From positions 1,293,001 through 1,357,000 of the forward strand of contig NZ_CANNEZ010000001.1 in the NCBI RefSeq assembly GCF_947503795.1: 64,000 nucleotides of DNA, given 5' to 3'. The notes under the pieces are model-generated. The model ran no database searches. It was not told where the DNA came from and saw only the letters and a program-made list of their open reading frames with translations. The DNA is from an uncultured Jannaschia sp. GTDB taxonomy: Bacteria > Pseudomonadota > Alphaproteobacteria > Rhodobacterales > Rhodobacteraceae. The position numbers were made by a program, and so were the translations under genes. Shown here in pieces: positions 1 through 64,000 of the stretch. Position 1 is the first letter of the stretch. The number at the start of each line of letters is the position of its first letter.

Positions 1-224
1 AGGTCGCGCGCCAGCGGTCGGTCGCATCCGGCATGGACGGGAATATCGCGGCGCCCGGCCAACTCGCAGACGATCCGCGCGTTCTTGGCGGTCAGCGCCA
101 GCGGCACGTTGCCCGCGACGGCGGTGATTCCGAGCACGTGGAGTTCGGGCGAGGCGAGGGCCAGCAGGATGGCGACGGCGTCGTCCTGTCCGGGATCGGT
201 GTCGATGATGATCTTCTGGGTCAT
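1..224 (-). CDS. Nucleoside hydrolase (IunH/RihA type), N-terminal fragment
   Basis: The first 74 codons of a gene that runs off the left edge of the window. The N-terminus reads MTQKIIIDTDPGQDDAVAIL. The DTDPGxDDA motif is the calcium-binding aspartate cluster that defines inosine-uridine preferring nucleoside hydrolases, which cleave the N-glycosidic bond of ribonucleosides to give base and ribose for salvage. The following ELHVLGITAVAGNVPL matches the usual second strand, ending in the conserved GN. The ATG at 224 is the first codon before the family motif. The downstream part, including the catalytic histidine region, is outside the window, so substrate preference cannot be judged. Confidence 0.9.
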   Translation of the reverse strand, partial: MTQKIIIDTDPGQDDAVAILLALASPELHVLGITAVAGNVPLALTAKNARIVCELAGRRDIPVHAGCDRPLARD

Positions 225-240
225 GGCCTCAGGTAGAGGA

Positions 241-270
241 CGGCGCGCGCCGGTTGTCCAGCGCGCGCCG
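241..270 (-). terminator. GC-only hairpin after the ABC binding-protein gene
   Basis: A perfect 10-bp inverted repeat (241-250 with 261-270, arms CGGCGCGCGC and GCGCGCGCCG) with a 10-base loop. It lies 14 bases past the stop of the minus-strand gene ending at 284 and before the nucleoside hydrolase start at 224. No T-run follows, so it may act as a weak or Rho-assisted terminator. Confidence 0.5.
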
Positions 271-283
271 CCCGCCTGTCCGA

Positions 284-1291
284 TCAGCCGTCGAAATCGA
301 CCTCCTCGACCAGGCGCAGGGCTTCGGCCCGGTGGCTGGCAATCGCGGTCAGATCGGTCGTGTCGGCCTCGAGCGCGCCCCAGCCCGCGACGAGGTCCGA
401 GGGCGACGCGTCGGGCGATGCGGGGTATTCATGGACCACGTTGGCATAGATCTCCTGCGCTTCGGGCGACGAGAGATATTCCATGAAGGCCAGCGCCTCG
501 GCCTCGTTGGCGGCTCCGTTGACCATGGCCACGCCCGAGATGTTCACATGCGATCCCTGACCGTCGGCGAAAGACGGAAAGTCGATGCGCACGGCATTCG
601 CCCATTCTGACTGTTCCTCGTCCGCCAGCATCGCACCCATGTAGTAGGTGTTGCCCAGCGAGATGTCGCATTCGCCGGCCCAGATCGACTTGACCTGCGC
701 GCGGTCGTTGCCTTCGGGCGATTTCGCGAGGTTCGCTTTCAGCCCTTCAAGCCAGGTCTTCGTGGCCTCGGCGCCGTTATGCTCGATCATCGCCGAGACG
801 AGGCCGATCGTGTAGACATGCGTCCCCGAGCGGGTGCAGATGCGGCCCGACCAGATCGGATCGGCGAGCTGTTCGTAGGTCGTGATCTCGCCCGGTGCGA
901 CGCGGTCCTTCGAGGCATAGACGATCCGCGCCCGCGTGGTCAGGCCGAACCAGTGGCCCTCGTCGTCGCGCAGCGCATCGGGGATGTTGGCCTCGAGCAC
1001 GTCCGAGGACACGGCCTGGGTGACGCCCGCCTCCTTGGCCTCGGCCAGCCGCGAGATGTCGACCGTGAAGAGAAGGTCCGCCGGCGAGCGCGGGCCCTCG
1101 GCCACCAGTCGCTCGGTGATGCCCTTATCGATGAAGACCACGTTGGCGGTGTGCCCCGTCGCCGCCTCGAAGCCGTCGACCAGCGGCTGGATCAGCTCGG
1201 GCTGACGATAGGAATAGACGTTGACCTCCCCCGCGAAGACCGGCGCGGCGACGGTCAGGGCAGTGGTGGCGAGAATGGCGTGGCGCAGCAT
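284..1291 (-). CDS. fbpA: Iron(III)-type ABC transporter periplasmic binding protein
   Basis: A 335-residue secreted binding protein of the FbpA/FutA/AfuA type, which captures ferric iron in the periplasm for an ABC importer. Residues 1-20 form a signal peptide ending VAAPVFAG. The mature protein begins EVNVYSYRQ, the usual first strand of this family, and a paired-tyrosine motif NTYYMG sits where iron-coordinating tyrosines occur in FbpA. The ATG at 1291 is chosen because the signal peptide follows directly and AAGGAGG lies 6-7 bases upstream. No permease or ATPase gene is adjacent; an orphan FbpC-like ATPase is encoded at 18393. A tandem palindromic operator precedes the gene. Iron as ligand is family inference. 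Confidence 0.85.
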   Translation of the reverse strand: MLRHAILATTALTVAAPVFAGEVNVYSYRQPELIQPLVDGFEAATGHTANVVFIDKGITERLVAEGPRSPADLLFTVDISRLAEAKEAGVTQAVSSDVLEANIPDALRDDEGHWFGLTTRARIVYASKDRVAPGEITTYEQLADPIWSGRICTRSGTHVYTIGLVSAMIEHNGAEATKTWLEGLKANLAKSPEGNDRAQVKSIWAGECDISLGNTYYMGAMLADEEQSEWANAVRIDFPSFADGQGSHVNISGVAMVNGAANEAEALAFMEYLSSPEAQEIYANVVHEYPASPDASPSDLVAGWGALEADTTDLTAIASHRAEALRLVEEVDFDG

Positions 1292-1318
1292 CGCGGCCTC
1301 CTTGGTTGCATGGCCGCG

Positions 1319-1347
1319 ACTATTTCCGACTAAATCTGTCGGGTCAA
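1319..1347 (-). promoter_or_regulatory. Putative promoter of the iron-type binding-protein gene
   Basis: On the minus strand TTGACC (1347-1342) and AATAGT (1324-1319) are separated by 17 bases, a reasonable -35/-10 pair 28 bases before the ATG at 1291. The spacer is almost filled by the first palindrome (1326-1342), the placement expected for a repressor operator. The -10 match is weak. Confidence 0.45.
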
Positions 1348-1366
1348 TCCCGACTCTTCTTGTCGG
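1326..1366. promoter_or_regulatory. Tandem 17-bp palindromes CCGAC-N7-GTCGG
   Basis: Two perfect inverted repeats with the same half-sites: CCGAC-TAAATCT-GTCGG at 1326-1342 and CCGAC-TCTTCTT-GTCGG at 1350-1366. They start exactly 24 bases apart. The first overlaps the likely promoter of the iron-type binding protein. The second lies inside the last codons of mazG. Same half-sites, same 7-base spacer and near-integral helical spacing point to cooperative binding of a dimeric regulator. An iron-responsive regulator is the obvious guess from the gene controlled, but the sequence does not name it. Confidence 0.65.
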
Positions 1367-2168
1367 ATACTTTTTCCCGCGCTTTCGCCGCATCCCAAAG
1401 CGCGTCCATTTCGGCCAGATCGGACTGGGCCGGACTGCGCCCGTCGGCGGCCAACGCATCCTCGAGCGCCTCGAAACGCCGGATGAATTTGGCGTTCGCG
1501 GCGCGGAGGGCAGATTCGGGATCAACCTCAAGGTGGCGCGCGAGGTTCGCAACAACGAAGAGGAGGTCGCCCATCTCCTCCTCGATCTCGGCCGCCGTCG
1601 CCGTCTCGCGGGCCTCGACCAATTCCGCCGCCTCCTCGCGCAGCTTGTCGAGAACGGCGACCGTCTCGGGCCAGTCGAATCCGACCCGCGCCGCGCGGTT
1701 CTGTAGCTTCACCGCCCGCATCAGCGCGGGCAGGCCCATCGCCACGCCGTCCAGCGTGCGGCCCGACCGCTCGGCGGCCTTCGACGCCTCCCAATCCGCG
1801 ACCTGCTGGGCGGCGGACTTGTCACGTTCGCCGTCGCCCCAGATATGCGGGTGCCGGTCGACCATCTTCTGCGCCACCCGCTCGGCGATGGAATGGAAGT
1901 CGAACCGGCCCGCCTCGGACCCCATCTCGGCGTGGTAGACGACCTGCAAGAGCAGATCGCCCAGCTCGCCCTCCAGCTCGTCCCACGCGCCCCGCTCGAT
2001 CGCGTCCGCGACCTCGTAGGCTTCCTCGATGGTGTAGGACGCGATGGACGCGAAATCCTGCTCGATGTCCCACGGGCAACCGGTTTCGGGATCGCGCAGT
2101 CGAGTCATGATCGCCAGCAGGCGCGGCAGACCCCCGCCGGGCGTCGTGCAAAGGGTGTCGTCGGCCAT
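1344..2168 (-). CDS. mazG: Nucleoside triphosphate pyrophosphohydrolase MazG
   Basis: A 274-residue MazG, which hydrolyses non-canonical or excess (d)NTPs to NMP and pyrophosphate. Two tandem MazG domains are visible: the first around residues 15-115 with DPETGCPWDIEQ and the metal-binding EELxxELGDLLLQV-type helix (ELEGELGDLLLQ), the second around 150-240 with REEAAELVEA and EEEMGDLLFVV. ATG 2168 is preferred over ATG 2174 because GGAG lies 7 bases before it, whereas it would almost touch the earlier codon. The 3' end carries one half of the tandem operator of the next gene. It diverges from the amidohydrolase gene at 2226. Confidence 0.95.
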   Translation of the reverse strand: MADDTLCTTPGGGLPRLLAIMTRLRDPETGCPWDIEQDFASIASYTIEEAYEVADAIERGAWDELEGELGDLLLQVVYHAEMGSEAGRFDFHSIAERVAQKMVDRHPHIWGDGERDKSAAQQVADWEASKAAERSGRTLDGVAMGLPALMRAVKLQNRAARVGFDWPETVAVLDKLREEAAELVEARETATAAEIEEEMGDLLFVVANLARHLEVDPESALRAANAKFIRRFEALEDALAADGRSPAQSDLAEMDALWDAAKAREKVSDKKSRD

Positions 2169-2225
2169 TGGCATTCTCCGCTGTCGGGTGTTTCCTGCCC
2201 CGAGCCCCAGTCGGAGGACAAGCCC

Positions 2226-3389
2226 ATGCCCGTCATCAACTCCATCGCCGCCCTGCAGCCCGAAATGCAGGAATGGCGCCGCTGGCTGCACCGCAATCCC
2301 GAGCTGCAGTTCGATCTCGAGAAGACGAGCGGGTTCGTGGCCGAGAAGTTGCGCGCCTTCGGCATCACCGAGATCCACGAGGGCATTGCGCAGACCGGCA
2401 TCGTCGCGATCATCGAAGGTCAGGGGCCGGGGCCGACCATCGGGCTGCGCGCCGACATGGACGCGCTGCCGATCCCCGAGGCGACGGGCGTCGACCACGC
2501 CTCCGAGACGCCGGGCAAGATGCACGCCTGTGGCCATGACGGCCACACGACGATGCTGTTGGGCGCGGCGAAGTACCTCGCCGAGACGCGCAACTTCGCG
2601 GGGCGCGTCGCGCTGATCTTCCAGCCCGCAGAAGAAGGCGGCGGCGGCGGCGAGGTGATGGTGCAGGAGGGGATCATGGACCGCTTCGAGATCGAGCAGG
2701 TCTACGGCATCCACAACGCGCCGAACTTCGCCGAGGGCCAGTTCTTCACCACGCCGGGGCCGATCATGGCCGCTGTGGACACCTTCCATATCGACATCAC
2801 CGGCAAGGGCGGTCACGGCGCCATGCCGCACGAGACGAAGGATCCGATCGTCGCGGCCCTCGGGATCGGCAACGCCATCCAGACCATCGTGTCGCGCAAC
2901 CATTACGCGCTGGACGAGCTGGTCGTCTCGATCACCCAGATCCACACGGGCACGGCGGACAACATCGTGCCGGGCACCGCGTTCCTCGGTGGGACGGTGC
3001 GGACCTTCGATCCGGTCGTTCAGGACATGGTCGAGCGGCGGCTAGGCCAGATCGTGGCAGGACATGCCGAGGCCTATGACGTAGAGGCGACGCTCCGCTA
3101 CGAGCGCGGCTATCCGGCGACCGTCAACGATGCCGAGCGCGCGGCCTTCGCCGCGAAGGTCGCCGCCGATGTCGTGGGCGAGGATGCCGTCACCGCGGAC
3201 AATCCGCGCGAGATGGGGGCCGAGGATTTCAGCTACATGCTTGAGGCGCGGCCCGGCGCATACCTGTTCCTCGGGGCGGGCGACGGGCCGGTGCTCCACC
3301 ACCCGGAATACGACTTCAACGACGAGATTTCGCCCATCGGCGCCAGCTTCTTCGCCCGCATGGTCGAGATCGCCCAGCCGGTCGGCTGA
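2226..3389 (+). CDS. M20-family amidohydrolase (hippurate hydrolase type)
   Basis: A 387-residue M20D metallopeptidase-like amidohydrolase, cytosolic, which cleaves N-acyl or N-aryl amino acids. Visible motifs are RADMDALPIPE near residue 77, the metal-binding CGHDGHTTMLLG near 100, EEGGGGGEVM near 138, and a GHGAMPH dimerisation-domain segment near 198. Length fits HipO/AmaA enzymes (about 380-390). ATG 2226 follows GGAGG at 2213-2217. Substrate specificity within M20D (hippurate, acetylated amino acids, indole-acetyl amino acids) cannot be read from sequence. It is transcribed divergently from mazG. Confidence 0.88.
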   Translation: MPVINSIAALQPEMQEWRRWLHRNPELQFDLEKTSGFVAEKLRAFGITEIHEGIAQTGIVAIIEGQGPGPTIGLRADMDALPIPEATGVDHASETPGKMHACGHDGHTTMLLGAAKYLAETRNFAGRVALIFQPAEEGGGGGEVMVQEGIMDRFEIEQVYGIHNAPNFAEGQFFTTPGPIMAAVDTFHIDITGKGGHGAMPHETKDPIVAALGIGNAIQTIVSRNHYALDELVVSITQIHTGTADNIVPGTAFLGGTVRTFDPVVQDMVERRLGQIVAGHAEAYDVEATLRYERGYPATVNDAERAAFAAKVAADVVGEDAVTADNPREMGAEDFSYMLEARPGAYLFLGAGDGPVLHHPEYDFNDEISPIGASFFARMVEIAQPVG

Positions 3390-3454
3390 CCGCGGCGCGC
3401 AGATCTGTTAACCTTCGGGGGGGGGGAGACCGCGATCCCCGGAGGAGTATCCGT

Positions 3455-3784
3455 ATGCGTTTCCTAGCCATGTTCATGTTCTCGCTGGCCGTCGGATCGG
3501 CGGCGCAGGCCCAGCAACTCGACGTGCCGATCGTCCCCTATTGCGATCAGGCGACGAGCGAGGCGGCCTGTTCGGGCGTCTGCACGGTTCTCGGGCTCGA
3601 TCCCAACGGCGACGGGTTTCTCGCGGTGCGCACCGGGCCGGGCACCCATTACCGGATGATCGACAAGCTGGTGAACAACCAGCGCGTCACGACGATCAAC
3701 GGTCAGAACGGCTGGATCGGGATCGAGTATCCGGGCGGGCGCGGCTGGGCGCACGGCAACTGGCTGCGCAACTGCATCCCCTGA
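3455..3784 (+). CDS. Secreted SH3-domain protein
   Basis: A 109-residue exported protein. Residues 1-20 are a signal peptide ending GSAAQAQ. The mature part has a bacterial SH3 fold signature: FLAVRTGPGTHYRMIDKL, then QRVTTINGQNGWIGIEY and RGWAHGNWLRNC. Four cysteines (CDQ, ACSGVC, NCIP) could form two disulfides in the periplasm. Such domains bind peptidoglycan or other ligands, and no enzymatic domain is attached. GGAGGAG sits about 10 bases before the ATG. A run of ten G residues lies 28 bases upstream. Role unknown beyond a cell-envelope location. Confidence 0.75.
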   Translation: MRFLAMFMFSLAVGSAAQAQQLDVPIVPYCDQATSEAACSGVCTVLGLDPNGDGFLAVRTGPGTHYRMIDKLVNNQRVTTINGQNGWIGIEYPGGRGWAHGNWLRNCIP

Positions 3785-3788
3785 TCCA

Positions 3789-4613
3789 TCAATCGGGTGC
3801 GATCCGGCTCTCGCGCAGGCGGGCTTTCAGGCGGTCTGCGCTCCAGCCCGCGGCACGGTAGCTGGCCAGCGCGCGCGCGTCGTCGCGCTTGGCGAGGCGC
3901 CGGCCCTCCGCATCGCGCACGAGGTCGTGGTGGAGGTAGGCGGGCGTCGGCAGCCCGAGCAAGCCCTGGAGCGCGACGTGGATCGGCGTCGCCTCTTCGA
4001 GATCGGCACCGCGGGTGACGAGGTCGATGCCCTGTGCCGCGTCGTCCACGACAACGGCGAGGTGATAGCTCGTCCCGAAGTCGCGCCGCGCGAGGACGAC
4101 GTCGCCGATGCCCGTGCGAAACGCGTCTGCCTCCACGGTCCGAAGCGCGCCCCGCTCGGTCCAGCAGAGGTCGCCCACCACCGCCGCGTCGAGCCTGAGC
4201 GCTACCCCTTGGGGGCGCGGTCCCGTCCGCGAGGCCCCCCGGCAGGTGCCCGGATAGACGATGCCGTCGGGCCCGGTCAGCGGCGCGCCCTCCTGCGGGG
4301 CGCTGGCCGCCGCCTGGATGTCGCGCCGATTGCAGGTGCAGGGATAAAGCAGGCCTCGCGACCAGAGAACGTCCAGCGCGGCCCCGTACGCCGCCATCCG
4401 GTCGGATTGCCGCATCACGGGCTCGGGCCAGTCGAGGCCCAGCCAGCGCAGGTCGTCGTAGATCGCCGCCTCCCATTCGGGGCGGGACCGCTGGCGGTCG
4501 ATATCCTCGATGCGAAGCAGCATGTCGCCCGTATCGTCGGCCACCATCGCGGCCCAGGCATGGCCCAGATGCAGCGGTCCGGTGGGCGAAGGGGCGAAGC
4601 GGGTGCGTGTCAC
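3789..4613 (-). CDS. gluQ: Glutamyl-Q tRNA(Asp) synthetase
   Basis: A 274-residue truncated GluRS paralogue that glutamylates the queuosine base of tRNA(Asp). It keeps the class I catalytic core: FAPSPTGPLHLGHAW (HIGH motif) at residues 6-20, RIEDIDRQRS, a partial zinc site (CTCNRRD), and a KMSKS-like RRLAKRDDARA, but no anticodon-binding domain, which is what separates GluQ from GltX. The start is GTG at 4613, because GTGA overlaps the stop of the upstream methyltransferase gene by 4 bases, implying coupled translation. It ends 4 bases past the convergent SH3 gene. Confidence 0.93.
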   Translation of the reverse strand: MTRTRFAPSPTGPLHLGHAWAAMVADDTGDMLLRIEDIDRQRSRPEWEAAIYDDLRWLGLDWPEPVMRQSDRMAAYGAALDVLWSRGLLYPCTCNRRDIQAAASAPQEGAPLTGPDGIVYPGTCRGASRTGPRPQGVALRLDAAVVGDLCWTERGALRTVEADAFRTGIGDVVLARRDFGTSYHLAVVVDDAAQGIDLVTRGADLEEATPIHVALQGLLGLPTPAYLHHDLVRDAEGRRLAKRDDARALASYRAAGWSADRLKARLRESRIAPD

Positions 4614-5230
4614 CCCAGCCTGCGCAGCAAATGCACGGTCGAGCCCTCGACGCCCGCCTGTCCGGGCAGATGCGGCCCGTGTTCCGCCGCGATCAGGCGG
4701 GCGCGTCCCTCGGCCTGCACATCGGCCAGGGCGTCGAGATAGGGCCGGGCCTGTAGCGTGGCGTCGTTATACGAGAACGCGAGGAGGGTGCCGGTGGTCA
4801 TCGCCGCGACCAGCGCGCCCAGCGTCTCGGGCGGCGCGGCCCCGAGCGAGATGACGCCGGCCGCCCCGATCGCGGCATAGTCCGACAGGTCCGGGATCTC
4901 GCCCGGCGTGGCGGGGAAGAGGCGGCGATATATCCGCTTGGACTCGGCCTGCGCGCGCATTTCGGGCGTGATGTCGGTGCCGTCAATCGCGGCGAAGCCC
5001 TCGGCGGCCAGCGCCTCGCCCGAAAGACCCGTGCCGCAGCCGAAATCGAGGATCGGGGCGTCCCGCGCGGGCAGATGCGCCGCCAGCATCGCGGCCAGCC
5101 TGCGGGGCGTGGCATAGCCCGCTTCGGTCAGGTCCGCGTCATACCTGTCGGCCCATTGGGCATAGAGCGCGCGCGCTTCGTCGGGCGGGCGCGCGGTCCA
5201 AAGGCCGTGTCGGAGCTTGGCGTCGGTCAT
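4610..5230 (-). CDS. Class I SAM-dependent methyltransferase
   Basis: A 206-residue protein with a Rossmann methyltransferase core. Motif I is ILDFGCGTGLSGEAL around residues 59-73, followed by an acidic motif II region (AIDGTDITPEM). The N-terminus (LRHGLWTARPPDEARALYAQ, WADRYDADL) resembles methyltransferases annotated as TPR/malonyl-CoA-like in Rhodobacterales. The ATG at 5230 is the last start before conserved sequence; an upstream in-frame ATG at 5266 is possible but has no better ribosome site. Substrate unknown. Its stop overlaps the gluQ start, so the two may be co-expressed, but a link to tRNA modification is only inference from position. Confidence 0.75.
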   Translation of the reverse strand: MTDAKLRHGLWTARPPDEARALYAQWADRYDADLTEAGYATPRRLAAMLAAHLPARDAPILDFGCGTGLSGEALAAEGFAAIDGTDITPEMRAQAESKRIYRRLFPATPGEIPDLSDYAAIGAAGVISLGAAPPETLGALVAAMTTGTLLAFSYNDATLQARPYLDALADVQAEGRARLIAAEHGPHLPGQAGVEGSTVHLLRRLG

Positions 5231-5279
5231 CCGCTCGAGCCTAGTGGCAGGACGATGCGCTGTCACCGCCGCCGTCGGT

Positions 5280-6629
5280 TCATTCCGCCGCTTCGCGCAG
5301 CCCCAGCCAAGCCGTCCAATTCGCCTTGGCGCGGTCGGTATAGAGCTTGTAGCGCGTGGCGCGGTTGCGCCGTCCGCCCCGCGCGTCCACCGGCGGGAAG
5401 AGCCCGAAATTGACGTTCATCGGCTGGAACGTCTTGGCATCCGCCCCGCCCGTGATGTGCCGGACCAGTGCGCCCATGGCGGTCGTGCCGGGCGCGGGGG
5501 GCAGCGTCTCGCCGCGCATCTCGGCCGCCGCCATCCGACCGGCCAGAAGGCCCATCGCGGCGCTCTCGACATAGCCCTCGACGCCGGTGATCTGGCCCGC
5601 GAAGCGAATATGCGGCTTCGAGCGGAGCCGCATCTCGGAATCGAGCAAGGTCGGCGAGTTGATGAACGTGTTGCGATGAATGCCGCCCAACCGCGCAAAG
5701 CTCGCATCCTGCAAGCCTGGAATCATAGCGAAAACAGACTTCTGCGCGCCGTACTTCATCTTGGTCTGAAATCCGACGATATTGTAGAGCGTGCCCAGCG
5801 CGTTGTCGCGACGCAGCTGGACGACGGCGTAGGCCTTGGTCTGCGGATCGTGCGGATTGGTCAGGCCGACGGGCTTCATCGGGCCGAAGCGCAGCGTCTC
5901 GCGGCCGCGCTCGGCCATCACCTCGATGGGAAGGCAGCCATCGAAATATCCGGCCGTCTCGCCCGGCTTGAACTCGGTCTTCTCTGCGGCGAGCAGCGCG
6001 TCGATGAACGCCTCGTAGGTGTCGCGGTCCATCGGACAGTTGATATAGGCCGTCCGCTCATCCTCGGTCTCGCCCTTGTCGTAGCGCGACTGGCGCCAGG
6101 CTTGTCCCATGTCGATCGTGTCGGCATGGACGATGGGCGCGATGGCATCGAAGAAGGCGAGGCTCTCCTGTCCGGCCTCGTCGGCGATGGACTGCGCCAG
6201 CGCGCTGCCGGTCAGGGGGCCGGTGGCGATGATCCAGTGGCCCGACGCGGGCAGGGCGGTCATCTCCTCGTCCACGATCTCGATCAGCGGGTGGGCCCTG
6301 AGGCGCGCGGTCACGGCCTCGGCGAACGGGTCGCGGTCGACGGCTAGCGCGCCACCGGCGGGCAGGCGGTGGGCGTCCGCCATCTCCATGATCAGGCCGC
6401 CCGCCGCCCGCATTTCCCAATGAAGAAGGCCCACGGCGTTCTGCTCGTCATCGTCCGAGCGGAACGAGTTCGAGCAAACCATCTCGGCCAGCGAACCGGT
6501 GCGATGTGCGAAGGTGCCGACCGTCGGCCGCATCTCGTGGATGGTGACGGGCACGCCCGCGGTCGCGGCCTGCCAAGCGGCCTCGGATCCGGCCATCCCG
6601 CCGCCGACGATGTGCAATCTGTCTGTCAT
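5280..6629 (-). CDS. trmFO: Methylenetetrahydrofolate-tRNA-(uracil-5-)-methyltransferase TrmFO
   Basis: A 449-residue flavoprotein that makes m5U54 in the T-loop of tRNA with methylene-THF as carbon donor. The N-terminal FAD-binding motif is [14 protein letters not shown] (residues 5-18), followed by the family signature [26 protein letters not shown], described here by its ends only. The conserved C-terminal [12 protein letters not shown] and INSPTLL segments are also present. Length matches the family (about 450). The ATG at 6629 opens directly onto the FAD motif. Most Gram-negative bacteria outside Alphaproteobacteria use TrmA instead, so the gene agrees with the taxon. It may share a transcript with the two tRNA-related genes downstream. 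Confidence 0.96.
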
Positions 6630-6670
6630 GGCGCCCCGGATAGACCCTTCGGCCCGCGGGTGGAAGGCCG

Positions 6671-7492
6671 TCAGGCGCCGCAGAACCATTCGACCACGGA
6701 CCGCAAGGTGGCGTCGCCGTGCCGCGTCTCGTGATAGGCGATCCAGAGTTCGCCGGAGATGGCGTTGTCCGGAAGGTCGGCCAGCACGATCTCGTCCGTT
6801 TCCTCGGCCATGAAATCGGGCAAGACGCCCGGCAGGCCCGTCGCCTGAATCATGTCGAGCATCATCGGCATCTCGTCGACCCGGTAGGTCGGCGAGGTGT
6901 TCGCATCCTTGTAGATCTCGCGCACCAGATCGGCGTCCGGATACCGCTGCGACAGGCCGATCCACTGACCGTCGAGCACGTGGTCGCGCCCGTGATAGAC
7001 GGATAGGTTGTAGTCGCGGAACTTGCGCGCTTTCAGCCGTCCGCCCTCGGGCCGTCCGATGCGGACCTGGATGTCGGCTTCGCCCAGTCCTTGCGAATAG
7101 ACCTTGTCGGTCAGCGTGAGGCGCACGTTCGGCAGGTCATGGGCCATCGTCCTGGTGCGGGGCAGGACGTAATGGTGATGCACCGCGGGGGGTGCCGCGA
7201 TCTCGATCCCGACCGGTGTGTTGCCGTCGCCCGCCTTCATCTTCGCCATCGCGCCGCGCAGCTTCTGCTCGATCTCCTCGCCGATCTCGGCCAGCCGCTT
7301 GGCGGATTCAGTCGCGACGAAGGCCTGACCCCGCTTCTCGAAAAGCGGCACGCCCAACTCCTGGCTAACCCGTTCGATCCGGCGCGACACGGTGGCGACG
7401 TTGGTGTCGAGAAAGCGAGCCGCGGCAGACATGGTCCCGTGCCGCGTCATGGAGAGAACGAATTTGAGATCGTCCCAGTTGTCCAAGCTCAT
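6671..7492 (-). CDS. LysR-family transcriptional regulator
   Basis: A 273-residue regulator. Residues 6-65 are a winged helix-turn-helix ([20 protein letters not shown], then [20 protein letters not shown]), with the linker helix after it. The rest is a shortened effector domain with a periplasmic-binding fold. At 273 residues it is about 20-30 shorter than usual LysR proteins, so the effector domain is compact. Neighbours do not suggest a ligand. GGGAG precedes the ATG by 8 bases. A perfect 25-bp palindrome lies immediately upstream and probably serves autoregulation. Confidence 0.85.
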
Positions 7493-7500
7493 GCCGATCT

Positions 7501-7525
7501 CCCGCTAGTGCTGAATTCTAGCGGG
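7501..7525. promoter_or_regulatory. 25-bp perfect palindrome upstream of the LysR gene
   Basis: CCCGCTAG (7501-7508) and CTAGCGGG (7518-7525) form a perfect 8-bp inverted repeat with a 9-base spacer, ending 8 bases before the LysR start codon. On the minus strand a TAGAAT -10-like hexamer (7520-7515) lies inside it. It is a good candidate for the autoregulatory site of the LysR protein, although the classical T-N11-A core is not obvious. Confidence 0.6.
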
Positions 7526-7576
7526 TCAAGGAAACGCTTTCCATTGCAATTGCGGCGTTGCGCGCCCGATGCGGCG

Positions 7577-10363
<2,787 letters not shown>

Positions 10364-10547
10364 GCAGGTCTCCGACGGGGCGCGCCCCGGTCAATATCTA
10401 GTCTGCGATCTCTGTATCACCCCCTCGATATGGGCTCAACGACCTGTTGCGCCAAGTCCTTGCAGCCGTCCGTTGCGAGTGCCAACGCCCCGTTTTCATT
10501 GATCGTCAGCCTTTGCGTGGCAGGCTCGGTCGCAGGAGGTGACGCCC

Positions 10548-10838
10548 ATGGCCGCCAGACCCGCGCCCGAGACCCGTTCCGAGACCGAACTGATGCTTGC
10601 CGGCTACGGCCTCACAACGGCCGAGATGTATTACCACATGCCCGACCATCCGCATGTGCTGAACACCTTCATCTGGCAGGACTACGACCTCGCGCCGGAT
10701 CATCCCCGCCTTTTCCGGTTCATCGAATTCTGGGGGCAGGAGATCGAGGGCCCGCTCCATTCGGTCCGCTTCGCGCATCGCAAGATGATCGCGCCGGGCG
10801 AATGGCGGAACGTGACCGGGGAATTCACGCTTCACTGA
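10548..10838 (+). CDS. usg: Usg-family protein
   Basis: A 96-residue small soluble protein of the Usg family, found in alphaproteobacteria and named for its place upstream of tryptophan genes in some species. Recognisable segments are LMLAGYGLTTAEMYYHMPDH, NTFIWQDYDLAPD and FPxLxxFIEFW-like FRFIEFWGQEIEG, ending in AHRKMIAPGEWRNV. ATG 10548 is chosen over an in-frame GTG at 10539 because AGGAGG (10534-10539) would overlap the latter and sits 8 bases from the former. Function unknown; here it stands alone between gyrA and dsbB. Confidence 0.85.
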   Translation: MAARPAPETRSETELMLAGYGLTTAEMYYHMPDHPHVLNTFIWQDYDLAPDHPRLFRFIEFWGQEIEGPLHSVRFAHRKMIAPGEWRNVTGEFTLH

Positions 10839-10859
10839 CCCCGACGGCGCGGTTGACGC

Positions 10860-11324
10860 TCAGCGCAGGGAGCGCGCCCGCGCGGCCATCAGCCAGACCA
10901 CCACGAGGCCCGCCGACAGGACGAAATTCCAGCCCGCCATCGTCAGCCCCAGTTGCCAGACGATATCGTCGCACATCACCAACGTCTCGGGGATGTCGGT
11001 GCTCAGGAGGTCGCCGCCGCTGAGCCCGCCCAGCGCATCGCCGCCGCCGGTGCAGGAGGACGGACCCTCCCACCAGCCCTGCTCGACGCCCGCGTGATAG
11101 GCCCCGATCCCCGAGGTGACCGCCGCTGCCGCCGCCCCGACGAGGGCCATCGCGCGGGGCATCACCCCCGCGAGCGCCACGAGGCCGATCAGGATCGCCG
11201 CCGCGTGGGGCCAGCGTTGCCACAGGCACATCGCGCAGGGCGCGTAGCCCAGCGCCTGAAACACGAAGGCCCCGCCGAGGAGCCCGACATGACCCAGCAT
11301 GGCATAGGCGATGAGACGTCTCAC
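10860..11324 (-). CDS. dsbB: Disulfide bond formation protein DsbB
   Basis: A 154-residue inner-membrane quinone reductase that reoxidises DsbA. The first periplasmic cysteine pair is in APCAMCLWQRWPH (CxxC followed by the conserved WQR), and the second pair appears to be SSCTGG and VMCDD in the long periplasmic loop. Four hydrophobic segments are visible. The start is taken as GTG 11324, which overlaps the stop of the upstream yqaA-like gene (GTGA); an ATG at 11300 is an alternative but would clip the first membrane helix. No dsbA is in the window. The overlap suggests co-translation with the upstream membrane protein. Confidence 0.88.
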   Translation of the reverse strand: MRRLIAYAMLGHVGLLGGAFVFQALGYAPCAMCLWQRWPHAAAILIGLVALAGVMPRAMALVGAAAAAVTSGIGAYHAGVEQGWWEGPSSCTGGGDALGGLSGGDLLSTDIPETLVMCDDIVWQLGLTMAGWNFVLSAGLVVVWLMAARARSLR

Positions 11325-11899
11325 AGAACCCTCAGCAGCAGGAAGCCCCCGAGGAGGAGGGCGATGGCAAGTGTGAACATAAGGCCGAGGCGGCGCTCGA
11401 TGAAGTCCCGCACCGGCGGCCCGAACTTCCACAGAAGGCCGGCGACGATGAAGAACCGCAGGCCCCGCGCCACGATGGACGAGACGATGAAGACCGGGAT
11501 CGACAGGCCCGTCGCGCCCGAAAGGATCGTGATGACCTTGAACGGAAAGGGCGTGATACCCGCGATCAGAACGGCCCATGCGCCCCAGTCGTTGTAGCGC
11601 GCGGTGAAGCCGTCGAAGCTGTCGGCCTTGCCCAGCGCGGTCAGCACCGGCTCGCCGATCGTCTCGAAGGCCAGCGCCCCGATCGCGTAACCCAGAAGCG
11701 CGCCCAGGACGCTGGCGATGGTGCAGACGGCGGCGATGCGGAAGGCGCGATGGGGGGCCGCGATCACCATCGGAATCAGCAGCACGTCGGGCGGGATCGG
11801 GAAGACCGAGCTTTCGATGAAGCTGACCGCCGCGAGCACCCAGAGCGCGTGGCGATGGGCGGCCCAGTGCAGGGTCCAGTCATAGAGGGCGCGCAGCAT
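11321..11899 (-). CDS. YqaA-type DedA/VTT-domain membrane protein
   Basis: A 192-residue integral membrane protein of the DedA/VTT superfamily. Recognisable parts are SFIESSVFPIPPDVLLIPMV, GALLGYAIG, and the re-entrant GITPFPFKVITILSG motif with its conserved prolines. Members include YqaA and DedA-type lipid flippases or scramblases of undecaprenyl phosphate and other lipids; the exact substrate of the YqaA branch is not established. It has five to six hydrophobic segments. It is translationally coupled to dsbB by a GTGA overlap and diverges from the metallopeptidase gene. Confidence 0.85.
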   Translation of the reverse strand: MLRALYDWTLHWAAHRHALWVLAAVSFIESSVFPIPPDVLLIPMVIAAPHRAFRIAAVCTIASVLGALLGYAIGALAFETIGEPVLTALGKADSFDGFTARYNDWGAWAVLIAGITPFPFKVITILSGATGLSIPVFIVSSIVARGLRFFIVAGLLWKFGPPVRDFIERRLGLMFTLAIALLLGGFLLLRVL

Positions 11900-11974
11900 G
11901 TCGGGGCGGTCCCATGGAACCCCGGCGGGGTCAAGTTAGATTGTCTTCTGCACAACCGACACGGGAGTCCGATC

Positions 11975-12844
11975 ATGCGGTGGAGAGGCCGGCGCGGAAG
12001 CGCCAATATCGAGGACCGTCGGGGACGGCGTGGGGGCGGCCGGGCCGCGGTCGGTGGCATCGGCGGATTCGGACTGATCGCCGTCCTCCTGATCGGCTGG
12101 TTCTTCGGCATCGACGTCACGCCGTTCCTGTCGGGCGGGGGCGGCGGCTTCCAGACCTCGGCCCCCGCGGGCGAAAGCCGTCCGCTGACCGAAGCCGAGC
12201 AGCAGGAGGGGCAGTTCGTGTCCGTCGTGCTGGCCGATACCGAGGAGGTCTGGGCCGAGATTTTCCGCGATCAGGTCGGCCAACCCTACGATCCCGCGAC
12301 GCTGGTGCTCTTCAGCCAGGTGACGCAATCGCCCTGCGGCGGTGCGTCGGGCGCGACCGGCCCGTTCTATTGCCCGGCGGACGAGAAGGCATATCTCGAC
12401 ACAGCCTTCTTCACCACGCTGGAGCGGCAACTCGGGGCGCGGGGCGACTTCGCCGCCGCTTATGTCGTCGCCCATGAGATCGCGCATCACGTCCAGAACG
12501 AGCTGGGGATCCTGAGCCAGGCCAATGCGATCCGGGCGCAGTCCTCGACCGAGCAATCGAACGCCATCTCGGTCCGGATCGAGCTTCAGGCCGATTGCTA
12601 CAGCGGGATCTGGGCGCGCTATGCGCAGGCCCGCTTCGGCGCGATCGAGCCGGGTGACCTCGAGGAGGCGGTGAACGCCGCGCGCGAGATCGGGGACGAC
12701 ACGCTCCAACGCGAGGCGGGCCGCGTGCCGCGGCCCCACACCTTCACCCACGGCACCTCCGAGCAGCGCGCGCGCTGGTTCATGACCGGCTACCAGACCG
12801 GGGACATGACGGCCTGCGATACGTTCTCGGCCGACCGGCTGTGA
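11975..12844 (+). CDS. Neutral zinc metallopeptidase, YpfJ family
   Basis: A 289-residue membrane-anchored putative zinc peptidase. The short cytoplasmic N-terminus (MRWRGRRGSANIEDRRG) is typical of the family and is followed by a Gly-rich stretch and one membrane helix (FGLIAVLLIGWFFGI, about residues 33-47). The zinc motif HEIAHHVQ lies near residue 166, with a third-ligand candidate in the ELQADCYSGIWA helix, and a conserved FTHGTSEQRARWF near the C-terminus. Family members are inner-membrane anchored with a periplasmic catalytic domain; the substrate is unknown. ATG 11975 follows CGGGAG at about 11963. Confidence 0.88.
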   Translation: MRWRGRRGSANIEDRRGRRGGGRAAVGGIGGFGLIAVLLIGWFFGIDVTPFLSGGGGGFQTSAPAGESRPLTEAEQQEGQFVSVVLADTEEVWAEIFRDQVGQPYDPATLVLFSQVTQSPCGGASGATGPFYCPADEKAYLDTAFFTTLERQLGARGDFAAAYVVAHEIAHHVQNELGILSQANAIRAQSSTEQSNAISVRIELQADCYSGIWARYAQARFGAIEPGDLEEAVNAAREIGDDTLQREAGRVPRPHTFTHGTSEQRARWFMTGYQTGDMTACDTFSADRL

Positions 12845-12852
12845 TTGACGGC

Positions 12853-12882
12853 GCCGGGCCGCAGGCGTAAGCGCGGCCCGGC
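12853..12882 (+). terminator. Hairpin between metallopeptidase gene and tRNA-Leu
   Basis: A perfect 10-bp GC stem (12853-12862 GCCGGGCCGC with 12873-12882 GCGGCCCGGC) around a 10-base loop, 8 bases past the metallopeptidase stop and 1 base before the tRNA. There is no T-run. It may end the metallopeptidase transcript or mark a processing site for the tRNA 5' end. Confidence 0.5.
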
Positions 12883-12883
12883 T

Positions 12884-12968
12884 GCCCGTGTGGCGGAATT
12901 GGTAGACGCAGGGGATTCAAAATCCCCCGCCGCGAGGCTTGTCGGTTCGAGTCCGACCACGGGTACCA
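12884..12968 (+). tRNA. tRNA-Leu (anticodon CAA)
   Basis: A class II tRNA of 85 bases with encoded CCA. The acceptor stem GCCCGTG (12884-12890) pairs with CACGGGT (12958-12964, with one G-U pair), followed by A and CCA. The anticodon arm is GGGGA-TTCAAAA-TCCCC with anticodon CAA at 12918-12920, reading UUG. The T arm contains GTTCGAGTC. A short variable arm between the anticodon and T arms fits tRNA-Leu. Confidence 0.97.
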
Positions 12969-13765
12969 AAGGCAGCAGCGCGACAGGCGCAGTGAACGAT
13001 TCGTCCAAACATGGTTAATCGTCGCCGTTCCGGAGACAGCGTTCATGACGTTGCGTCGCGCATTCCGAAACAGAGCAGTTCCGGGGCGCCATTATTTTGA
13101 CACATTCCGTCACAAATCGGGAAACGAGGCGCTTACCGAGCCTCGCGGTGGAAGATCGCCAACCGGGGCGCTCCGACCCTTGACAGGAGGCGTTCGAGCC
13201 TTGTGGCGCAGGGTCGGCCGACCCCGCGGCGCAAATGTTAACGTTTCCGCTCGGGCAACTCGATCGCGGCACAATCAGGGCCCCTCCGACATTTTCGTTT
13301 CGTGATAAAGGTTAACGCCAACGGGCTTGCCCGGATTGTGCCCTATTGCCTTGGAGTGCGGCGAACGATCCGTTAAGACAAAGGAACGCCCGACTGGGGG
13401 GCGATGTCTGCTGACCGTTGGGGCGGTCACACGAGCTGAGGGTCCGGGGTACGGATTCGGCACGAATGCGCGGATGTGTGCCGATCGGTGCACATCGCAG
13501 GTCCGATCGGGCCCGCGCTCTGTGCCGCCGTGTCGCTCTCGACACCCGCTCGTGTGCCGTCGCCGCCGTTTCCGTCAGCGCATCGTTCCTCCGAGGGCCG
13601 GTAACGTAACCGACCACGGAGATGCCGTCGTGACATTCGATCTGCCCGTCGCCCGCCATCGCGGCCTCAGTCGCCCGCGCTCCGTGTCCGTCCGCCATCC
13701 GTTTATTGTTTGCCGAAATGCCGCGCGGCGTCCGCGCCACGGCGCGGCATAGGGGAGTCAATGCC
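12969..13765. other. About 800-base gene-free leader upstream of the RTX gene
   Basis: No convincing gene. Reading frames on both strands lack family resemblance and the third-position GC bias of neighbouring genes, and GC content is visibly lower. Notable elements are an ATGGTTAA (13011-13018, reverse TTAACCAT, a CtrA half-site), two GTTAAC palindromes (13237-13242, 13311-13316), TTGACA hexamers at 13097 and 13180, and TGAC-N7-GTCA at 13098-13112. The last 10-15 bases carry the AGGGGAG ribosome site of the RTX gene. It probably holds the promoter and a long 5' untranslated region. Confidence 0.5.
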
Positions 13766-16700
13766 ATGACCACGACAATCGATTTCAATTCCTTCTCGGC
13801 CGGCACGATCATCAACGATCAGCTCGATGGCGTCACCGTCACCTCGGGCAACGGGCACAACCCGCCGATGATCTTCGACACGGCCCACCCGACCGGCGGC
13901 GATTACGACCTGGCGACCAGCAACCTGGGCAAGGTCCTGATCCTGTCCGAGGACGGCGACAGCCACGATCCCGACGACGAGGCCCATGGCGGCATGCTGA
14001 CCTTCGACTTCGACGGCGAGGTCGACATGCATTCGATCACCGTGCTCGACGCCGACGAGCCGATTTGGATCAAGCTCTACGACGAACATGGCAACTTCAT
14101 CCGCCAATATGACGTGACCACCGCCAATGGCGGCCAGAAGGTCGTGCATCTCGACACCGCGGGCGTCGGCAAGATGGTCGTCAAGTTCGACGGCTCGGGC
14201 GCGGTGGACAATATCGTCTATGACGCCGGGCAGGGCGATGGCGTGGTCAACGGCACCGCGGCGGGCGAACTGATCGACACGACATATGTGGATGCGCAGG
14301 GCGACCGCGTCGACGCCAACGACGCGATCGGCGTGGCCGGCACGACCGGAAACGAGGACCTGATCCTGGCGGGCGGCGGACACGACACCGTCTACGCGGG
14401 CGAGGCGGACGACATCGTCTTCGGCGGGACCGGCAACGACAAGATTTTCGGCGAGGCCGGGGATGACACGCTGAACGGCGAAGACGGCTGCGACACGATC
14501 GAAGGCGGTGCGGGCGACGACCTGATCGACGGCGGTGCACATGGTGATGCGCTCCATGGCGGCGATGGTGCGGACACGATCCTCGGCGGGTCGGGCAACG
14601 ACCAGCTGAGCGGTGGCGCGGGCCATAACGTGCTCGACGGCGGGTCCGGCCGGGACACGATCTTCGGCGGCGACGATGCCGATACCATCGACGGCGGCAC
14701 CGGCGACGACAAGATCGAGGGCCGCGGCGGCGCCGACAGCATCGAGGGCGGCGCGGGCGACGACCTGATCACGGGCTACGACGCCACGTCGATCAAGACC
14801 GGCGACACCTCGGTTGCCAGCGACGACGGCGCGGCCGACACGATCGACGGCGGTGCCGGAAACGACACCATCCTCGGCGGCAAGGGCGACGATGTCCTGT
14901 CGGGCGGCGCGGGCGATGACGTCATCGACGGCGGCAAGGATGACGACCTGATCTTCGGCGATACCGGCGGCACCAAGGGCGCGCCGATCTGCGGTGCGCG
15001 CGAAAGCTTCAACTGGTCCCACGCGCATGGCTACGGCGACGAGGTGGCGCGCGACAGCCTCACCCAGGACACGGGCGAGGTCACCGTCTCGTTCACGACC
15101 ACCAAGGAGGTCGGAACGGTCCGCAACCAGTTCGAGACCGACGACCAGAACGTCGCCGGCATCGACAGCGGCAGCGAGACGATCAACGACAATTCGTCCT
15201 TCGGGTCGATCATCCGGGACGACGAGTTCGCGGCGCAATACGCCTTCGACTATTCCGGTCCCGTCTGCGATGTATCTTTCAACATCAATGACATCGATGG
15301 TGACGGCAAGGTCACGGTCGTGGCCTACGACGCCGACGGCAAGCCCGTGCCCGTCACCCTGACGGGCGGCTCGAACCTGACCGTCGCGGGCGGCATGGCC
15401 AGCTCGAACGGCGGCTACCAGCCCGACAGCTCGGACGACTACTCGGTCACGGTCGACATCGCGGGCCCGGTCAGCCGGATCGAGATCCTGCACGAGATGA
15501 CCGGTGACGCCGATTCCGGCATCAACATCACCGACGTGTTCCACGCACCCGTCATCGGCTTCGAGGACCCGACCGGCATCGCGGGCGACGACCTTCTGAC
15601 GGGCGGCGACGGCGCCGACACGATCTTCGGCGAGGCCGGGGACGACACCATCATCGGCGGCGCGGGGCAGGACGAGCTCTTCGGCGGCGACGACCGCGAC
15701 ACGTTCATCTCGGTGACCCCCGGCGACGTCATCGACGGCAACGAGGGCGGCGACGACTTCGACACGCTGGACCTGACCGGCGTGGACGCGATCGTCGAGT
15801 TCGACCCCGACAATGCCGAGAATGGCACGATCTTCTTCACGGGCCCCGACGGCAAGCCGACCGGCGAGACCGCCAGCTTCGTCAATATCGAGAACGTCAT
15901 AGGCGGCGTCGTCCGCGACGGTATCGTCGAGGGCACCGAGGATGGCGACCTGATCGACGTCGATTACACCGGCGACCCCGATGGCGATCTCGTCGACAAT
16001 GACGATGCGCTGCTTCCGGGCGAGGTCGGCGATGACGACATCATCCTGGCCGGCGGTGGCAACGACACCATCCTCGCCGGAGACGGCGATGACGAAATCG
16101 ACGCGGGCGACGGCGACGACAGCGTCGAGGCCGGGATCGGCGACGACCTGATCGAAGGCGGCGCGGGCAACGACACGATCCTGGGCGAAGAGGGCGACGA
16201 CACGCTGCTCGGCGGTCTCGGCGATGACAGCCTTTCGGGCGGTGACGGCAACGACTCGATCCGCGGCCTGAGCGGCGAGGACACGCTGGACGGCGGCGAC
16301 GGCGACGACACGCTGCGCTCCGGCGCGGACGGCGACTCGGTCATCGGCGGGCTCGGCAACGATCTCATCACCGGCAATGGCGGCGCGGACACGATCGACG
16401 CGGGCGTCATCGGCTCGCCCGATCTGGGCTATCCCGGCCTCTTCCCGTCGGATGACGACCCGAACGACGATCGCGACAACGTCGAAGGGCGTGGCGGCGA
16501 CGACTGGATCTCGACCGGCGACGATGACGACACGATCAATGGCGGCTCGGGCCGCGACACGATCGACGGTGGCTTCGACCGCGACCTGATCGACGGCGAC
16601 GACGGCAATGACTTCATCATCGGCGGCGAGGGGTCGGATACGATCCTCGGCGGGTCTGGCAATGACACGATCTACGCGGGCTTCGGACCCGGCGCGCCGG

Positions 16701-17767
16701 ACGCGCTGAACATCCCCGATGACCGGGATCTGGTGCAGGACAACGGTCGCGACGTGGTCGATGGCGGGATCGGGGACGACCTGATCTTCGGCGCCGACGA
16801 CGATGACAGCCTGTCGGGCGGCGAGGGCAACGATACGCTCTTCGGCGAGATCGACGAGGACACGCTCGACGGCGGTGCCGGCGATGACAGCCTCGACGGC
16901 GGTGACGGGGACGACTCGATCATCGGCGGCACCGGCAACGACACGATCGTCGGCGGCGACGGGCTCGACTCGCTCTCGGGCGGGGATGATCGCGACGTGT
17001 TCCTCGGCGGCAATGGCGGCGACACGGTCGATGGCGGCGCCGGTGGCGACGACTTCGACACGCTGGACCTGACCGGCGCGGGGGTCGACCGGGTGGAATA
17101 CACCTCGGCCGACCGCGAGGACGGCACCGTCTTCTTCGACGACGGCACCACGCTCGGCTTCACCGAGATCGAGAACGTCGTGCCCTGCTTCACGCCCGGC
17201 ACCCTGATCGCCACGCCGCGGGGCGAGGTTCCGGTCGAATCGCTGAGCGTCGGCGACCGGATCATCACCCGCGACAACGGCATTCAGGTCGTGCGCTGGA
17301 TCGGGTCGCGCACCATGGAGGCGGCCGAGCTGAAGACCGATGGCACGCTGCGCCCGGTCCTGATCCGTGCGGGGGCCTTGGGTCACGGTCTGCCCGAGCG
17401 GGACATGAAGGTCTCGCCGCAGCACCGGATGCTGATCGCGAATGACGAGACGATGCTCTATTTCGACGAGCGCGAAGTCCTGATCGCGGCCAAGCACCTG
17501 GTCGGCCGACCCGGCATCGAGCGCGCCGAACCCGAGGACACGACCTACATCCACGTGATGTTCGACAATCACGAGGTCATCCTTTCCGACGGCGCCTGGA
17601 CCGAGAGCTTCCAGCCCGGCGACCAGACGCTCAAGGGCCTGGGCGAACCGCAGCGCGAGGAGATCTTCGCGATCTTCCCGGAATTGCGCGGCCACGAGGG
17701 CCGGGTCGCCTATGTGGCGGCCCGTCGGATGCTCAAGCGCAAGGAAGCGGAGCTTCTGGTCCGCTGA
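13766..17767 (+). CDS. Large RTX calcium-binding protein with C-terminal Hint domain
   Basis: A 1333-residue, strongly acidic, probably type I-secreted protein. Residues 1-155 form a beta-sandwich-like domain. RTX nonapeptide repeats of the GGxGxDxxx type follow in three blocks: about 198-398, 608-655 and 755-1100, in which the DTI/GG/GNDTI cadence is clear. A non-repeat beta-rich domain lies between at about 410-605. A Hint_2 (Hedgehog/intein-like) domain begins at Cys1141 in [20 protein letters not shown] and contains SPQHRMLI. Such RTX-Hint proteins are common in Rhodobacterales and have no assigned function; the Hint cysteine suggests self-processing. No HlyB/HlyD/TolC genes are nearby. 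ATG 13766 follows AGGGGAG by 8 bases. Confidence 0.85.
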
Positions 17768-17811
17768 TTCACGATCGTATCGACCGGGGCCACGGCCCGC
17801 GGATCGAGGCC

Positions 17812-17837
17812 AAGGGGCGCGGGTGACTGCGCCCCTT
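17812..17837 (+). terminator. Terminator after the RTX gene
   Basis: A perfect 9-bp stem AAGGGGCGC (17812-17820) with GCGCCCCTT (17829-17837), an 8-base loop, then CGCGTTTGT. It lies 45 bases past the RTX stop. It is a weak intrinsic terminator by T content. Confidence 0.6.
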
Positions 17838-17883
17838 CGCGTTTGTATCGCCCGGCATCCGTGATATCCGCTGCTGGATCACA

Positions 17884-18330
17884 ATGATGGGGGCCCGGAT
17901 GCGGCGCTGGCATTTCTACGTCATGGGGGCGATCGCCCTCGTCTACGGCCTCCTCGCGATGGCGGAATACGTCTTCGTGGCCTACGGGATGCGCATGGGC
18001 TGGATGGCGCTCTACTCGGACGCGCAGATCGCGTGGCTCAGCTCGATTCCCGGCTGGGTCCACGGGGTGTGGGGCGCGCATGTCACGCTGGCACTCGTGG
18101 GCGCGCTCTGCCTGCTCGCGCATCTGCGCCCGGCGGTCTGGATGCTGGCCTTCGCCTTCCTCACGCTGGTCGTGCTCTATGTCTGGATGCTGGTCATGGC
18201 CGAGCCGTCGGTCATCGCGATGGCGGGCGGCGGCACGACGGCTTGGCTGGCACTCGGCGGCGTCCTGCTCCTGTCCTTCCTGATCTACCTCTATGCGCGG
18301 CAGGAAAAGCAGGTCGGCGAAGTCCTCTGA
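17884..18330 (+). CDS. Hypothetical four-helix membrane protein
   Basis: A 148-residue integral membrane protein that I cannot assign to a family with certainty. Four hydrophobic segments are visible at about residues 12-35, 58-80, 87-107 and 118-140 (the last ending LLLSFLIYLYARQ). The N-terminus is basic (GARMRRWHF) and would stay in the cytoplasm. It is rich in Met and Trp. ATG 17884 is the first start; ATG 17899 (MRRWHF) is equally possible, since neither has a good ribosome site. It precedes the ABC ATPase gene by 62 bases on the same strand, but no functional link is evident. Confidence 0.65.
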   Translation: MMGARMRRWHFYVMGAIALVYGLLAMAEYVFVAYGMRMGWMALYSDAQIAWLSSIPGWVHGVWGAHVTLALVGALCLLAHLRPAVWMLAFAFLTLVVLYVWMLVMAEPSVIAMAGGGTTAWLALGGVLLLSFLIYLYARQEKQVGEVL

Positions 18331-18365
18331 TCGGGTGGACCGCCACCGGCCCGGCTGCTAGTCCA

Positions 18366-18386
18366 ACCCGACTGTAACGCTCGGGT
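18366..18386. promoter_or_regulatory. Palindrome ACCCGA-N9-TCGGGT before the ABC ATPase gene
   Basis: A perfect 6-bp inverted repeat with a 9-base spacer, ending 6 bases before the GTG start at 18393. Its core CCGA-N9-TCGG is shared with both palindromes in front of the iron-type binding-protein gene (1326 and 1350). A site this close to the start implies a very short or absent leader. It could be a common operator, but an 8-base match with a fixed spacer will also occur by chance a few times per window. Confidence 0.35.
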
Positions 18387-18392
18387 ATTTGG

Positions 18393-19469
18393 GTGACGAC
18401 GCAACTCCGCCTTGAGGCCAAGGGCCTGACCCGCACCCTTGGGGGTCGGAACGTCGTCGACGGGATCGATCTGTCGGTCGCGGCCGGGCGCGTCACATGT
18501 CTGCTGGGACCGTCGGGCTGCGGCAAGTCGACGACGCTGCGTATCATCGCGGGCGTCGATCGACAGGATGCGGGCACCGTCACGCTGAACGGACGCCTGG
18601 TGGCCGACGATCACGTCCATGTCCCGCCCGAGCGGCGCGGCGTCGGCCTGATGTTCCAGGATTTCGCGCTCTTCCCGCATCTCAACGTCACCGACAACAT
18701 CGCCTTCGGCCTGCCGCGCGGCGCCGCCACCGGCCAGCGTGTGACCGAGCTTCTGCGGCGCATCGATCTTGCGGGCTATGGCGATCTGCATCCGCACCAG
18801 CTTTCGGGCGGCGAGCAACAGCGCGTCGCGCTGGCCCGTGCTCTGGCGCCCCGGCCCGACATCATGCTGATGGACGAGCCGTTCTCGGGGCTCGACAACC
18901 GGTTGCGCGACGAGATCCGCGATGCGACCCTCGCGATGCTCAAGGAGGAGGGGACGGCCGTCCTCTTGGTGACGCATGAGCCGGACGAGGCCATGCGCAT
19001 GGCCGATGAGATCGCGTTGATGCGCCATGGGCGCATCGTGCAGCGCGCCGCGCCGTACAACCTCTACAACACGCCCGCCGACCGGGATGCGGCAGCGTTC
19101 TTCAGCGATATCAACATCCTGCACGGCGAAGTGAACGGGGCACTGACGCAGACGCCCTTCGGTCAGTTCCTGGCACCCGGCCTGCCGGATGGCACGGCGG
19201 TCGAGATCGTCTTCCGCCCGCAGCATGTCCGGCTGGATTTCGACCGGGGCGGTCGCGGACCCGCGCCTACGTCGACCGAAGGCGTGCCCGCGCGCGGCCT
19301 CGTGCAGCGGGCGCGGTTCATGGGCAAGGAAAGCCTGATCGAATTCCTGATGGATGACGGCAGCACGGTGGTGACCGCGACGGTACCGGCGGTGTTCCTG
19401 CCAAAGCCGGGGACCGTGCTCTGGCTATCCATCCGCCGGGATCGGTGTTTCGTCTTCCCGGAGACCTGA
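18393..19469 (+). CDS. ABC transporter ATP-binding protein, iron(III)/FbpC type
   Basis: A 358-residue ATPase of an import ABC system. Walker A is LGPSGCGKSTTLR (about residues 37-49), the Q-loop is MFQDFALFPHLNVTDNIAFG, the signature is LSGGEQQR, Walker B is IMLMDEPFSGLDNRLR, and the H-loop is LLVTHEPDEA. The C-terminal third is a TOBE-type regulatory domain (IVFRPQHVRLDF). The FPHLNVTDNIAFGL segment is typical of FbpC ferric and related ATPases. No permease gene is adjacent, so it may serve the binding protein at 284-1291 with a permease elsewhere. The start is GTG with no clear ribosome site, hinting at a leaderless message. Confidence 0.85.
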   Translation: MTTQLRLEAKGLTRTLGGRNVVDGIDLSVAAGRVTCLLGPSGCGKSTTLRIIAGVDRQDAGTVTLNGRLVADDHVHVPPERRGVGLMFQDFALFPHLNVTDNIAFGLPRGAATGQRVTELLRRIDLAGYGDLHPHQLSGGEQQRVALARALAPRPDIMLMDEPFSGLDNRLRDEIRDATLAMLKEEGTAVLLVTHEPDEAMRMADEIALMRHGRIVQRAAPYNLYNTPADRDAAAFFSDINILHGEVNGALTQTPFGQFLAPGLPDGTAVEIVFRPQHVRLDFDRGGRGPAPTSTEGVPARGLVQRARFMGKESLIEFLMDDGSTVVTATVPAVFLPKPGTVLWLSIRRDRCFVFPET

Positions 19470-19486
19470 GGTCCCGACGCGCGAAA

Positions 19487-19510
19487 GCCGCCCCCGGGGC
19501 GGGGGGCGGC
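19487..19510. terminator. Bidirectional hairpin between convergent genes
   Basis: A 9-bp stem GCCGCCCCC (19487-19495) with GGGGGCGGC (19502-19510) and a 6-base loop, between the ends of the ABC ATPase gene (19469) and the convergent DUF882 gene (19542). It has no T-run in either direction but is well placed to serve both genes. Confidence 0.6.
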
Positions 19511-19541
19511 GCGGATCGCGAGAGGCAGAGGGGAGTGGCGG

Positions 19542-20117
19542 TCAGCCGCCCCAGGTGCGGACAACGCCGCAATCGACATGGGTGAAATTTGAGCCCGAAT
19601 ACTTGCCGACGCCTCCGGCACCGCAGCTCGCCGCCGCGCGGGCGACCTGGCGCACGGAGCGCGAGGACAGGCGAAGATCGGCGGCCTGGCCCTGCAGGTG
19701 CAGCGAGTTCCGCGCCACGCCACGCGACCGCGCGCGCAGGGCCCGGTTCGTCGCCGGCGAGCGATAGCCCGACAAAAGAAGGAACGGCTCGGACGCGTCC
19801 ACGAGGTTGTGGGTTGCCGCGATGATGTCGAGGGTGCGGTTGTCGATCTGCTTCACTTCGTTCCGACGCCAGTCGCGGAAGAAGAAGTTGATCTCGTTCA
19901 TGGCGTCGCGGACGTAATTGCCCTCGATCCAGTAGATCGTGTCCATGCTCTCGCCCGTCCGGGCGTTGTGCATCTTGATGCGTCGGATATCGCCGCCGCC
20001 GCGCAGGAAGCCTGCGGCATTCGAGTAGGTGGGTGCTGCGGTGATCGCCGTTGCGGCGAAAGCCCCGAGCAGCCCACGACGAGAAATCGTGGAAGTCCGG
20101 CCCGATAGATCGGTCAT
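19542..20117 (-). CDS. DUF882 (YcbK-type, M15-like) Tat-exported protein
   Basis: A 191-residue exported protein of the DUF882/peptidase M15_2 family, related to E. coli YcbK/MepK, which cleaves peptidoglycan cross-links. The signal is a twin-arginine type: STISRRGLLGAF followed by a hydrophobic stretch ending YSNAAG. Metal-site and fold motifs are LLSGYRSPATNRALR, NSLHLQGQAADLRL and the C-terminal SGSNFTHVDCGVVRTW, with His in HLQG, Asp in AADLR and His in THVD as likely zinc ligands. ATG 20117 begins the Tat peptide. It diverges from the L,D-transpeptidase gene. As MepK cuts the 3-3 bonds that L,D-transpeptidases make, the head-to-head pair is suggestive. Confidence 0.88.
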   Translation of the reverse strand: MTDLSGRTSTISRRGLLGAFAATAITAAPTYSNAAGFLRGGGDIRRIKMHNARTGESMDTIYWIEGNYVRDAMNEINFFFRDWRRNEVKQIDNRTLDIIAATHNLVDASEPFLLLSGYRSPATNRALRARSRGVARNSLHLQGQAADLRLSSRSVRQVARAAASCGAGGVGKYSGSNFTHVDCGVVRTWGG

Positions 20118-20207
20118 GTGTGTCTTGCCCCGTTCACTGTTCGCGATCGACGTTGCGATCACTTCTGCCTCATCCCCATGTGACGAGACGGATGTGGCAT
20201 AAGTTTG

Positions 20208-20224
20208 GCGATTCCCCGAATCGC
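20208..20224. promoter_or_regulatory. Palindrome GCGATTC-CCC-GAATCGC with two GANTC sites
   Basis: A perfect 7-bp inverted repeat with a 3-base centre, located in the 272-base divergent promoter between the DUF882 and L,D-transpeptidase genes. Each arm contains a GANTC site (GATTC 20210-20214, GAATC 20218-20222), the CcrM methylation target of alphaproteobacteria. It could be an operator or a cell-cycle methylation-sensitive element. A second smaller repeat, GCCAA-GAA-TTGGC, lies at 20313-20325. Confidence 0.45.
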
Positions 20225-20389
20225 GCACCGCGGCCGGAGACAATTGCGCGGAAATCCGCCAATTCGCGAACGTGATGGAACTCGTCCGCATCTGTTGCAC
20301 CCGAGCCTACACGCCAAGAATTGGCAAAACGTGAATGGACTCGCAATTCCTTGACGTTAGGGTCGTCGGGACTGCCGAAGGACCGCATC

Positions 20390-21961
20390 ATGATACCGAA
20401 AATCTCCGCCCTGGCCGCGGCGCTGATCCTCGCGGCGTCGCCCGTCGTCGCGAAGCCGCTGGTGACGCCGCTGCAGCAGGCGGTGGCGCAGGCCGCGTCC
20501 GAGGACGACGCCATCGCGGCCTTTTACCGGTCGCGGAACTTCACGCCGATCTGGATGGGCGAAGGGGCCGAGACGCGTCGCGCCGCCTTCCTCTGGGCAT
20601 TGGACGCCGCGGGCGATCACGGTCTGCCGACCGGTCGCTACGATGCGGCCACGATCCGCAGCGATTTCGCCGCCGCCCGCACCGGGGCCGATCGCGGCGC
20701 GCTCGAGGTCGAGATGACGCGCCGCTTCCTGCGCTACGCCCAGGATGTCAGCTCGGGGATCCTCGATCCCCGCCAGGTCGACCGCTCGATCGTGGTCGAG
20801 GTGCCCAAGCGCGACTGGCTCGAACAGATCACCGCCTTCACCGAGGGCGATCCCTTCGCCTTCGTCCAGAGCCTCTGGCCGACCTCGCCCGCCTATACGC
20901 GCCTCCTCCGCGAGAAGCTGCGTCTGGAAGAGGCGCGTCGCGCGGGCGGATGGGGCGCCACTGTGCCGGGCGGCACGCTGGCGCTCGGCGCGCAGGGGCC
21001 CGCCGTCGTGGCGCTCCGCAACCGCCTGATCCGCATGGGCTACCTGCGGCGCTCGGCCGTGTCCGGTTTCGACGAGGCCATGGCCTCCGCCATCCGCGCC
21101 TTCCAGGTCGATCATGGCCTGACCCCGGACGGCGAAGCGGGGGGCGCGACGCTGGCGGCGATCAACGTGCCGCTCGAAGACCGGATGGCGCAGATCGTCG
21201 TCGGGCTGGAGCGGCAGCGCTGGATGAACAAGCCGCTGGAGCAGCGCCACATCCTCGTGAACCTCGCTGAACAGCATGCCTACGTTGTCGATGACGGCAA
21301 GGTCACCTTCGACACGGTCGTCGTCGTGGGTGCCGACACGCCCGACCGCCGCACCCCCGAATTCAGCCATACGATGACTCATATGGTCATCAATCCGTAC
21401 TGGCATGTCCCGCGTTCGATCACGGTGAACGAGTACCTGCCGGCCCTGCGCCGGGGCGGAGCCCGTCACCTGGAGGTCTATTCGCGCAACGGCCGCGTCA
21501 ATCGGAACGCGATCAACTTCAGCCGCTACACCGCACAGAACTTCCCCTACAGCCTCAAGCAGCCGCCGGGGCCGCGCAACGCGCTCGGGCGGGTGAAGTT
21601 CATGTTCCCCAACAAGTACAACATCTACCTGCACGACACTCCGTCGCGCAGCCTCTTCGCCCGCGACGTGCGGACCTTCAGCCATGGCTGCGTCCGCGTC
21701 GGTCGCCCGCTCGAGCTGGCCTACCACCTGCTCACCCCGCAGGAGGCGGATCCCCGCGGCCATTTCAACGGCATCCTCGCCAGCGGGCGCGAACGGAGGG
21801 TCAACCTCGAGGAGCCGATCGGCGTCCACCTCGTCTACTGGTCCGCCTGGGTCACGCCGACCGGGCGCGCCAACTATCGCGGCGATCCCTACGGACGTGA
21901 CGTAGGGGTGCTGCGCGCGCTGCGCGAGGCCGGGGTGGAACTGAGCGCCGGGCGGAGTTAA
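20390..21961 (+). CDS. L,D-transpeptidase, LdtD/YcbB type
   Basis: A 523-residue periplasmic cross-linking enzyme. Residues 1-21 form a signal peptide (ILAASPVVAK). An N-terminal scaffold region follows (FYRSRNFTPIWMGEG), then a peptidoglycan-binding domain at about 205-260 (LGAQGPAVVALRNRLIRMG, AIRAFQVDHGLTPDGE), and a YkuD catalytic domain at about 285-455 with HILVNLAEQHAYVV and the active site FSHGCVRVG (Cys434). The long insertion before the catalytic Cys marks the YcbB class. It joins DAP residues (3-3 bonds) or, as shown in other alphaproteobacteria, attaches outer-membrane proteins to the wall. It leads the lpxD-acp-KAS genes with a 35-base gap. Confidence 0.93.
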   Translation: MIPKISALAAALILAASPVVAKPLVTPLQQAVAQAASEDDAIAAFYRSRNFTPIWMGEGAETRRAAFLWALDAAGDHGLPTGRYDAATIRSDFAAARTGADRGALEVEMTRRFLRYAQDVSSGILDPRQVDRSIVVEVPKRDWLEQITAFTEGDPFAFVQSLWPTSPAYTRLLREKLRLEEARRAGGWGATVPGGTLALGAQGPAVVALRNRLIRMGYLRRSAVSGFDEAMASAIRAFQVDHGLTPDGEAGGATLAAINVPLEDRMAQIVVGLERQRWMNKPLEQRHILVNLAEQHAYVVDDGKVTFDTVVVVGADTPDRRTPEFSHTMTHMVINPYWHVPRSITVNEYLPALRRGGARHLEVYSRNGRVNRNAINFSRYTAQNFPYSLKQPPGPRNALGRVKFMFPNKYNIYLHDTPSRSLFARDVRTFSHGCVRVGRPLELAYHLLTPQEADPRGHFNGILASGRERRVNLEEPIGVHLVYWSAWVTPTGRANYRGDPYGRDVGVLRALREAGVELSAGRS

Positions 21962-21996
21962 GTCCCCGCCGGGGCACGCCGCTCCGAGGGCCGAAG

Positions 21997-23094
21997 ATGT
22001 TCACCCTGCAAGAGATCGCGGACACGCTGGGCCGCCCCGTCCTCGGTGACGGGACGCTCCGTCTGCGGCGCGCGTCCGAACCCTCGGCGGCCGGGCCGGA
22101 CGATCTCGCGCTGGCGATGTCGCCCGCCTATGTGGACGCGCTGACCGCCGGGGCCGCCCGCGCCGCCATCCTCTGGGACGGGGCGGACTGGGTCGCGATG
22201 GGCCTCGACGGCGCAGTGACCGTCCCGCGCGCGCGGCTGGCGATGGCCGGCATCACCGCCGCGCTCGACCCCGGACCGCAGATGACCGAAGGAATCCATC
22301 CCTCGGCCGTCATCGACCCCGCGGCGGAGATCGGGGCCGATGCCGCCATCGGCCCCTTCGTCGCGATCGGGCCGGGCGTCCGCATCGGCGCGCGGGCCAG
22401 CCTCGGGGCCGGCACCGTGATCGGCGCGGAGGCCACTATCGGCGATGATGCCCTGATCCATCCGCGCGTGGTCGTGGGATCCCGCGTGACCATAGGCCAG
22501 CGCATCGTGATCCAGCCCGGCGCGGTAATCGGCGGCGACGGCTTCAGCTTCGTGACCGAGCACGAGAACGGCGTCGAGCGCGCGCGTCGCAGCCTGGGCG
22601 ACCAGGGCGAGATCGTGCCGCAGCCGTGGATCCGCATCCATTCGCTGGGTGCCGTGACCATCGGTGACGACGTCGAAATCGGGTCGAACGCCACCATCGA
22701 CAAAGGTACCGTGGCCGACACGACCATCGGGTCCGGCACCAAGATCGATAATCTCGTGCATATCGGGCACAACAACCTCATCGGGCGCGACTGCCTGATC
22801 TGCGGGCAGGTCGGCATGGCCGGGGGCAGCACCGTGGGCGACCGCGTCGTGCTCGCCGGGCAGGTCGGCGTGAACGACAACATCGAGATCGGCGACGACG
22901 TGGTCGCCGGCGGGGCCACCAAGATCTTCACGCGGGTCAAGGCCGGCAACGTGATCCTCGGCTATCCGGGCACCGCGATGGAGACGAACATGGCGATGTA
23001 CAAGGCGCTGCGTCGTCTGCCGAGGCTCGGCGAACAGGTGGCCGAGCTTCGCAAGACCGTCACCGCACTTGTCCAGAAGGGTCGCGATGACTGA
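21997..23094 (+). CDS. lpxD: UDP-3-O-acylglucosamine N-acyltransferase LpxD (possibly a paralogue)
   Basis: A 365-residue acyltransferase that moves a 3-hydroxyacyl chain from ACP to the 2-amino group of UDP-3-O-acylglucosamine in lipid A synthesis. Residues 1-95 form the N-terminal uridine-binding domain, 98-335 the left-handed beta-helix of hexapeptide repeats (IGADAAIGPFVAIGPGVRIG and so on), and the C-terminus a helix ending LVQKGRDD. The catalytic histidine is His258 in NLVHIGHNN. Its partners are unusual: it lies between an L,D-transpeptidase and an ACP/KAS pair, not in the usual bamA-lpxD-fabZ-lpxA cluster, so it may be a second LpxD with its own acyl supply. Its end overlaps the acp start by 8 bases. 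Confidence 0.9.
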   Translation: MFTLQEIADTLGRPVLGDGTLRLRRASEPSAAGPDDLALAMSPAYVDALTAGAARAAILWDGADWVAMGLDGAVTVPRARLAMAGITAALDPGPQMTEGIHPSAVIDPAAEIGADAAIGPFVAIGPGVRIGARASLGAGTVIGAEATIGDDALIHPRVVVGSRVTIGQRIVIQPGAVIGGDGFSFVTEHENGVERARRSLGDQGEIVPQPWIRIHSLGAVTIGDDVEIGSNATIDKGTVADTTIGSGTKIDNLVHIGHNNLIGRDCLICGQVGMAGGSTVGDRVVLAGQVGVNDNIEIGDDVVAGGATKIFTRVKAGNVILGYPGTAMETNMAMYKALRRLPRLGEQVAELRKTVTALVQKGRDD

Positions 23095-23350
23095 CCTACG
23101 GTCCCGCATCCACGCCATCCTCGCCGAACAGGCGATGATTGATGTCGCCGACGTCTCCGACGACCAGTCGCTTGCCGATCTCGGGATCGACTCCATGGGT
23201 GTGGTCGAGGCGATCTTCGCTATCGAGGAGGCGTTCGACATCCAAGTGCCGTTCAATGCCAACGCGCCAGAGGCGAGCGCATTCGACGTCTCGTCCGTCG
23301 GGGCCGTCGTCGCGGCGGTCGCCCGGCTGGTGGAAACGCAACACGCATGA
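23087..23350 (+). CDS. Dedicated acyl carrier protein
   Basis: An 87-residue acidic carrier protein. The phosphopantetheine attachment serine is Ser36 in DLGIDSMGVVEAIFAIEE. It differs from the housekeeping AcpP, which has the DSLDTVEL motif, so it is a specialised ACP. It starts inside the end of lpxD and its stop overlaps the following ketoacyl synthase start (ATGA), so the three are translated as a unit. The context suggests it carries the chain that the neighbouring synthase elongates and LpxD transfers, by analogy with AcpXL in rhizobia. The chain itself is unknown. Confidence 0.88.
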   Translation: MTDLRSRIHAILAEQAMIDVADVSDDQSLADLGIDSMGVVEAIFAIEEAFDIQVPFNANAPEASAFDVSSVGAVVAAVARLVETQHA

Positions 23351-24549
23351 GGCGCGTCGTCATCACCGGCGCGGGCACGGTGAATGCGCTCGGCTCGGAT
23401 GTGGATGCGACGCTGGCGGCGATGCGGGACGGGCGCTCGGCCATCGGTCCGCTCGACATCCGAGACGTCGCGCGCCTGTCGGTGACCGTCGGCGCGCAGG
23501 TCCGCGACCACGACGAGACGGCGCTCTTCGATCGCAGCGAATTGGCACTCTATGACCGCTACACCCAGTTCGCGCTCCGCGCCGGAGCCGAGGCCGTGGC
23601 GCAGGCCGGGCTTCAGCTGACCGAAGCCGAGAGCTTGCGCGCGGGGGTCGTGCTCGGGACCTCGGGCGGCGGGCTGAACACGCAGGATGACAATTACCGC
23701 GCGGTCTACGAGGGCGGCAAGAACCGCGTCCATCCCTTCGTCGTGCCGCGCCTGATGAACAACGCCGCCGCCGCGCATCTTTCGATGCGGCACGGATTGC
23801 GCGGGCCGTCCTTCACGGTCTCGACCGCCTGCGCGTCGTCGAACCATGCCATCGGGCAGGCCGCCCAGATGATCCGGAGCGGCGGCGCGGACGTAATGCT
23901 CGCAGGCGGCGCCGAGGCGATGCTCTGCTTTGGTGGCATCAAGGCGTGGGAGGGCTTGCGCGTTCTCGCGCGCGACACCTGCCGCCCCTTCTGTGCCACG
24001 CGCACCGGTATGGTGCAGGGTGAGGGGGCAGGGGTCTTCGTCCTCGAGGAACGCGACAGGGCCATGGCGCGCGGCGCGTTGATCCTGGCCGAGATCGCGG
24101 GCTTCGCGATGACCTCGGACGCGGCCGACATCGTGCAACCCTCTCAGGACGGGGCCGAGCGGGCGATGCGCGGCGCGTTGGCGGATGCGCGGCTGGAACC
24201 TGATACCGTCGGCTATATCAATGCGCATGGCACCGGGACGGCAGCCAACGACCGCATCGAGAGTGCCGCGATCGGCGCGGTCTTCGCGGGCGCGCCGCCA
24301 CCGATCTCCTCGACCAAGGCAATGCACGGCCACTGCATCGGCGCGACGGGGGCGATCGAATTGCTGGCCTGCATCATGGCGCTGCGCGACGGCGTGCTGG
24401 CACCCACGGCCAACTGGTCGACACGCGACCCGGATTGCCCCTGGGATTACATCCCCGGCGAGGCCCGGGACGCGCGCGTGACCGCCTGCCTCTCGAACGC
24501 GTTCGCCTTCGGCGGAATGAACGCCACACTGGCGCTGACGGCCCCCTGA
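23347..24549 (+). CDS. Beta-ketoacyl-ACP synthase (FabF-like)
   Basis: A 400-residue condensing enzyme with the Cys-His-His triad of KAS I/II: Cys162 in VSTACASSNHAIG, His294 in NAHGTGTAANDRIE, and His329 in STKAMHGHCIGATGAIE. The KAMHGH replaces the FabF KSMTGH, and the sequence looks divergent from housekeeping FabF, so it is probably a specialised synthase. It should extend acyl chains on the adjacent ACP. It overlaps the acp stop by 4 bases and is followed by a hairpin terminator. It could instead belong to a lipid or secondary-metabolite pathway; the lpxD linkage favours lipid A acyl chains. Confidence 0.88.
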   Translation: MRRVVITGAGTVNALGSDVDATLAAMRDGRSAIGPLDIRDVARLSVTVGAQVRDHDETALFDRSELALYDRYTQFALRAGAEAVAQAGLQLTEAESLRAGVVLGTSGGGLNTQDDNYRAVYEGGKNRVHPFVVPRLMNNAAAAHLSMRHGLRGPSFTVSTACASSNHAIGQAAQMIRSGGADVMLAGGAEAMLCFGGIKAWEGLRVLARDTCRPFCATRTGMVQGEGAGVFVLEERDRAMARGALILAEIAGFAMTSDAADIVQPSQDGAERAMRGALADARLEPDTVGYINAHGTGTAANDRIESAAIGAVFAGAPPPISSTKAMHGHCIGATGAIELLACIMALRDGVLAPTANWSTRDPDCPWDYIPGEARDARVTACLSNAFAFGGMNATLALTAP

Positions 24550-24555
24550 ACGAAA

Positions 24556-24581
24556 CCGGGCGGCCCCTTGGGACCGCCCGG
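24556..24581 (+). terminator. Terminator of the ldt-lpxD-acp-KAS cluster
   Basis: An 8-bp stem CCGGGCGG (24556-24563) with CCGCCCGG (24574-24581), extended inward by CCC/GGG with one mismatch, then CTGTCTTC. It lies 7 bases past the KAS stop and before the convergent ialB gene, which it may also serve. Confidence 0.65.
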
Positions 24582-24604
24582 CTGTCTTCATCCTCGCGTG
24601 TGCG

Positions 24605-25291
24605 TCACTCGGCGTTCGGCACCTCGACGGCGGCATAGCCCGCGGTGAAGCCCGTCAGCGACATCGTCAGCTGCGCCGCCTGGTCAGGGGCCAGTGCCGG
24701 GACCACGACCAGCGTCGCGGCATTGCCCGCACGGAACGACGCGATGTCGGCGGCGCTGAATCCCATCCGGGCATAGCAACCGGAGGCGTCGCAAAAGCTG
24801 AACGGGTAGCGGCGCGGCTGGCCGCCATCGACCGTCAGCGTGACCTGCGCGGTGAGCAGCGTCTGGAGCGGCGTCAGGACGGTCGCGCCCGCGACGATCT
24901 CGCCCCCATCGGGCACGTCGAAGAAGTTCACATCGGCCGTCGGATTGCCGTTCTGATCGCTCATCCGCTGGTAGAGCTGGCAGGGATCGTCCTGCCCCTC
25001 GGGCGCGCGAAGGCACCGAACCTCCCAGTCGCCATGCTCCTCGCGGACATAGATCTCGGGGCCACCACCTGCCGCGGCGCCGACGGCGGTGCCCGTCGAA
25101 AGCGCACCACCCGGCGGCGGGGTCTGGGTCTCGCCTTCGGCGGGTGCGTCGGTCGCGGCCTCAGCGGGGGCTTCGGTCTCGGTCGTCGTCGCGGGGGCCT
25201 CGGCCTCCTGCGCGTGGAGCGGCGCGGCGAGGATCAGGCCCAGCGCGATCAGCGCGGCGGCCCGGCGCGAAGCGGTTCGGATGGGGGTCAT
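24605..25291 (-). CDS. ialB: Invasion-associated locus B (IalB) family protein
   Basis: A 228-residue exported protein. The signal peptide (residues 1-27) ends LILAAPLHAQ. An Ala/Glu/Thr/Pro-rich linker follows to about residue 75, then the IalB domain: HGDWEVRCLRAPEGQDDPCQ, QRMSDQNGNP, TVLTPLQTLLTAQVTLTVDG, CDASGCYARMGF and LTMSLTGFTAGYAAV. The four cysteines probably form the two conserved disulfides. IalB was named from Bartonella erythrocyte invasion, but the family is widespread in free-living alphaproteobacteria, where it is a periplasmic or outer-membrane protein of unknown role. AGGAG precedes the ATG. It converges on the envelope cluster. Confidence 0.9.
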   Translation of the reverse strand: MTPIRTASRRAAALIALGLILAAPLHAQEAEAPATTTETEAPAEAATDAPAEGETQTPPPGGALSTGTAVGAAAGGGPEIYVREEHGDWEVRCLRAPEGQDDPCQLYQRMSDQNGNPTADVNFFDVPDGGEIVAGATVLTPLQTLLTAQVTLTVDGGQPRRYPFSFCDASGCYARMGFSAADIASFRAGNAATLVVVPALAPDQAAQLTMSLTGFTAGYAAVEVPNAE

Positions 25292-25407
25292 GTACGGGTC
25301 TCCTGCAGGGTCGGTTTTGCCCGCCTTAGCATGGCCGTTCCGCGGGGTGCAGGGGGATTGTGGCGCGGCCCGATCCCCAAGGGTCAGGACGCCGATCCCC
25401 AGACGCA

Positions 25408-25447
25408 GAAAAGGGCCCGTGAGCAGGACCCTTTTCCGTCTTTTTTT
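25408..25447 (+). terminator. Plus-strand intrinsic terminator without a cognate gene
   Basis: An 8-bp stem GAAAAGGG (25408-25415) with CCCTTTTC (25429-25436), then CGTC and seven T residues (25441-25447). On the minus strand the hairpin has no T-run, so the polarity is plus. The nearest plus-strand gene upstream ends at 24549, with its own hairpin, and ialB lies between on the other strand. Confidence 0.75.
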
Positions 25448-25523
25448 CTCTCCCTGTCGGACTGGCCGACTAGATATGGAGCGGACCCTAGGCCGCGATT
25501 CCCCAGCCGTCAACGCGGTTTTT

Positions 25524-25541
25524 CGTGACGTGCAGGTCACG
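25524..25541. promoter_or_regulatory. 18-bp inverted repeat CGTGAC-N6-GTCACG
   Basis: A perfect 6-bp inverted repeat with a 6-base spacer, between the two orphan terminators and 149 bases before the HerA-like start. It has the size of an operator for a dimeric regulator. The target is not identifiable from sequence. Confidence 0.4.
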
Positions 25542-25553
25542 GGAAACGCACGT

Positions 25554-25588
25554 AAAAAAGGGCCGCACGACGAAGATGCCGCGCGGCC
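25554..25588 (-). terminator. Minus-strand intrinsic terminator without a cognate gene
   Basis: Read on the minus strand, GGCCGCGCGGC pairs with GTCGTGCGGCC (11 bp with two G-U pairs, loop ATCTTC), followed by C and six T residues. The polarity is clearly minus. The gene to its right (25690 onward) is on the plus strand, so no known transcript ends here. Confidence 0.75.
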
Positions 25589-25689
25589 AGTCGACAGGGA
25601 GGGTGGGCACGGCGCATGGTGACGCCCCGCCCCCGTCTGGTATGGCAGGGCGGGATTAACATGCCGTGAACGGCACCGGGGGGAACGAT

Positions 25690-27234
25690 ATGGACGCATC
25701 GAACGGGATCTTCGTGGGTGGTGGCGGCGCGGACTACGCGACGCCCCAGCATCTGCGGCTGGACTACGCCAATCGGCACGGCCTGATCGCGGGGGCGACC
25801 GGCACGGGCAAGACCGTCACGCTCCAGATCCTCGCGCAGGGATTCTCGGACGCAGGCGTCCCGGTGATCCTGTCGGACGTGAAGGGCGACCTCTCGGGCC
25901 TCGCCATGGCGGGCAGCGCCGACCACAAGCTGCACGGGCCGTTCATGGAGCGGGCCGCGAAGATCGGCCTCGACCTCGGCTACGAGGCCACGCCGGTGAC
26001 GTTCTGGGACCTCTACGGCGAACAGGGCCATCCCGTGCGCACGACCGTCTCCGAGATGGGGCCGCTTCTGCTGGCGCGGCTGATGGAGTTGACGGATGCG
26101 CAGGAAGGCGTGCTCAACATCGCGTTCCGGGTCGCCGACGAGGAGGGGCTTGCGCTTCTCGATCTCAAGGACCTGCAGGCGCTGCTGGTCTGGGTGGGCG
26201 AGCATCGCAAGGACCTGTCGCTGCGCTACGGCAACGTCTCGACGGCCAGCGTCGGTGCGATCCAGCGGCGGCTCCTGCAACTCGAAGGGCAGGGCGGCGC
26301 GAACCTCTTCGGCGAGCCCGCGCTGGAGCTGGACGACCTTATCCGCCTGGCGTCGGACGGGCGCGGAATGGTGAACATCCTGGCCGCCGACAAACTGATG
26401 GCCGCGCCGCGCCTCTACGCGACCTTCCTACTCTGGCTCCTCTCCGAGCTCTTCGAGCAACTCCCCGAGGTGGGCGATCCCGAGAAGCCGAAGCTCGTCT
26501 TCTTCTTCGATGAGGCGCATCTCCTGTTCGACGGGGCGCCCAAGGCTCTGGTCGACAAGGTCGAGCAGGTCGCGCGCCTCATCCGATCGAAGGGCGTGGG
26601 TGTGTTCTTCGTGACCCAGAACCCCGAGGACGTGCCCGAGGACATTCTGGGTCAGCTCGGCAACCGCGTGCAGCACGCGCTTCGCGCTTTCACCGCCAAG
26701 GACCGGCAGGCCCTGCGGCAGGCCGCGCAGAACTACCGCGAGAACCCGCGCTTCGACATCGAGGACGCCATCCGCGAGGTCGGGGTGGGCGAGGCCGTGA
26801 CCTCGCTTCTTGAGCGAAAGGGCATCCCCGGAGTCGCCGAGCGGACGCTGATCCGCCCGCCCGCCTCGCAACTCGGCCCGATCACTTCGGCGGAACGGCG
26901 GCAGGTGATCTCGGGCACGGGCCTGATGGGCAAATACGAGGCGGAGGTCGACCGCGAGAGCGCGTTTGAAATTCTCGGGGCGCGAGCCGAAAAGGCCGCC
27001 GCCGACGCAGCCCGCGCCGAGGCCGAGGAGGAGGCCGCCGAGGCGCGCGAGCGCGAGTACAAGGCCGGCCGCCGCTATTCCGGCGAGCGCGTCAGCCGTT
27101 CGACCTCGCGTCCGCGCAGCCGCGGCGATTCCGTCGGCACGACCTTCGCGAAGTCGGTCGCGCGCCAGCTCGGGACGCGGGCGGGCAAGGCACTGGTGCG
27201 CGGCGTCCTCGGCGGGCTCTTCCGCGGACGCTGA
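25690..27234 (+). CDS. HerA-like ATPase (DUF853/YjgR family)
   Basis: A 514-residue P-loop ATPase of the FtsK/HerA superfamily. Walker A is [15 protein letters not shown] (about residues 32-46), Walker B is [13 protein letters not shown] near 275, and a [20 protein letters not shown] sensor segment follows. The C-terminal quarter is a charged Ala/Glu/Arg helix ([20 protein letters not shown]) and a basic tail. E. coli YjgR is the type member; its function is unknown, though DNA translocation or repair is presumed for the superfamily. ATG 25690 has GGGGGGAA upstream and starts the conserved [12 protein letters not shown]. The downstream acetyltransferase starts 1 base after its stop. Confidence 0.9.
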
Positions 27235-27235
27235 A

Positions 27236-27733
27236 GTGATCCTGCGCCCGCCGCGCCCCGCCGACGCCGCCGAGATCATTGCGATCCACGCCGAAGGGCT
27301 GGCCACCGGCCACGCGTCGTTCCGGGACGATCCGACCGACTGGTCGGCGTTCCACGACGCCCATGCGCTCGCCCTGGTCGCCGAGCGGGACGGGATCGTC
27401 CTTGGCTGGACCGGACTTTCGGCAATGTCGTCGCGCTGCACCTATTCGGGGGTGGGCGAGGTCAGCACCTATATCGGTGCGGCCGCGGCGGGGCAGGGGA
27501 TCGGACGCGCACTCCTCGGCCGCCTCGTTGCCGAGAGCGAGGCCGCGGGCTGGTGGACGCTCGTCGCGCAGATTTTCCCCGAGAACCGTGCCAGCATCGC
27601 GCTCCACGCGGCCTGCGGCTTCGCGGTGCTCGGCACGCGGACGCGGCTCGGGCGCATGACCTACGGGCCGATGGCGGGCACGTGGCGCGACGTGGTGTTG
27701 ATGGAGCGGCGGAGCGACGTCGCGGGGGGATAG
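27236..27733 (+). CDS. GNAT acetyltransferase, phosphinothricin acetyltransferase-like
   Basis: A 165-residue acetyl-CoA-dependent N-acetyltransferase. The N-terminal strand ILRPPRPADAAEIIAI, the acetyl-CoA loop AAAAGQGIGRALLGRL, and the IFPENRASIALHAACGF segment match the PAT/Bar/YncA branch, which acetylates methionine sulfoximine, phosphinothricin or related amino acids. The natural substrate is uncertain. The GTG start at 27236 lies one base after the HerA-like stop (TGAAGTG), so translation is likely coupled. It ends before two strong hairpins and the convergent guaA. Confidence 0.85.
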   Translation: MILRPPRPADAAEIIAIHAEGLATGHASFRDDPTDWSAFHDAHALALVAERDGIVLGWTGLSAMSSRCTYSGVGEVSTYIGAAAAGQGIGRALLGRLVAESEAAGWWTLVAQIFPENRASIALHAACGFAVLGTRTRLGRMTYGPMAGTWRDVVLMERRSDVAGG

Positions 27734-27790
27734 GCCCTACGCGTCAGCGCCTTCTTAGGGCCCGGGTGCTCGATTCTGGACTGTGCGGCT

Positions 27791-27811
27791 GTGACAGTCT
27801 GCGACTGTCAC
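27791..27811. terminator. Perfect 9-bp hairpin in the convergent gap
   Basis: GTGACAGTC (27791-27799) and GACTGTCAC (27803-27811) around a TGC loop. It is one of two adjacent perfect hairpins between the acetyltransferase gene and guaA. A bidirectional terminator is likely, although there is no T-run. Confidence 0.55.
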
Positions 27812-27820
27812 CTTGCCGCC

Positions 27821-27848
27821 GACCGCGTTCACCTTCGTGAACGCGGTC
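27821..27848 (-). terminator. Perfect 12-bp hairpin at the guaA stop codon
   Basis: GACCGCGTTCAC (27821-27832) and GTGAACGCGGTC (27837-27848) around CTTC. The right arm overlaps the guaA stop codon (27847-27849). On the minus strand the loop reads GAAG, a stable tetraloop-like turn. It probably ends guaA transcripts or protects their 3' ends. Confidence 0.6.
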
Positions 27849-29421
27849 ACTCCCATTCGATCGTGCCAGGGGGCTTCGACGTGACGTCGTAGGTCACGCG
27901 GTTGATGCCTGGCACCTCGTTGATGATACGGGTCGCGGTCTCGCCCAGGAACTCGTGGCTGAATGGATAGTAATCCGCCGTCATGCCGTCGACGCTGGTG
28001 ACCGCGCGGAGCGCGCAGGCGAAATCGTAGGTCCGTCCGTCGCCCATGACGCCGACCGTGCGGACCGGCAGGATCGCGACGAAGGCTTGCCAGATGTCAT
28101 CATAGAGCCCGTGGCGCCGGATCTGGTCGATATAGACCGCGTCCGCCTTCCGCAGGATCTCCAGCTTCTCGCGGGTGATCTCACCGGGGCAGCGGATGGC
28201 GAGGCCGGGGCCGGGGAAGGGGTGGCGAGCGATGAAGCTGGGTGGCAGGCCCAACTCCCGACCCAGCGCCCGGACCTCGTCCTTGAAAAGCTCGCGCAGC
28301 GGTTCGACCAGCTTCAGGCCCATCTTCTCGGGCAGGCCGCCGACATTGTGGTGGCTCTTGATCGTGACCGACGGCCCGCCCGAGAAGCTGACGCTTTCGA
28401 TCACGTCCGGGTAGAGCGTCCCCTGCGCGAGGAAGGCCGCGCCCTCGATCTCGTCGGCATACTTCTGGAACACGTCGATAAAGAGGCCGCCGATGATCTT
28501 GCGCTTCGTCTCGGGGTCGCTGACGCCGTCGAGCTTGCCCAGGAACAGCTCCTGCTCGTCGGCATGGATCAGCGGCATGTTGTAGTGGTCGCGGAACATG
28601 GTCACGACCTCCTCGGCCTCGCCCTGCCGCAGCAGGCCGTGGTCGACGAAGACGCAGGTGAGCTGGTCGCCGATCGCCTCGTGGATCAGGACCGCGGCGA
28701 CCGAACTGTCGACCCCGCCTGACAGTCCGCAGATCACCTTGGCATCGCCCACCCGCGCGCGGATCGCGGCGATCGCCTGCTCGCGGTAGCCGGCCATGGT
28801 CCAGTCGCCGTCGAACCCGGCGAGCCGCACGAAATTCTCGTAGAGCTGGGCGCCTTTGGGGGTGTGATGCACCTCGGGGTGAAACTGCACGGCGTAGAAG
28901 TGCCGCGCGGGATCGGCGGTGATCGCGTAGGGCGCATTGGGCGATGTGCCGAACACCTCGAAGCCCGGCGCCAACCGGCTGACATGGTCGCCATGGGACA
29001 TCCAGACCTGCTCGCGGCCCGTGGCCTCCAGCCCGTCGAACCAGCCGTCCAGAAGGTCGAGCTTGCCCTCGGGCGACACGTAGGCGCGCCCGAACTCGGC
29101 CGTGCCCTCACCGCGCTTCACCTCGCCGCCGAGCATCTGCTGCATCACCTGCTGGCCGTAGCAAATCCCAAGGATCGGCACGCCCAGCTCGAAGATCTCG
29201 GACGGCGGGCGGGGCGAGCCTTCATCGGGCACCGAGGCCGGGCCGCCCGACAGGATCACCGCACGCGGCGCGAAGTCGGCCAGGAACGCAGGGGTCACCG
29301 ATTGGAACGGATGGATCTCGCAATAGACGTTCAACTCGCGCAGGCGGCGGGCGATGAGTTGCGTCACCTGGCTGCCGAAATCGACGATGAGGAGGCGCTG
29401 GTGATCGGGCTGTTTGTCCAT
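27847..29421 (-). CDS. guaA: GMP synthase (glutamine-hydrolysing)
   Basis: A 524-residue bifunctional enzyme that converts XMP, glutamine and ATP to GMP in purine synthesis. The N-terminal class I amidotransferase domain has [17 protein letters not shown], the nucleophile Cys87 in [12 protein letters not shown], and the His/Glu pair in QFHPEVHHT. The ATP-pyrophosphatase P-loop is [16 protein letters not shown]. The C-terminal dimerisation domain ends [14 protein letters not shown], the universal GuaA terminus. ATG 29421 begins [15 protein letters not shown]; longer frames upstream have no support. It diverges from the MttB-family gene with 144 bases between. Confidence 0.98.
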
Positions 29422-29565
29422 GGGCGCGGGCTTACGCCGCGGCCTCGGGGCTGGCAAGCCGCCACACGGAGTGTCGCCTTTCGCCCTTGCGGGCCGCAAA
29501 TGCGCGGCGGCCGCGGCGGGACGCGCTGTATCTCCGGATCAGAGGCGCAGCGAAGGGGTCCGAAC

Positions 29566-31110
29566 ATGGTCGAGATGGCACGCAGGAAGCGCGGCGGCGG
29601 CGGGGCGGCTCGGCGGGCCGAGCGGACCAGCAGCAAGGTCGTGACCGCGCCGACGATCACCCGGAATATCCCCGACTATGAGCCGCTCACGGTCGAGGCG
29701 CTGGAGATCATCGAGCGCAACGCCGAGACCGTCCTCGAAGAGATTGGCGTCGCCTTTGTCGAGAACCCCGCCGCGCTCGAACGCTGGCGTGCCGCCGGGG
29801 CCGAGATTGACGGCGAGATCGTCCGCATCCCGCGCGGCCTGGCGCGAACGCTCTGTGGAACGGCGCCCTCGAGCTTCACCCAGATCGCGCGCAACCCCGA
29901 GAAGAACGTCGAGATCGGCGGCCGGAACCTCGTCCTCGCCCCCGTCTACGGACCGCCTTTCGTGCGCGACGAGTCCGGGCGGCGCTATGCGACGATGGCC
30001 GATTTCGAGAAATTCGTGAAGCTGGGGCACATGTCGCAATGGCTCCAGCATTCGGGCGGCACCGTCTGCGAGCCCACCGACATCGACGTCGACCGGCGGC
30101 ATTTCGACATGCTGATGGCGCATATGACGCTGACCGACAAACCGTTCATGGGGTCGGTGACCGAGCCCAGCCGCGCGCGCGATTCCGTCGAGATGTGCGA
30201 CATCCTCTTCGACGAGGGCGACGGCAAGGGCCTGAACGGGCGCACGGCGCTGGTCAGCCTGATCAACATCAACTCGCCCCTGACCTTCGACGGGATCATG
30301 ATGGGCGCGCTCGAGGAATACGCCGCCGCCAACCAGGCTTGCATCATCTCGCCCTTCATCGTCGGCGGGGCCATGGCGCCCGTTTCGGTTGTCGGCACGC
30401 TGACGCAGGTGCTGGCCGAGGTGATGGCCGGCGTCGCCTACGGCCAATTGGTGCGGCCCGGCTCGCCCGCGATCTTCGGGGCATTCGTGACCTCGATCGA
30501 CATGAACTCCGGCGCGCCGACCTTCGGCACCCCCGAAGCGGCGCAGATCACCTATGGCGCGGGTCAGCTCGCGCGGCGGATGGGGCTGCCATACCGGTCG
30601 GCCGGGTCCTTCTGCACCTCGAAGCTGCCCGATGCGCAGGCCGCCTACGAGACGGCGAACTCCCTCAACGCAGGTCTGCTCTCGGGTGTGAACTTCATGC
30701 TCCACGCCTGCGGCTGGCTGGAGGGCGGGCTGGTCGCCGATTTCGAGAAATTCGTGATGGATGCGGACCTTCTGGGCACGCTCCACAAGATGGCGCAGGG
30801 CATCGCCCATGACGAGGACGCGCAGGCGATGGATGCGATCCGCGAGGTCGGGCCCGGCGGGCACTACCTTGGATGCGCGCACACGCAGGCGCATTTCAAG
30901 ACGGCGTTTTGGCGGTCGAATCTCTTCGACTACAAGCCGTTCGAGACCTGGGCCGAGGAGGGTGGGCGCGACACCCGCGCCTTGGCGACGGCTCGCATCG
31001 AAAAGCTTCTGGCGGATTACGAGACGCCCGCGCTCGACCCGGAGAAACGCGACGCGCTCCGGGCCTATGTCGCGCGGCGCCACGCAGAGCTCGACGCCGA
31101 GAGGGGCTGA
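29566..31110 (+). CDS. MttB-family methyltransferase lacking pyrrolysine (MtgB type)
   Basis: A 514-residue member of the trimethylamine methyltransferase superfamily. The frame is open throughout, with no in-frame amber codon, so it belongs to the large non-pyrrolysine branch whose characterised members demethylate glycine betaine, proline betaine or carnitine to a corrinoid protein. Visible segments are ETVLEEIGVAFVENP, YGPPFVRDESGRRYATMADF, SFCTSKLPDAQAAYE and GPGGHYLGCAHTQAHF. The N-terminus has a basic Arg/Gly stretch (MARRKRGGGGAARR). ATG 29566 follows GAAGGGG by 7 bases. No corrinoid protein or reactivase gene is adjacent, so the methyl acceptor is encoded elsewhere. Confidence 0.88.
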   Translation: MVEMARRKRGGGGAARRAERTSSKVVTAPTITRNIPDYEPLTVEALEIIERNAETVLEEIGVAFVENPAALERWRAAGAEIDGEIVRIPRGLARTLCGTAPSSFTQIARNPEKNVEIGGRNLVLAPVYGPPFVRDESGRRYATMADFEKFVKLGHMSQWLQHSGGTVCEPTDIDVDRRHFDMLMAHMTLTDKPFMGSVTEPSRARDSVEMCDILFDEGDGKGLNGRTALVSLININSPLTFDGIMMGALEEYAAANQACIISPFIVGGAMAPVSVVGTLTQVLAEVMAGVAYGQLVRPGSPAIFGAFVTSIDMNSGAPTFGTPEAAQITYGAGQLARRMGLPYRSAGSFCTSKLPDAQAAYETANSLNAGLLSGVNFMLHACGWLEGGLVADFEKFVMDADLLGTLHKMAQGIAHDEDAQAMDAIREVGPGGHYLGCAHTQAHFKTAFWRSNLFDYKPFETWAEEGGRDTRALATARIEKLLADYETPALDPEKRDALRAYVARRHAELDAERG

Positions 31111-31114
31111 CCCC

Positions 31115-31402
31115 TCAGACGGGGGCGCGGCGGAAGACGCGCGCTTCGGCCAGCAGTGCCGACAGGATGTCGACATGGCGTGCGACGCTGTAATTCTTGT
31201 CCCGCGTCCGTCTGCGGCCTTCGAGCGCGGCTTCCAGCGGCAGCAGTTTTTCCAGCGCCGCGCGGGCATCGACCGGGATCGCCGCCCGCAGCATCCGCCG
31301 CAGATCGCGACGCCGCCGATAGCGGTTCGTTCCGTGCGCGGCCGCCTGAACGAGCAGTTCGGGGCGTCGGAGGTTATTGAGATCGTTGGTAATCTTGCAC
31401 AT
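31115..31402 (-). CDS. DUF6477 family protein
   Basis: A 95-residue basic protein that resembles the Rhodobacterales-restricted DUF6477 family: LNNLRRPELLVQAAAHGTNRYRRRRDLRRML, given here by its first residues only, and a C-terminal NYSVARHVDILSALLAEARVF. It is helical by composition and without membrane segments or catalytic motifs. Function unknown. It is transcribed divergently from the DUF6456 gene, whose 207-base promoter region it shares, and converges on the MttB-family gene with a 4-base gap. The family assignment is from memory of the pattern and should be treated as likely, not certain. Confidence 0.7.
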   Translation of the reverse strand: MCKITNDLNNLRRPELLVQAAAHGTNRYRRRRDLRRMLRAAIPVDARAALEKLLPLEAALEGRRRTRDKNYSVARHVDILSALLAEARVFRRAPV

Positions 31403-31521
31403 GGGTTCGCCCTGTCCACCTGAGGTTCGGTAGCGATCACCATGACCCGGTGGCCGGCGCTGTTGCGTGGCCGAGGGGGGGTGCGAACGGTGCTTTCGCG
31501 CTGTTTACAGTTTGGAAACAT

Positions 31522-31542
31522 TCGCGACAGGCGGTGTCGCGA
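31522..31542. promoter_or_regulatory. Perfect 8-bp inverted repeat TCGCGACA-N5-TGTCGCGA
   Basis: A 21-bp palindrome (arms 31522-31529 and 31535-31542) in the DUF6477/DUF6456 divergent promoter, directly abutting a CtrA-type box at 31543-31557. A further looser repeat TGTTT-N9-AAACA lies at 31502-31520. The crowding of three symmetric elements marks this as a densely regulated promoter. Confidence 0.6.
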
Positions 31543-31557
31543 TTAACGCCTTGGTAA
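31543..31557 (+). promoter_or_regulatory. CtrA-type box TTAA-N7-GTAA upstream of DUF6456
   Basis: TTAACGCCTTGGTAA matches the CtrA consensus TTAA-N7-TTAA with one mismatch, 52 bases before the DUF6456 start at 31610. The same single T-to-G deviation, on the other half-site, occurs in the box upstream of ctrA in this window. Confidence 0.55.
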
Positions 31558-31609
31558 CCAATCGGGGCCAGTCCTGACGCCGTTCTCCACAGACCTTCCG
31601 GACCCCGAA

Positions 31610-32719
31610 ATGACCGCGCCCACCGCCCCGATGACTGCTTCGTCGCATCTGCCCGAATGGGTGCCCCCGGCCGTGCATGCCTATGTCGAGCATGCCTGCC
31701 AGGGGCGCCCGCTGCGCGATGTGGCGGCCGAGCGGGGCTGCGCGGCATCGACCATCCTCAGACAAGTGCGTCGAATCGAGATCCGCCGGGATGACCCTCT
31801 CGTGGATGACATCATGGACCGCCTCGCCGACCTGCGGCGGTCTTGTTCCGAGCAGACCAAAGACCCAACGAAGGACGCCCCCACCATGTCAGCCATGCCC
31901 GATCCCGCGACCCTGATCGACGACGTGACCCTTCAGCGCGAGGCGAAACGCGTCTTGCGCCGGCTGACCGAGGCGGACGCATTTCTCGTGGTCGGCCAGG
32001 GCATGCCGCAGGCCGTCGTCCTGCGCGAGACGGGCGATGTGCCGACCCGGACGGCGACGGTGCCGCGCGGCGTGGCGCAGGCCTTCGTGCTCAAGGACTG
32101 GATCGCCTGTTTCAAGGCGGGGCGCGTGACGCGCTACCGCATCACCGAGACCGGGCGCGCGGCGCTCAAGCGGATGCTGTCGGACGGGCTGGCGGCCCGT
32201 CAGGCCGCACGCGGCATGGCCGAGGCCCCGAGCCCGTTCCTCACCCAGCACATGGAAATGGGCGAACGCGTCATCTCCGACGGGGATGGCACGCAGCCGG
32301 TTCGCGTGAACCTTGCTGAATCGCCGCTGGGGTCGCTCGCGCGGAAACGCGACCGCGACGGCAAGCCGTTCCTCGGTCTCGATCTCGTCATCGCGGGCGA
32401 GCGGCTGCGCGCCGATTTCGAGCGCGCGCAGATGGGTCCGCGCGTCGGCCAGAACTGGGAGCGGTTCCTGACCGCTTGCGGGCGCGGCCAGTTGGGGGCC
32501 GGCGATCCCGCCTCGGGGCCCGAGGATGCACGCGCGCGGGTCTCGGAGGCGCTCCGCGCGCTCGGGCCGGGGCTGGCCGATGTCGTCCTGCGGGTCTGCT
32601 GCTTTCTGGAAGGCATGGAGGCCGCGGAGAAGCGCATGGGCTGGGCCGCGCGCTCGGGGAAGATCGTCCTGCGCATCGCGCTCCAGCGGCTGAAGTCGCA
32701 TTACGACGGCCTTCGCTAG
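31610..32719 (+). CDS. DUF6456 protein with N-terminal helix-turn-helix
   Basis: A 369-residue protein in two parts. Residues 15-65 look like a helix-turn-helix (VHAYVEHACQGRPLRDVAAE, then RGCAASTILRQVRRIE), so DNA binding is likely. Residues about 205-365 form the DUF6456 domain (ESPLGSLARKRDRDGKPFLG, AGERLRADFERAQMGPRVGQNWE, ending KIVLRIALQRLKSHYDGL). The middle (100-195) has a wing-like segment (RVTRYRITETGRAALKRML). It is common in Rhodobacterales, with no known function; a regulatory role is inferred from the two DNA-binding-like regions and the complex promoter. The start codon has no clear ribosome site, and ATG 31631 is an alternative. Confidence 0.78.
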   Translation: MTAPTAPMTASSHLPEWVPPAVHAYVEHACQGRPLRDVAAERGCAASTILRQVRRIEIRRDDPLVDDIMDRLADLRRSCSEQTKDPTKDAPTMSAMPDPATLIDDVTLQREAKRVLRRLTEADAFLVVGQGMPQAVVLRETGDVPTRTATVPRGVAQAFVLKDWIACFKAGRVTRYRITETGRAALKRMLSDGLAARQAARGMAEAPSPFLTQHMEMGERVISDGDGTQPVRVNLAESPLGSLARKRDRDGKPFLGLDLVIAGERLRADFERAQMGPRVGQNWERFLTACGRGQLGAGDPASGPEDARARVSEALRALGPGLADVVLRVCCFLEGMEAAEKRMGWAARSGKIVLRIALQRLKSHYDGLR

Positions 32720-32745
32720 GGCCTTGCGCGACGCACCACAAACGA

Positions 32746-32775
32746 AAGGCGCCCCGGTTTGGACCGGGGCGCCTT
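32746..32775. terminator. 13-bp perfect hairpin between DUF6456 and gltA
   Basis: AAGGCGCCCCGGT (32746-32758) and ACCGGGGCGCCTT (32763-32775) around TTGG, lying between the convergent DUF6456 (ends 32719) and gltA (ends 32795) genes. It is a symmetric, strong bidirectional terminator candidate. Confidence 0.8.
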
Positions 32776-32794
32776 GCATCGTCATCTCGGGGCG

Positions 32795-34090
32795 TCAGCG
32801 CTGTTCGACGTCGACATAGTCGCGCTGCGTCGGACCGGTATAGAGCTGGCGCGGACGCCCGATCTTCAGGGCCGGATCGCTCAGCTGTTCCTTCCACTGC
32901 GAGATCCAGCCGACCGTGCGCGACAGAGCGAAGATCGGCGTGAACATCGAGGTCGGGAACCCCATCGCCTCGAGGATGATCCCCGAGTAGAAGTCGACGT
33001 TCGGGAAAAGCTTCTTCTCGGCGAAATACGGGTCCGCCAGCGCCTGCTTCTCCAGCTCCTTGGCGACCTGCAGGGTCGGATTGTTGTCGATCCCCAGAAG
33101 CTCGAGCACCTCGTCGGCGCTCTCCTTCATCACGGTCGCCCGCGGGTCGAAGTTCTTGTAGACCCGGTGCCCGAAGCCCATCAGGCGGAACGGGTCGTCC
33201 CGATCCTTGGCACGCGCGATGTATTCGGGAATGCGGTCGACCGTCCCGATCTCGCGCAACATCTCGAGACAGGCCTGGTTGGCGCCGCCATGGGCCGGAC
33301 CCCAGAGGCAGGCGATGCCGGCCGCGATGCAGGCGAACGGGTTCGCGCCCGACGAGGAGGCAAGGCGCACGGTCGAGGTCGAGGCGTTCTGCTCGTGATC
33401 GGCGTGGAGCGTGAAGATCCGGTCCATCGCGCGCGACAGGATCGGATCGACCTGGAAATCTTCCGCCGGCACGGAGAAGCACATGTTGAGGAAGTTCGAC
33501 GCGTAATCGAGGTTGTTGCGCGGATACACGAAAGGCTGGCCGATCGAATACTTGTACGCCATCGCCGCGATCGTGGGCATCTTGGCGATCAGCCGGATCG
33601 ACGCGACCTCGCGCTGCCAGCTGTCGGTGATGTCGGTGCTGTCGTGATAGAACGCGGACATCGCGCCGACGACGCCAACCATCGTGGCCATCGGATGCGC
33701 GTCGCGGCGGAACCCGCGGAAGAAGTTGTGCATCTGCTCGTGGATCATCGTGTGCTGCGTGACACGCGTCTCGAAATCCTCGAGCTGCGCGGCCGAGGGC
33801 AGATCCCCGTAGAGCAGAAGGTAGCAGACCTCGAGGTAATGGGACTTCTCGGCAAGCTGACCGATCGGATAGCCGCGGTGCAGCAAGACGCCTTCGTCGC
33901 CGTCGATGAAGGTAATCGCGCTTTCGCAAGCGGCGGTCGACGTGAAGCCCGGATCGTAGGTGAACACCCCCGACTGACCGTAGAGTTTGCCGATATCGAC
34001 CACGTCGGGGCCGGTCGTCCCGCTGTGGATGGGCAGGTCGTAGCTCGTGCCATCGATGTCGAGCGTCGCGGTCTTGGAGGTGTCTGCCAT
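32795..34090 (-). CDS. gltA: Citrate synthase (type II)
   Basis: A 431-residue hexameric-type citrate synthase, condensing oxaloacetate and acetyl-CoA at the entry of the TCA cycle. Catalytic residues lie in [17 protein letters not shown] (His), [15 protein letters not shown] (His) and [16 protein letters not shown] (Asp). The N-terminal beta-strand domain ([20 protein letters not shown]) is typical of Gram-negative, NADH-sensitive GltA. ATG 34090 fits the family. It lies downstream of gltX on the same strand with an 84-base gap. Confidence 0.98.
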
Positions 34091-34174
34091 GTCTGTCCTT
34101 CCGGGTCGGCCGCATGAACGATGCCATGCAACCTGTTGTTCAAGCGGCGCTTTCGGTGTCGCCGTGGCCTCGGT

Positions 34175-35578
34175 TCAGGATGGGTCGCTTTCGACCACGT
34201 CCGCCAGCCGTGCCAGCGTCTCGTCCCGTCCGAGGACGAGCATCATGTCGAAGACGCTGGGGGTGGCGGTGCGCCCGGCAAGGGCGGCGCGCAGCGGCGC
34301 GGCGATCTTCCCGAGACCGAGCCCGTGGGCCTGGGCCACGTCGCCCACGACACCCTCCAGCGCGTCGCGGGTCCAGCTAGCAGTTTGCAGGTGCGGCGTC
34401 AATTCCGACAGTATGCCACGGGATACCGTATCGAGCGCCTTCGTGGCCTTGTCCTCGATCTCGATGGGTCGCGCGACCAGTGCGAAATGCGCCTTCTCCA
34501 GAAGCTGGGGCAGGGTGCGCGCGCCGGTCTGGGCCACGGGCACCGCGCGCCGCAGCGCATCGCCATCGACTGGCGCGCCCCCCGTCCGCGCGAGCCAGTC
34601 CTCGGCCGCGACCGCCACCGCCTCGGGTTCCATCGCCGCGATATGCTGGCCGGACAGGTTCTCGAGCTTCTTGAGATCCAGTCGTGCGGGGGCCTTGCCG
34701 ATTCCGCCCAGGTCGAACCAGTCGCGCGCCTGCCCATCGGTGAAGAACTCGTCATCCCCGTGGCTCCAGCCTAGCCGCGCGAGGTAGTTGCGCATCGCCG
34801 CGGCCGGGTAGCCCATCTCGGCGAACTCGGTCACGCCGGTTGCACCGTGCCGCTTCGACAGCTTCTTGCCATCCGCGCCGTGGATCAGGGGGATATGCGC
34901 CCAGACCGGCTCCTCCCAGCCCATCGCGTCGTAAATCTGGATCTGGCGCGCGGCGTTGTTCAGGTGATCGTCGCCCCGGATGACATGGGTAATGCCCATA
35001 TCGTGGTCGTCCACGACGACGGCGAGCATGTAGGTCGGTGTTCCGTCCGAGCGCAGCAGCACCATGTCGTCGAGCTGGTCGTTGCGGATCGTAACGTCGC
35101 CCTGCACGGCGTCCGCGATCACCGTCGCCCCGTCGCGCGGCGCCTTCAGGCGGATCACCGATGGCGCGTCGGGGTGGTCGGCGGCGGGCACGTCGCGCCA
35201 AGGGCTCTGGAACAGGGTCGACCGACCCTCGGAGCGCGCCGCTTCGCGGAAGGCCTCGATCTCGTCTTGCGTCGAGAAGCAGCGATAGGCGCGCTCGGCC
35301 TCCAGCATCGCCTGCGCCACCTCGGCATGGCGTGCGGCCTGACCCGCCTGGCTGACGGCCTCGCCATCCCAGTCGAGCCCCAGCCAGGTCAGCCCGTCGA
35401 GGATCGCCTGTGTGGCCTCGGGCGTGGACCGCGCGGCATCGGTATCCTCGATCCGGAGGAGGAACCGCCCATCGCGCCCCCGCGCATAGAGCCAGTTGAA
35501 GAGCGCGGTCCGCGCCGTCCCGATATGCATCATGCCGGTGGGTGAGGGCGCGATGCGCGTGACGACGGGTCGATCCAT
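34175..35578 (-). CDS. gltX: Glutamyl-tRNA synthetase
   Basis: A 467-residue class I synthetase. The HIGH-type motif is [20 protein letters not shown] at residues 8-27, the KMSKS-type motif is [14 protein letters not shown] near 240, and the C-terminal anticodon-binding domain is present, separating it from GluQ at 3789. Alphaproteobacteria often carry two GltX proteins with different tRNA preferences; whether this is the Glu-tRNA(Glu) or Glu-tRNA(Gln) form cannot be said from sequence alone. ATG 35578 opens [15 protein letters not shown]. It diverges from comEC. Confidence 0.96.
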
Positions 35579-35618
35579 GGGCGTGCCTCTGTTCGGAAAG
35601 GGTCGCGGGGCGCGGCGG

Positions 35619-35633
35619 TTAACGAATTGTAAA
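35619..35633 (+). promoter_or_regulatory. CtrA-type box TTAA-N7-TAAA upstream of comEC
   Basis: TTAACGAATTGTAAA (35619-35633, then C) matches TTAA-N7-TTAA with one mismatch, 55 bases before the comEC start. In Rhodobacter capsulatus and roseobacters, competence genes including comEC depend on CtrA, which supports the reading. Confidence 0.55.
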
Positions 35634-35688
35634 CCCGGCGCGGGCGAGGGTTGGCACGTTCTAGGCAGCCCGTCGGAGGAGGGCAAGG

Positions 35689-37752
35689 ATGCAGCCCTCG
35701 GGCACCATCGGTGGCGTCACGCGACCGGGTGCGGTCGATCGCGCCGTGCTGGCCCTGCACGACCTTCGGGGTCGCAGGCTGCCGTGGCTCGCGCTCGCGT
35801 TCGGGACGGGCATCGGCGCCTATTTCGCCTTGCCGGTCGAACCCGGTGCCGCGGCGGCCCTTGCCCTGAGCGCGGCCACCGCGATGCTCCTCGTCGTCGC
35901 GTACCTCACCCGCCACGGGATCGGGTTCCTCGCACTCTGGACCGCCGTGGCGCTCGGCGGGGTGCTGGCGGGCCAGGCGCGCACGGCCCTCGTCGCAGCA
36001 CCGGTGCTGGACTTCCGCTACTACGGCGCGGTCGAGGGCCGGATCCGGATCGTCGACCGCTCGGCTTCGGGCGCCGTTCGCCTGACGCTCGACCGCGTGC
36101 GCCTCGACGGGGTGCCCCGGCACGAGACGCCCGCGCGGGTCCGCGTGTCCCTCCATGGCGAAGGCGGCGCTGTCCCCGCCCTCGGCACATGGGTGATGAC
36201 GACGGCGCATCTGTCACCCCCGGCCGGGCCGACCGAACCCGGCGGCTTCGACTTCCAGCGGCACGCGTTCTTTCAAGGGCTCGGGGCGCTCGGCTACACG
36301 CGCCTTCCGCTCCTGCGGATCGCCCCGCCCGAGGGTGGGGCGGCCCTTGCCGTCTTGCGCGCGCGGATGGCCATCGGGACTGCCCTGCGCAATCGCCTGC
36401 CAGGCCAGCAGGGGGCCGTCGCGGCGGCGATCACCACCGGCGACCGCTCGCATCTATCCGACGAGGTGGTCGCGGACCTGCGCGCCTCGAACCTCGCGCA
36501 TCTGCTCGCCATCTCGGGTTTGCATATGGGCCTCCTCGTCGGGTTCGTCTTCTGGGCCGTGCGCGGCGGGCTGGCGCTGATCCCCCGGATCGCCCTGACC
36601 CGACCGACCAAGCAATGGGCCGCGGCCACCGCCTTGCCGTTCGCGCTGGCCTATCTGTTCCTCTCGGGCGGCACGGTCGCGACTCAGCGCGCCTTCGTGA
36701 TGGCCGCCGTCATGCTGGGCGCGGTCCTCGTGGGCCAGCGCGTCCTCTCGATCCGGAGCGTGGCCATCGCGGCGCTGCTGATCCTCGCCTGGCATCCCGA
36801 AAGCCTGATCGGCCCCGGCTTCCAGATGTCCTTCGCCGCGACCGGCGCGCTGGTCCTCGCCTTCCGCGCGCTGTCGGGCCCGGAGCGGTCGAAATGGATG
36901 ACCGGCTGGCGCGGCGTCTTCGTTTCGCTGCTCCTCTCCTCCATCGTGGCGGGGGCCGCGACCGCGCCCTTCGCCGCCTATCACTTCAACCGCATCGGAC
37001 AGTTCGGCGTGTTGGCCAACCTCCTCGCCGTGCCCGCGATGGGGTTCGCGGTAATGCCGATGCTCCTTCTCGCGCTCCTCCTCTGGCCCATCGGGCTAGA
37101 GGGGCCGCCGCTGGCCATCGCGGGGGCGGGCATCGGCTGGATTCTCGAGGTGGCGGCGCGGGTGGCGGACATGCCCGGCGCGGTGCGCACCATCGCGGCG
37201 CCCGACCCGTGGGTCCTTCCGCTTCTCGGGGTGGGCATGACGGTGATCGGATGCGCGATCGGCCGGACGCGCCTCGTGGGCGTCGCGGTCCTGATGGTCG
37301 CGGGCGCGCTCTGGCTGCAAGGGGGGCGGGCGGAGGTGCTGATCGCCGAAACCGGGCGCCTGGTGGGCATCACGGGGCCCGAGGGACGCTGGCTCGACCG
37401 CGAGAAGGGGGCCGGCTTCACCGCCGAGGCGTGGCTCGAGAATGACGGCGATCCGACGGGTCAGGCGGCGGCGGCGACGCGCGAGCGGCCCGATCTCGAA
37501 CCGCTCCCGGCGATCCATATCGCGCGCGGCAAGCGGGACCTTCCGGCCGAGCTGGATGCCTGTCGGCGGAGCAATGGGTGGCTGGTAACGCCGCTTCCCT
37601 TCGAGGGCGCGGCCGAGACCTGCCGCGTGATCGACAGCCGCCTGTTGCGGCGCACGGGGTCGATTGCGTTGACCGTCAAGGACGGGGTCGTGGTCGAAAC
37701 CCATGCACGGGCCGTCCAGGGGCGTCGCCCCTGGGTGCCCGGGACGCGATAG
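35689..37752 (+). CDS. comEC: DNA-uptake channel protein ComEC/Rec2
   Basis: A 687-residue polytopic inner-membrane protein that carries single-stranded DNA into the cytoplasm during transformation. The N-terminal region to about residue 220 has three hydrophobic segments and an OB-like DUF4131 domain. The competence domain follows, with the signature [17 protein letters not shown] near 270, ending about residue 545 after several helices. The usual C-terminal metallo-beta-lactamase domain is absent, as in other alphaproteobacterial forms. GGAGGAGGG precedes ATG 35689. Uptake of gene transfer agent DNA in relatives uses this protein. It is followed by a hairpin and convergent lexA. Confidence 0.92.
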
Positions 37753-37778
37753 CGCCGCCGGGGCGAACCCCGACGGCG
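37753..37778. terminator. Hairpin between comEC and lexA
   Basis: CGCCG-C-CGGGG (37753-37763) and CCCCG-A-CGGCG (37768-37778) around CGAA, an 11-bp stem with one C-A mismatch. It begins right after the comEC stop and lies 13 bases from the convergent lexA stop, so it may serve both. Confidence 0.7.
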
Positions 37779-37791
37779 CATCGCCAAGTCC

Positions 37792-38481
37792 TCAGTAGCT
37801 GCGGATCAGGCCGACCAGCCGTCCCTGGATGCGCACCTGATCTTCGCGCAGAAGGCGCGTCTCGTAGGCCGGGTTCGCCGCTTCGAGCGCGATCATGCCC
37901 TTCTGGCGGCGGTAGCGCTTGAGCGTCGCCTCGTGGCCATCGACCAGCGCGACCACGATCTCGCCGTTGTCGGCCGAGGACTGCTCGCGGATCACGACGA
38001 CGTCGCCGTCGTTGATGCCCGCGTCGATCATCGAGTCGCCCTTGACCTCCAGCGCGTAATGGTCCCCGCCCCGGTCGAGCATCTGGCCCGGCACGGCGAC
38101 GTGGTGCGACACCTCGCTGATCGCCTCGATCGGGACACCGGCGGCGATCCGGCCCATCACCGGCACATCAGAGGCATCGACTTGCACGGGGCGGGCGGCG
38201 GGGGGCGTGGACTGCGGACGGTCGCCTTCGATCACACGGGGCACGAAGCCAGACGCCGCGGCCAGATCGTCCGGCAGGCGCGTGATCTCGATCGCACGGG
38301 CGCGGTGGGCGAGGCGGCGGATGAAGCCCCGCTCCTCGAGTGCGGTGATGAGGCGGTGAATCCCCGATTTCGATCGCAGGTCCAGCGCATCCTTCATCTC
38401 GTCGAAGGAGGGCGGTACGCCATCGCGCTGCACGCGCTTGTGGATGAAGGCCAGGAGGTCGCGCTGTTTCCGCGTGAGCAT
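37792..38481 (-). CDS. lexA: LexA repressor
   Basis: A 229-residue SOS repressor. The winged helix-turn-helix occupies residues 1-65 ([37 protein letters not shown]). The RecA-stimulated self-cleavage site is Ala114-Gly115 in RIAAGVP, and the Ser-Lys dyad is Ser150 ([11 protein letters not shown]) and Lys188 ([11 protein letters not shown]). The C-terminus RLVGLIRSY is typical. ATG 38481 is preferred, with AGGA 8 bases upstream; a TTG at 38511 is in frame but less likely. A LexA box lies 40 bases upstream, giving autoregulation. It follows moeA on the same strand with a 99-base gap. Confidence 0.97.
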
Positions 38482-38520
38482 GGTTCGATCCTGTGTTGTG
38501 AACTCGGTCAATCCCCATTC

Positions 38521-38535
38521 GTTCTAGAAAGGTTC
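38521..38535 (-). promoter_or_regulatory. LexA box GTTC-N7-GTTC upstream of lexA
   Basis: GTTCTAGAAAGGTTC is an exact match to the alphaproteobacterial LexA consensus GTTC-N7-GTTC established in Rhodobacter, between the moeA stop and the lexA start. Confidence 0.85.
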
Positions 38536-38580
38536 CGGTTTTGTGTCAACGCCGCGTTCCCGTTCCGTCCACAGGTGCGG

Positions 38581-39756
38581 TCAATGGGGGAAGGGGATCG
38601 CGGTCACGACATCGCCCGCAGCCCGTGCCGGGTCGCCGGGCGGGCGCAGCACGAGGATGTCGCTTCGGGCGAGGACGCCGAGGAGGGAGCTGTCTTGGCG
38701 CAGATCGACGGCGCATGTGCCGTCGCCGAGATCGCGCGCACGCATGTAGTGTTGGCGCGGACCGTTCTCCTGAATCGGGCCCGCGAGACGCCGCTCGATC
38801 GTTCGCATGGTCGGATCGAGGCCCAGCATCAGGCGGATCGTCGGGAGGATGAAGATCACGCCGCAAACCATTGCCGATACGGGATTTCCCGGCAGACCGA
38901 TCAGGGTCGAATTGTTCAGGCGCCCGGCCAGGAGCGGCTTTCCCGGCCGCATCGCCACCTTGTGGAACGCGAGGTCGAGGCCGGCCGTCCCGGCGGTCTG
39001 CGCGATCAGGTCGTGATCGCCGACCGACGCGCCGCCGATGGTCACGATGAGGTCGGCCCCGCGCGCGAGGTCGAAGGCCGTCGCGAGGCTCTCGGGCGTG
39101 TCGCGGGCGAAGGGCAGGATGCGCGGGATTGCGCCGTGCGCGCCAAGCATCGCGGCCAATCCATATCCATTGCTGGCCACGATCTCGCCCGGCGCAAGGT
39201 CCCGACCCGGTGCGCTGAGTTCGTCGCCCGTCATGAGGATTGTCACGTCGGGCCGCTTGGCGCATGGCAGAACGCCGTGGCCCATCGATGCCGCAAGCGC
39301 GATATCCCGGCTTCCGAGGCGGCGCGGCTCGAGTATGAACCCGGCCTCGAAATCGCCGCCCGCCGGTCGGATATACCGACTGGGGTCCGGCGCATCGCCG
39401 AGCGTGATCCGGTCGCCGTCGCGGGTCACGTCTTCCTGGATGATGACGCGGGACGCGCCCTCGGGCACGACAGCGCCGGTGAAGATGCGCACCGCTTCGC
39501 CGGCGCGGACAGCCCCCGTGAAGGGTCGTCCCGCCGCGGCCTCGCCGATGACCCGGAAGCTGTCGCCGGGCGCGGAATCGGGTTGGGTCACGGCGTAGCC
39601 ATCCATGGCGGAGGCGGCGAAGGGGGGCTGTGCGTGCCGGGCAGCGATCGGACGCGCCAGCACGCGGCCCATCGCATCGGCGAGGGCGACCTCCTCGACC
39701 GGCATCGGCGTTACGAGCGACAGCAGGCGCGCGGTCGCGTCCTCGACGCGGATCAC
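38581..39756 (-). CDS. moeA: Molybdopterin molybdenumtransferase MoeA
   Basis: A 391-residue enzyme that inserts molybdate into adenylylated molybdopterin. Visible are the N-terminal MDGYAV region ([12 protein letters not shown]), the [16 protein letters not shown] loop, [12 protein letters not shown], the MoCF-domain [11 protein letters not shown] and the [10 protein letters not shown] motif. The start is GTG 39756, overlapping the moaC stop by 4 bases (GTGA). It ends the trpG-trpD-trpC-moaC-moeA chain, all tightly overlapped, so it is co-transcribed with tryptophan genes. That arrangement is common in Rhodobacterales. Confidence 0.96.
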
Positions 39757-40235
39757 GAAGCGGGGGCCGTCCAGGGCCCGGACTTGCCGCCGGTCTTCGA
39801 CAACAGGCGAATGCCTCCGATGGTCATGTCCTTCTGGATCGCCTTGGCCATGTCGTAGATCGTGAGGCACGCCGTCGAGACCGCCGTCAGCGCCTCCATC
39901 TCGACGCCGGTGGGCCCGCGCGTCGCGACCGTGGCGGTCACCACGAGGCCGGGCAGCGCCTCGTCCGGTACGATCTCGATCGCCACCCGCGCGATGGACA
40001 GGGGATGGCAGAGCGGGATCAGATCCGACGTGCGCTTGGCTCCCATGATTCCGGCCAGCCGGGCGGTCCCGATCACGTCGCCCTTGTCGGCGGTGCCGGA
40101 CAGGATCATCGCCAGCGTCGCGTCGGACATGGTGACCCGGCCCTCGGCCACGGCGACGCGATCGGTGTCGGCCTTGCCCGAGACGTCGACCATATGCGCG
40201 GCCCCCGACTCGTCGAAATGGGTGAGCCCGGTCAT
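39753..40235 (-). CDS. moaC: Cyclic pyranopterin monophosphate synthase MoaC
   Basis: A 160-residue enzyme that completes conversion of GTP to cyclic pyranopterin monophosphate with MoaA in molybdenum cofactor synthesis. Recognisable motifs are [33 protein letters not shown] (active-site His) and [20 protein letters not shown], and the C-terminal KTGGKSG. ATG 40235 overlaps the trpC stop by 4 bases; its own stop overlaps the moeA start. Confidence 0.97.
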
Positions 40236-41044
40236 CGCTGCGCCGTCAGAGGGTTCGCCAATAACGTGGCCGTCGCCTGGGCGACATCCTCGTGACGCAT
40301 CAGGCTTTCGCCGATCAGGAAGCATCGCGCGCCGTGACGGGCCATGTCCTCGAGATCCGAGGGATTGGACAGCCCGGATTCCGAAACGAGGAGGCAGTCC
40401 TCCGGAGCCCGCCGCGCGAGGTCGCGGGTCGTGGCGAGATCGGTCTCGAAGGTATTGAGATTGCGGTTGTTCACGCCCAGCAATCGCGAGGTCAGACGGT
40501 CCGCGCGCTCGAGCTCGGCGCGGTCATGCACCTCGATCAGCGCGTCCATGCCCCATTCGGTCGCGGCCGCTTCCAGCTCGGCCGCTTGCGCGTCCGAGAC
40601 CGAGGCCATGATGATCAGGATGCAGTCGGCCCCGAGCGCGCGGCTTTCGGGCACCTGCCACGGGTCGTAGAGGAAATCCTTGCGCAGCACCGGAAGGTCC
40701 ACCGCCTCGCGCGCGGCCACCAGATAGGCCTCGTCGCCCTGGAAAGACGGCGCATCGGTCAGCACCGAGAGGCAGGTCGCCCCGCCCGCGGCATAGGCCG
40801 CGGCCAGGGCCGGCGGATCGAAATCGGCGCGGATCAGGCCCTTGGACGGGCTGGCCTTCTTGATCTCGGCGATGAGACCGTAGCCCTGGATGGACGCCTG
40901 CTGCAGGGCCGCGGCGAAGGGTCGGACGGCCGGGGCGGCGCGAGCGGCGTCCTCGATGTCGGACTGGTCGCGCTCGGCCTTGCGGGCGGCGATCTCCTCG
41001 AGCTTGTAGGCCTTGATGCGGTCGAGGATCGTGGGCGTGCTCAT
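40232..41044 (-). CDS. trpC: Indole-3-glycerol phosphate synthase
   Basis: A 270-residue TIM-barrel enzyme of tryptophan synthesis that closes the indole ring. Characteristic segments are [17 protein letters not shown] at the N-terminus, [16 protein letters not shown] (catalytic Lys), [31 protein letters not shown] and LVSESGLS. It is a single-domain TrpC, without the fused TrpF of E. coli. ATGA overlaps join it to trpD upstream and moaC downstream. Confidence 0.98.
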
Positions 41045-42060
41045 CGCGCGGCCTCCGTGGTGAAGGCGGCCAGCGCGTCGATCTTCGCGCGCGCGGCCCC
41101 GCTGTCGATAGACGTCGCGGCGAGCGCCGCGCCCTCGGGCAGGTCGGCGGCACGTCCCGCGACGACGAGGGCCGCCGCGGCGTTCAGAAGGACCGCGTCG
41201 CGATAGGCCGAGGCGTCGCCATCCATCAGGCCGCGGAAGGCGCGCGCGTTCTCGGCCGGGTCGCCCCCCTCGATGGCCGAGAAGGGGTGCGTCGGCAGCC
41301 CCGCGTCATCGGGCGTGATCTCGTATTCGGTCACGGTTCCGTCTTTCAGCGCGGCGACGGATGTGGGCCCCGCGATGGAGATCTCGTCCGTGCCGTCAGA
41401 GCCGTGGACGAGCCACGCCGCCTCGGATCCGAGCGCGCCCAGCACCTCGGCCATCGGGCGGATAAGGTGGGGGGCGTAGGCGCCGGTCAGCTGGCGGCGC
41501 ACCCCTGCGGGGTTCGTGAGCGGCCCGAGGATGTTGAACACGGTGCGGGTGCCCAGCTCACCGCGCACGGGCATGACGTGGCGCGTCGCGGGATGGTGCA
41601 TCGGCGCCATCATGAAACAGATGCCGCAGGATTCCAGTGCCTTTTCAGCCACCTGCGCGCCGACGTTCACCTCGACCCCCATCTGGGTCAGAACGTCGGC
41701 GGCCCCGGATTTCGAGCTGAGGTTGCGGTTGCCGTGTTTGGCCACGGGCACGCCCGCGCCGGCGACGACGAAGGCCGTGGCGGTCGAGATGTTGAGCGTG
41801 CCCTTGCCGTCGCCGCCGGTGCCGACGATGTCCATCGCGCCCTCGGGGGCGGCGACACGGTTCATGCGGGCGCGCATGGCGGCGGCGGCGGCGGCAATCT
41901 CGTCCACGGTCTCGCCGCGGGTGCGCAGCGCCATGAGGAAGCCGCCGATCTGCGCCGGCGTGGCCGCGCCGTCGAAGAAGGTGGCGAAGGCGCGCTCGGC
42001 CTCCTCGCGGGTCAGGGCGCGATCGGGCGCCGCGTCGAGCAGGGGCTTCAGGTCGCTCAT
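41041..42060 (-). CDS. trpD: Anthranilate phosphoribosyltransferase
   Basis: A 339-residue enzyme that transfers phosphoribosyl to anthranilate. The PRPP site is [20 protein letters not shown] and the [19 protein letters not shown] loop is intact; the anthranilate region includes MMAPMHHPA and [11 protein letters not shown]. Length is normal. ATG 42060 overlaps the trpG stop, and its stop overlaps trpC. Confidence 0.98.
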
Positions 42061-42638
42061 GCCGGGACCGGCAGCAGGTCGAGGAAATTCCGCAGGAGCG
42101 CGTGGCCGTGTTCGGAGGCGATGCTCTCGGGGTGGAACTGCACCCCGTGGATCGGCTGGTCGCGGTGGCGCAGGCCCATGATCGTGCCCGAGGTCAGCTC
42201 GGCATTGACGACGAGCGTGTCGGGCAGCGTGTCGCGATCGACCACCAGCGAATGGTAGCGCGTGGCGTCGAATGCGTCCGAGAGGCCCGCGAAGACCCCC
42301 GTGCCGTCGTTGTGCATCCGGCCCGTCTTCCCGTGCACGATCTCGGGGGCGCGGACGACGCGTCCGCCGAAGGCCTGCCCGATGGCCTGATGCCCGAGGC
42401 AGACGCCCATCAGCGGGGTGCGCGTCTCGGCGCAGGCGGAGACCATGGCGAGGCAGATGCCCGCCTGGTCGGGATCGCAGGGTCCGGGCGACAGGAGCAC
42501 GCCCGCGGGGTTCAGCGCCATCGCGGCCTGGACGTCCATCGCGTCGTTGCGCACGACACGCACCTCGGTGCCCATCTCGGCGACGTAATGCACGAGGTTC
42601 CAGGTGAAACTGTCGTAATTGTCGATGAGCAGAAGCAA
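42057..42638 (-). CDS. trpG: Anthranilate synthase glutamine amidotransferase
   Basis: A 193-residue class I glutamine amidotransferase that supplies ammonia to TrpE. The nucleophile Cys lies in [17 protein letters not shown], and the His/Glu pair in [14 protein letters not shown]. The N-terminal [17 protein letters not shown] is diagnostic. The start codon is TTG at 42638, after GGGGAA, an uncommon start that may keep its level low. It heads the trpGDC-moaC-moeA chain; trpE is not in the window. No Trp-rich leader peptide is visible upstream. Confidence 0.95.
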
Positions 42639-42761
42639 GCCGTTCCCCTATTCCCGGTCGCCCTTGGGGGGTGTAACGCCCGTGGCCCGGCGCTATACAT
42701 GCCCAAGGCCCGGGGGCAGGGTCAAGGCGCGTTCCAGCGCCGATCGGGCAAAGGACAGGCA

Positions 42762-44261
42762 ATGTTGAAGGGTGTGCTGCTGGGATCGGTATCGGCTCTC
42801 GTCCTCTGGGGCGCGGTGCTGGCCGGGGTCTCGCTTCTGGTGACCGGATCGCCGACGGGACTGGCGGGAACGCCGCCGCAGGCGCCGGTGCTGCGCGACC
42901 AGGCCGAGACGGTGCCGGTGACGCCCGAGCCGCTGCCCGAGCGCGCGCCGTCCGCCCCCGCCGTCGAGACGGCCGATGCGGTCACGGACCAGACGTCTAC
43001 CGCCCGCGAGAGCGTGGCCGAGGATGTCGATCTGCCCGCCGGAAGCCAGTTCAACCGCCCGCGCGAGGATGGCGTCGTGGTGACGCCCGACGCGGCCCGG
43101 CCCGCGCGCCCCGATCCGGTGGCGGTCCAGCTGGGGCGGGGCGATGCCGCGACGGTCGCCCAGCCCCAGCTGGACACGGGCACCGCGGCCCAGCCCGAGA
43201 CGTCGGGCATCGCGGCCATGACCGCGCCGCCGGTCGCAGGCGAGGCGCCGGTGCTGCCCGGCTCGCCCTCCGAGACGCCGCCCCGAACCTTCCGCGAGGT
43301 GCCGATCGAGACCTCCGAGGGCGACGCGCCCGCGACCAATGACAGCATCCTGATCGAGATCGAGCCGGCGGCGGCCGAACCCGCCCCCGCCGTGGTGGAA
43401 ACCGCCCCCACGAACCCCATTACCGTCGTGCCCGAGGACGAGGTGGTCGACGCGCCCCGCGCCGAGACGCCCGAACCCGAGCCCGAGCCTGCCACCGACC
43501 CGATCGAGCCGCGCCGGATCGTGCTCGACAGCGAGCGCGCGGCGACCGAGCCCGTGGCCGAGCCCGAGGCGGAGGACGCCGCCCCGCGCCCCAACCTCGT
43601 CGTCCATGCCGCCGAGTTCGACAATCCCGAAGGCCTGCCGCTCTTCGGGGTGGTGATCGCGGTCGGACCGGACGATCCCGTGTCACAGGCCGACCTGATG
43701 GGCTTCGACTTCCCGGTGACCTTCGCGATCGACCCGGTGCGCCCCGACGCGGCCGACGTGGTTCGGCGGTTCCGGGCGCAGGGGTTCGAGGTGGTGATGC
43801 TGGCCGACGCGCTTCGACCCGGCGGCGCGGCGCAGGACATCGCGGTCGCGGTCGAGGGCGCGCTCGCCGTGATGCCCGAGGCAGTCGCGATCCTCGATCC
43901 GGCGACCGACGGGTTCGTGCGGGACCAGGCGGCGCTCTCGTCGATCCTGCCGGTTCTGGCCGAGGAGGGGATGGGGCTTCTGACCTATCCGGGCGGCCTG
44001 AATTCGGGCGTGGCTACCGCCGAGCGGGCCGGTGTGCCCGCGGCGATGTTCTACCGCGCGCTTGATGCCGAGGGGGAGCGGGCGACGGTCATCACCCGCT
44101 ATCTCGACCGCGCGACCTTCGAGGCGACGCGCGACGGGGCGGCGATCGTCATCGGACGCGCGCAGCAGGAGACCATCACGGCGCTTTACTCCTGGCGATT
44201 GGGCAGCCGGTCCGACCAGGTGGCCATCGCGCCGGTCAGCGCGATCCTCAGCGCCGAGTAA
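42762..44261 (+). CDS. Divergent polysaccharide deacetylase family protein
   Basis: A 499-residue membrane-anchored or secreted protein. A signal anchor lies at residues 5-27 ([20 protein letters not shown]). Residues 30-275 are a low-complexity Pro/Glu/Ala/Val linker (for example [17 protein letters not shown]). The C-terminal domain (about 278-495) is the divergent polysaccharide deacetylase fold of PF04748: [55 protein letters not shown]. The metal residues of true deacetylases are not evident. Family members are linked to envelope or division roles, and the long linker suggests reach across the periplasm. It diverges from trpG. Confidence 0.85.
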
Positions 44262-44264
44262 GGC

Positions 44265-45095
44265 TCAGAGGTCGGCTTCGGGCAGGTCGATCCGCGCGAC
44301 CTGCTGGGCGATGGGCTCGACCGACAGGGGATGCGTCTCGTGGATGTGGTCCGAAGGTGCGCCCAGCGCCTCCCAACGGCGGTTCTTGAAGATCTCGACC
44401 GCCGAGAAGCCGGCCTTGTAGCCCATCTTCGGCGATCCCGGCACCCAGTAGCCAAGATAGACGTAGGGCAACCCCGCCTCGCGGGCGACGTCGATATGGT
44501 CGAGGATGATCTGGGTGCCCAGGCTGTCGGCGGCGCAGGTCGGATCGTAGAAAGAATAGACCATCGACAGCCCGTCATCGAGCACATCGGTCAGGCAGAC
44601 GGCGCGCAGTTCGGGCGAACCGCCCGTATCGACGGCGCGGTCGTCCCAGTATTCGATGACGCGCGTGCGGATCGGCGTCTCCTCGATCATGGCGGCGAAC
44701 TCGAAGATATCCATGTCCGCCATGCCGCCATCGGCATGGCGCGCCTCGAGATAGGTGCGGAAGAGGGCGTATTGCGCCTCGGTCGCCCAGGGCGAGGTGA
44801 TCTCGCGGCGCAGATGAGCGTTGCGGCCCAAGGTCTTGCGCTGCGACCGGGACGGCTTGAACCGCTCGATCGCGATCCGCGCCGAGAGGCAGGCGGTGCA
44901 ATCGGCGCAGCTCGGACGGTAGAGCACGTTCTGGGAGCGCCGAAAGCCCTGCTTGGACAGCTTGTCGTTGAGGTCGGCCGCGTTCGAGCCCTGCAGGGCG
45001 GTGAACAGCTTCCGCTCGCGCCGCCCGTCGAGATAGGGGCACGCCTGAGGCGCCGTCACGTAGAACTGCGGCGTCAGCGGAAGGCTGTGGCGCAT
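44265..45095 (-). CDS. bpt: Arginyl/leucyl-tRNA-protein transferase (Bpt/Ate)
   Basis: A 276-residue N-end-rule transferase that adds Leu (Bpt) or Arg to N-terminal acidic residues of proteins. The conserved cysteine-rich N-terminus is [16 protein letters not shown], then [15 protein letters not shown]; the FSRSQRK-like [14 protein letters not shown], and the GNAT-like core [20 protein letters not shown], with [18 protein letters not shown] near the C-terminus. ClpS/ClpA, which use the product, are not in the window. It converges on the deacetylase-family gene with 3 bases between. Confidence 0.95.
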
Positions 45096-45164
45096 GGGTC
45101 GAAAATTAGCCGTCTGGTGAATGGGTCCGTCGCGAGCCTAGACGCACATGGGTGCAGGTCAACG

Positions 45165-45191
45165 GAAAAAAGGCCCCGCGGGCGGGGCCTT
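45165..45191 (-). terminator. Intrinsic terminator of the RDD gene
   Basis: On the minus strand AAGGCCCCGC pairs with GCGGGGCCTT (45191-45182 with 45179-45170), followed by a run of T residues (complement of the A-run at 45165-45171). It lies 22 bases past the RDD stop at 45214. Confidence 0.85.
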
Positions 45192-45213
45192 GCCGGTCAA
45201 ATGCCGTGCCGGA

Positions 45214-45663
45214 TCAGGACGGGCGATTGATCGCGGCGCTTCCGAGGACGAGATCGGTCAGGCCCTGGCGACGCCCGGTCACAAACATCGCCGCGATGCT
45301 GGCGAGGGCCGGTAGCACGAAGCTCATCGACGCGTAATAGCCCAGCACGTGGAGCATCGACTGCATTCCGTCGAACCGGTCGCCCGAGGGGCCGCGCAGC
45401 TCGATCCCCATGAGGCGCATGCCCCAGGTCGCCGATCCCGAGGCGAGCGTTCCGATCCGGTAGAGCGCGCCGATGGCGATGAAGGCGACGGGCCAGAGAA
45501 AGAACGCCAGCGTCAGCGTCAGGATGCCCGCCACGATCGTGAAGCCCGTGATGAGGGCGACGTCCACGATCCACGCGAGCGCCCGCTTCGCGAGCACGCC
45601 GTTGTAGAACTCGGGCTGATCGACGGGGTCGGGAAGGGCCGTTGTTGCGGTCAGATAGGTCAT
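45214..45663 (-). CDS. RDD-family membrane protein
   Basis: A 149-residue inner-membrane protein with the RDD domain: VLAKRALAWIVDVALITGF carries the conserved Arg and Asp, and the second helix region is TLAFFLWPVAFIAIGALYRIG, given in part. The loop SATWGMRLMGIEL is the other family landmark. Three to four hydrophobic segments. RDD proteins are mostly uncharacterised; some are implicated in ion transport or stress tolerance. It lies downstream of DUF2852 on the same strand with a 73-base gap. Confidence 0.88.
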   Translation of the reverse strand: MTYLTATTALPDPVDQPEFYNGVLAKRALAWIVDVALITGFTIVAGILTLTLAFFLWPVAFIAIGALYRIGTLASGSATWGMRLMGIELRGPSGDRFDGMQSMLHVLGYYASMSFVLPALASIAAMFVTGRRQGLTDLVLGSAAINRPS

Positions 45664-45736
45664 CGGTCGTCTCGGTCTCCGGTTGCGGGCGGGAAGGCGG
45701 GGCGCGCCGCCCCCGGGCGGGGGCGACGCGGTTGGT

Positions 45737-46165
45737 TCAGGCTTCGGTCGGCGCCGCGTCCGAGCTGTCGCGCTTGGAGCGCTCGTCCATGAACTGGTCG
45801 AACTCGGCCTTGTCCTTGGCCTCGCGCAGCCGCTGCAGAAACTCCTCGAAGGCGCTCTGCTCGTCTTCAAGGCGACGCAGCATGTCGGCCTTGTAGGTAT
45901 CGAAGGCGGCGTTGCCGGTGGACCGGGTCGCCATCATGCCGCGGGCGGCGCGACGGGCGTTGCAGGTCATCGAATTGCGGCCGGAAAACATGCGCTTGCT
46001 CCAGATCATGTAGGCGAGGAAGGCGAGGCCCACGGGCCAGAAGAAGATGAAGCCGAGGATCATGGCGGCGATCCAGGCCCCCTTTCCACGGGCGTCGAGC
46101 CAACCTTCGGTGCGGGAAAGCCAGGAACCGGAAGCGGGGCCGGCATAGGCGGGGGCGGGGGTCAT
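45737..46165 (-). CDS. DUF2852 membrane protein
   Basis: A 142-residue protein of the DUF2852 family, found in alphaproteobacteria. One membrane segment at about residues 31-54 (WIAAMILGFIFFWPVGLAFL), then SKRMFSGRNSMTC and a charged C-terminal coiled-coil-like region (LRRLEDEQSAFEEFLQRLRE) that would lie in the cytoplasm. ATG 46165 is preferred over 46171 because AGGAG is adjacent to the earlier codon but 6 bases from the later one. A perfect 19-bp palindrome lies just upstream. Function unknown. Confidence 0.85.
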   Translation of the reverse strand: MTPAPAYAGPASGSWLSRTEGWLDARGKGAWIAAMILGFIFFWPVGLAFLAYMIWSKRMFSGRNSMTCNARRAARGMMATRSTGNAAFDTYKADMLRRLEDEQSAFEEFLQRLREAKDKAEFDQFMDERSKRDSSDAAPTEA

Positions 46166-46185
46166 CAGCATCTCCTGTTCAAGTC

Positions 46186-46204
46186 ATGTGAATGTGTTTC
46201 ACAT
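46186..46204. promoter_or_regulatory. 19-bp perfect palindrome ATGTGAA-N5-TTCACAT
   Basis: Arms at 46186-46192 and 46198-46204, starting 21 bases before the DUF2852 start codon at 46165 and overlapping where its promoter or leader should be. Such a site close to the ribosome site usually marks repression. It resembles a CRP-like TGTGA/TCACA pair but with a 7-base rather than 6-base spacer. The adjoining 46205-46369 stretch is markedly AT-rich for this genome and without a gene. Confidence 0.55.
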
Positions 46205-46369
46205 TACAGGATGTGGGGTGGGGGTCGCCGGGCTGCAAGAGTTCACGAGCAAAAAAGTTAAGCCGGTTTACATGGTTTTTGGAAAACGTAATGATTTTAT
46301 AGGTTTGACTGGGCGATTACTCATTCGAGAACGGGAAAATCGGCGCAAATCCTCACCGGCGGACCAGCC

Positions 46370-47509
46370 TCAATAGCCGCGCCAGATCCACCCACCGCCG
46401 AAGATTCGGGGTCCATCGAGGTCGTAGAACACGCAGGCCTGTCCGGGCGATACCCCCTGTTCCGGCGCGAAGAGTTCGACTTCGGCCCGGTCTGGCCCCA
46501 GCGGCCGCAGCACCGCCTCGACCGGGGGTTTGGTCGAGCGCACCTTCACGCCGACATGCCACTCCGCCCGGCTCTCGAACGGCGCATCGCCCAACCAGTT
46601 GATCTCGCGCAGCGGCACGAGGCGGGTGGCCAGCGCGGATTTCGGGCCGACGACCACCTGACGCGTTTCGGGATCGAGGCGCACCACGTAGAGCGGCTCG
46701 GCCAACCCGCCGAGGCCCAGACCTTTCCGCTGACCGATGGTGTAGCGGATGACCCCGTCATGCCGCCCGAGCTCGGTGCCCGCCATGTCGACGATGGCGC
46801 CCGGCTCGGCACTGCCGGGCCGCAGCTTCTCGATCACTGCGGCGTAGTCGCCATCGGGCACGAAGCAGATATCCTGGCTGTCGGGCTTGTCGGCGACGGG
46901 CAGGCCGTACCGCTGCGCCAGCGCGCGGGTCGCCGCCTTGTCGGGCAGGTGGCCGAGCGGGAAGCGCAGGTAGTCGAGCTGCTCCTGCGTCGTCGAAAAG
47001 AGAAAATACGACTGATCGCGCACCGGATCGGCGGCGCGGTGCAATTCCGCGCCGTTGGGACCTGCGTGGCGTTGAATATAGTGACCCGTGGCCATGCAGT
47101 CGGCATCGAGATCCTTGGCTGTCTCGAGGAGGTCGCGGAATTTCACCCTCTCGTTGCAGCGGATGCACGGTACGGGGGTCGCGCCGCCGAGATAGGCGTC
47201 GGCGAACTCGTCGATCACGGCTTCACGGAACGTGTTCTCGTAATCGAGCACGTAGTGCGGAAACCCCATGGTTTCCGCGACGCGGCGCGCGTCATGGATG
47301 TCGCGCCCCGCACAGCAAGCCCCCTGTTTGGCCAGCGCCGCGCCATGGTCGTAGAGCTGCAGCGTCACGCCCACGACGTCGTAGCCTTCCTCGGCCAGTT
47401 GCGCGGCCACGACCGAGCTGTCGACGCCGCCGGACATGGCGACGACCACGCGGGTGTCGGCGGGTGCCTTGGCGATCCCGAGGGAATTGAGTGCGGCGTC
47501 GAGGGGCAT
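46370..47509 (-). CDS. mnmA: tRNA 2-thiouridylase MnmA
   Basis: A 379-residue ATP-dependent enzyme that thiolates U34 of tRNA(Lys, Glu, Gln). The P-loop is [18 protein letters not shown] at residues 21-38. Active-site cysteines are in [14 protein letters not shown] and [12 protein letters not shown]. The C-terminal barrel has [12 protein letters not shown] and [13 protein letters not shown] 47509 with GAGG upstream. Convergent and divergent neighbours (DUF2852, sciP) indicate its own transcript. Confidence 0.97.
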
Positions 47510-47635
47510 GTCGAACCTCGCTGGGGCGGAGATACGCCGCCGATATAGGAAAATGCGAGATATTCACAACCCGGCGGTTCACATCCGCTTAAGGCCCGCA
47601 CGGGCACTAACGAGGCGTTCACGATGGAGGACGCC

Positions 47636-47914
47636 ATGTATTTAAGGAAAGGGCAGGGGCCACATGTGGTCACGCTGCCGAACGGGACGCAGATGTCGCG
47701 CGCCGACCTGCCGCCCGCGGGTACGACCCGATGGGTGGCCCGCCGGAAGGAGGCCGTGGTGCGCGGCGTGCAGGCGGGCCTGCTCACGCTCGACGAGGCG
47801 ATCGGCCGCTACGAGCTGTCCGAGGAGGAGTTCGCGGGCTGGGAGGCGGCCATGTCGAACCACGGCACCGACGGGCTCAAGACCACTTTGACGCAACGGT
47901 ACCGCCAGGGGTGA
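47636..47914 (+). CDS. sciP: CtrA inhibitory protein SciP (DUF1153)
   Basis: A 92-residue helix-turn-helix protein of family DUF1153, which in Caulobacter binds CtrA and blocks its transcriptional activation in G1. Conserved segments are LPPAGTTRWVARRKEAVVRGV, GLLTLDEAIGRYELSEEEFAGW (helix-turn-helix) and the C-terminal GLKTTLTQRYRQ. ATG 47636 is preferred over 47624 because GGAGG sits 6-8 bases before it. It lies 94 bases upstream of ctrA on the same strand, the conserved arrangement in Rhodobacterales. Confidence 0.92.
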   Translation: MYLRKGQGPHVVTLPNGTQMSRADLPPAGTTRWVARRKEAVVRGVQAGLLTLDEAIGRYELSEEEFAGWEAAMSNHGTDGLKTTLTQRYRQG

Positions 47915-47928
47915 TCGGAGCGTCTGTG

Positions 47929-47988
47929 GATTCTTGACGCGGGTAACGATAAGTTAACCCTTTGGACGCAGGCTTAAGGTCATATACT
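47929..47988 (+). promoter_or_regulatory. ctrA promoter region: GANTC site, CtrA box, -10
   Basis: A GATTC (47929-47933, CcrM methylation site) is followed by TTGACG (47934-47939). A CtrA-type box GTAA-CGATAAG-TTAA lies at 47943-47957, one mismatch from TTAA-N7-TTAA. A likely promoter has TTTGGA (47961-47966) and TATACT (47983-47988) with 16 bases between, so the box sits just upstream of the -35, suiting activation. This mirrors the GANTC plus CtrA-box logic of the Caulobacter ctrA promoters. Confidence 0.65.
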
Positions 47989-48008
47989 GCATCCTCCCGG
48001 AGAGAGCC

Positions 48009-48716
48009 ATGCGAATCCTGCTCGTCGAAGACGACCCCACCACCTCGAAAAGCATCGAGATGATGCTCGGGTCCGCGAACCTGAACGTCTATTGCACGGA
48101 CATGGGCGAGGAGGGAATCGATCTCGCCAAGCTTTACGATTACGACCTGATCCTGCTCGATCTGAACTTGCCCGACATCAACGGGCACGAGGTCCTCAAG
48201 CAGCTGCGGCTCAGCCGGATCGAGACGCCGATCCTGATCCTCTCCGGCTCCGACGACACTGAGAACAAGATCAAGGGCTTCGGCTTCGGCGCCGACGACT
48301 ACATGACGAAGCCGTTCCACCGCGACGAGCTGGTCGCGCGCATCCACGCCATTGTCCGCCGCTCCAAGGGCCATTCGCAATCGGTCATCCGCACGGGCAC
48401 CGTGGCGGTGAACCTCGATGCGAAATCGGTCGAGGTCGATGGCCGCTCCGTGCATCTCACCGGCAAGGAATACCAGATGCTCGAGCTTCTGAGCCTCCGG
48501 AAGGGCACGACCCTGACCAAGGAGATGTTTCTTAACCACCTCTATGGCGGCATGGACGAGCCGGAGCTGAAGATCATCGACGTGTTCATCTGCAAGCTGC
48601 GCAAGAAGCTGACCGAGGCGACCGGCGGCGAGAATCACATCGAGACGGTCTGGGGGCGGGGCTATGTTCTGCGCGACCCCGAAACCTCCGCCGAAAGCCA
48701 GCTCATCAGCGCCTGA
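48009..48716 (+). CDS. ctrA: Cell cycle response regulator CtrA
   Basis: A 235-residue OmpR-class response regulator. The receiver domain has Asp9-Asp10, the phospho-acceptor Asp51 in [11 protein letters not shown], and Lys in [12 protein letters not shown]. The winged-helix domain includes [13 protein letters not shown] and [11 protein letters not shown]-like [12 protein letters not shown] with WGRGYVLRD. In roseobacters CtrA controls motility, gene transfer agent and competence and is not essential. The C-terminus is ESQLISA, lacking the Ala-Ala that marks Caulobacter CtrA for ClpXP. GGAGAG precedes the ATG. Confidence 0.98.
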
Positions 48717-48900
48717 CCGGGCGCGGGGCGCCCGCTTCGGCGCCGATCCGCCGGGCATCGGCCCTGCGTCAGCGCCGCCTGTCGGTTGGGGGCCGGGGCC
48801 TCCGGCGCGGTCGCCTGCCGCAACTCACAACCATCCGGACGGACGGGCCGCCGCCACAGCGCGCGGCCCGATTCCATCGGGCGGCCGGCCCACGGGATAG

Positions 48901-53315
<4,415 letters not shown>

Positions 53316-53351
53316 GCTGTAGGGCGGAACAAACGCGGTTTGTTCACCTAT

Positions 53352-53366
53352 GTTCTAAAAAAGTTC
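53352..53366 (+). promoter_or_regulatory. LexA box GTTC-N7-GTTC upstream of the 41-residue gene
   Basis: GTTCTAAAAAAGTTC is an exact match to the alphaproteobacterial LexA consensus, the same as the box upstream of lexA here. It lies 37 bases past recG and 64 bases before the small-protein start. Around it are another GTTC (53342) and three GAAC (53373, 53379, 53391), making a dense quasi-symmetric cluster. Confidence 0.75.
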
Positions 53367-53430
53367 TTTACAGAACGTGAACAGATATGAGAACAAAGGG
53401 TCAACAAGAGCAGCCGAGGAGGTCCAGCAA

Positions 53431-53556
53431 ATGGCCCGGAAGATCATCCGCACCGTCACCCGCATCGAACGCGAACCGGTGACCGACATCCTCGGCGGCA
53501 TCTGGCTCGTGACCCTCGTGATGGGTCTGCTTCACCTGCCCAGCCTGCTCGCCTGA
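53431..53556 (+). CDS. 41-residue membrane protein, putative SOS-regulated
   Basis: A 41-codon gene with GAGGAGGT 8 bases before its ATG. The peptide begins MARKIIRTVTRIEREPVTD, a basic, probably cytoplasmic head, and continues as one membrane helix (ILGGIWLVTLVMGLLHLPSL). Codon choice matches neighbouring genes. A perfect LexA box lies upstream. Small single-helix membrane peptides under LexA control include SidA of Caulobacter (29 residues), which blocks division through FtsW/FtsN, so a division inhibitor or another SOS membrane effector is a fair inference. I see no detectable identity with SidA. A strong terminator lies at 53716-53754. Confidence 0.75.
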   Translation: MARKIIRTVTRIEREPVTDILGGIWLVTLVMGLLHLPSLLA

Positions 53557-53715
53557 TACCCGGTTTCTGCCCGCGTCCCGTTCATTTCCCGGTTCGTTCG
53601 ATCCCCGTCGTCCGACCCTGGCCCGTCCGCCTGTCCCCGCGTGACGCCGCCGCCGATCCTCCGCCTTTCCCGTGCGGAACATGATCATTGCCCGATGAAC
53701 GGGATGCCACTTCAC

Positions 53716-53754
53716 CCGCCGCCTCCGCCCCACGGAGTGCGGCGGTTTTTTTTT
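53716..53754 (+). terminator. Strong intrinsic terminator
   Basis: CCGCCGC-CTCCG (53716-53727) pairs with CGGAG-T-GCGGCGG (53733-53745), a 12-bp stem with a single bulged T and a CCCCA loop, then nine T residues (53746-53754). It is the best intrinsic terminator of the window, 160 bases past the 41-residue gene and 20 bases before the convergent IscU-like stop. The 160-base stretch in front contains no gene and may be a 3' untranslated region or small RNA. Confidence 0.9.
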
Positions 53755-53773
53755 GGCGGAGCGTATGGGCGGG

Positions 53774-54229
53774 TCAGGAGGCCGTGTGCCGCGCGTCGGA
53801 GAGCTGATCGAGGGCGGCTAGCGTGGAATCGAGCGCCAGGAGGATCGACGCGTGCCGATTGCGGTAGTCGCGGGCAGGCTCCAGCACCTCGTAGCCATCG
53901 AAGGGCGCATCGGGGACGGGGCCACCGGCGGTCAGCATGGCGTGCAGCCCGTCGCGCGCGGCCTGCACCTCGTCGCGCGTACGCCCGATCATCACGGCAC
54001 CCGAGATCGCGGCAGAGGCTTGGCCCAACGCACAGGCCTTCACGTCCTGCGCGTAGCGGGTGATGCGGCCGTCCTCGGCGTCGAGCGACACCGTCACCGT
54101 CGAGCCGCAGAGCGGCGAGCGCGTCCGCGCGGTCGCCATCGCGCCGTCGAGCGTGCCCGCATGGGGCATGTCGGCGGCAAGTGCTAGGATGCGGCCCGAG
54201 TAGAGCTTGATCAGATCGGCGTCGGACAT
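53774..54229 (-). CDS. IscU/NifU-like Fe-S scaffold protein lacking one ligand
   Basis: A 151-residue protein of the SufU/IscU fold. It keeps SPLCGSTVTV and the second conserved motif KACALGQASAAI, but the third cysteine is replaced: the helix reads RDYRNRHASILLALDS, with Ala-Ser where canonical scaffolds have Cys. It therefore has only two of the three cluster ligands and may not hold a 2Fe-2S cluster in the canonical manner. It diverges from hisI. Homologues with the same loss are, as I recall, common in Rhodobacterales, so it is likely a genuine subfamily and not a decayed gene. Confidence 0.82.
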   Translation of the reverse strand: MSDADLIKLYSGRILALAADMPHAGTLDGAMATARTRSPLCGSTVTVSLDAEDGRITRYAQDVKACALGQASAAISGAVMIGRTRDEVQAARDGLHAMLTAGGPVPDAPFDGYEVLEPARDYRNRHASILLALDSTLAALDQLSDARHTAS

Positions 54230-54294
54230 GCGGGTTCCTTTCGCGCAGCCTGCGCCTTAGGTAGCGTCGCGACCCGGCGATGCAAAGGTGCCCC

Positions 54295-54663
54295 ATGAGC
54301 TTCGACCCTGCGACATTGCGCTACGACGACCGCGGCCTGATCCCGGCCATAGCGCAGGACCATGCCACGGGCGAGGTGCTGATGATGGCGTGGATGAACG
54401 CCGATGCCGTCGCGAAGACCATCGCGACCGGTCGCGTCACCTACTGGAGCCGGTCGCGCCAGGCGCTCTGGATCAAGGGCGAGACGTCGGGCCATGTCCA
54501 GACGCTCGTGGATCTGCGCGTCGATTGCGACCGCGACGCGCTCCTGCTTCGGGTCGAGCAGGTCGGCCCAGCCTGCCATACGAACCGCAGGTCCTGCTTC
54601 TATACGGCGGTCCGCGACGGGGAAGAGATCGAACTGATGGCGCCCGAGACCGCCGGGGGTTGA
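54295..54663 (+). CDS. hisI: Phosphoribosyl-AMP cyclohydrolase
   Basis: A 122-residue metalloenzyme of histidine synthesis that opens the purine ring of PR-AMP. It is the single-domain HisI form, without fused HisE. Motifs are [32 protein letters not shown], the magnesium-binding DCDRDALL and the zinc cysteines in [14 protein letters not shown] 54295 begins [12 protein letters not shown]. It is followed by edd with a 47-base gap. Confidence 0.97.
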
Positions 54664-54710
54664 ACCGTTAGCGGTAACAGTGCATTTCGAACGGAACAGG
54701 AGGGACGCTC

Positions 54711-56516
54711 ATGCCGCTCGATTCCCGCATCGACGAGATCACCGACCGTATCCGCGAACGCTCCCGCGACCGCCGCGATGCCTATCTCAAACGCATGCGG
54801 AAGCAGGCCGAGCAGGGACCTCGGCGCGGTCACCTCGATTGCGGCAACCAGGCCCATGCCTACGCGGCGATGGGCGAGATGAAGGACGACCTCGTCGCCG
54901 ACCGCGTTCCGAACATCGGGATCGTCACCGCCTATAACGACATGCTGAGCGCGCATCAGCCGTTCAAGGATTATCCCGACCGCATCAAGGCCGCCGCGCG
55001 CGCCGCGGGTGCTACCGCACAGGTCGCGGGCGGCGTGCCCGCCATGTGCGACGGCGTCACCCAAGGCCAGGCGGGAATGGAGCTTTCGCTTTTCAGCCGC
55101 GATGTAATCGCGCTCGCGACCGGCGTCGCGCTCAGCCACAACACCTTCGACAGCGCGCTCTATCTGGGGATCTGCGACAAGATCGTGCCGGGCCTCGTCA
55201 TCGCGGCGGCGACCTATGGCTACCTTCCGGGGATCTTCGTGCCTGCCGGCCCGATGCCCAGCGGACTGCCCAACGAGGAGAAGGCTGCCACCCGTCGGGC
55301 CTTCGCCGAAGGCAAGGTGGGGCGCGCCGAATTGATGGCCGCCGAGATGGCGTCTTACCATGGCCCCGGCACCTGCACCTTCTATGGCACCGCGAATTCC
55401 AACCAGATGCTGATGGAGTTCATGGGCCTACACCTGCCGGGTGCGAGCTTCGTCAACCCCGGCACACCGCTGCGCGACGCGCTGACGGACGCCGCCGCGA
55501 CCCGTGCGGCCGCGATCACGGGCCTCGGGAACGCCTACACGCCGGTCTGCGACGTGCTGGATGAGAAGGCGTGGGTGAACGGGCTGGTCGGGCTGATGGC
55601 GACGGGCGGGTCGACGAACCTCGTCCTCCACCTGATCGCGATGGCGCGGGCCGCCGGGGTCGAACTGACCTGTGCCGATTTCGACGCGATCTCGGGCGTC
55701 ACACCCCTGATGGCGCGGGTCTATCCCAACGGCCTTGCGGACGTGAACCATTTCCACGCGGCGGGCGGGCTGCCCTATATGATCGGTCAGCTTCTCGACG
55801 CGGGTCTCCTACACGAAGACGTGCAGACTGCGGCGGGGCAGGGGCTTTCGGCCTATGCGAGCGAGCCGAAGCTCGGACCCGACGGCCTGCACTGGGCGCC
55901 CGGCCCCCGCGAAAGCCAGAACGACAAGATCCTGAAGCCGCCGCATGATGCCTTCGCCACCACCGGGGGCCTGCGGCAGATGCGCGGCAATCTGGGGCTG
56001 GGCGTCACCAAGATCAGCGCCGTCGCCGAGGATCATCAGGTGGTCGAAGCGCCCTGCGCCGTGTTCCACGACCAGGACGCGGTCAAGGCGGCGTTCAAGG
56101 CCGGCACGCTCGACCGCGACGTGATCGTGGTGCTGCGCTACCAGGGTCCGAAGGCCAATGGCATGCCGGAGCTGCACGCGCTGACCCCGTCGCTGTCGGT
56201 GCTTCTGCAACGCGGGTTCAAGGTCGCGCTGGTCACCGACGGGCGCATGTCGGGCGCGTCAGGCAAGGTGCCCTCGGCCATCCATGTGGCGCCCGAAGCG
56301 CTGGATGGCGGCCTGATCGCCAAGCTGCGGGACGGCGATATCCTGCGTTACGACGCCAAGGCGGGACGGCTCGAATGCCTCACGGAAGGCGTCGAGGGGC
56401 GAGAGATCGAGGTCCCCGACCTCAGCGCCAACGAGGAGGGGCTCGGCCGCGAGCTTTTCGCGCTTTTCCGTGCCAATGCCGGTCCCGCCGACCAGGGCGC
56501 CGGCATCGTCATCTGA
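54711..56516 (+). CDS. edd: 6-phosphogluconate dehydratase
   Basis: A 601-residue Fe-S dehydratase of the IlvD/Edd family and first committed enzyme of the Entner-Doudoroff pathway, giving KDPG. Cluster cysteines are in [32 protein letters not shown] and [25 protein letters not shown] is the conserved C-terminal motif. AGGAGG lies 6-9 bases before the ATG. eda follows 19 bases downstream. No glucose-6-phosphate dehydrogenase or transporter gene is in the window. Confidence 0.97.
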
Positions 56517-56535
56517 ACCACCCGGAGCCTTGCCC

Positions 56536-57168
56536 ATGACCCCCGCCGACCAGTCCCGCGCCGCCCGTGATATCGCTGCCGCGGCCCCCGTGATCCCCGT
56601 GCTCGTGCTCGACGACGCCGCTCAGGCGCGCCCCTTGGCCGAGGCATTGGTGGCTGGCGGCCTGCCCGCGCTCGAAGTCACGCTGCGCACGCCCGCGGCC
56701 CTCGACTGCATCCGCGCGATGGCCGACGTGCCGGGAGGGATGGTCGGCGCGGGCACGCTTCTGACGCCTGCCGACGTGCGGGCGGCCAAGGCAGCGGGCG
56801 CGACCTTCGGGGTGTCGCCCGGTGCGACCGACACGCTCCTGCAGGCTTGCGTGGACGAGGATCTGCCGCTTCTGGCGGGGGCCGCGACCGCGACCGAAGC
56901 GATGGCCCTTCTGGAAAAGGGCTACGACATGCTGAAGTTCTTCCCGGCCGAAGCCTCCGGCGGGGCGCCCGCGCTCAAGGCCATCGGCGCGCCGATCCCG
57001 CAGATCGCGTGGTGCCCCACGGGCGGCGTCAGCCCGTCCAACAAGGGCGACTACCTGTCGCTGTCGAACGTGGTCTGTGTCGGCGGATCCTGGGTCGCCC
57101 CGAAGGACGCTATGGCGGCGGGCGACTGGGCCGCGATCGAGGCGCTGGCCCGTGCGGCGCGGGCCTAG
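56536..57168 (+). CDS. eda: KDPG aldolase
   Basis: A 210-residue class I aldolase that splits KDPG to pyruvate and glyceraldehyde-3-phosphate. The Schiff-base Lys134 lies in YDMLKFFPAEASGG; Glu47 in ALEVTLRTPAALD and the phosphate loop WCPTGGVSPSN are present. The stop codon TAG overlaps the stop of the convergent PEP-mutase-like gene within one CTAG palindrome (57165-57168), so the two genes share their last bases and there is no room for a terminator between them. Confidence 0.97.
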   Translation: MTPADQSRAARDIAAAAPVIPVLVLDDAAQARPLAEALVAGGLPALEVTLRTPAALDCIRAMADVPGGMVGAGTLLTPADVRAAKAAGATFGVSPGATDTLLQACVDEDLPLLAGAATATEAMALLEKGYDMLKFFPAEASGGAPALKAIGAPIPQIAWCPTGGVSPSNKGDYLSLSNVVCVGGSWVAPKDAMAAGDWAAIEALARAARA

Positions 57169-57986
57169 GACAGACCGGCCGTCGAGCCCGCGCCGGTCTG
57201 GAGATAGCCGTCGACCTCGCCCGACCCGATTCCGCCGAGCTTGGTGAAGTCGCCGCCGATGAACATCGCCTGGCCCGCGTCGCGGATCACCTGATGCGTC
57301 GCGCGCGCGAGCGCCGAGCCGAGCGAGATGCGCGCGGCCCCGGCCTCGGCGAAGTCCGTCCGCGAGGATTGCGTCCACGGCCCGGCGGCCAGTGCGTTGA
57401 CCGGCTTGGAGACGCTGGCGGTGATCCGTCTGAGGTCGTTCATTTCGCCTGGCATCGGGCAGTAGAGGACGTCCGCCCCCGCCGCTTCGAACGCCTGCAG
57501 CCGCCGGATCGCCTCGTCCAGATCGTAGGCGCCGGTCATCACGCCATCCGCCCGCGCGCAGAACACGAAGTCGCGGGTGGCCTGCCGCGCGGCCAGCGCC
57601 GCCGTCTCGATCCGCGCTACCGCCGCGGCAAACTCATAGGCCGTGCCGTCGGGCGCGATATCTTCGATGCAGCACCCGGCCAGCCCCGCCAGTGCCGATT
57701 GCTGCACCGTCTCGGCGCAGTCGATGGGATCGGGCCCGTAGCCATCCTCGAGATCGGCCGAAATGGGCACGTCCACATGTTTCGCGAGGTCGGCGGCATG
57801 GGCGATCGCCTCGTCGCGCCCGACGCGCCCGCCATCGGGCAGGCCGCGCGTGAAGGCGAACCCGGCCGAGGAGGTCGCGATCGCCTGCGCGCCGAGGGCC
57901 ACGAGCATTCGCGCCGAGCCGACATCCCACGCATTCGCAAGGATGAAGGGGTCGCCGGGGACGTGCATCGCGCGGAAATCGGTCAT
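57165..57986 (-). CDS. Isocitrate lyase/PEP mutase superfamily protein
   Basis: A 273-residue TIM-barrel enzyme of the ICL/PEPM superfamily. It has [38 protein letters not shown], the metal motif [11 protein letters not shown], and [12 protein letters not shown]. The barrel cap loop that carries Cys in isocitrate and methylisocitrate lyases (KKCGH) is not visible, so a lyase or hydrolase of another 2-oxo or oxaloacetate-like substrate is likely. Many Rhodobacterales carry this paralogue, with no assigned substrate. Its end overlaps eda. Confidence 0.82.
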
Positions 57987-58079
57987 GTCGGGCCTCCTGT
58001 TCGCGACGAAGGGGACACGCCGCGCGCGGGTGTGTCAAACGGTTGCGGCGCGGCGCGCCGCCATGTTACGCCACCGGCC

Positions 58080-58112
58080 ATGGACCGCGCGCGCTGCATC
58101 ATCTGCATCTGA
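58080..58112 (+). CDS. Possible 10-residue cysteine-containing leader peptide before cysS
   Basis: An ATG-started frame [10 protein letters not shown] with two cysteine codons, ending 82 bases before the cysS start. Downstream of it is a CCGCC-N9-GGCGG hairpin (58118-58136). Leader peptides rich in the cognate amino acid can sense charged tRNA and attenuate transcription or translation. There is no convincing ribosome site (preceding bases are CCACCGGCC), so translation is doubtful. Confidence 0.3.
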
Positions 58113-58194
58113 CGCGTCCGCCAGTGCAAACGGCGGGCGACGGGTGTCCGCGACCGCGCTCCGGCCCCATCCCCGCGAACACGGAAAGGCCGGC

Positions 58195-59544
58195 ATGGAC
58201 CGTCCCACCATTCGCCTGCGCGACAGCCTCCGCCGCGAGGTCGTGCCCTTCACGCCGCTCGAACCGGACCACGTGCGGATGTATCTCTGCGGGCCGACCG
58301 TTTACGACCGTGCGCATCTCGGCAACGCGCGGAACGTGATCCTGTTCGACGTACTGGCGCGGTTGATGCGGCACGACTACGCCCGCGTGACCTACGTGCG
58401 GAACGTCACGGACGTGGACGACAAGATCAACGCCCGCGCCGCCGAGACGGGGCGCGACATCCGCGACATCACCGAGGAAACGCTTGGCTGGTTTCATGAC
58501 GACATGGCCGCGCTCGGAAACCTGGCCCCCGATGTCGAGCCCCGGGCGACCGAGTACATCCCGCAGATGATCGAGATGATCGAGGGGTTGATCGCGTCCG
58601 GCAACGCCTATGAAGCAGAGGGGCACGTCCTTTTTGCGGTGGGCAGCTATGACGGGTACGGCAAGCTTTCGGGCCGCTCGCTCGACGACATGATCGCGGG
58701 CGCGCGGGTCGAGGTCGCGCCCTACAAGCGCGACTCGATGGATTTTGTGCTGTGGAAGCCGTCGGATGACGGCACGCCCGGCTGGGACAGCCCGTGGGGC
58801 CGGGGGCGACCCGGCTGGCATATCGAGTGCTCGGCCATGTCGAAGGCGCTGTTGGGGACGTCGTTCGACATTCACGGCGGCGGCAACGACCTGCTGTTCC
58901 CGCATCACGAGAACGAGCGCGCGCAGAGTTGCTGCGCCGATCCCGGCGCGGGCTTCGCGCAGATCTGGCTGCACAACGAGATGCTGCTGGTCGAGGGCCG
59001 CAAGATGTCCAAGTCGCTGGGCAATTTCTTCACCGTCCGCGACCTGCTGGACCAGGGCGTGCCGGGCGAGGTGATCCGCTTCGTGTTCCTGTCCACGCAT
59101 TATTCCAAGCCGATGGACTGGACCGAGGCGAAGGCGCGCGAGGCCGAGGGCATCCTGCGGAAATGGCGGGAACTTGCCACGGAGGGCGGCACGCCCGATT
59201 CTAGCGTTCTCAAGATGTTGCGCGACGACGTTAACACACCGGGTGTGATCGCGGAGCTGCACCGCATCGCCAAGACGGGCGACGGCGCGACGCTGGCGGC
59301 ATCGGCGGGGCTGCTGGGGCTGTTGGTTCCCGAGATGGGCGCATGGGCCGAGGCGCAGCCCGGCGGGATCGTCGAGGCGGTGCTGGAAGCGCGAACGACT
59401 GCGCGAGCCGAGAAGGACTGGGCGCGGGCCGATGCCCTGCGCGATGCGCTGGTCGCGGCGGGGGTCGTGGTGACCGACGGCAAGGGCGCGGGCTGGGAGG
59501 CGGGGCCAGGCTTCGATCCGTCGAAGCTGGAGGGCGTGGTGTGA
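58195..59544 (+). CDS. cysS: Cysteinyl-tRNA synthetase
   Basis: A 449-residue class I synthetase. The zinc/HIGH region is [19 protein letters not shown] near residues 29-47, [13 protein letters not shown] and [11 protein letters not shown] supply the other zinc ligands, and the KMSKS loop is [13 protein letters not shown]. The C-terminal anticodon domain is present. ATG 58195 follows GAAAGG. Its stop overlaps the cimA start (GTGA), so cysS, cimA and the NDUFAF6-like gene form one unit. Confidence 0.97.
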
Positions 59545-61136
59545 CCGAACGCCTCTACCTCTACGACACCACGCTGCGCGACGGGCAGCAGACGCAGGGC
59601 GTGCAGTTCGCGGCCGCCGAGAAGCGCGAGATCGCGGGGATGCTCGATGCGCTCGGGATCGACCATATTGAGGGCGGCTGGCCGGGTGCGAACCCGACTG
59701 ACAGCGAGTTCTTCGACGATGCGCCGAAGACGCGCGCGACGCTGACCGCTTTCGGTATGACCAAGCGCGTCGGGCGCTCGGCGGCGAATGACGACGTGCT
59801 GGCCGCGGTGTTGAACGCGCGCACGCCCGCCGTCTGCCTCGTCGGCAAGACGCATCCGTTCCATGTCCGCACGGCGCTCGGCTGCACCTTGGAGGAAAAT
59901 CTCGACGCGATCCGCGATTCCGTGGCCCATCTTGTTGCGGAAGGGCGCGAAGCCCTGTTCGACGCCGAACACTTCTTCGACGGCCACGCCGAGGACGCGG
60001 AATATGCCATCGCCTGCGTCCGAACCGCGCTGGATGCCGGGGCGCGGTGGGTCGTGCTCTGCGACACCAATGGCGGCACGATGCCCGCGCGGATCGGCGC
60101 GGTCGTGGCCGAAGTCATCGCGGCGGGCATTCCCGGCGACCGGCTGGGCATCCACACCCATAACGACACCGAACAGGCCGTGGCCGGCACGCTGGCGGCG
60201 GTCGATGCGGGCGCGCGGCAGATCCAGGGCACGCTGAACGGTCTGGGCGAGCGCTGCGGCAACGCCAACCTGACCTCGCTCATTCCGACGCTGGTCCTGA
60301 AATCCGAATATGCCGACCGGTTCGAGACCGGCGTGACCGCCGAGGCGCTGCCCCGGCTGATGCGCGCCTCGCGGCGACTGGACGACATCCTCAACCGCGT
60401 ACCCCGGCGCGAGGCCCCCTATGTCGGCGCCTCGGCCTTCGCGCATAAGGCGGGCCTGCACGCGAGCGCGATCCTCAAGGATCCGACGACCTACGAGCAC
60501 GTGCCGCCGGAATCGGTGGGCAACCAGCGGATCGTGCCGATGTCGAACCAGGCGGGCCTGTCGAACCTGCGCCGCCGGCTGGCCGAGGCCGGGCTCGACG
60601 GAGACGAGGATCAGCTTCGCCGCATCCTGACCCGCGTGAAGGAGGCCGAGGATCGCGGCTATTCCTACGACGTGGCGCAGGCGAGCTTCGAGATTATGGC
60701 GCGCGAGGAGCTGGGGCTGATGCCCGAGCTGTTCGAGGTGAAGCGCTACCGCGTCACGGTCGAGCGGCGGAAGAACAAGTACGACCGGATGGTAACGCTC
60801 TCCGAGGCGGTGGTCGTGGTGAAGGTCGATGGCGAGAAGAAGCTGAGCGTGTCCGAAAGCCTCGACGAGAGTGGCAGCGACCGGGGTCCGGTCAACGCGC
60901 TCTCGAAGGCGCTGGCCAAGGATCTGGGGCGCTATCAGGACGGCATCGCGGATATGCGGCTGACCGATTTCCGCGTGCGCATCATGCAGGGCGGGACCGA
61001 GGCCGTCACCCGCGTCATCATCGACCACGAGGACGATGCCGGGCGCCGCTGGTCGACCGTGGGCGTTAGCCCGAACATCGTGGATGCATCCTTCGAAGCA
61101 CTGCTCGACGCGGTGCGCTGGAAGCTGGTGCAGTGA
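59541..61136 (+). CDS. cimA: Citramalate synthase
   Basis: A 531-residue member of the isopropylmalate synthase family, condensing pyruvate and acetyl-CoA to (R)-citramalate, which starts a threonine-independent isoleucine route. The N-terminal TIM barrel has [17 protein letters not shown] and the metal-binding [11 protein letters not shown]; the middle has [19 protein letters not shown], and the C-terminal regulatory LeuA-dimer domain senses isoleucine. Length exceeds LeuA's catalytic core and fits CimA (about 530). The start is GTG 59541, coupled to cysS; the stop overlaps the next gene. Confidence 0.93.
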
Positions 61137-61882
61137 CCGTCGCCGCCTGCGCGGGTCTCGTGCAGCGGGGCGACCCGGCGCGGTTCCGGGCGGTGATGGC
61201 CGCACCGGTGGGGCTGCGGGCGATGCTCTTTCCGCTCTATGCCTTCAACCTCGAGGTGGCGCGCGCGCCCTGGGTCACGCAGGAGCCGCTGATCGCGCAG
61301 ATGCGCCTTCAGTGGTGGCGCGACGCGCTGGACGAGATCGCGGGCGGCGGCCAGGTCCGACGGCACGAGGTGGTCACGCCGCTGGCCGAAGTGCTGGACG
61401 GCGAAGGCGCGCGGGCGCTGGACGACGCGGTCGCGGCGCGCATGTGGGACGTCGAGGGGACGCGCCCCGAGGATGCGGCCGCGCTCCTGCGCCATCTCGA
61501 CCGGACATCGGGCACCCTCCTCTGGACGGCGGCGCGGCTTGCGGGGGCGGACGATGCGCCGGCGGCGCGGGATGCGGGGCTGGCGCACGGGATCGCGTCC
61601 TGGCTGACGGCGATGCCGAACCTCGAGGCGCGGGGCCGCGCGCCCTTGCCGCCCGGCGACCGGGCGGCGGAGGTGCGGGGCTTGGCCGAGGCCGGGCTCG
61701 CCGCGCTCGGACGGTTTCGCGACGCGACGATTCCCAAGGCGGCGCGGCCCGTCTTCTTCGTGCTGTCCGACGTGGCGGCGGTTCTGACTGCGTTCCGCGA
61801 TGCGCCGGACGTCCAGCCTGAGCTGTCGGACGCGGGCAGCCGGTGGCGCCTCGTCCGTGCGTCGATCACGGGGCGGGTCTAG
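61133..61882 (+). CDS. Squalene/phytoene synthase-like protein, NDUFAF6 type
   Basis: A 249-residue all-helical protein of the trans-isoprenyl-diphosphate synthase fold. The region of the first aspartate motif reads LQWWRDALDEIAGGG, with DALDE rather than DxxxD, and no second DxxED-type motif is apparent (SDVAAVLTAFRDAP stands there), so it is probably not a terpene synthase. Mitochondrial NDUFAF6, a complex I assembly factor, is of this class, and alphaproteobacterial homologues are its likely ancestors. It starts with GTG inside the cimA stop. The role here is inferred only from the family. Confidence 0.8.
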   Translation: MTVAACAGLVQRGDPARFRAVMAAPVGLRAMLFPLYAFNLEVARAPWVTQEPLIAQMRLQWWRDALDEIAGGGQVRRHEVVTPLAEVLDGEGARALDDAVAARMWDVEGTRPEDAAALLRHLDRTSGTLLWTAARLAGADDAPAARDAGLAHGIASWLTAMPNLEARGRAPLPPGDRAAEVRGLAEAGLAALGRFRDATIPKAARPVFFVLSDVAAVLTAFRDAPDVQPELSDAGSRWRLVRASITGRV

Positions 61883-61888
61883 GAGGGC

Positions 61889-62389
61889 TCAGGCCCGCTC
61901 GGTCCGAAGGTAGCTGCGCATCCCGTAGAGCAGTGGCGCGCCATCCTCGTCCACCCGCACGGCGCGAACGCGGCCGATGATGACGTGATGCGTCCCGATC
62001 TTCTCGGCCGATTGCAGCTCGCAATCGAAGCCGGCCAGCGCGTCGAGCATGGGGGCGCCCGTGGTCTCGACCGACCAGTCGATGGTGGCGAACTTGTCGC
62101 CGCCCGGCGCGGGCGCGCGGCTGGCGAAGGTGTCGGCGATGTCCGACTGGTCGTCATGCATGACGTTGATCGCGAAGCACCCGTTGGCGAGGATCGGTTC
62201 GGCCGCAGAGGAGCCACCGTTGATGCAGACCAGCATCGAGGGCGCTTCGCCATCCGCCGACACGCTGGTCCAGGCCGAGACGGTGACGCCGGCGCGCCCG
62301 CCCGGCCCGTCGGTCGTGACGATGCTGACCGTGGCGGCGGCCCGGCTCATGGCGTGGACGAAATCGGCGCGTAGTTGGCTGTCGGGCAT
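61889..62389 (-). CDS. Flavin reductase-like protein
   Basis: A 166-residue FMN-binding split-barrel protein of the HpaC/RutF flavin reductase family. Segments are HAMSRAAATVSIVTTDGPGG, GVTVSAWTSVSADGEAPSMLVCING, given in part, FAINVMHDDQSDIADTF and THHVIIGRVRAVRV. It would reduce free FMN or FAD with NAD(P)H for a partner monooxygenase. No oxygenase gene is adjacent, so its partner is elsewhere. It converges on the upstream gene and diverges from the agmatinase-like gene. Confidence 0.85.
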   Translation of the reverse strand: MPDSQLRADFVHAMSRAAATVSIVTTDGPGGRAGVTVSAWTSVSADGEAPSMLVCINGGSSAAEPILANGCFAINVMHDDQSDIADTFASRAPAPGGDKFATIDWSVETTGAPMLDALAGFDCELQSAEKIGTHHVIIGRVRAVRVDEDGAPLLYGMRSYLRTERA

Positions 62390-62477
62390 GGGCAGGCACC
62401 TAACGCATGGGGGGGCGGTGTCGAGAGGCTTTCCCTCGGGCGCCGGGCGTGATTGCGTCGGCGTCGGAGGTGACGGT

Positions 62478-63437
62478 ATGGCATTGCAGGACGCACGGGA
62501 TCAGGTCGACGGGGCATTCACGCGCGATCGTGACCGGGGGCTGAACTTCGAGAACGCGTTCGGGGGCGCGACGTCGATCTTCCGGCGGCGCTACACGAAG
62601 GACCTCGCGGGGTTCGACCTGGCGGTGACCGGCGTGCCCTTCGATCAGGCCGTCACGCATCGCCCCGGCACGCGCTTCGGCCCTCGCGCCATCCGCGAGG
62701 CGAGCGCGCTCCAGCCCTTCGATCCGCCTTATTACTGGGACTACTCGCCGCTCGATGAGTTCGCCATCGCGGATTACGGCGATGTCGGCTTCGATTACGC
62801 CAAGGTGGCCGATTTCCCGCAGGCGCTGCGCGATCACGTCGCGGGCATCCTTGGGCAGGGCGCATGCTGCATCGCGATGGGGGGCGACCATTATGTCAGC
62901 TTCCCGATCCTGCAGGCCCATGCCGAGGCGCATGGCCCCCTGAGCCTGATCCAGTTCGATGCCCATTCCGACACCTGGCCCGATGACGACATGAGTCGGA
63001 TCGACCACGGGACGATGTTCTACAAGGCGGTGAAGACCGGCGTGATCGACCCCGCGACCAGCGTGCAGGTCGGCATCCGGACCGTGAACCCCGATACGCT
63101 GGGTGTGACGACCATTGATGCCCGCGCCGTCCACGAGGCGCCGCCGGGCGAAGTGGCCGAGCGGATCAAGGCCGTCGTCGGCGACCGCCCCTGCTACGTG
63201 ACCTTCGACATCGACTGCCTCGATCCGGCCTTCGCGCCCGGAACGGGAACGCCGGTCTGGGGCGGGCTGTCGAGCGCGCAGGCAGCGGCGATCCTGCGGG
63301 ATCTGGCGGGCATCAACATGGTTGGCGGCGACGTGGTCGAGGTCTCGCCGCCCTATGACACGACGGGCGCGACAGCCATCGCGGGGGCGCATGTCGTGAT
63401 GGAGTTGATCTGCCTTTGGGGCTGGACGCGCCGCTGA
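62478..63437 (+). CDS. speB: Agmatinase/ureohydrolase
   Basis: A 319-residue manganese ureohydrolase that gives urea and putrescine from agmatine, or acts on a related guanidino compound. Metal motifs are AMGGDHYVSFP (His), LIQFDAHSDTWPDD (Asp/His) and VTFDIDCLDPAFAPGTGTP (two Asp), and the EVSPPYDTTGATA motif follows. GGAGGTGACGG precedes the ATG closely. Assignment to agmatine is by family; guanidinobutyrase or other relatives cannot be excluded. It ends 7 bases before the convergent VIT1-like gene. Confidence 0.92.
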   Translation: MALQDARDQVDGAFTRDRDRGLNFENAFGGATSIFRRRYTKDLAGFDLAVTGVPFDQAVTHRPGTRFGPRAIREASALQPFDPPYYWDYSPLDEFAIADYGDVGFDYAKVADFPQALRDHVAGILGQGACCIAMGGDHYVSFPILQAHAEAHGPLSLIQFDAHSDTWPDDDMSRIDHGTMFYKAVKTGVIDPATSVQVGIRTVNPDTLGVTTIDARAVHEAPPGEVAERIKAVVGDRPCYVTFDIDCLDPAFAPGTGTPVWGGLSSAQAAAILRDLAGINMVGGDVVEVSPPYDTTGATAIAGAHVVMELICLWGWTRR

Positions 63438-63444
63438 TACGGGG

Positions 63445-64000
63445 TCAGCGGAACGCCAGCCCGACGCCGAAGGCCACGACGGCGCAAGCGCCCCCGACCA
63501 ACAGCGTCTCGCCGACCGAGCGCCAGATGGACTCGGTCGAAACGCGCCAGCGCAGAAAGCCCAGCACCATCAGCGCCACCACCGAGCCCACGCAGCTGAG
63601 CGTGAAGCTCGTCGTGCCCGACCCGCCGGCGATGTAGGGCAGGAGCGGGACGGCCCCGAAGACGACGAAGCTGCCGAAGGTCACCAGCCCGTTTAGCCAA
63701 GGCACATCGTCGGTCGGGTCGGCCAGCCCGATCTCGTATTGCATCATGAAATCGGCCATCATCTCGGGGTTTCTCGCCAGGATCGCGGCCATGTCGCGGG
63801 CATCGGCGGGTTCCACGCCCCGCTCTTCCAGAAGCTCGACCGTCTCGGCGATTTCGGCCTCGGGGTTCACGTCGATCTCGCGGCGTTCCTTGGCGCGGAT
63901 CGCGTGGTAGACGTCCTGTTCCGAGCGCGACGACAGGAACTCGCCCAGACCCATCGAGGTCGCATCGGCAAAGAGGTTGGCCAACCCGAAGAGCAGAACC
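63445..64000 (-). CDS. VIT1/CCC1-family iron/manganese transporter, partial
   Basis: The last 184 codons of a gene whose 5' end lies beyond the window. It begins within the first helix (VLLFGLANLFADATSMGLGE), the diagnostic VIT1/CCC1 motif with the metal-binding Asp and Met, followed by FLSSRSEQDVYHAIRAKERRE, then a cytoplasmic metal-binding helical hairpin (EELLEERGVEPADARDMAAI-like, MMADFMMQYEIGL) and three more membrane helices. The family exports or stores Fe2+ and Mn2+. The N-terminal helices are not in view. Counterion and regulation are unknown. Confidence 0.88.
   Translation of the reverse strand, partial: VLLFGLANLFADATSMGLGEFLSSRSEQDVYHAIRAKERREIDVNPEAEIAETVELLEERGVEPADARDMAAILARNPEMMADFMMQYEIGLADPTDDVPWLNGLVTFGSFVVFGAVPLLPYIAGGSGTTSFTLSCVGSVVALMVLGFLRWRVSTESIWRSVGETLLVGGACAVVAFGVGLAFR

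Follow-up and report, generated by a model that had tools for sequence, protein, structure and literature searches.

How bacteria of the family Rhodobacteraceae halt cell division while their DNA is under repair has, to our knowledge, no established answer. The question is raised by a very short gene downstream of recG in the window, which here means the whole 64,000-nucleotide stretch of DNA from an uncultured Jannaschia sp. that was analyzed. An original prediction, made from this DNA, had described the gene as a LexA-controlled membrane peptide and proposed it as the SOS division inhibitor of the Rhodobacterales, in which it saw no clear SulA. The absence of SulA was borne out, as none of 61 family genomes gave a match while E. 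coli was the sole positive among 14 controls. The following sections consider whether the gene is real, how it is likely to be controlled, what else its transcript carries and which function fits best.

Organization of the Unit Downstream of recG

The locus is predicted to form a compact unit composed of a LexA operator, a membrane micropeptide, a structured RNA and a terminator (Table 1). Comparison of the Rhodobacteraceae loci read showed that all four parts, as recognized in the sequence, are conserved together, and an SOS-controlled membrane-peptide unit is almost certainly present. The 41-codon gene and its strong ribosome binding site were found as proposed, with the stop codon at 53554-53556. 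The gene was also said to end before the window's best terminator, and a hairpin with a tail of nine T residues does lie there. Past the terminator, on the minus strand (53774-54229), lies a gene for a SufU/NifU_N-like protein that scores below curated cut-offs (TIGR01994, 44.7 bits against 92.5) and has a relative at 12 of 30 loci compared.

Table 1. Features of the unit downstream of recG and its presumed regulator (positions within the window).
Feature	Position	Strand	Basis or remark
lexA, presumed regulator	37792-38481	-	TIGR00498, 188 bits against a cut-off of 111
recG, conserved upstream neighbor	51231-53315	+	NF008164, 1082 bits against a cut-off of 785
Predicted LexA operator, GTTC-N6-GTTC-N7-GTTC	53342-53366	+	Kept in relatives; perfect N7 box at 53352-53366
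Probable promoter	53363-53396	+	Suggested by conservation across 126 aligned loci
-35-like TTTACA	53367-53372	+	At the operator edge
TGAGAACAA	53388-53396	+	Conserved; near the -10 position
Ribosome binding site AGGAGG	53417-53422	+	8-nt spacer to the ATG
Gene for predicted 41-aa single-pass membrane peptide, including stop	53431-53556	+	Relatives, pN/pS, AlphaFold2 helix
Structured 3' RNA	53557-53715	+	Fold, swap test in 107 of 128 loci, covariation in 24 relatives
CTGCC element	53567-53571	+	Within the 3' RNA, ahead of helix P1
CTGTCC	53631-53636	+	Within the 3' RNA, enclosed by helix P1
Intrinsic terminator, hairpin of 7 + 5 pairs, then nine T	53716-53754	+	Conserved in alignments of relatives

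Distribution of the Peptide Gene and Its Linkage to recG

The original prediction had proposed a search for the peptide and its box after recG in related genomes, and this search found both to be widely kept; the loss of peptide or box in relatives, which would have counted against the prediction, was thus not observed. Each of the 19 further genomes searched within the genus has the peptide (E 8e-6 or better), and a profile built from 23 peptides matched 280 of 394 family genomes, sampled at almost one per genus, at E 0.1; the other 114 remained unmatched. A total of 128 loci were then read, comprising 20 of the window's genus and the best-scoring 108 of 278 matches in other genera, a choice by which the sample leans toward conserved cases. 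The peptide gene directly follows recG on the same strand in 127 of these loci, with recG not found within the stretch in the one exception (L074), and an exact box lies 70-110 nt before the start codon in 126, being missing in two (L039 and L109).

A search that started from the promoter led to the same genes. In a collection of 84,980 species genomes, at least 118 stretches match the box-plus-promoter pattern, and among the 80 loci listed, 79 encode the peptide and 78 are located no more than 400 nt past recG. The titles of these 80 include Roseovarius, Ruegeria, Sulfitobacter, Leisingera, Celeribacter, Rhodovulum, Rhodobacter and Paracoccus, all of which we take to be genera of the Rhodobacteraceae, the remaining titles being unresolved Rhodobacterales and alphaproteobacterial bins. 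Among 385 genomes of the class, strong peptide matches (E <1e-13) occurred in five, all of them family members, and no credible relative was found outside the family. Weak matches in 19 non-family genomes (E 0.002-0.05) all fell in open frames of at least 123 aa and were rejected as relatives.

The Predicted LexA Operator and Promoter

The perfect GTTC-N7-GTTC box, GTTCTAAAAAAGTTC, stands exactly where it had been placed and is formed by the latter two of three GTTC half-sites, which begin at 53342, 53352 and 53363. The additional half-site, 10 nt 5' of the box, had been missed in the first reading, even though its four letters are kept in 114-121 of 126 aligned rows, as had the conserved TTTACA and TGAGAACAAA on the 3' side. 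A logo of the 126 loci aligned on the box gives the common pattern GTTC-N6-GTTC-N7-GTTCTTTAC, with TGAGAACAAA further downstream; GAACAA is present in 122 of the 126, at one of three neighboring positions. An inverted repeat upstream of the operator (GAACAAACGCGGTTTGTTC, 53327-53345), similar to repeats in several loci of the genus, is possibly an extra operator.

The window contains four GTTC-N7-GTTC boxes against a mean of 1.33 in shuffled DNA, and since 4 of 100 shuffles also reached four, the motif taken by itself argues only weakly for a LexA site. It could accordingly be supposed that a chance open reading frame lies beside a chance box, given that four boxes per 64 kb are not far above the expectation from shuffling. 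Such a coincidence is contradicted by the conservation of both peptide and box in the genus, the family, the loci read and the promoter-pattern loci; it was therefore rejected, and its probability is regarded as negligible. The box is judged real because 126 of the 128 loci keep it at its distance before the peptide start.

Genome-wide, the pattern occurs 75 times compared with 27 for its reversed form. The lexA gene, 15 kb from the peptide gene, carries a box of its own, GTTCTAGAAAGGTTC, at 38521-38535, about 40 nt upstream of its ATG, and the 150 nt preceding this genome's RecA match contain two further boxes. The promoter of the peptide gene thus shares its box type with lexA and recA and retains it in orthologs, and GTTC-N7-GTTC is the motif reported for Caulobacter SOS genes in the available part of PMC12700426. 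On these sequence grounds, control of the predicted single-helix membrane peptide by LexA is strongly supported. Beside lexA lies a further gene (35689-37752), which resembles comEC.

Sequence, Selection and Predicted Structure of the Peptide

The 41-aa product, MARKIIRTVTRIEREPVTDILGGIWLVTLVMGLLHLPSLLA, had been called unannotatable, and indeed no Pfam or NCBIfam family fits either the window peptide alone or a set of 56 diverse members. Stray matches appeared in one or two members at E 0.011 or worse, and the SulA family (PF03846) matched neither the peptide nor its 55 relatives. Across 15 loci of the window's genus, pN/pS is 0.40 (uncorrected, pS 0.55), indicating purifying selection, and the fractions of differences between pairs of loci are 0.29, 0.14 and 0.49 for the first, second and third codon positions. 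Together, these values lead to the conclusion that the peptide is a translated, selected protein. Its length is 39-44 aa in 124 of the 128 loci. D19 and L34 are invariant in the 56 diverse members, with M1, G22, L26 and P37 kept in at least 90%, and in a separate set of 41 members D19, G22 and P37 are invariant.

The window peptide contains one hydrophobic stretch (19-residue Kyte-Doolittle maximum 1.85), and a 19-residue hydropathy of at least 1.6 is reached in 127 of 128 peptides. AlphaFold2 models a single helix over residues 3-40 (mean pLDDT 77.5, pTM 0.40), which is confident over residues 21-40 only, with block pLDDT values of 94 and 89 there compared with 59 and 68 over residues 1-20. 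The single membrane helix of the original prediction is thus supported by the hydrophobic stretch and by the model, and the product is predicted to be a small inner-membrane protein with one helix, as is SidA. The basic head, also part of that prediction, is found in the window peptide but is not universal, since the segment ahead of the hydrophobic stretch carries a positive net charge in just 86 of the 128 peptides (mean +1.0).

A rival reading is a membrane-active peptide of the kind represented in E. coli by TisB and DinQ, both SOS-controlled small inner-membrane peptides. Such a peptide would lower the proton motive force and slow growth or favor persistence instead of acting on a divisome protein, and the LexA control, the size near 40 residues and the single transmembrane helix are consistent with it. 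TisB is restrained by the antisense RNA IstR. DinQ, a single-helix peptide whose effects include membrane depolarization, is held in check by the antisense RNA agrB, according to the portion of PMC3567139 consulted. The leader of the present gene, however, is poorly conserved outside the promoter and ribosome site, with less than 0.4 bit per column at positions 56-74 of the ungapped, box-aligned loci and no more than 0.44 bit between -40 and -12 when aligned on the start codon. It consequently gives no sign of a conserved antisense partner, as judged by leader conservation alone. The fixed D, G and L-P positions point instead to a specific contact, and the 56 members gave no credible Pfam match to toxins of the TisB/DinQ kind. 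A depolarizing peptide is considered unlikely.

A Structured RNA in the 3' Region

The first reading had missed a structured RNA between the stop codon and the terminator, which makes up about half of the predicted transcript and is alike across genera. The segment 53558-53753 has a folding energy of -82.6 kcal/mol (z -5.69 relative to 200 shuffled versions), and a long closing helix, P1, joins 53573-53586 with 53694-53707 in 14 pairs. The two strands of this helix were exchanged between loci in the 107 of 128 loci from which both could be cut out. Strands from the same locus pair at a mean of -25.0 kcal/mol, compared with -18.0 when swapped between loci and -16.5 when shuffled, and 58 of the 107 loci rank in the best 5% of their own swaps. 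Strands of one locus therefore pair better than swapped ones, which indicates covariation in the closing helix.

Plain RNAalifold on MAFFT alignments of the 3' regions gave a patchy result. The closing helix was recovered in group A but was absent from the group B result, and in group C, to which the window's genus corresponds, it was reduced to the outer six pairs, for which reason the swap test and a hand-written structure were used. In 24 relatives from other genera, the closing helix, a GCAUC hairpin and the terminator are paired in 92.5% of cells. Changes on both sides occur in 16 of 32 pairs (seven in the closing helix, three in the hairpin and six in the terminator). The covariation score of 0.225 exceeds that of shuffles (0.132; reached in 0 of 500) and that of slid structures (0.04-0.10), the slid controls leaning toward the hand-written structure because it was taken from one of the 24 rows. 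We conclude that the region very probably is a functional structured RNA.

A search of Rfam with window positions 53200-54200 and 20 loci returned nothing at the gathering score, so that no known RNA family could be assigned. The weak matches in the window (E 0.29 and 0.6) and those to Yersinia Ysr141 in four of the 20 loci (E 0.003-0.78) all lie far below gathering scores. The idea that the CTGCC element is a genome repeat was dropped, as WCTGCCYGCRTCC occurs once in the genome. In one member of the genus (L012), the element starts 127 nt after the stop codon, compared with 9-47 nt in most others, and the 3' region of this locus carries an insertion.

The 3' regions share a short motif, CTGYCY, present at 3.3 copies per region compared with 0.52 in shuffles (188 regions) and found at least once in 186 of the 188, with two copies in the window. 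Its C residues are unpaired at a frequency of 0.79, against 0.43 for C elsewhere. The motif was picked after the sequences had been seen, and the repetition of an exposed element favors the existence of a partner, either RNA or protein.

Joint Occurrence of Peptide and RNA

With a covariance model of the RNA (R1) and a threshold of E 0.01, matches were obtained in 111 of 149 genomes of the family, at least eight of which had supplied training rows; below E 1e-5 the number was 99 of the 149. Outside the family, matches were confined to three of 142 genomes of a class sample, at E 7e-4 or worse. On the window itself the model scores E 1.7e-8, in an alignment that is anchored by the terminator and puts the closing helix in the wrong place; the helix of the window is consequently based on the swap test, the fold and the mapped coordinates.

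In 19 genomes the RNA was matched without a match to the peptide profile, and 13 of these were read. By eye, the RNA is preceded by a similar small frame in 12 of the 13; an exact box accompanies 11 of these, and in L302 the box has N6 spacing. The remaining match (L307, E 0.001) lies inside another gene and was rejected as false. No RNA without the peptide was thus seen in the 13 of 19 candidate genomes read, and since 12 of them hold diverged copies, the count of 280 peptide-bearing genomes in 394 is an underestimate. In L300 (genome G077), box, peptide and RNA occur together with no recG in the 1.6 kb fetched, and the unit seems to have moved there as one module. Genome G118 shows four R1 matches, one strong (6e-14) and three weak (0.001-0.008), the weak ones being either extra copies or chance.

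The excess of CTGYCY with its exposed C residues, the covarying closing helix and the stability of the window fold might suggest that the RNA is the main product, that is, a small RNA of the SOS response that would base-pair with target messages or bind a protein through its CUGYCY loops, with the peptide secondary, as in dual-function coding RNAs. A small coding RNA, Pos19, is known from the related phototroph Rhodobacter sphaeroides; by description only, this stress-induced RNA of 219 nt resembles the present transcript but belongs to the RpoE regulon rather than the SOS response (PMC5036791, in the part available). The post hoc choice of the motif, the purifying selection on the open reading frame and the peptide-like frame in all but the seemingly false case of the 13 candidates argue against the RNA as main product, and this is thought improbable.

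Relation to Known SOS Peptides and Proposed Function

The layout had been likened to that of SidA of Caulobacter crescentus. Compared by description only, the two are alike in LexA control through GTTC-N7-GTTC, very short length, inner-membrane location and alphaproteobacterial origin. We know of no conserved 3' RNA in SidA. At 29 aa, SidA is an inner-membrane protein that inhibits division by acting on FtsW (PMC4211646, as far as the accessible text reports), whereas the peptides described here mostly have 39-44 aa, and the division block and FtsW contact have been shown for SidA only. Caulobacter DidA is likewise a small damage-induced membrane protein that inhibits division but is SOS-independent and driven by DriD, as stated in the same part of PMC4211646. 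YneA of B. subtilis and SosA of S. aureus, described in the excerpts consulted as SOS-induced division inhibitors, differ as Gram-positive proteins. Both are larger and have an outer part. LexA control and a single helix do not by themselves imply a division block, given that DinQ leaves filamentation unchanged in the section of PMC3567139 that describes it.

Because of the analogy with SidA, a brake on septation is thought likeliest, and a SidA-like division inhibitor is put forward as the best mechanism, at somewhat less than an even chance. Upon DNA damage, RecA filaments would induce self-cleavage of LexA and free the promoter at the operator, from which a transcript of roughly 350 nt would be made. 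Its product of about 40 residues would enter the inner membrane with the head inside, and the helix, which carries the fixed D, G, L and L-P residues, might dock onto a transmembrane protein of the late divisome, with FtsW, FtsI and FtsN as candidates by analogy with SidA. Such docking would delay septation during repair. The 3' RNA combines a long-range closing helix with repeated, exposed CUGYCY motifs; it could control the lifetime or translation of the message, which it might steady or silence, or it could work in trans as an SOS small RNA.

Alternatively, the peptide might modulate another membrane system during the SOS response, for instance a CtrA-pathway sensor kinase, a protease or the release of gene transfer agents. 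R. capsulatus LexA is reported to act on the cckA promoter and on CtrA-controlled traits (PMC6473078, in the portion available), but no genomic link to CtrA-pathway, protease or gene transfer agent genes was seen and the fixed neighbor is recG, so that such a role appears quite unlikely.

No description of the peptide or the RNA was found in the open-licence literature searched, nor in the accessible parts of PMC6473078, PMC4211646, PMC12700426, PMC3567139 and PMC2864571. The peptide gene is not among the targets that the available text of PMC6473078 names for LexA in Dinoroseobacter shibae, and the main text of that paper makes no mention of recG.

Returning to the proposed brake on septation, we tentatively suggest that the locus may give rise to a dual-function, Rhodobacteraceae-specific SOS transcript, in which a membrane micropeptide and a covarying, multi-loop CUGYCY small RNA that pairs with other RNAs or binds a protein would provide a division checkpoint together with post-transcriptional SOS control; this combined reading is possible rather than probable. 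With one gene, one promoter and a nearly fixed place, the proposal can be tested in any tractable roseobacter. The locus further suggests that an SOS message carries a structured RNA. For the Rhodobacteraceae, a large family of marine and phototrophic bacteria in which SulA was missing from every genome searched, the unit after recG may be the missing brake on cell division.
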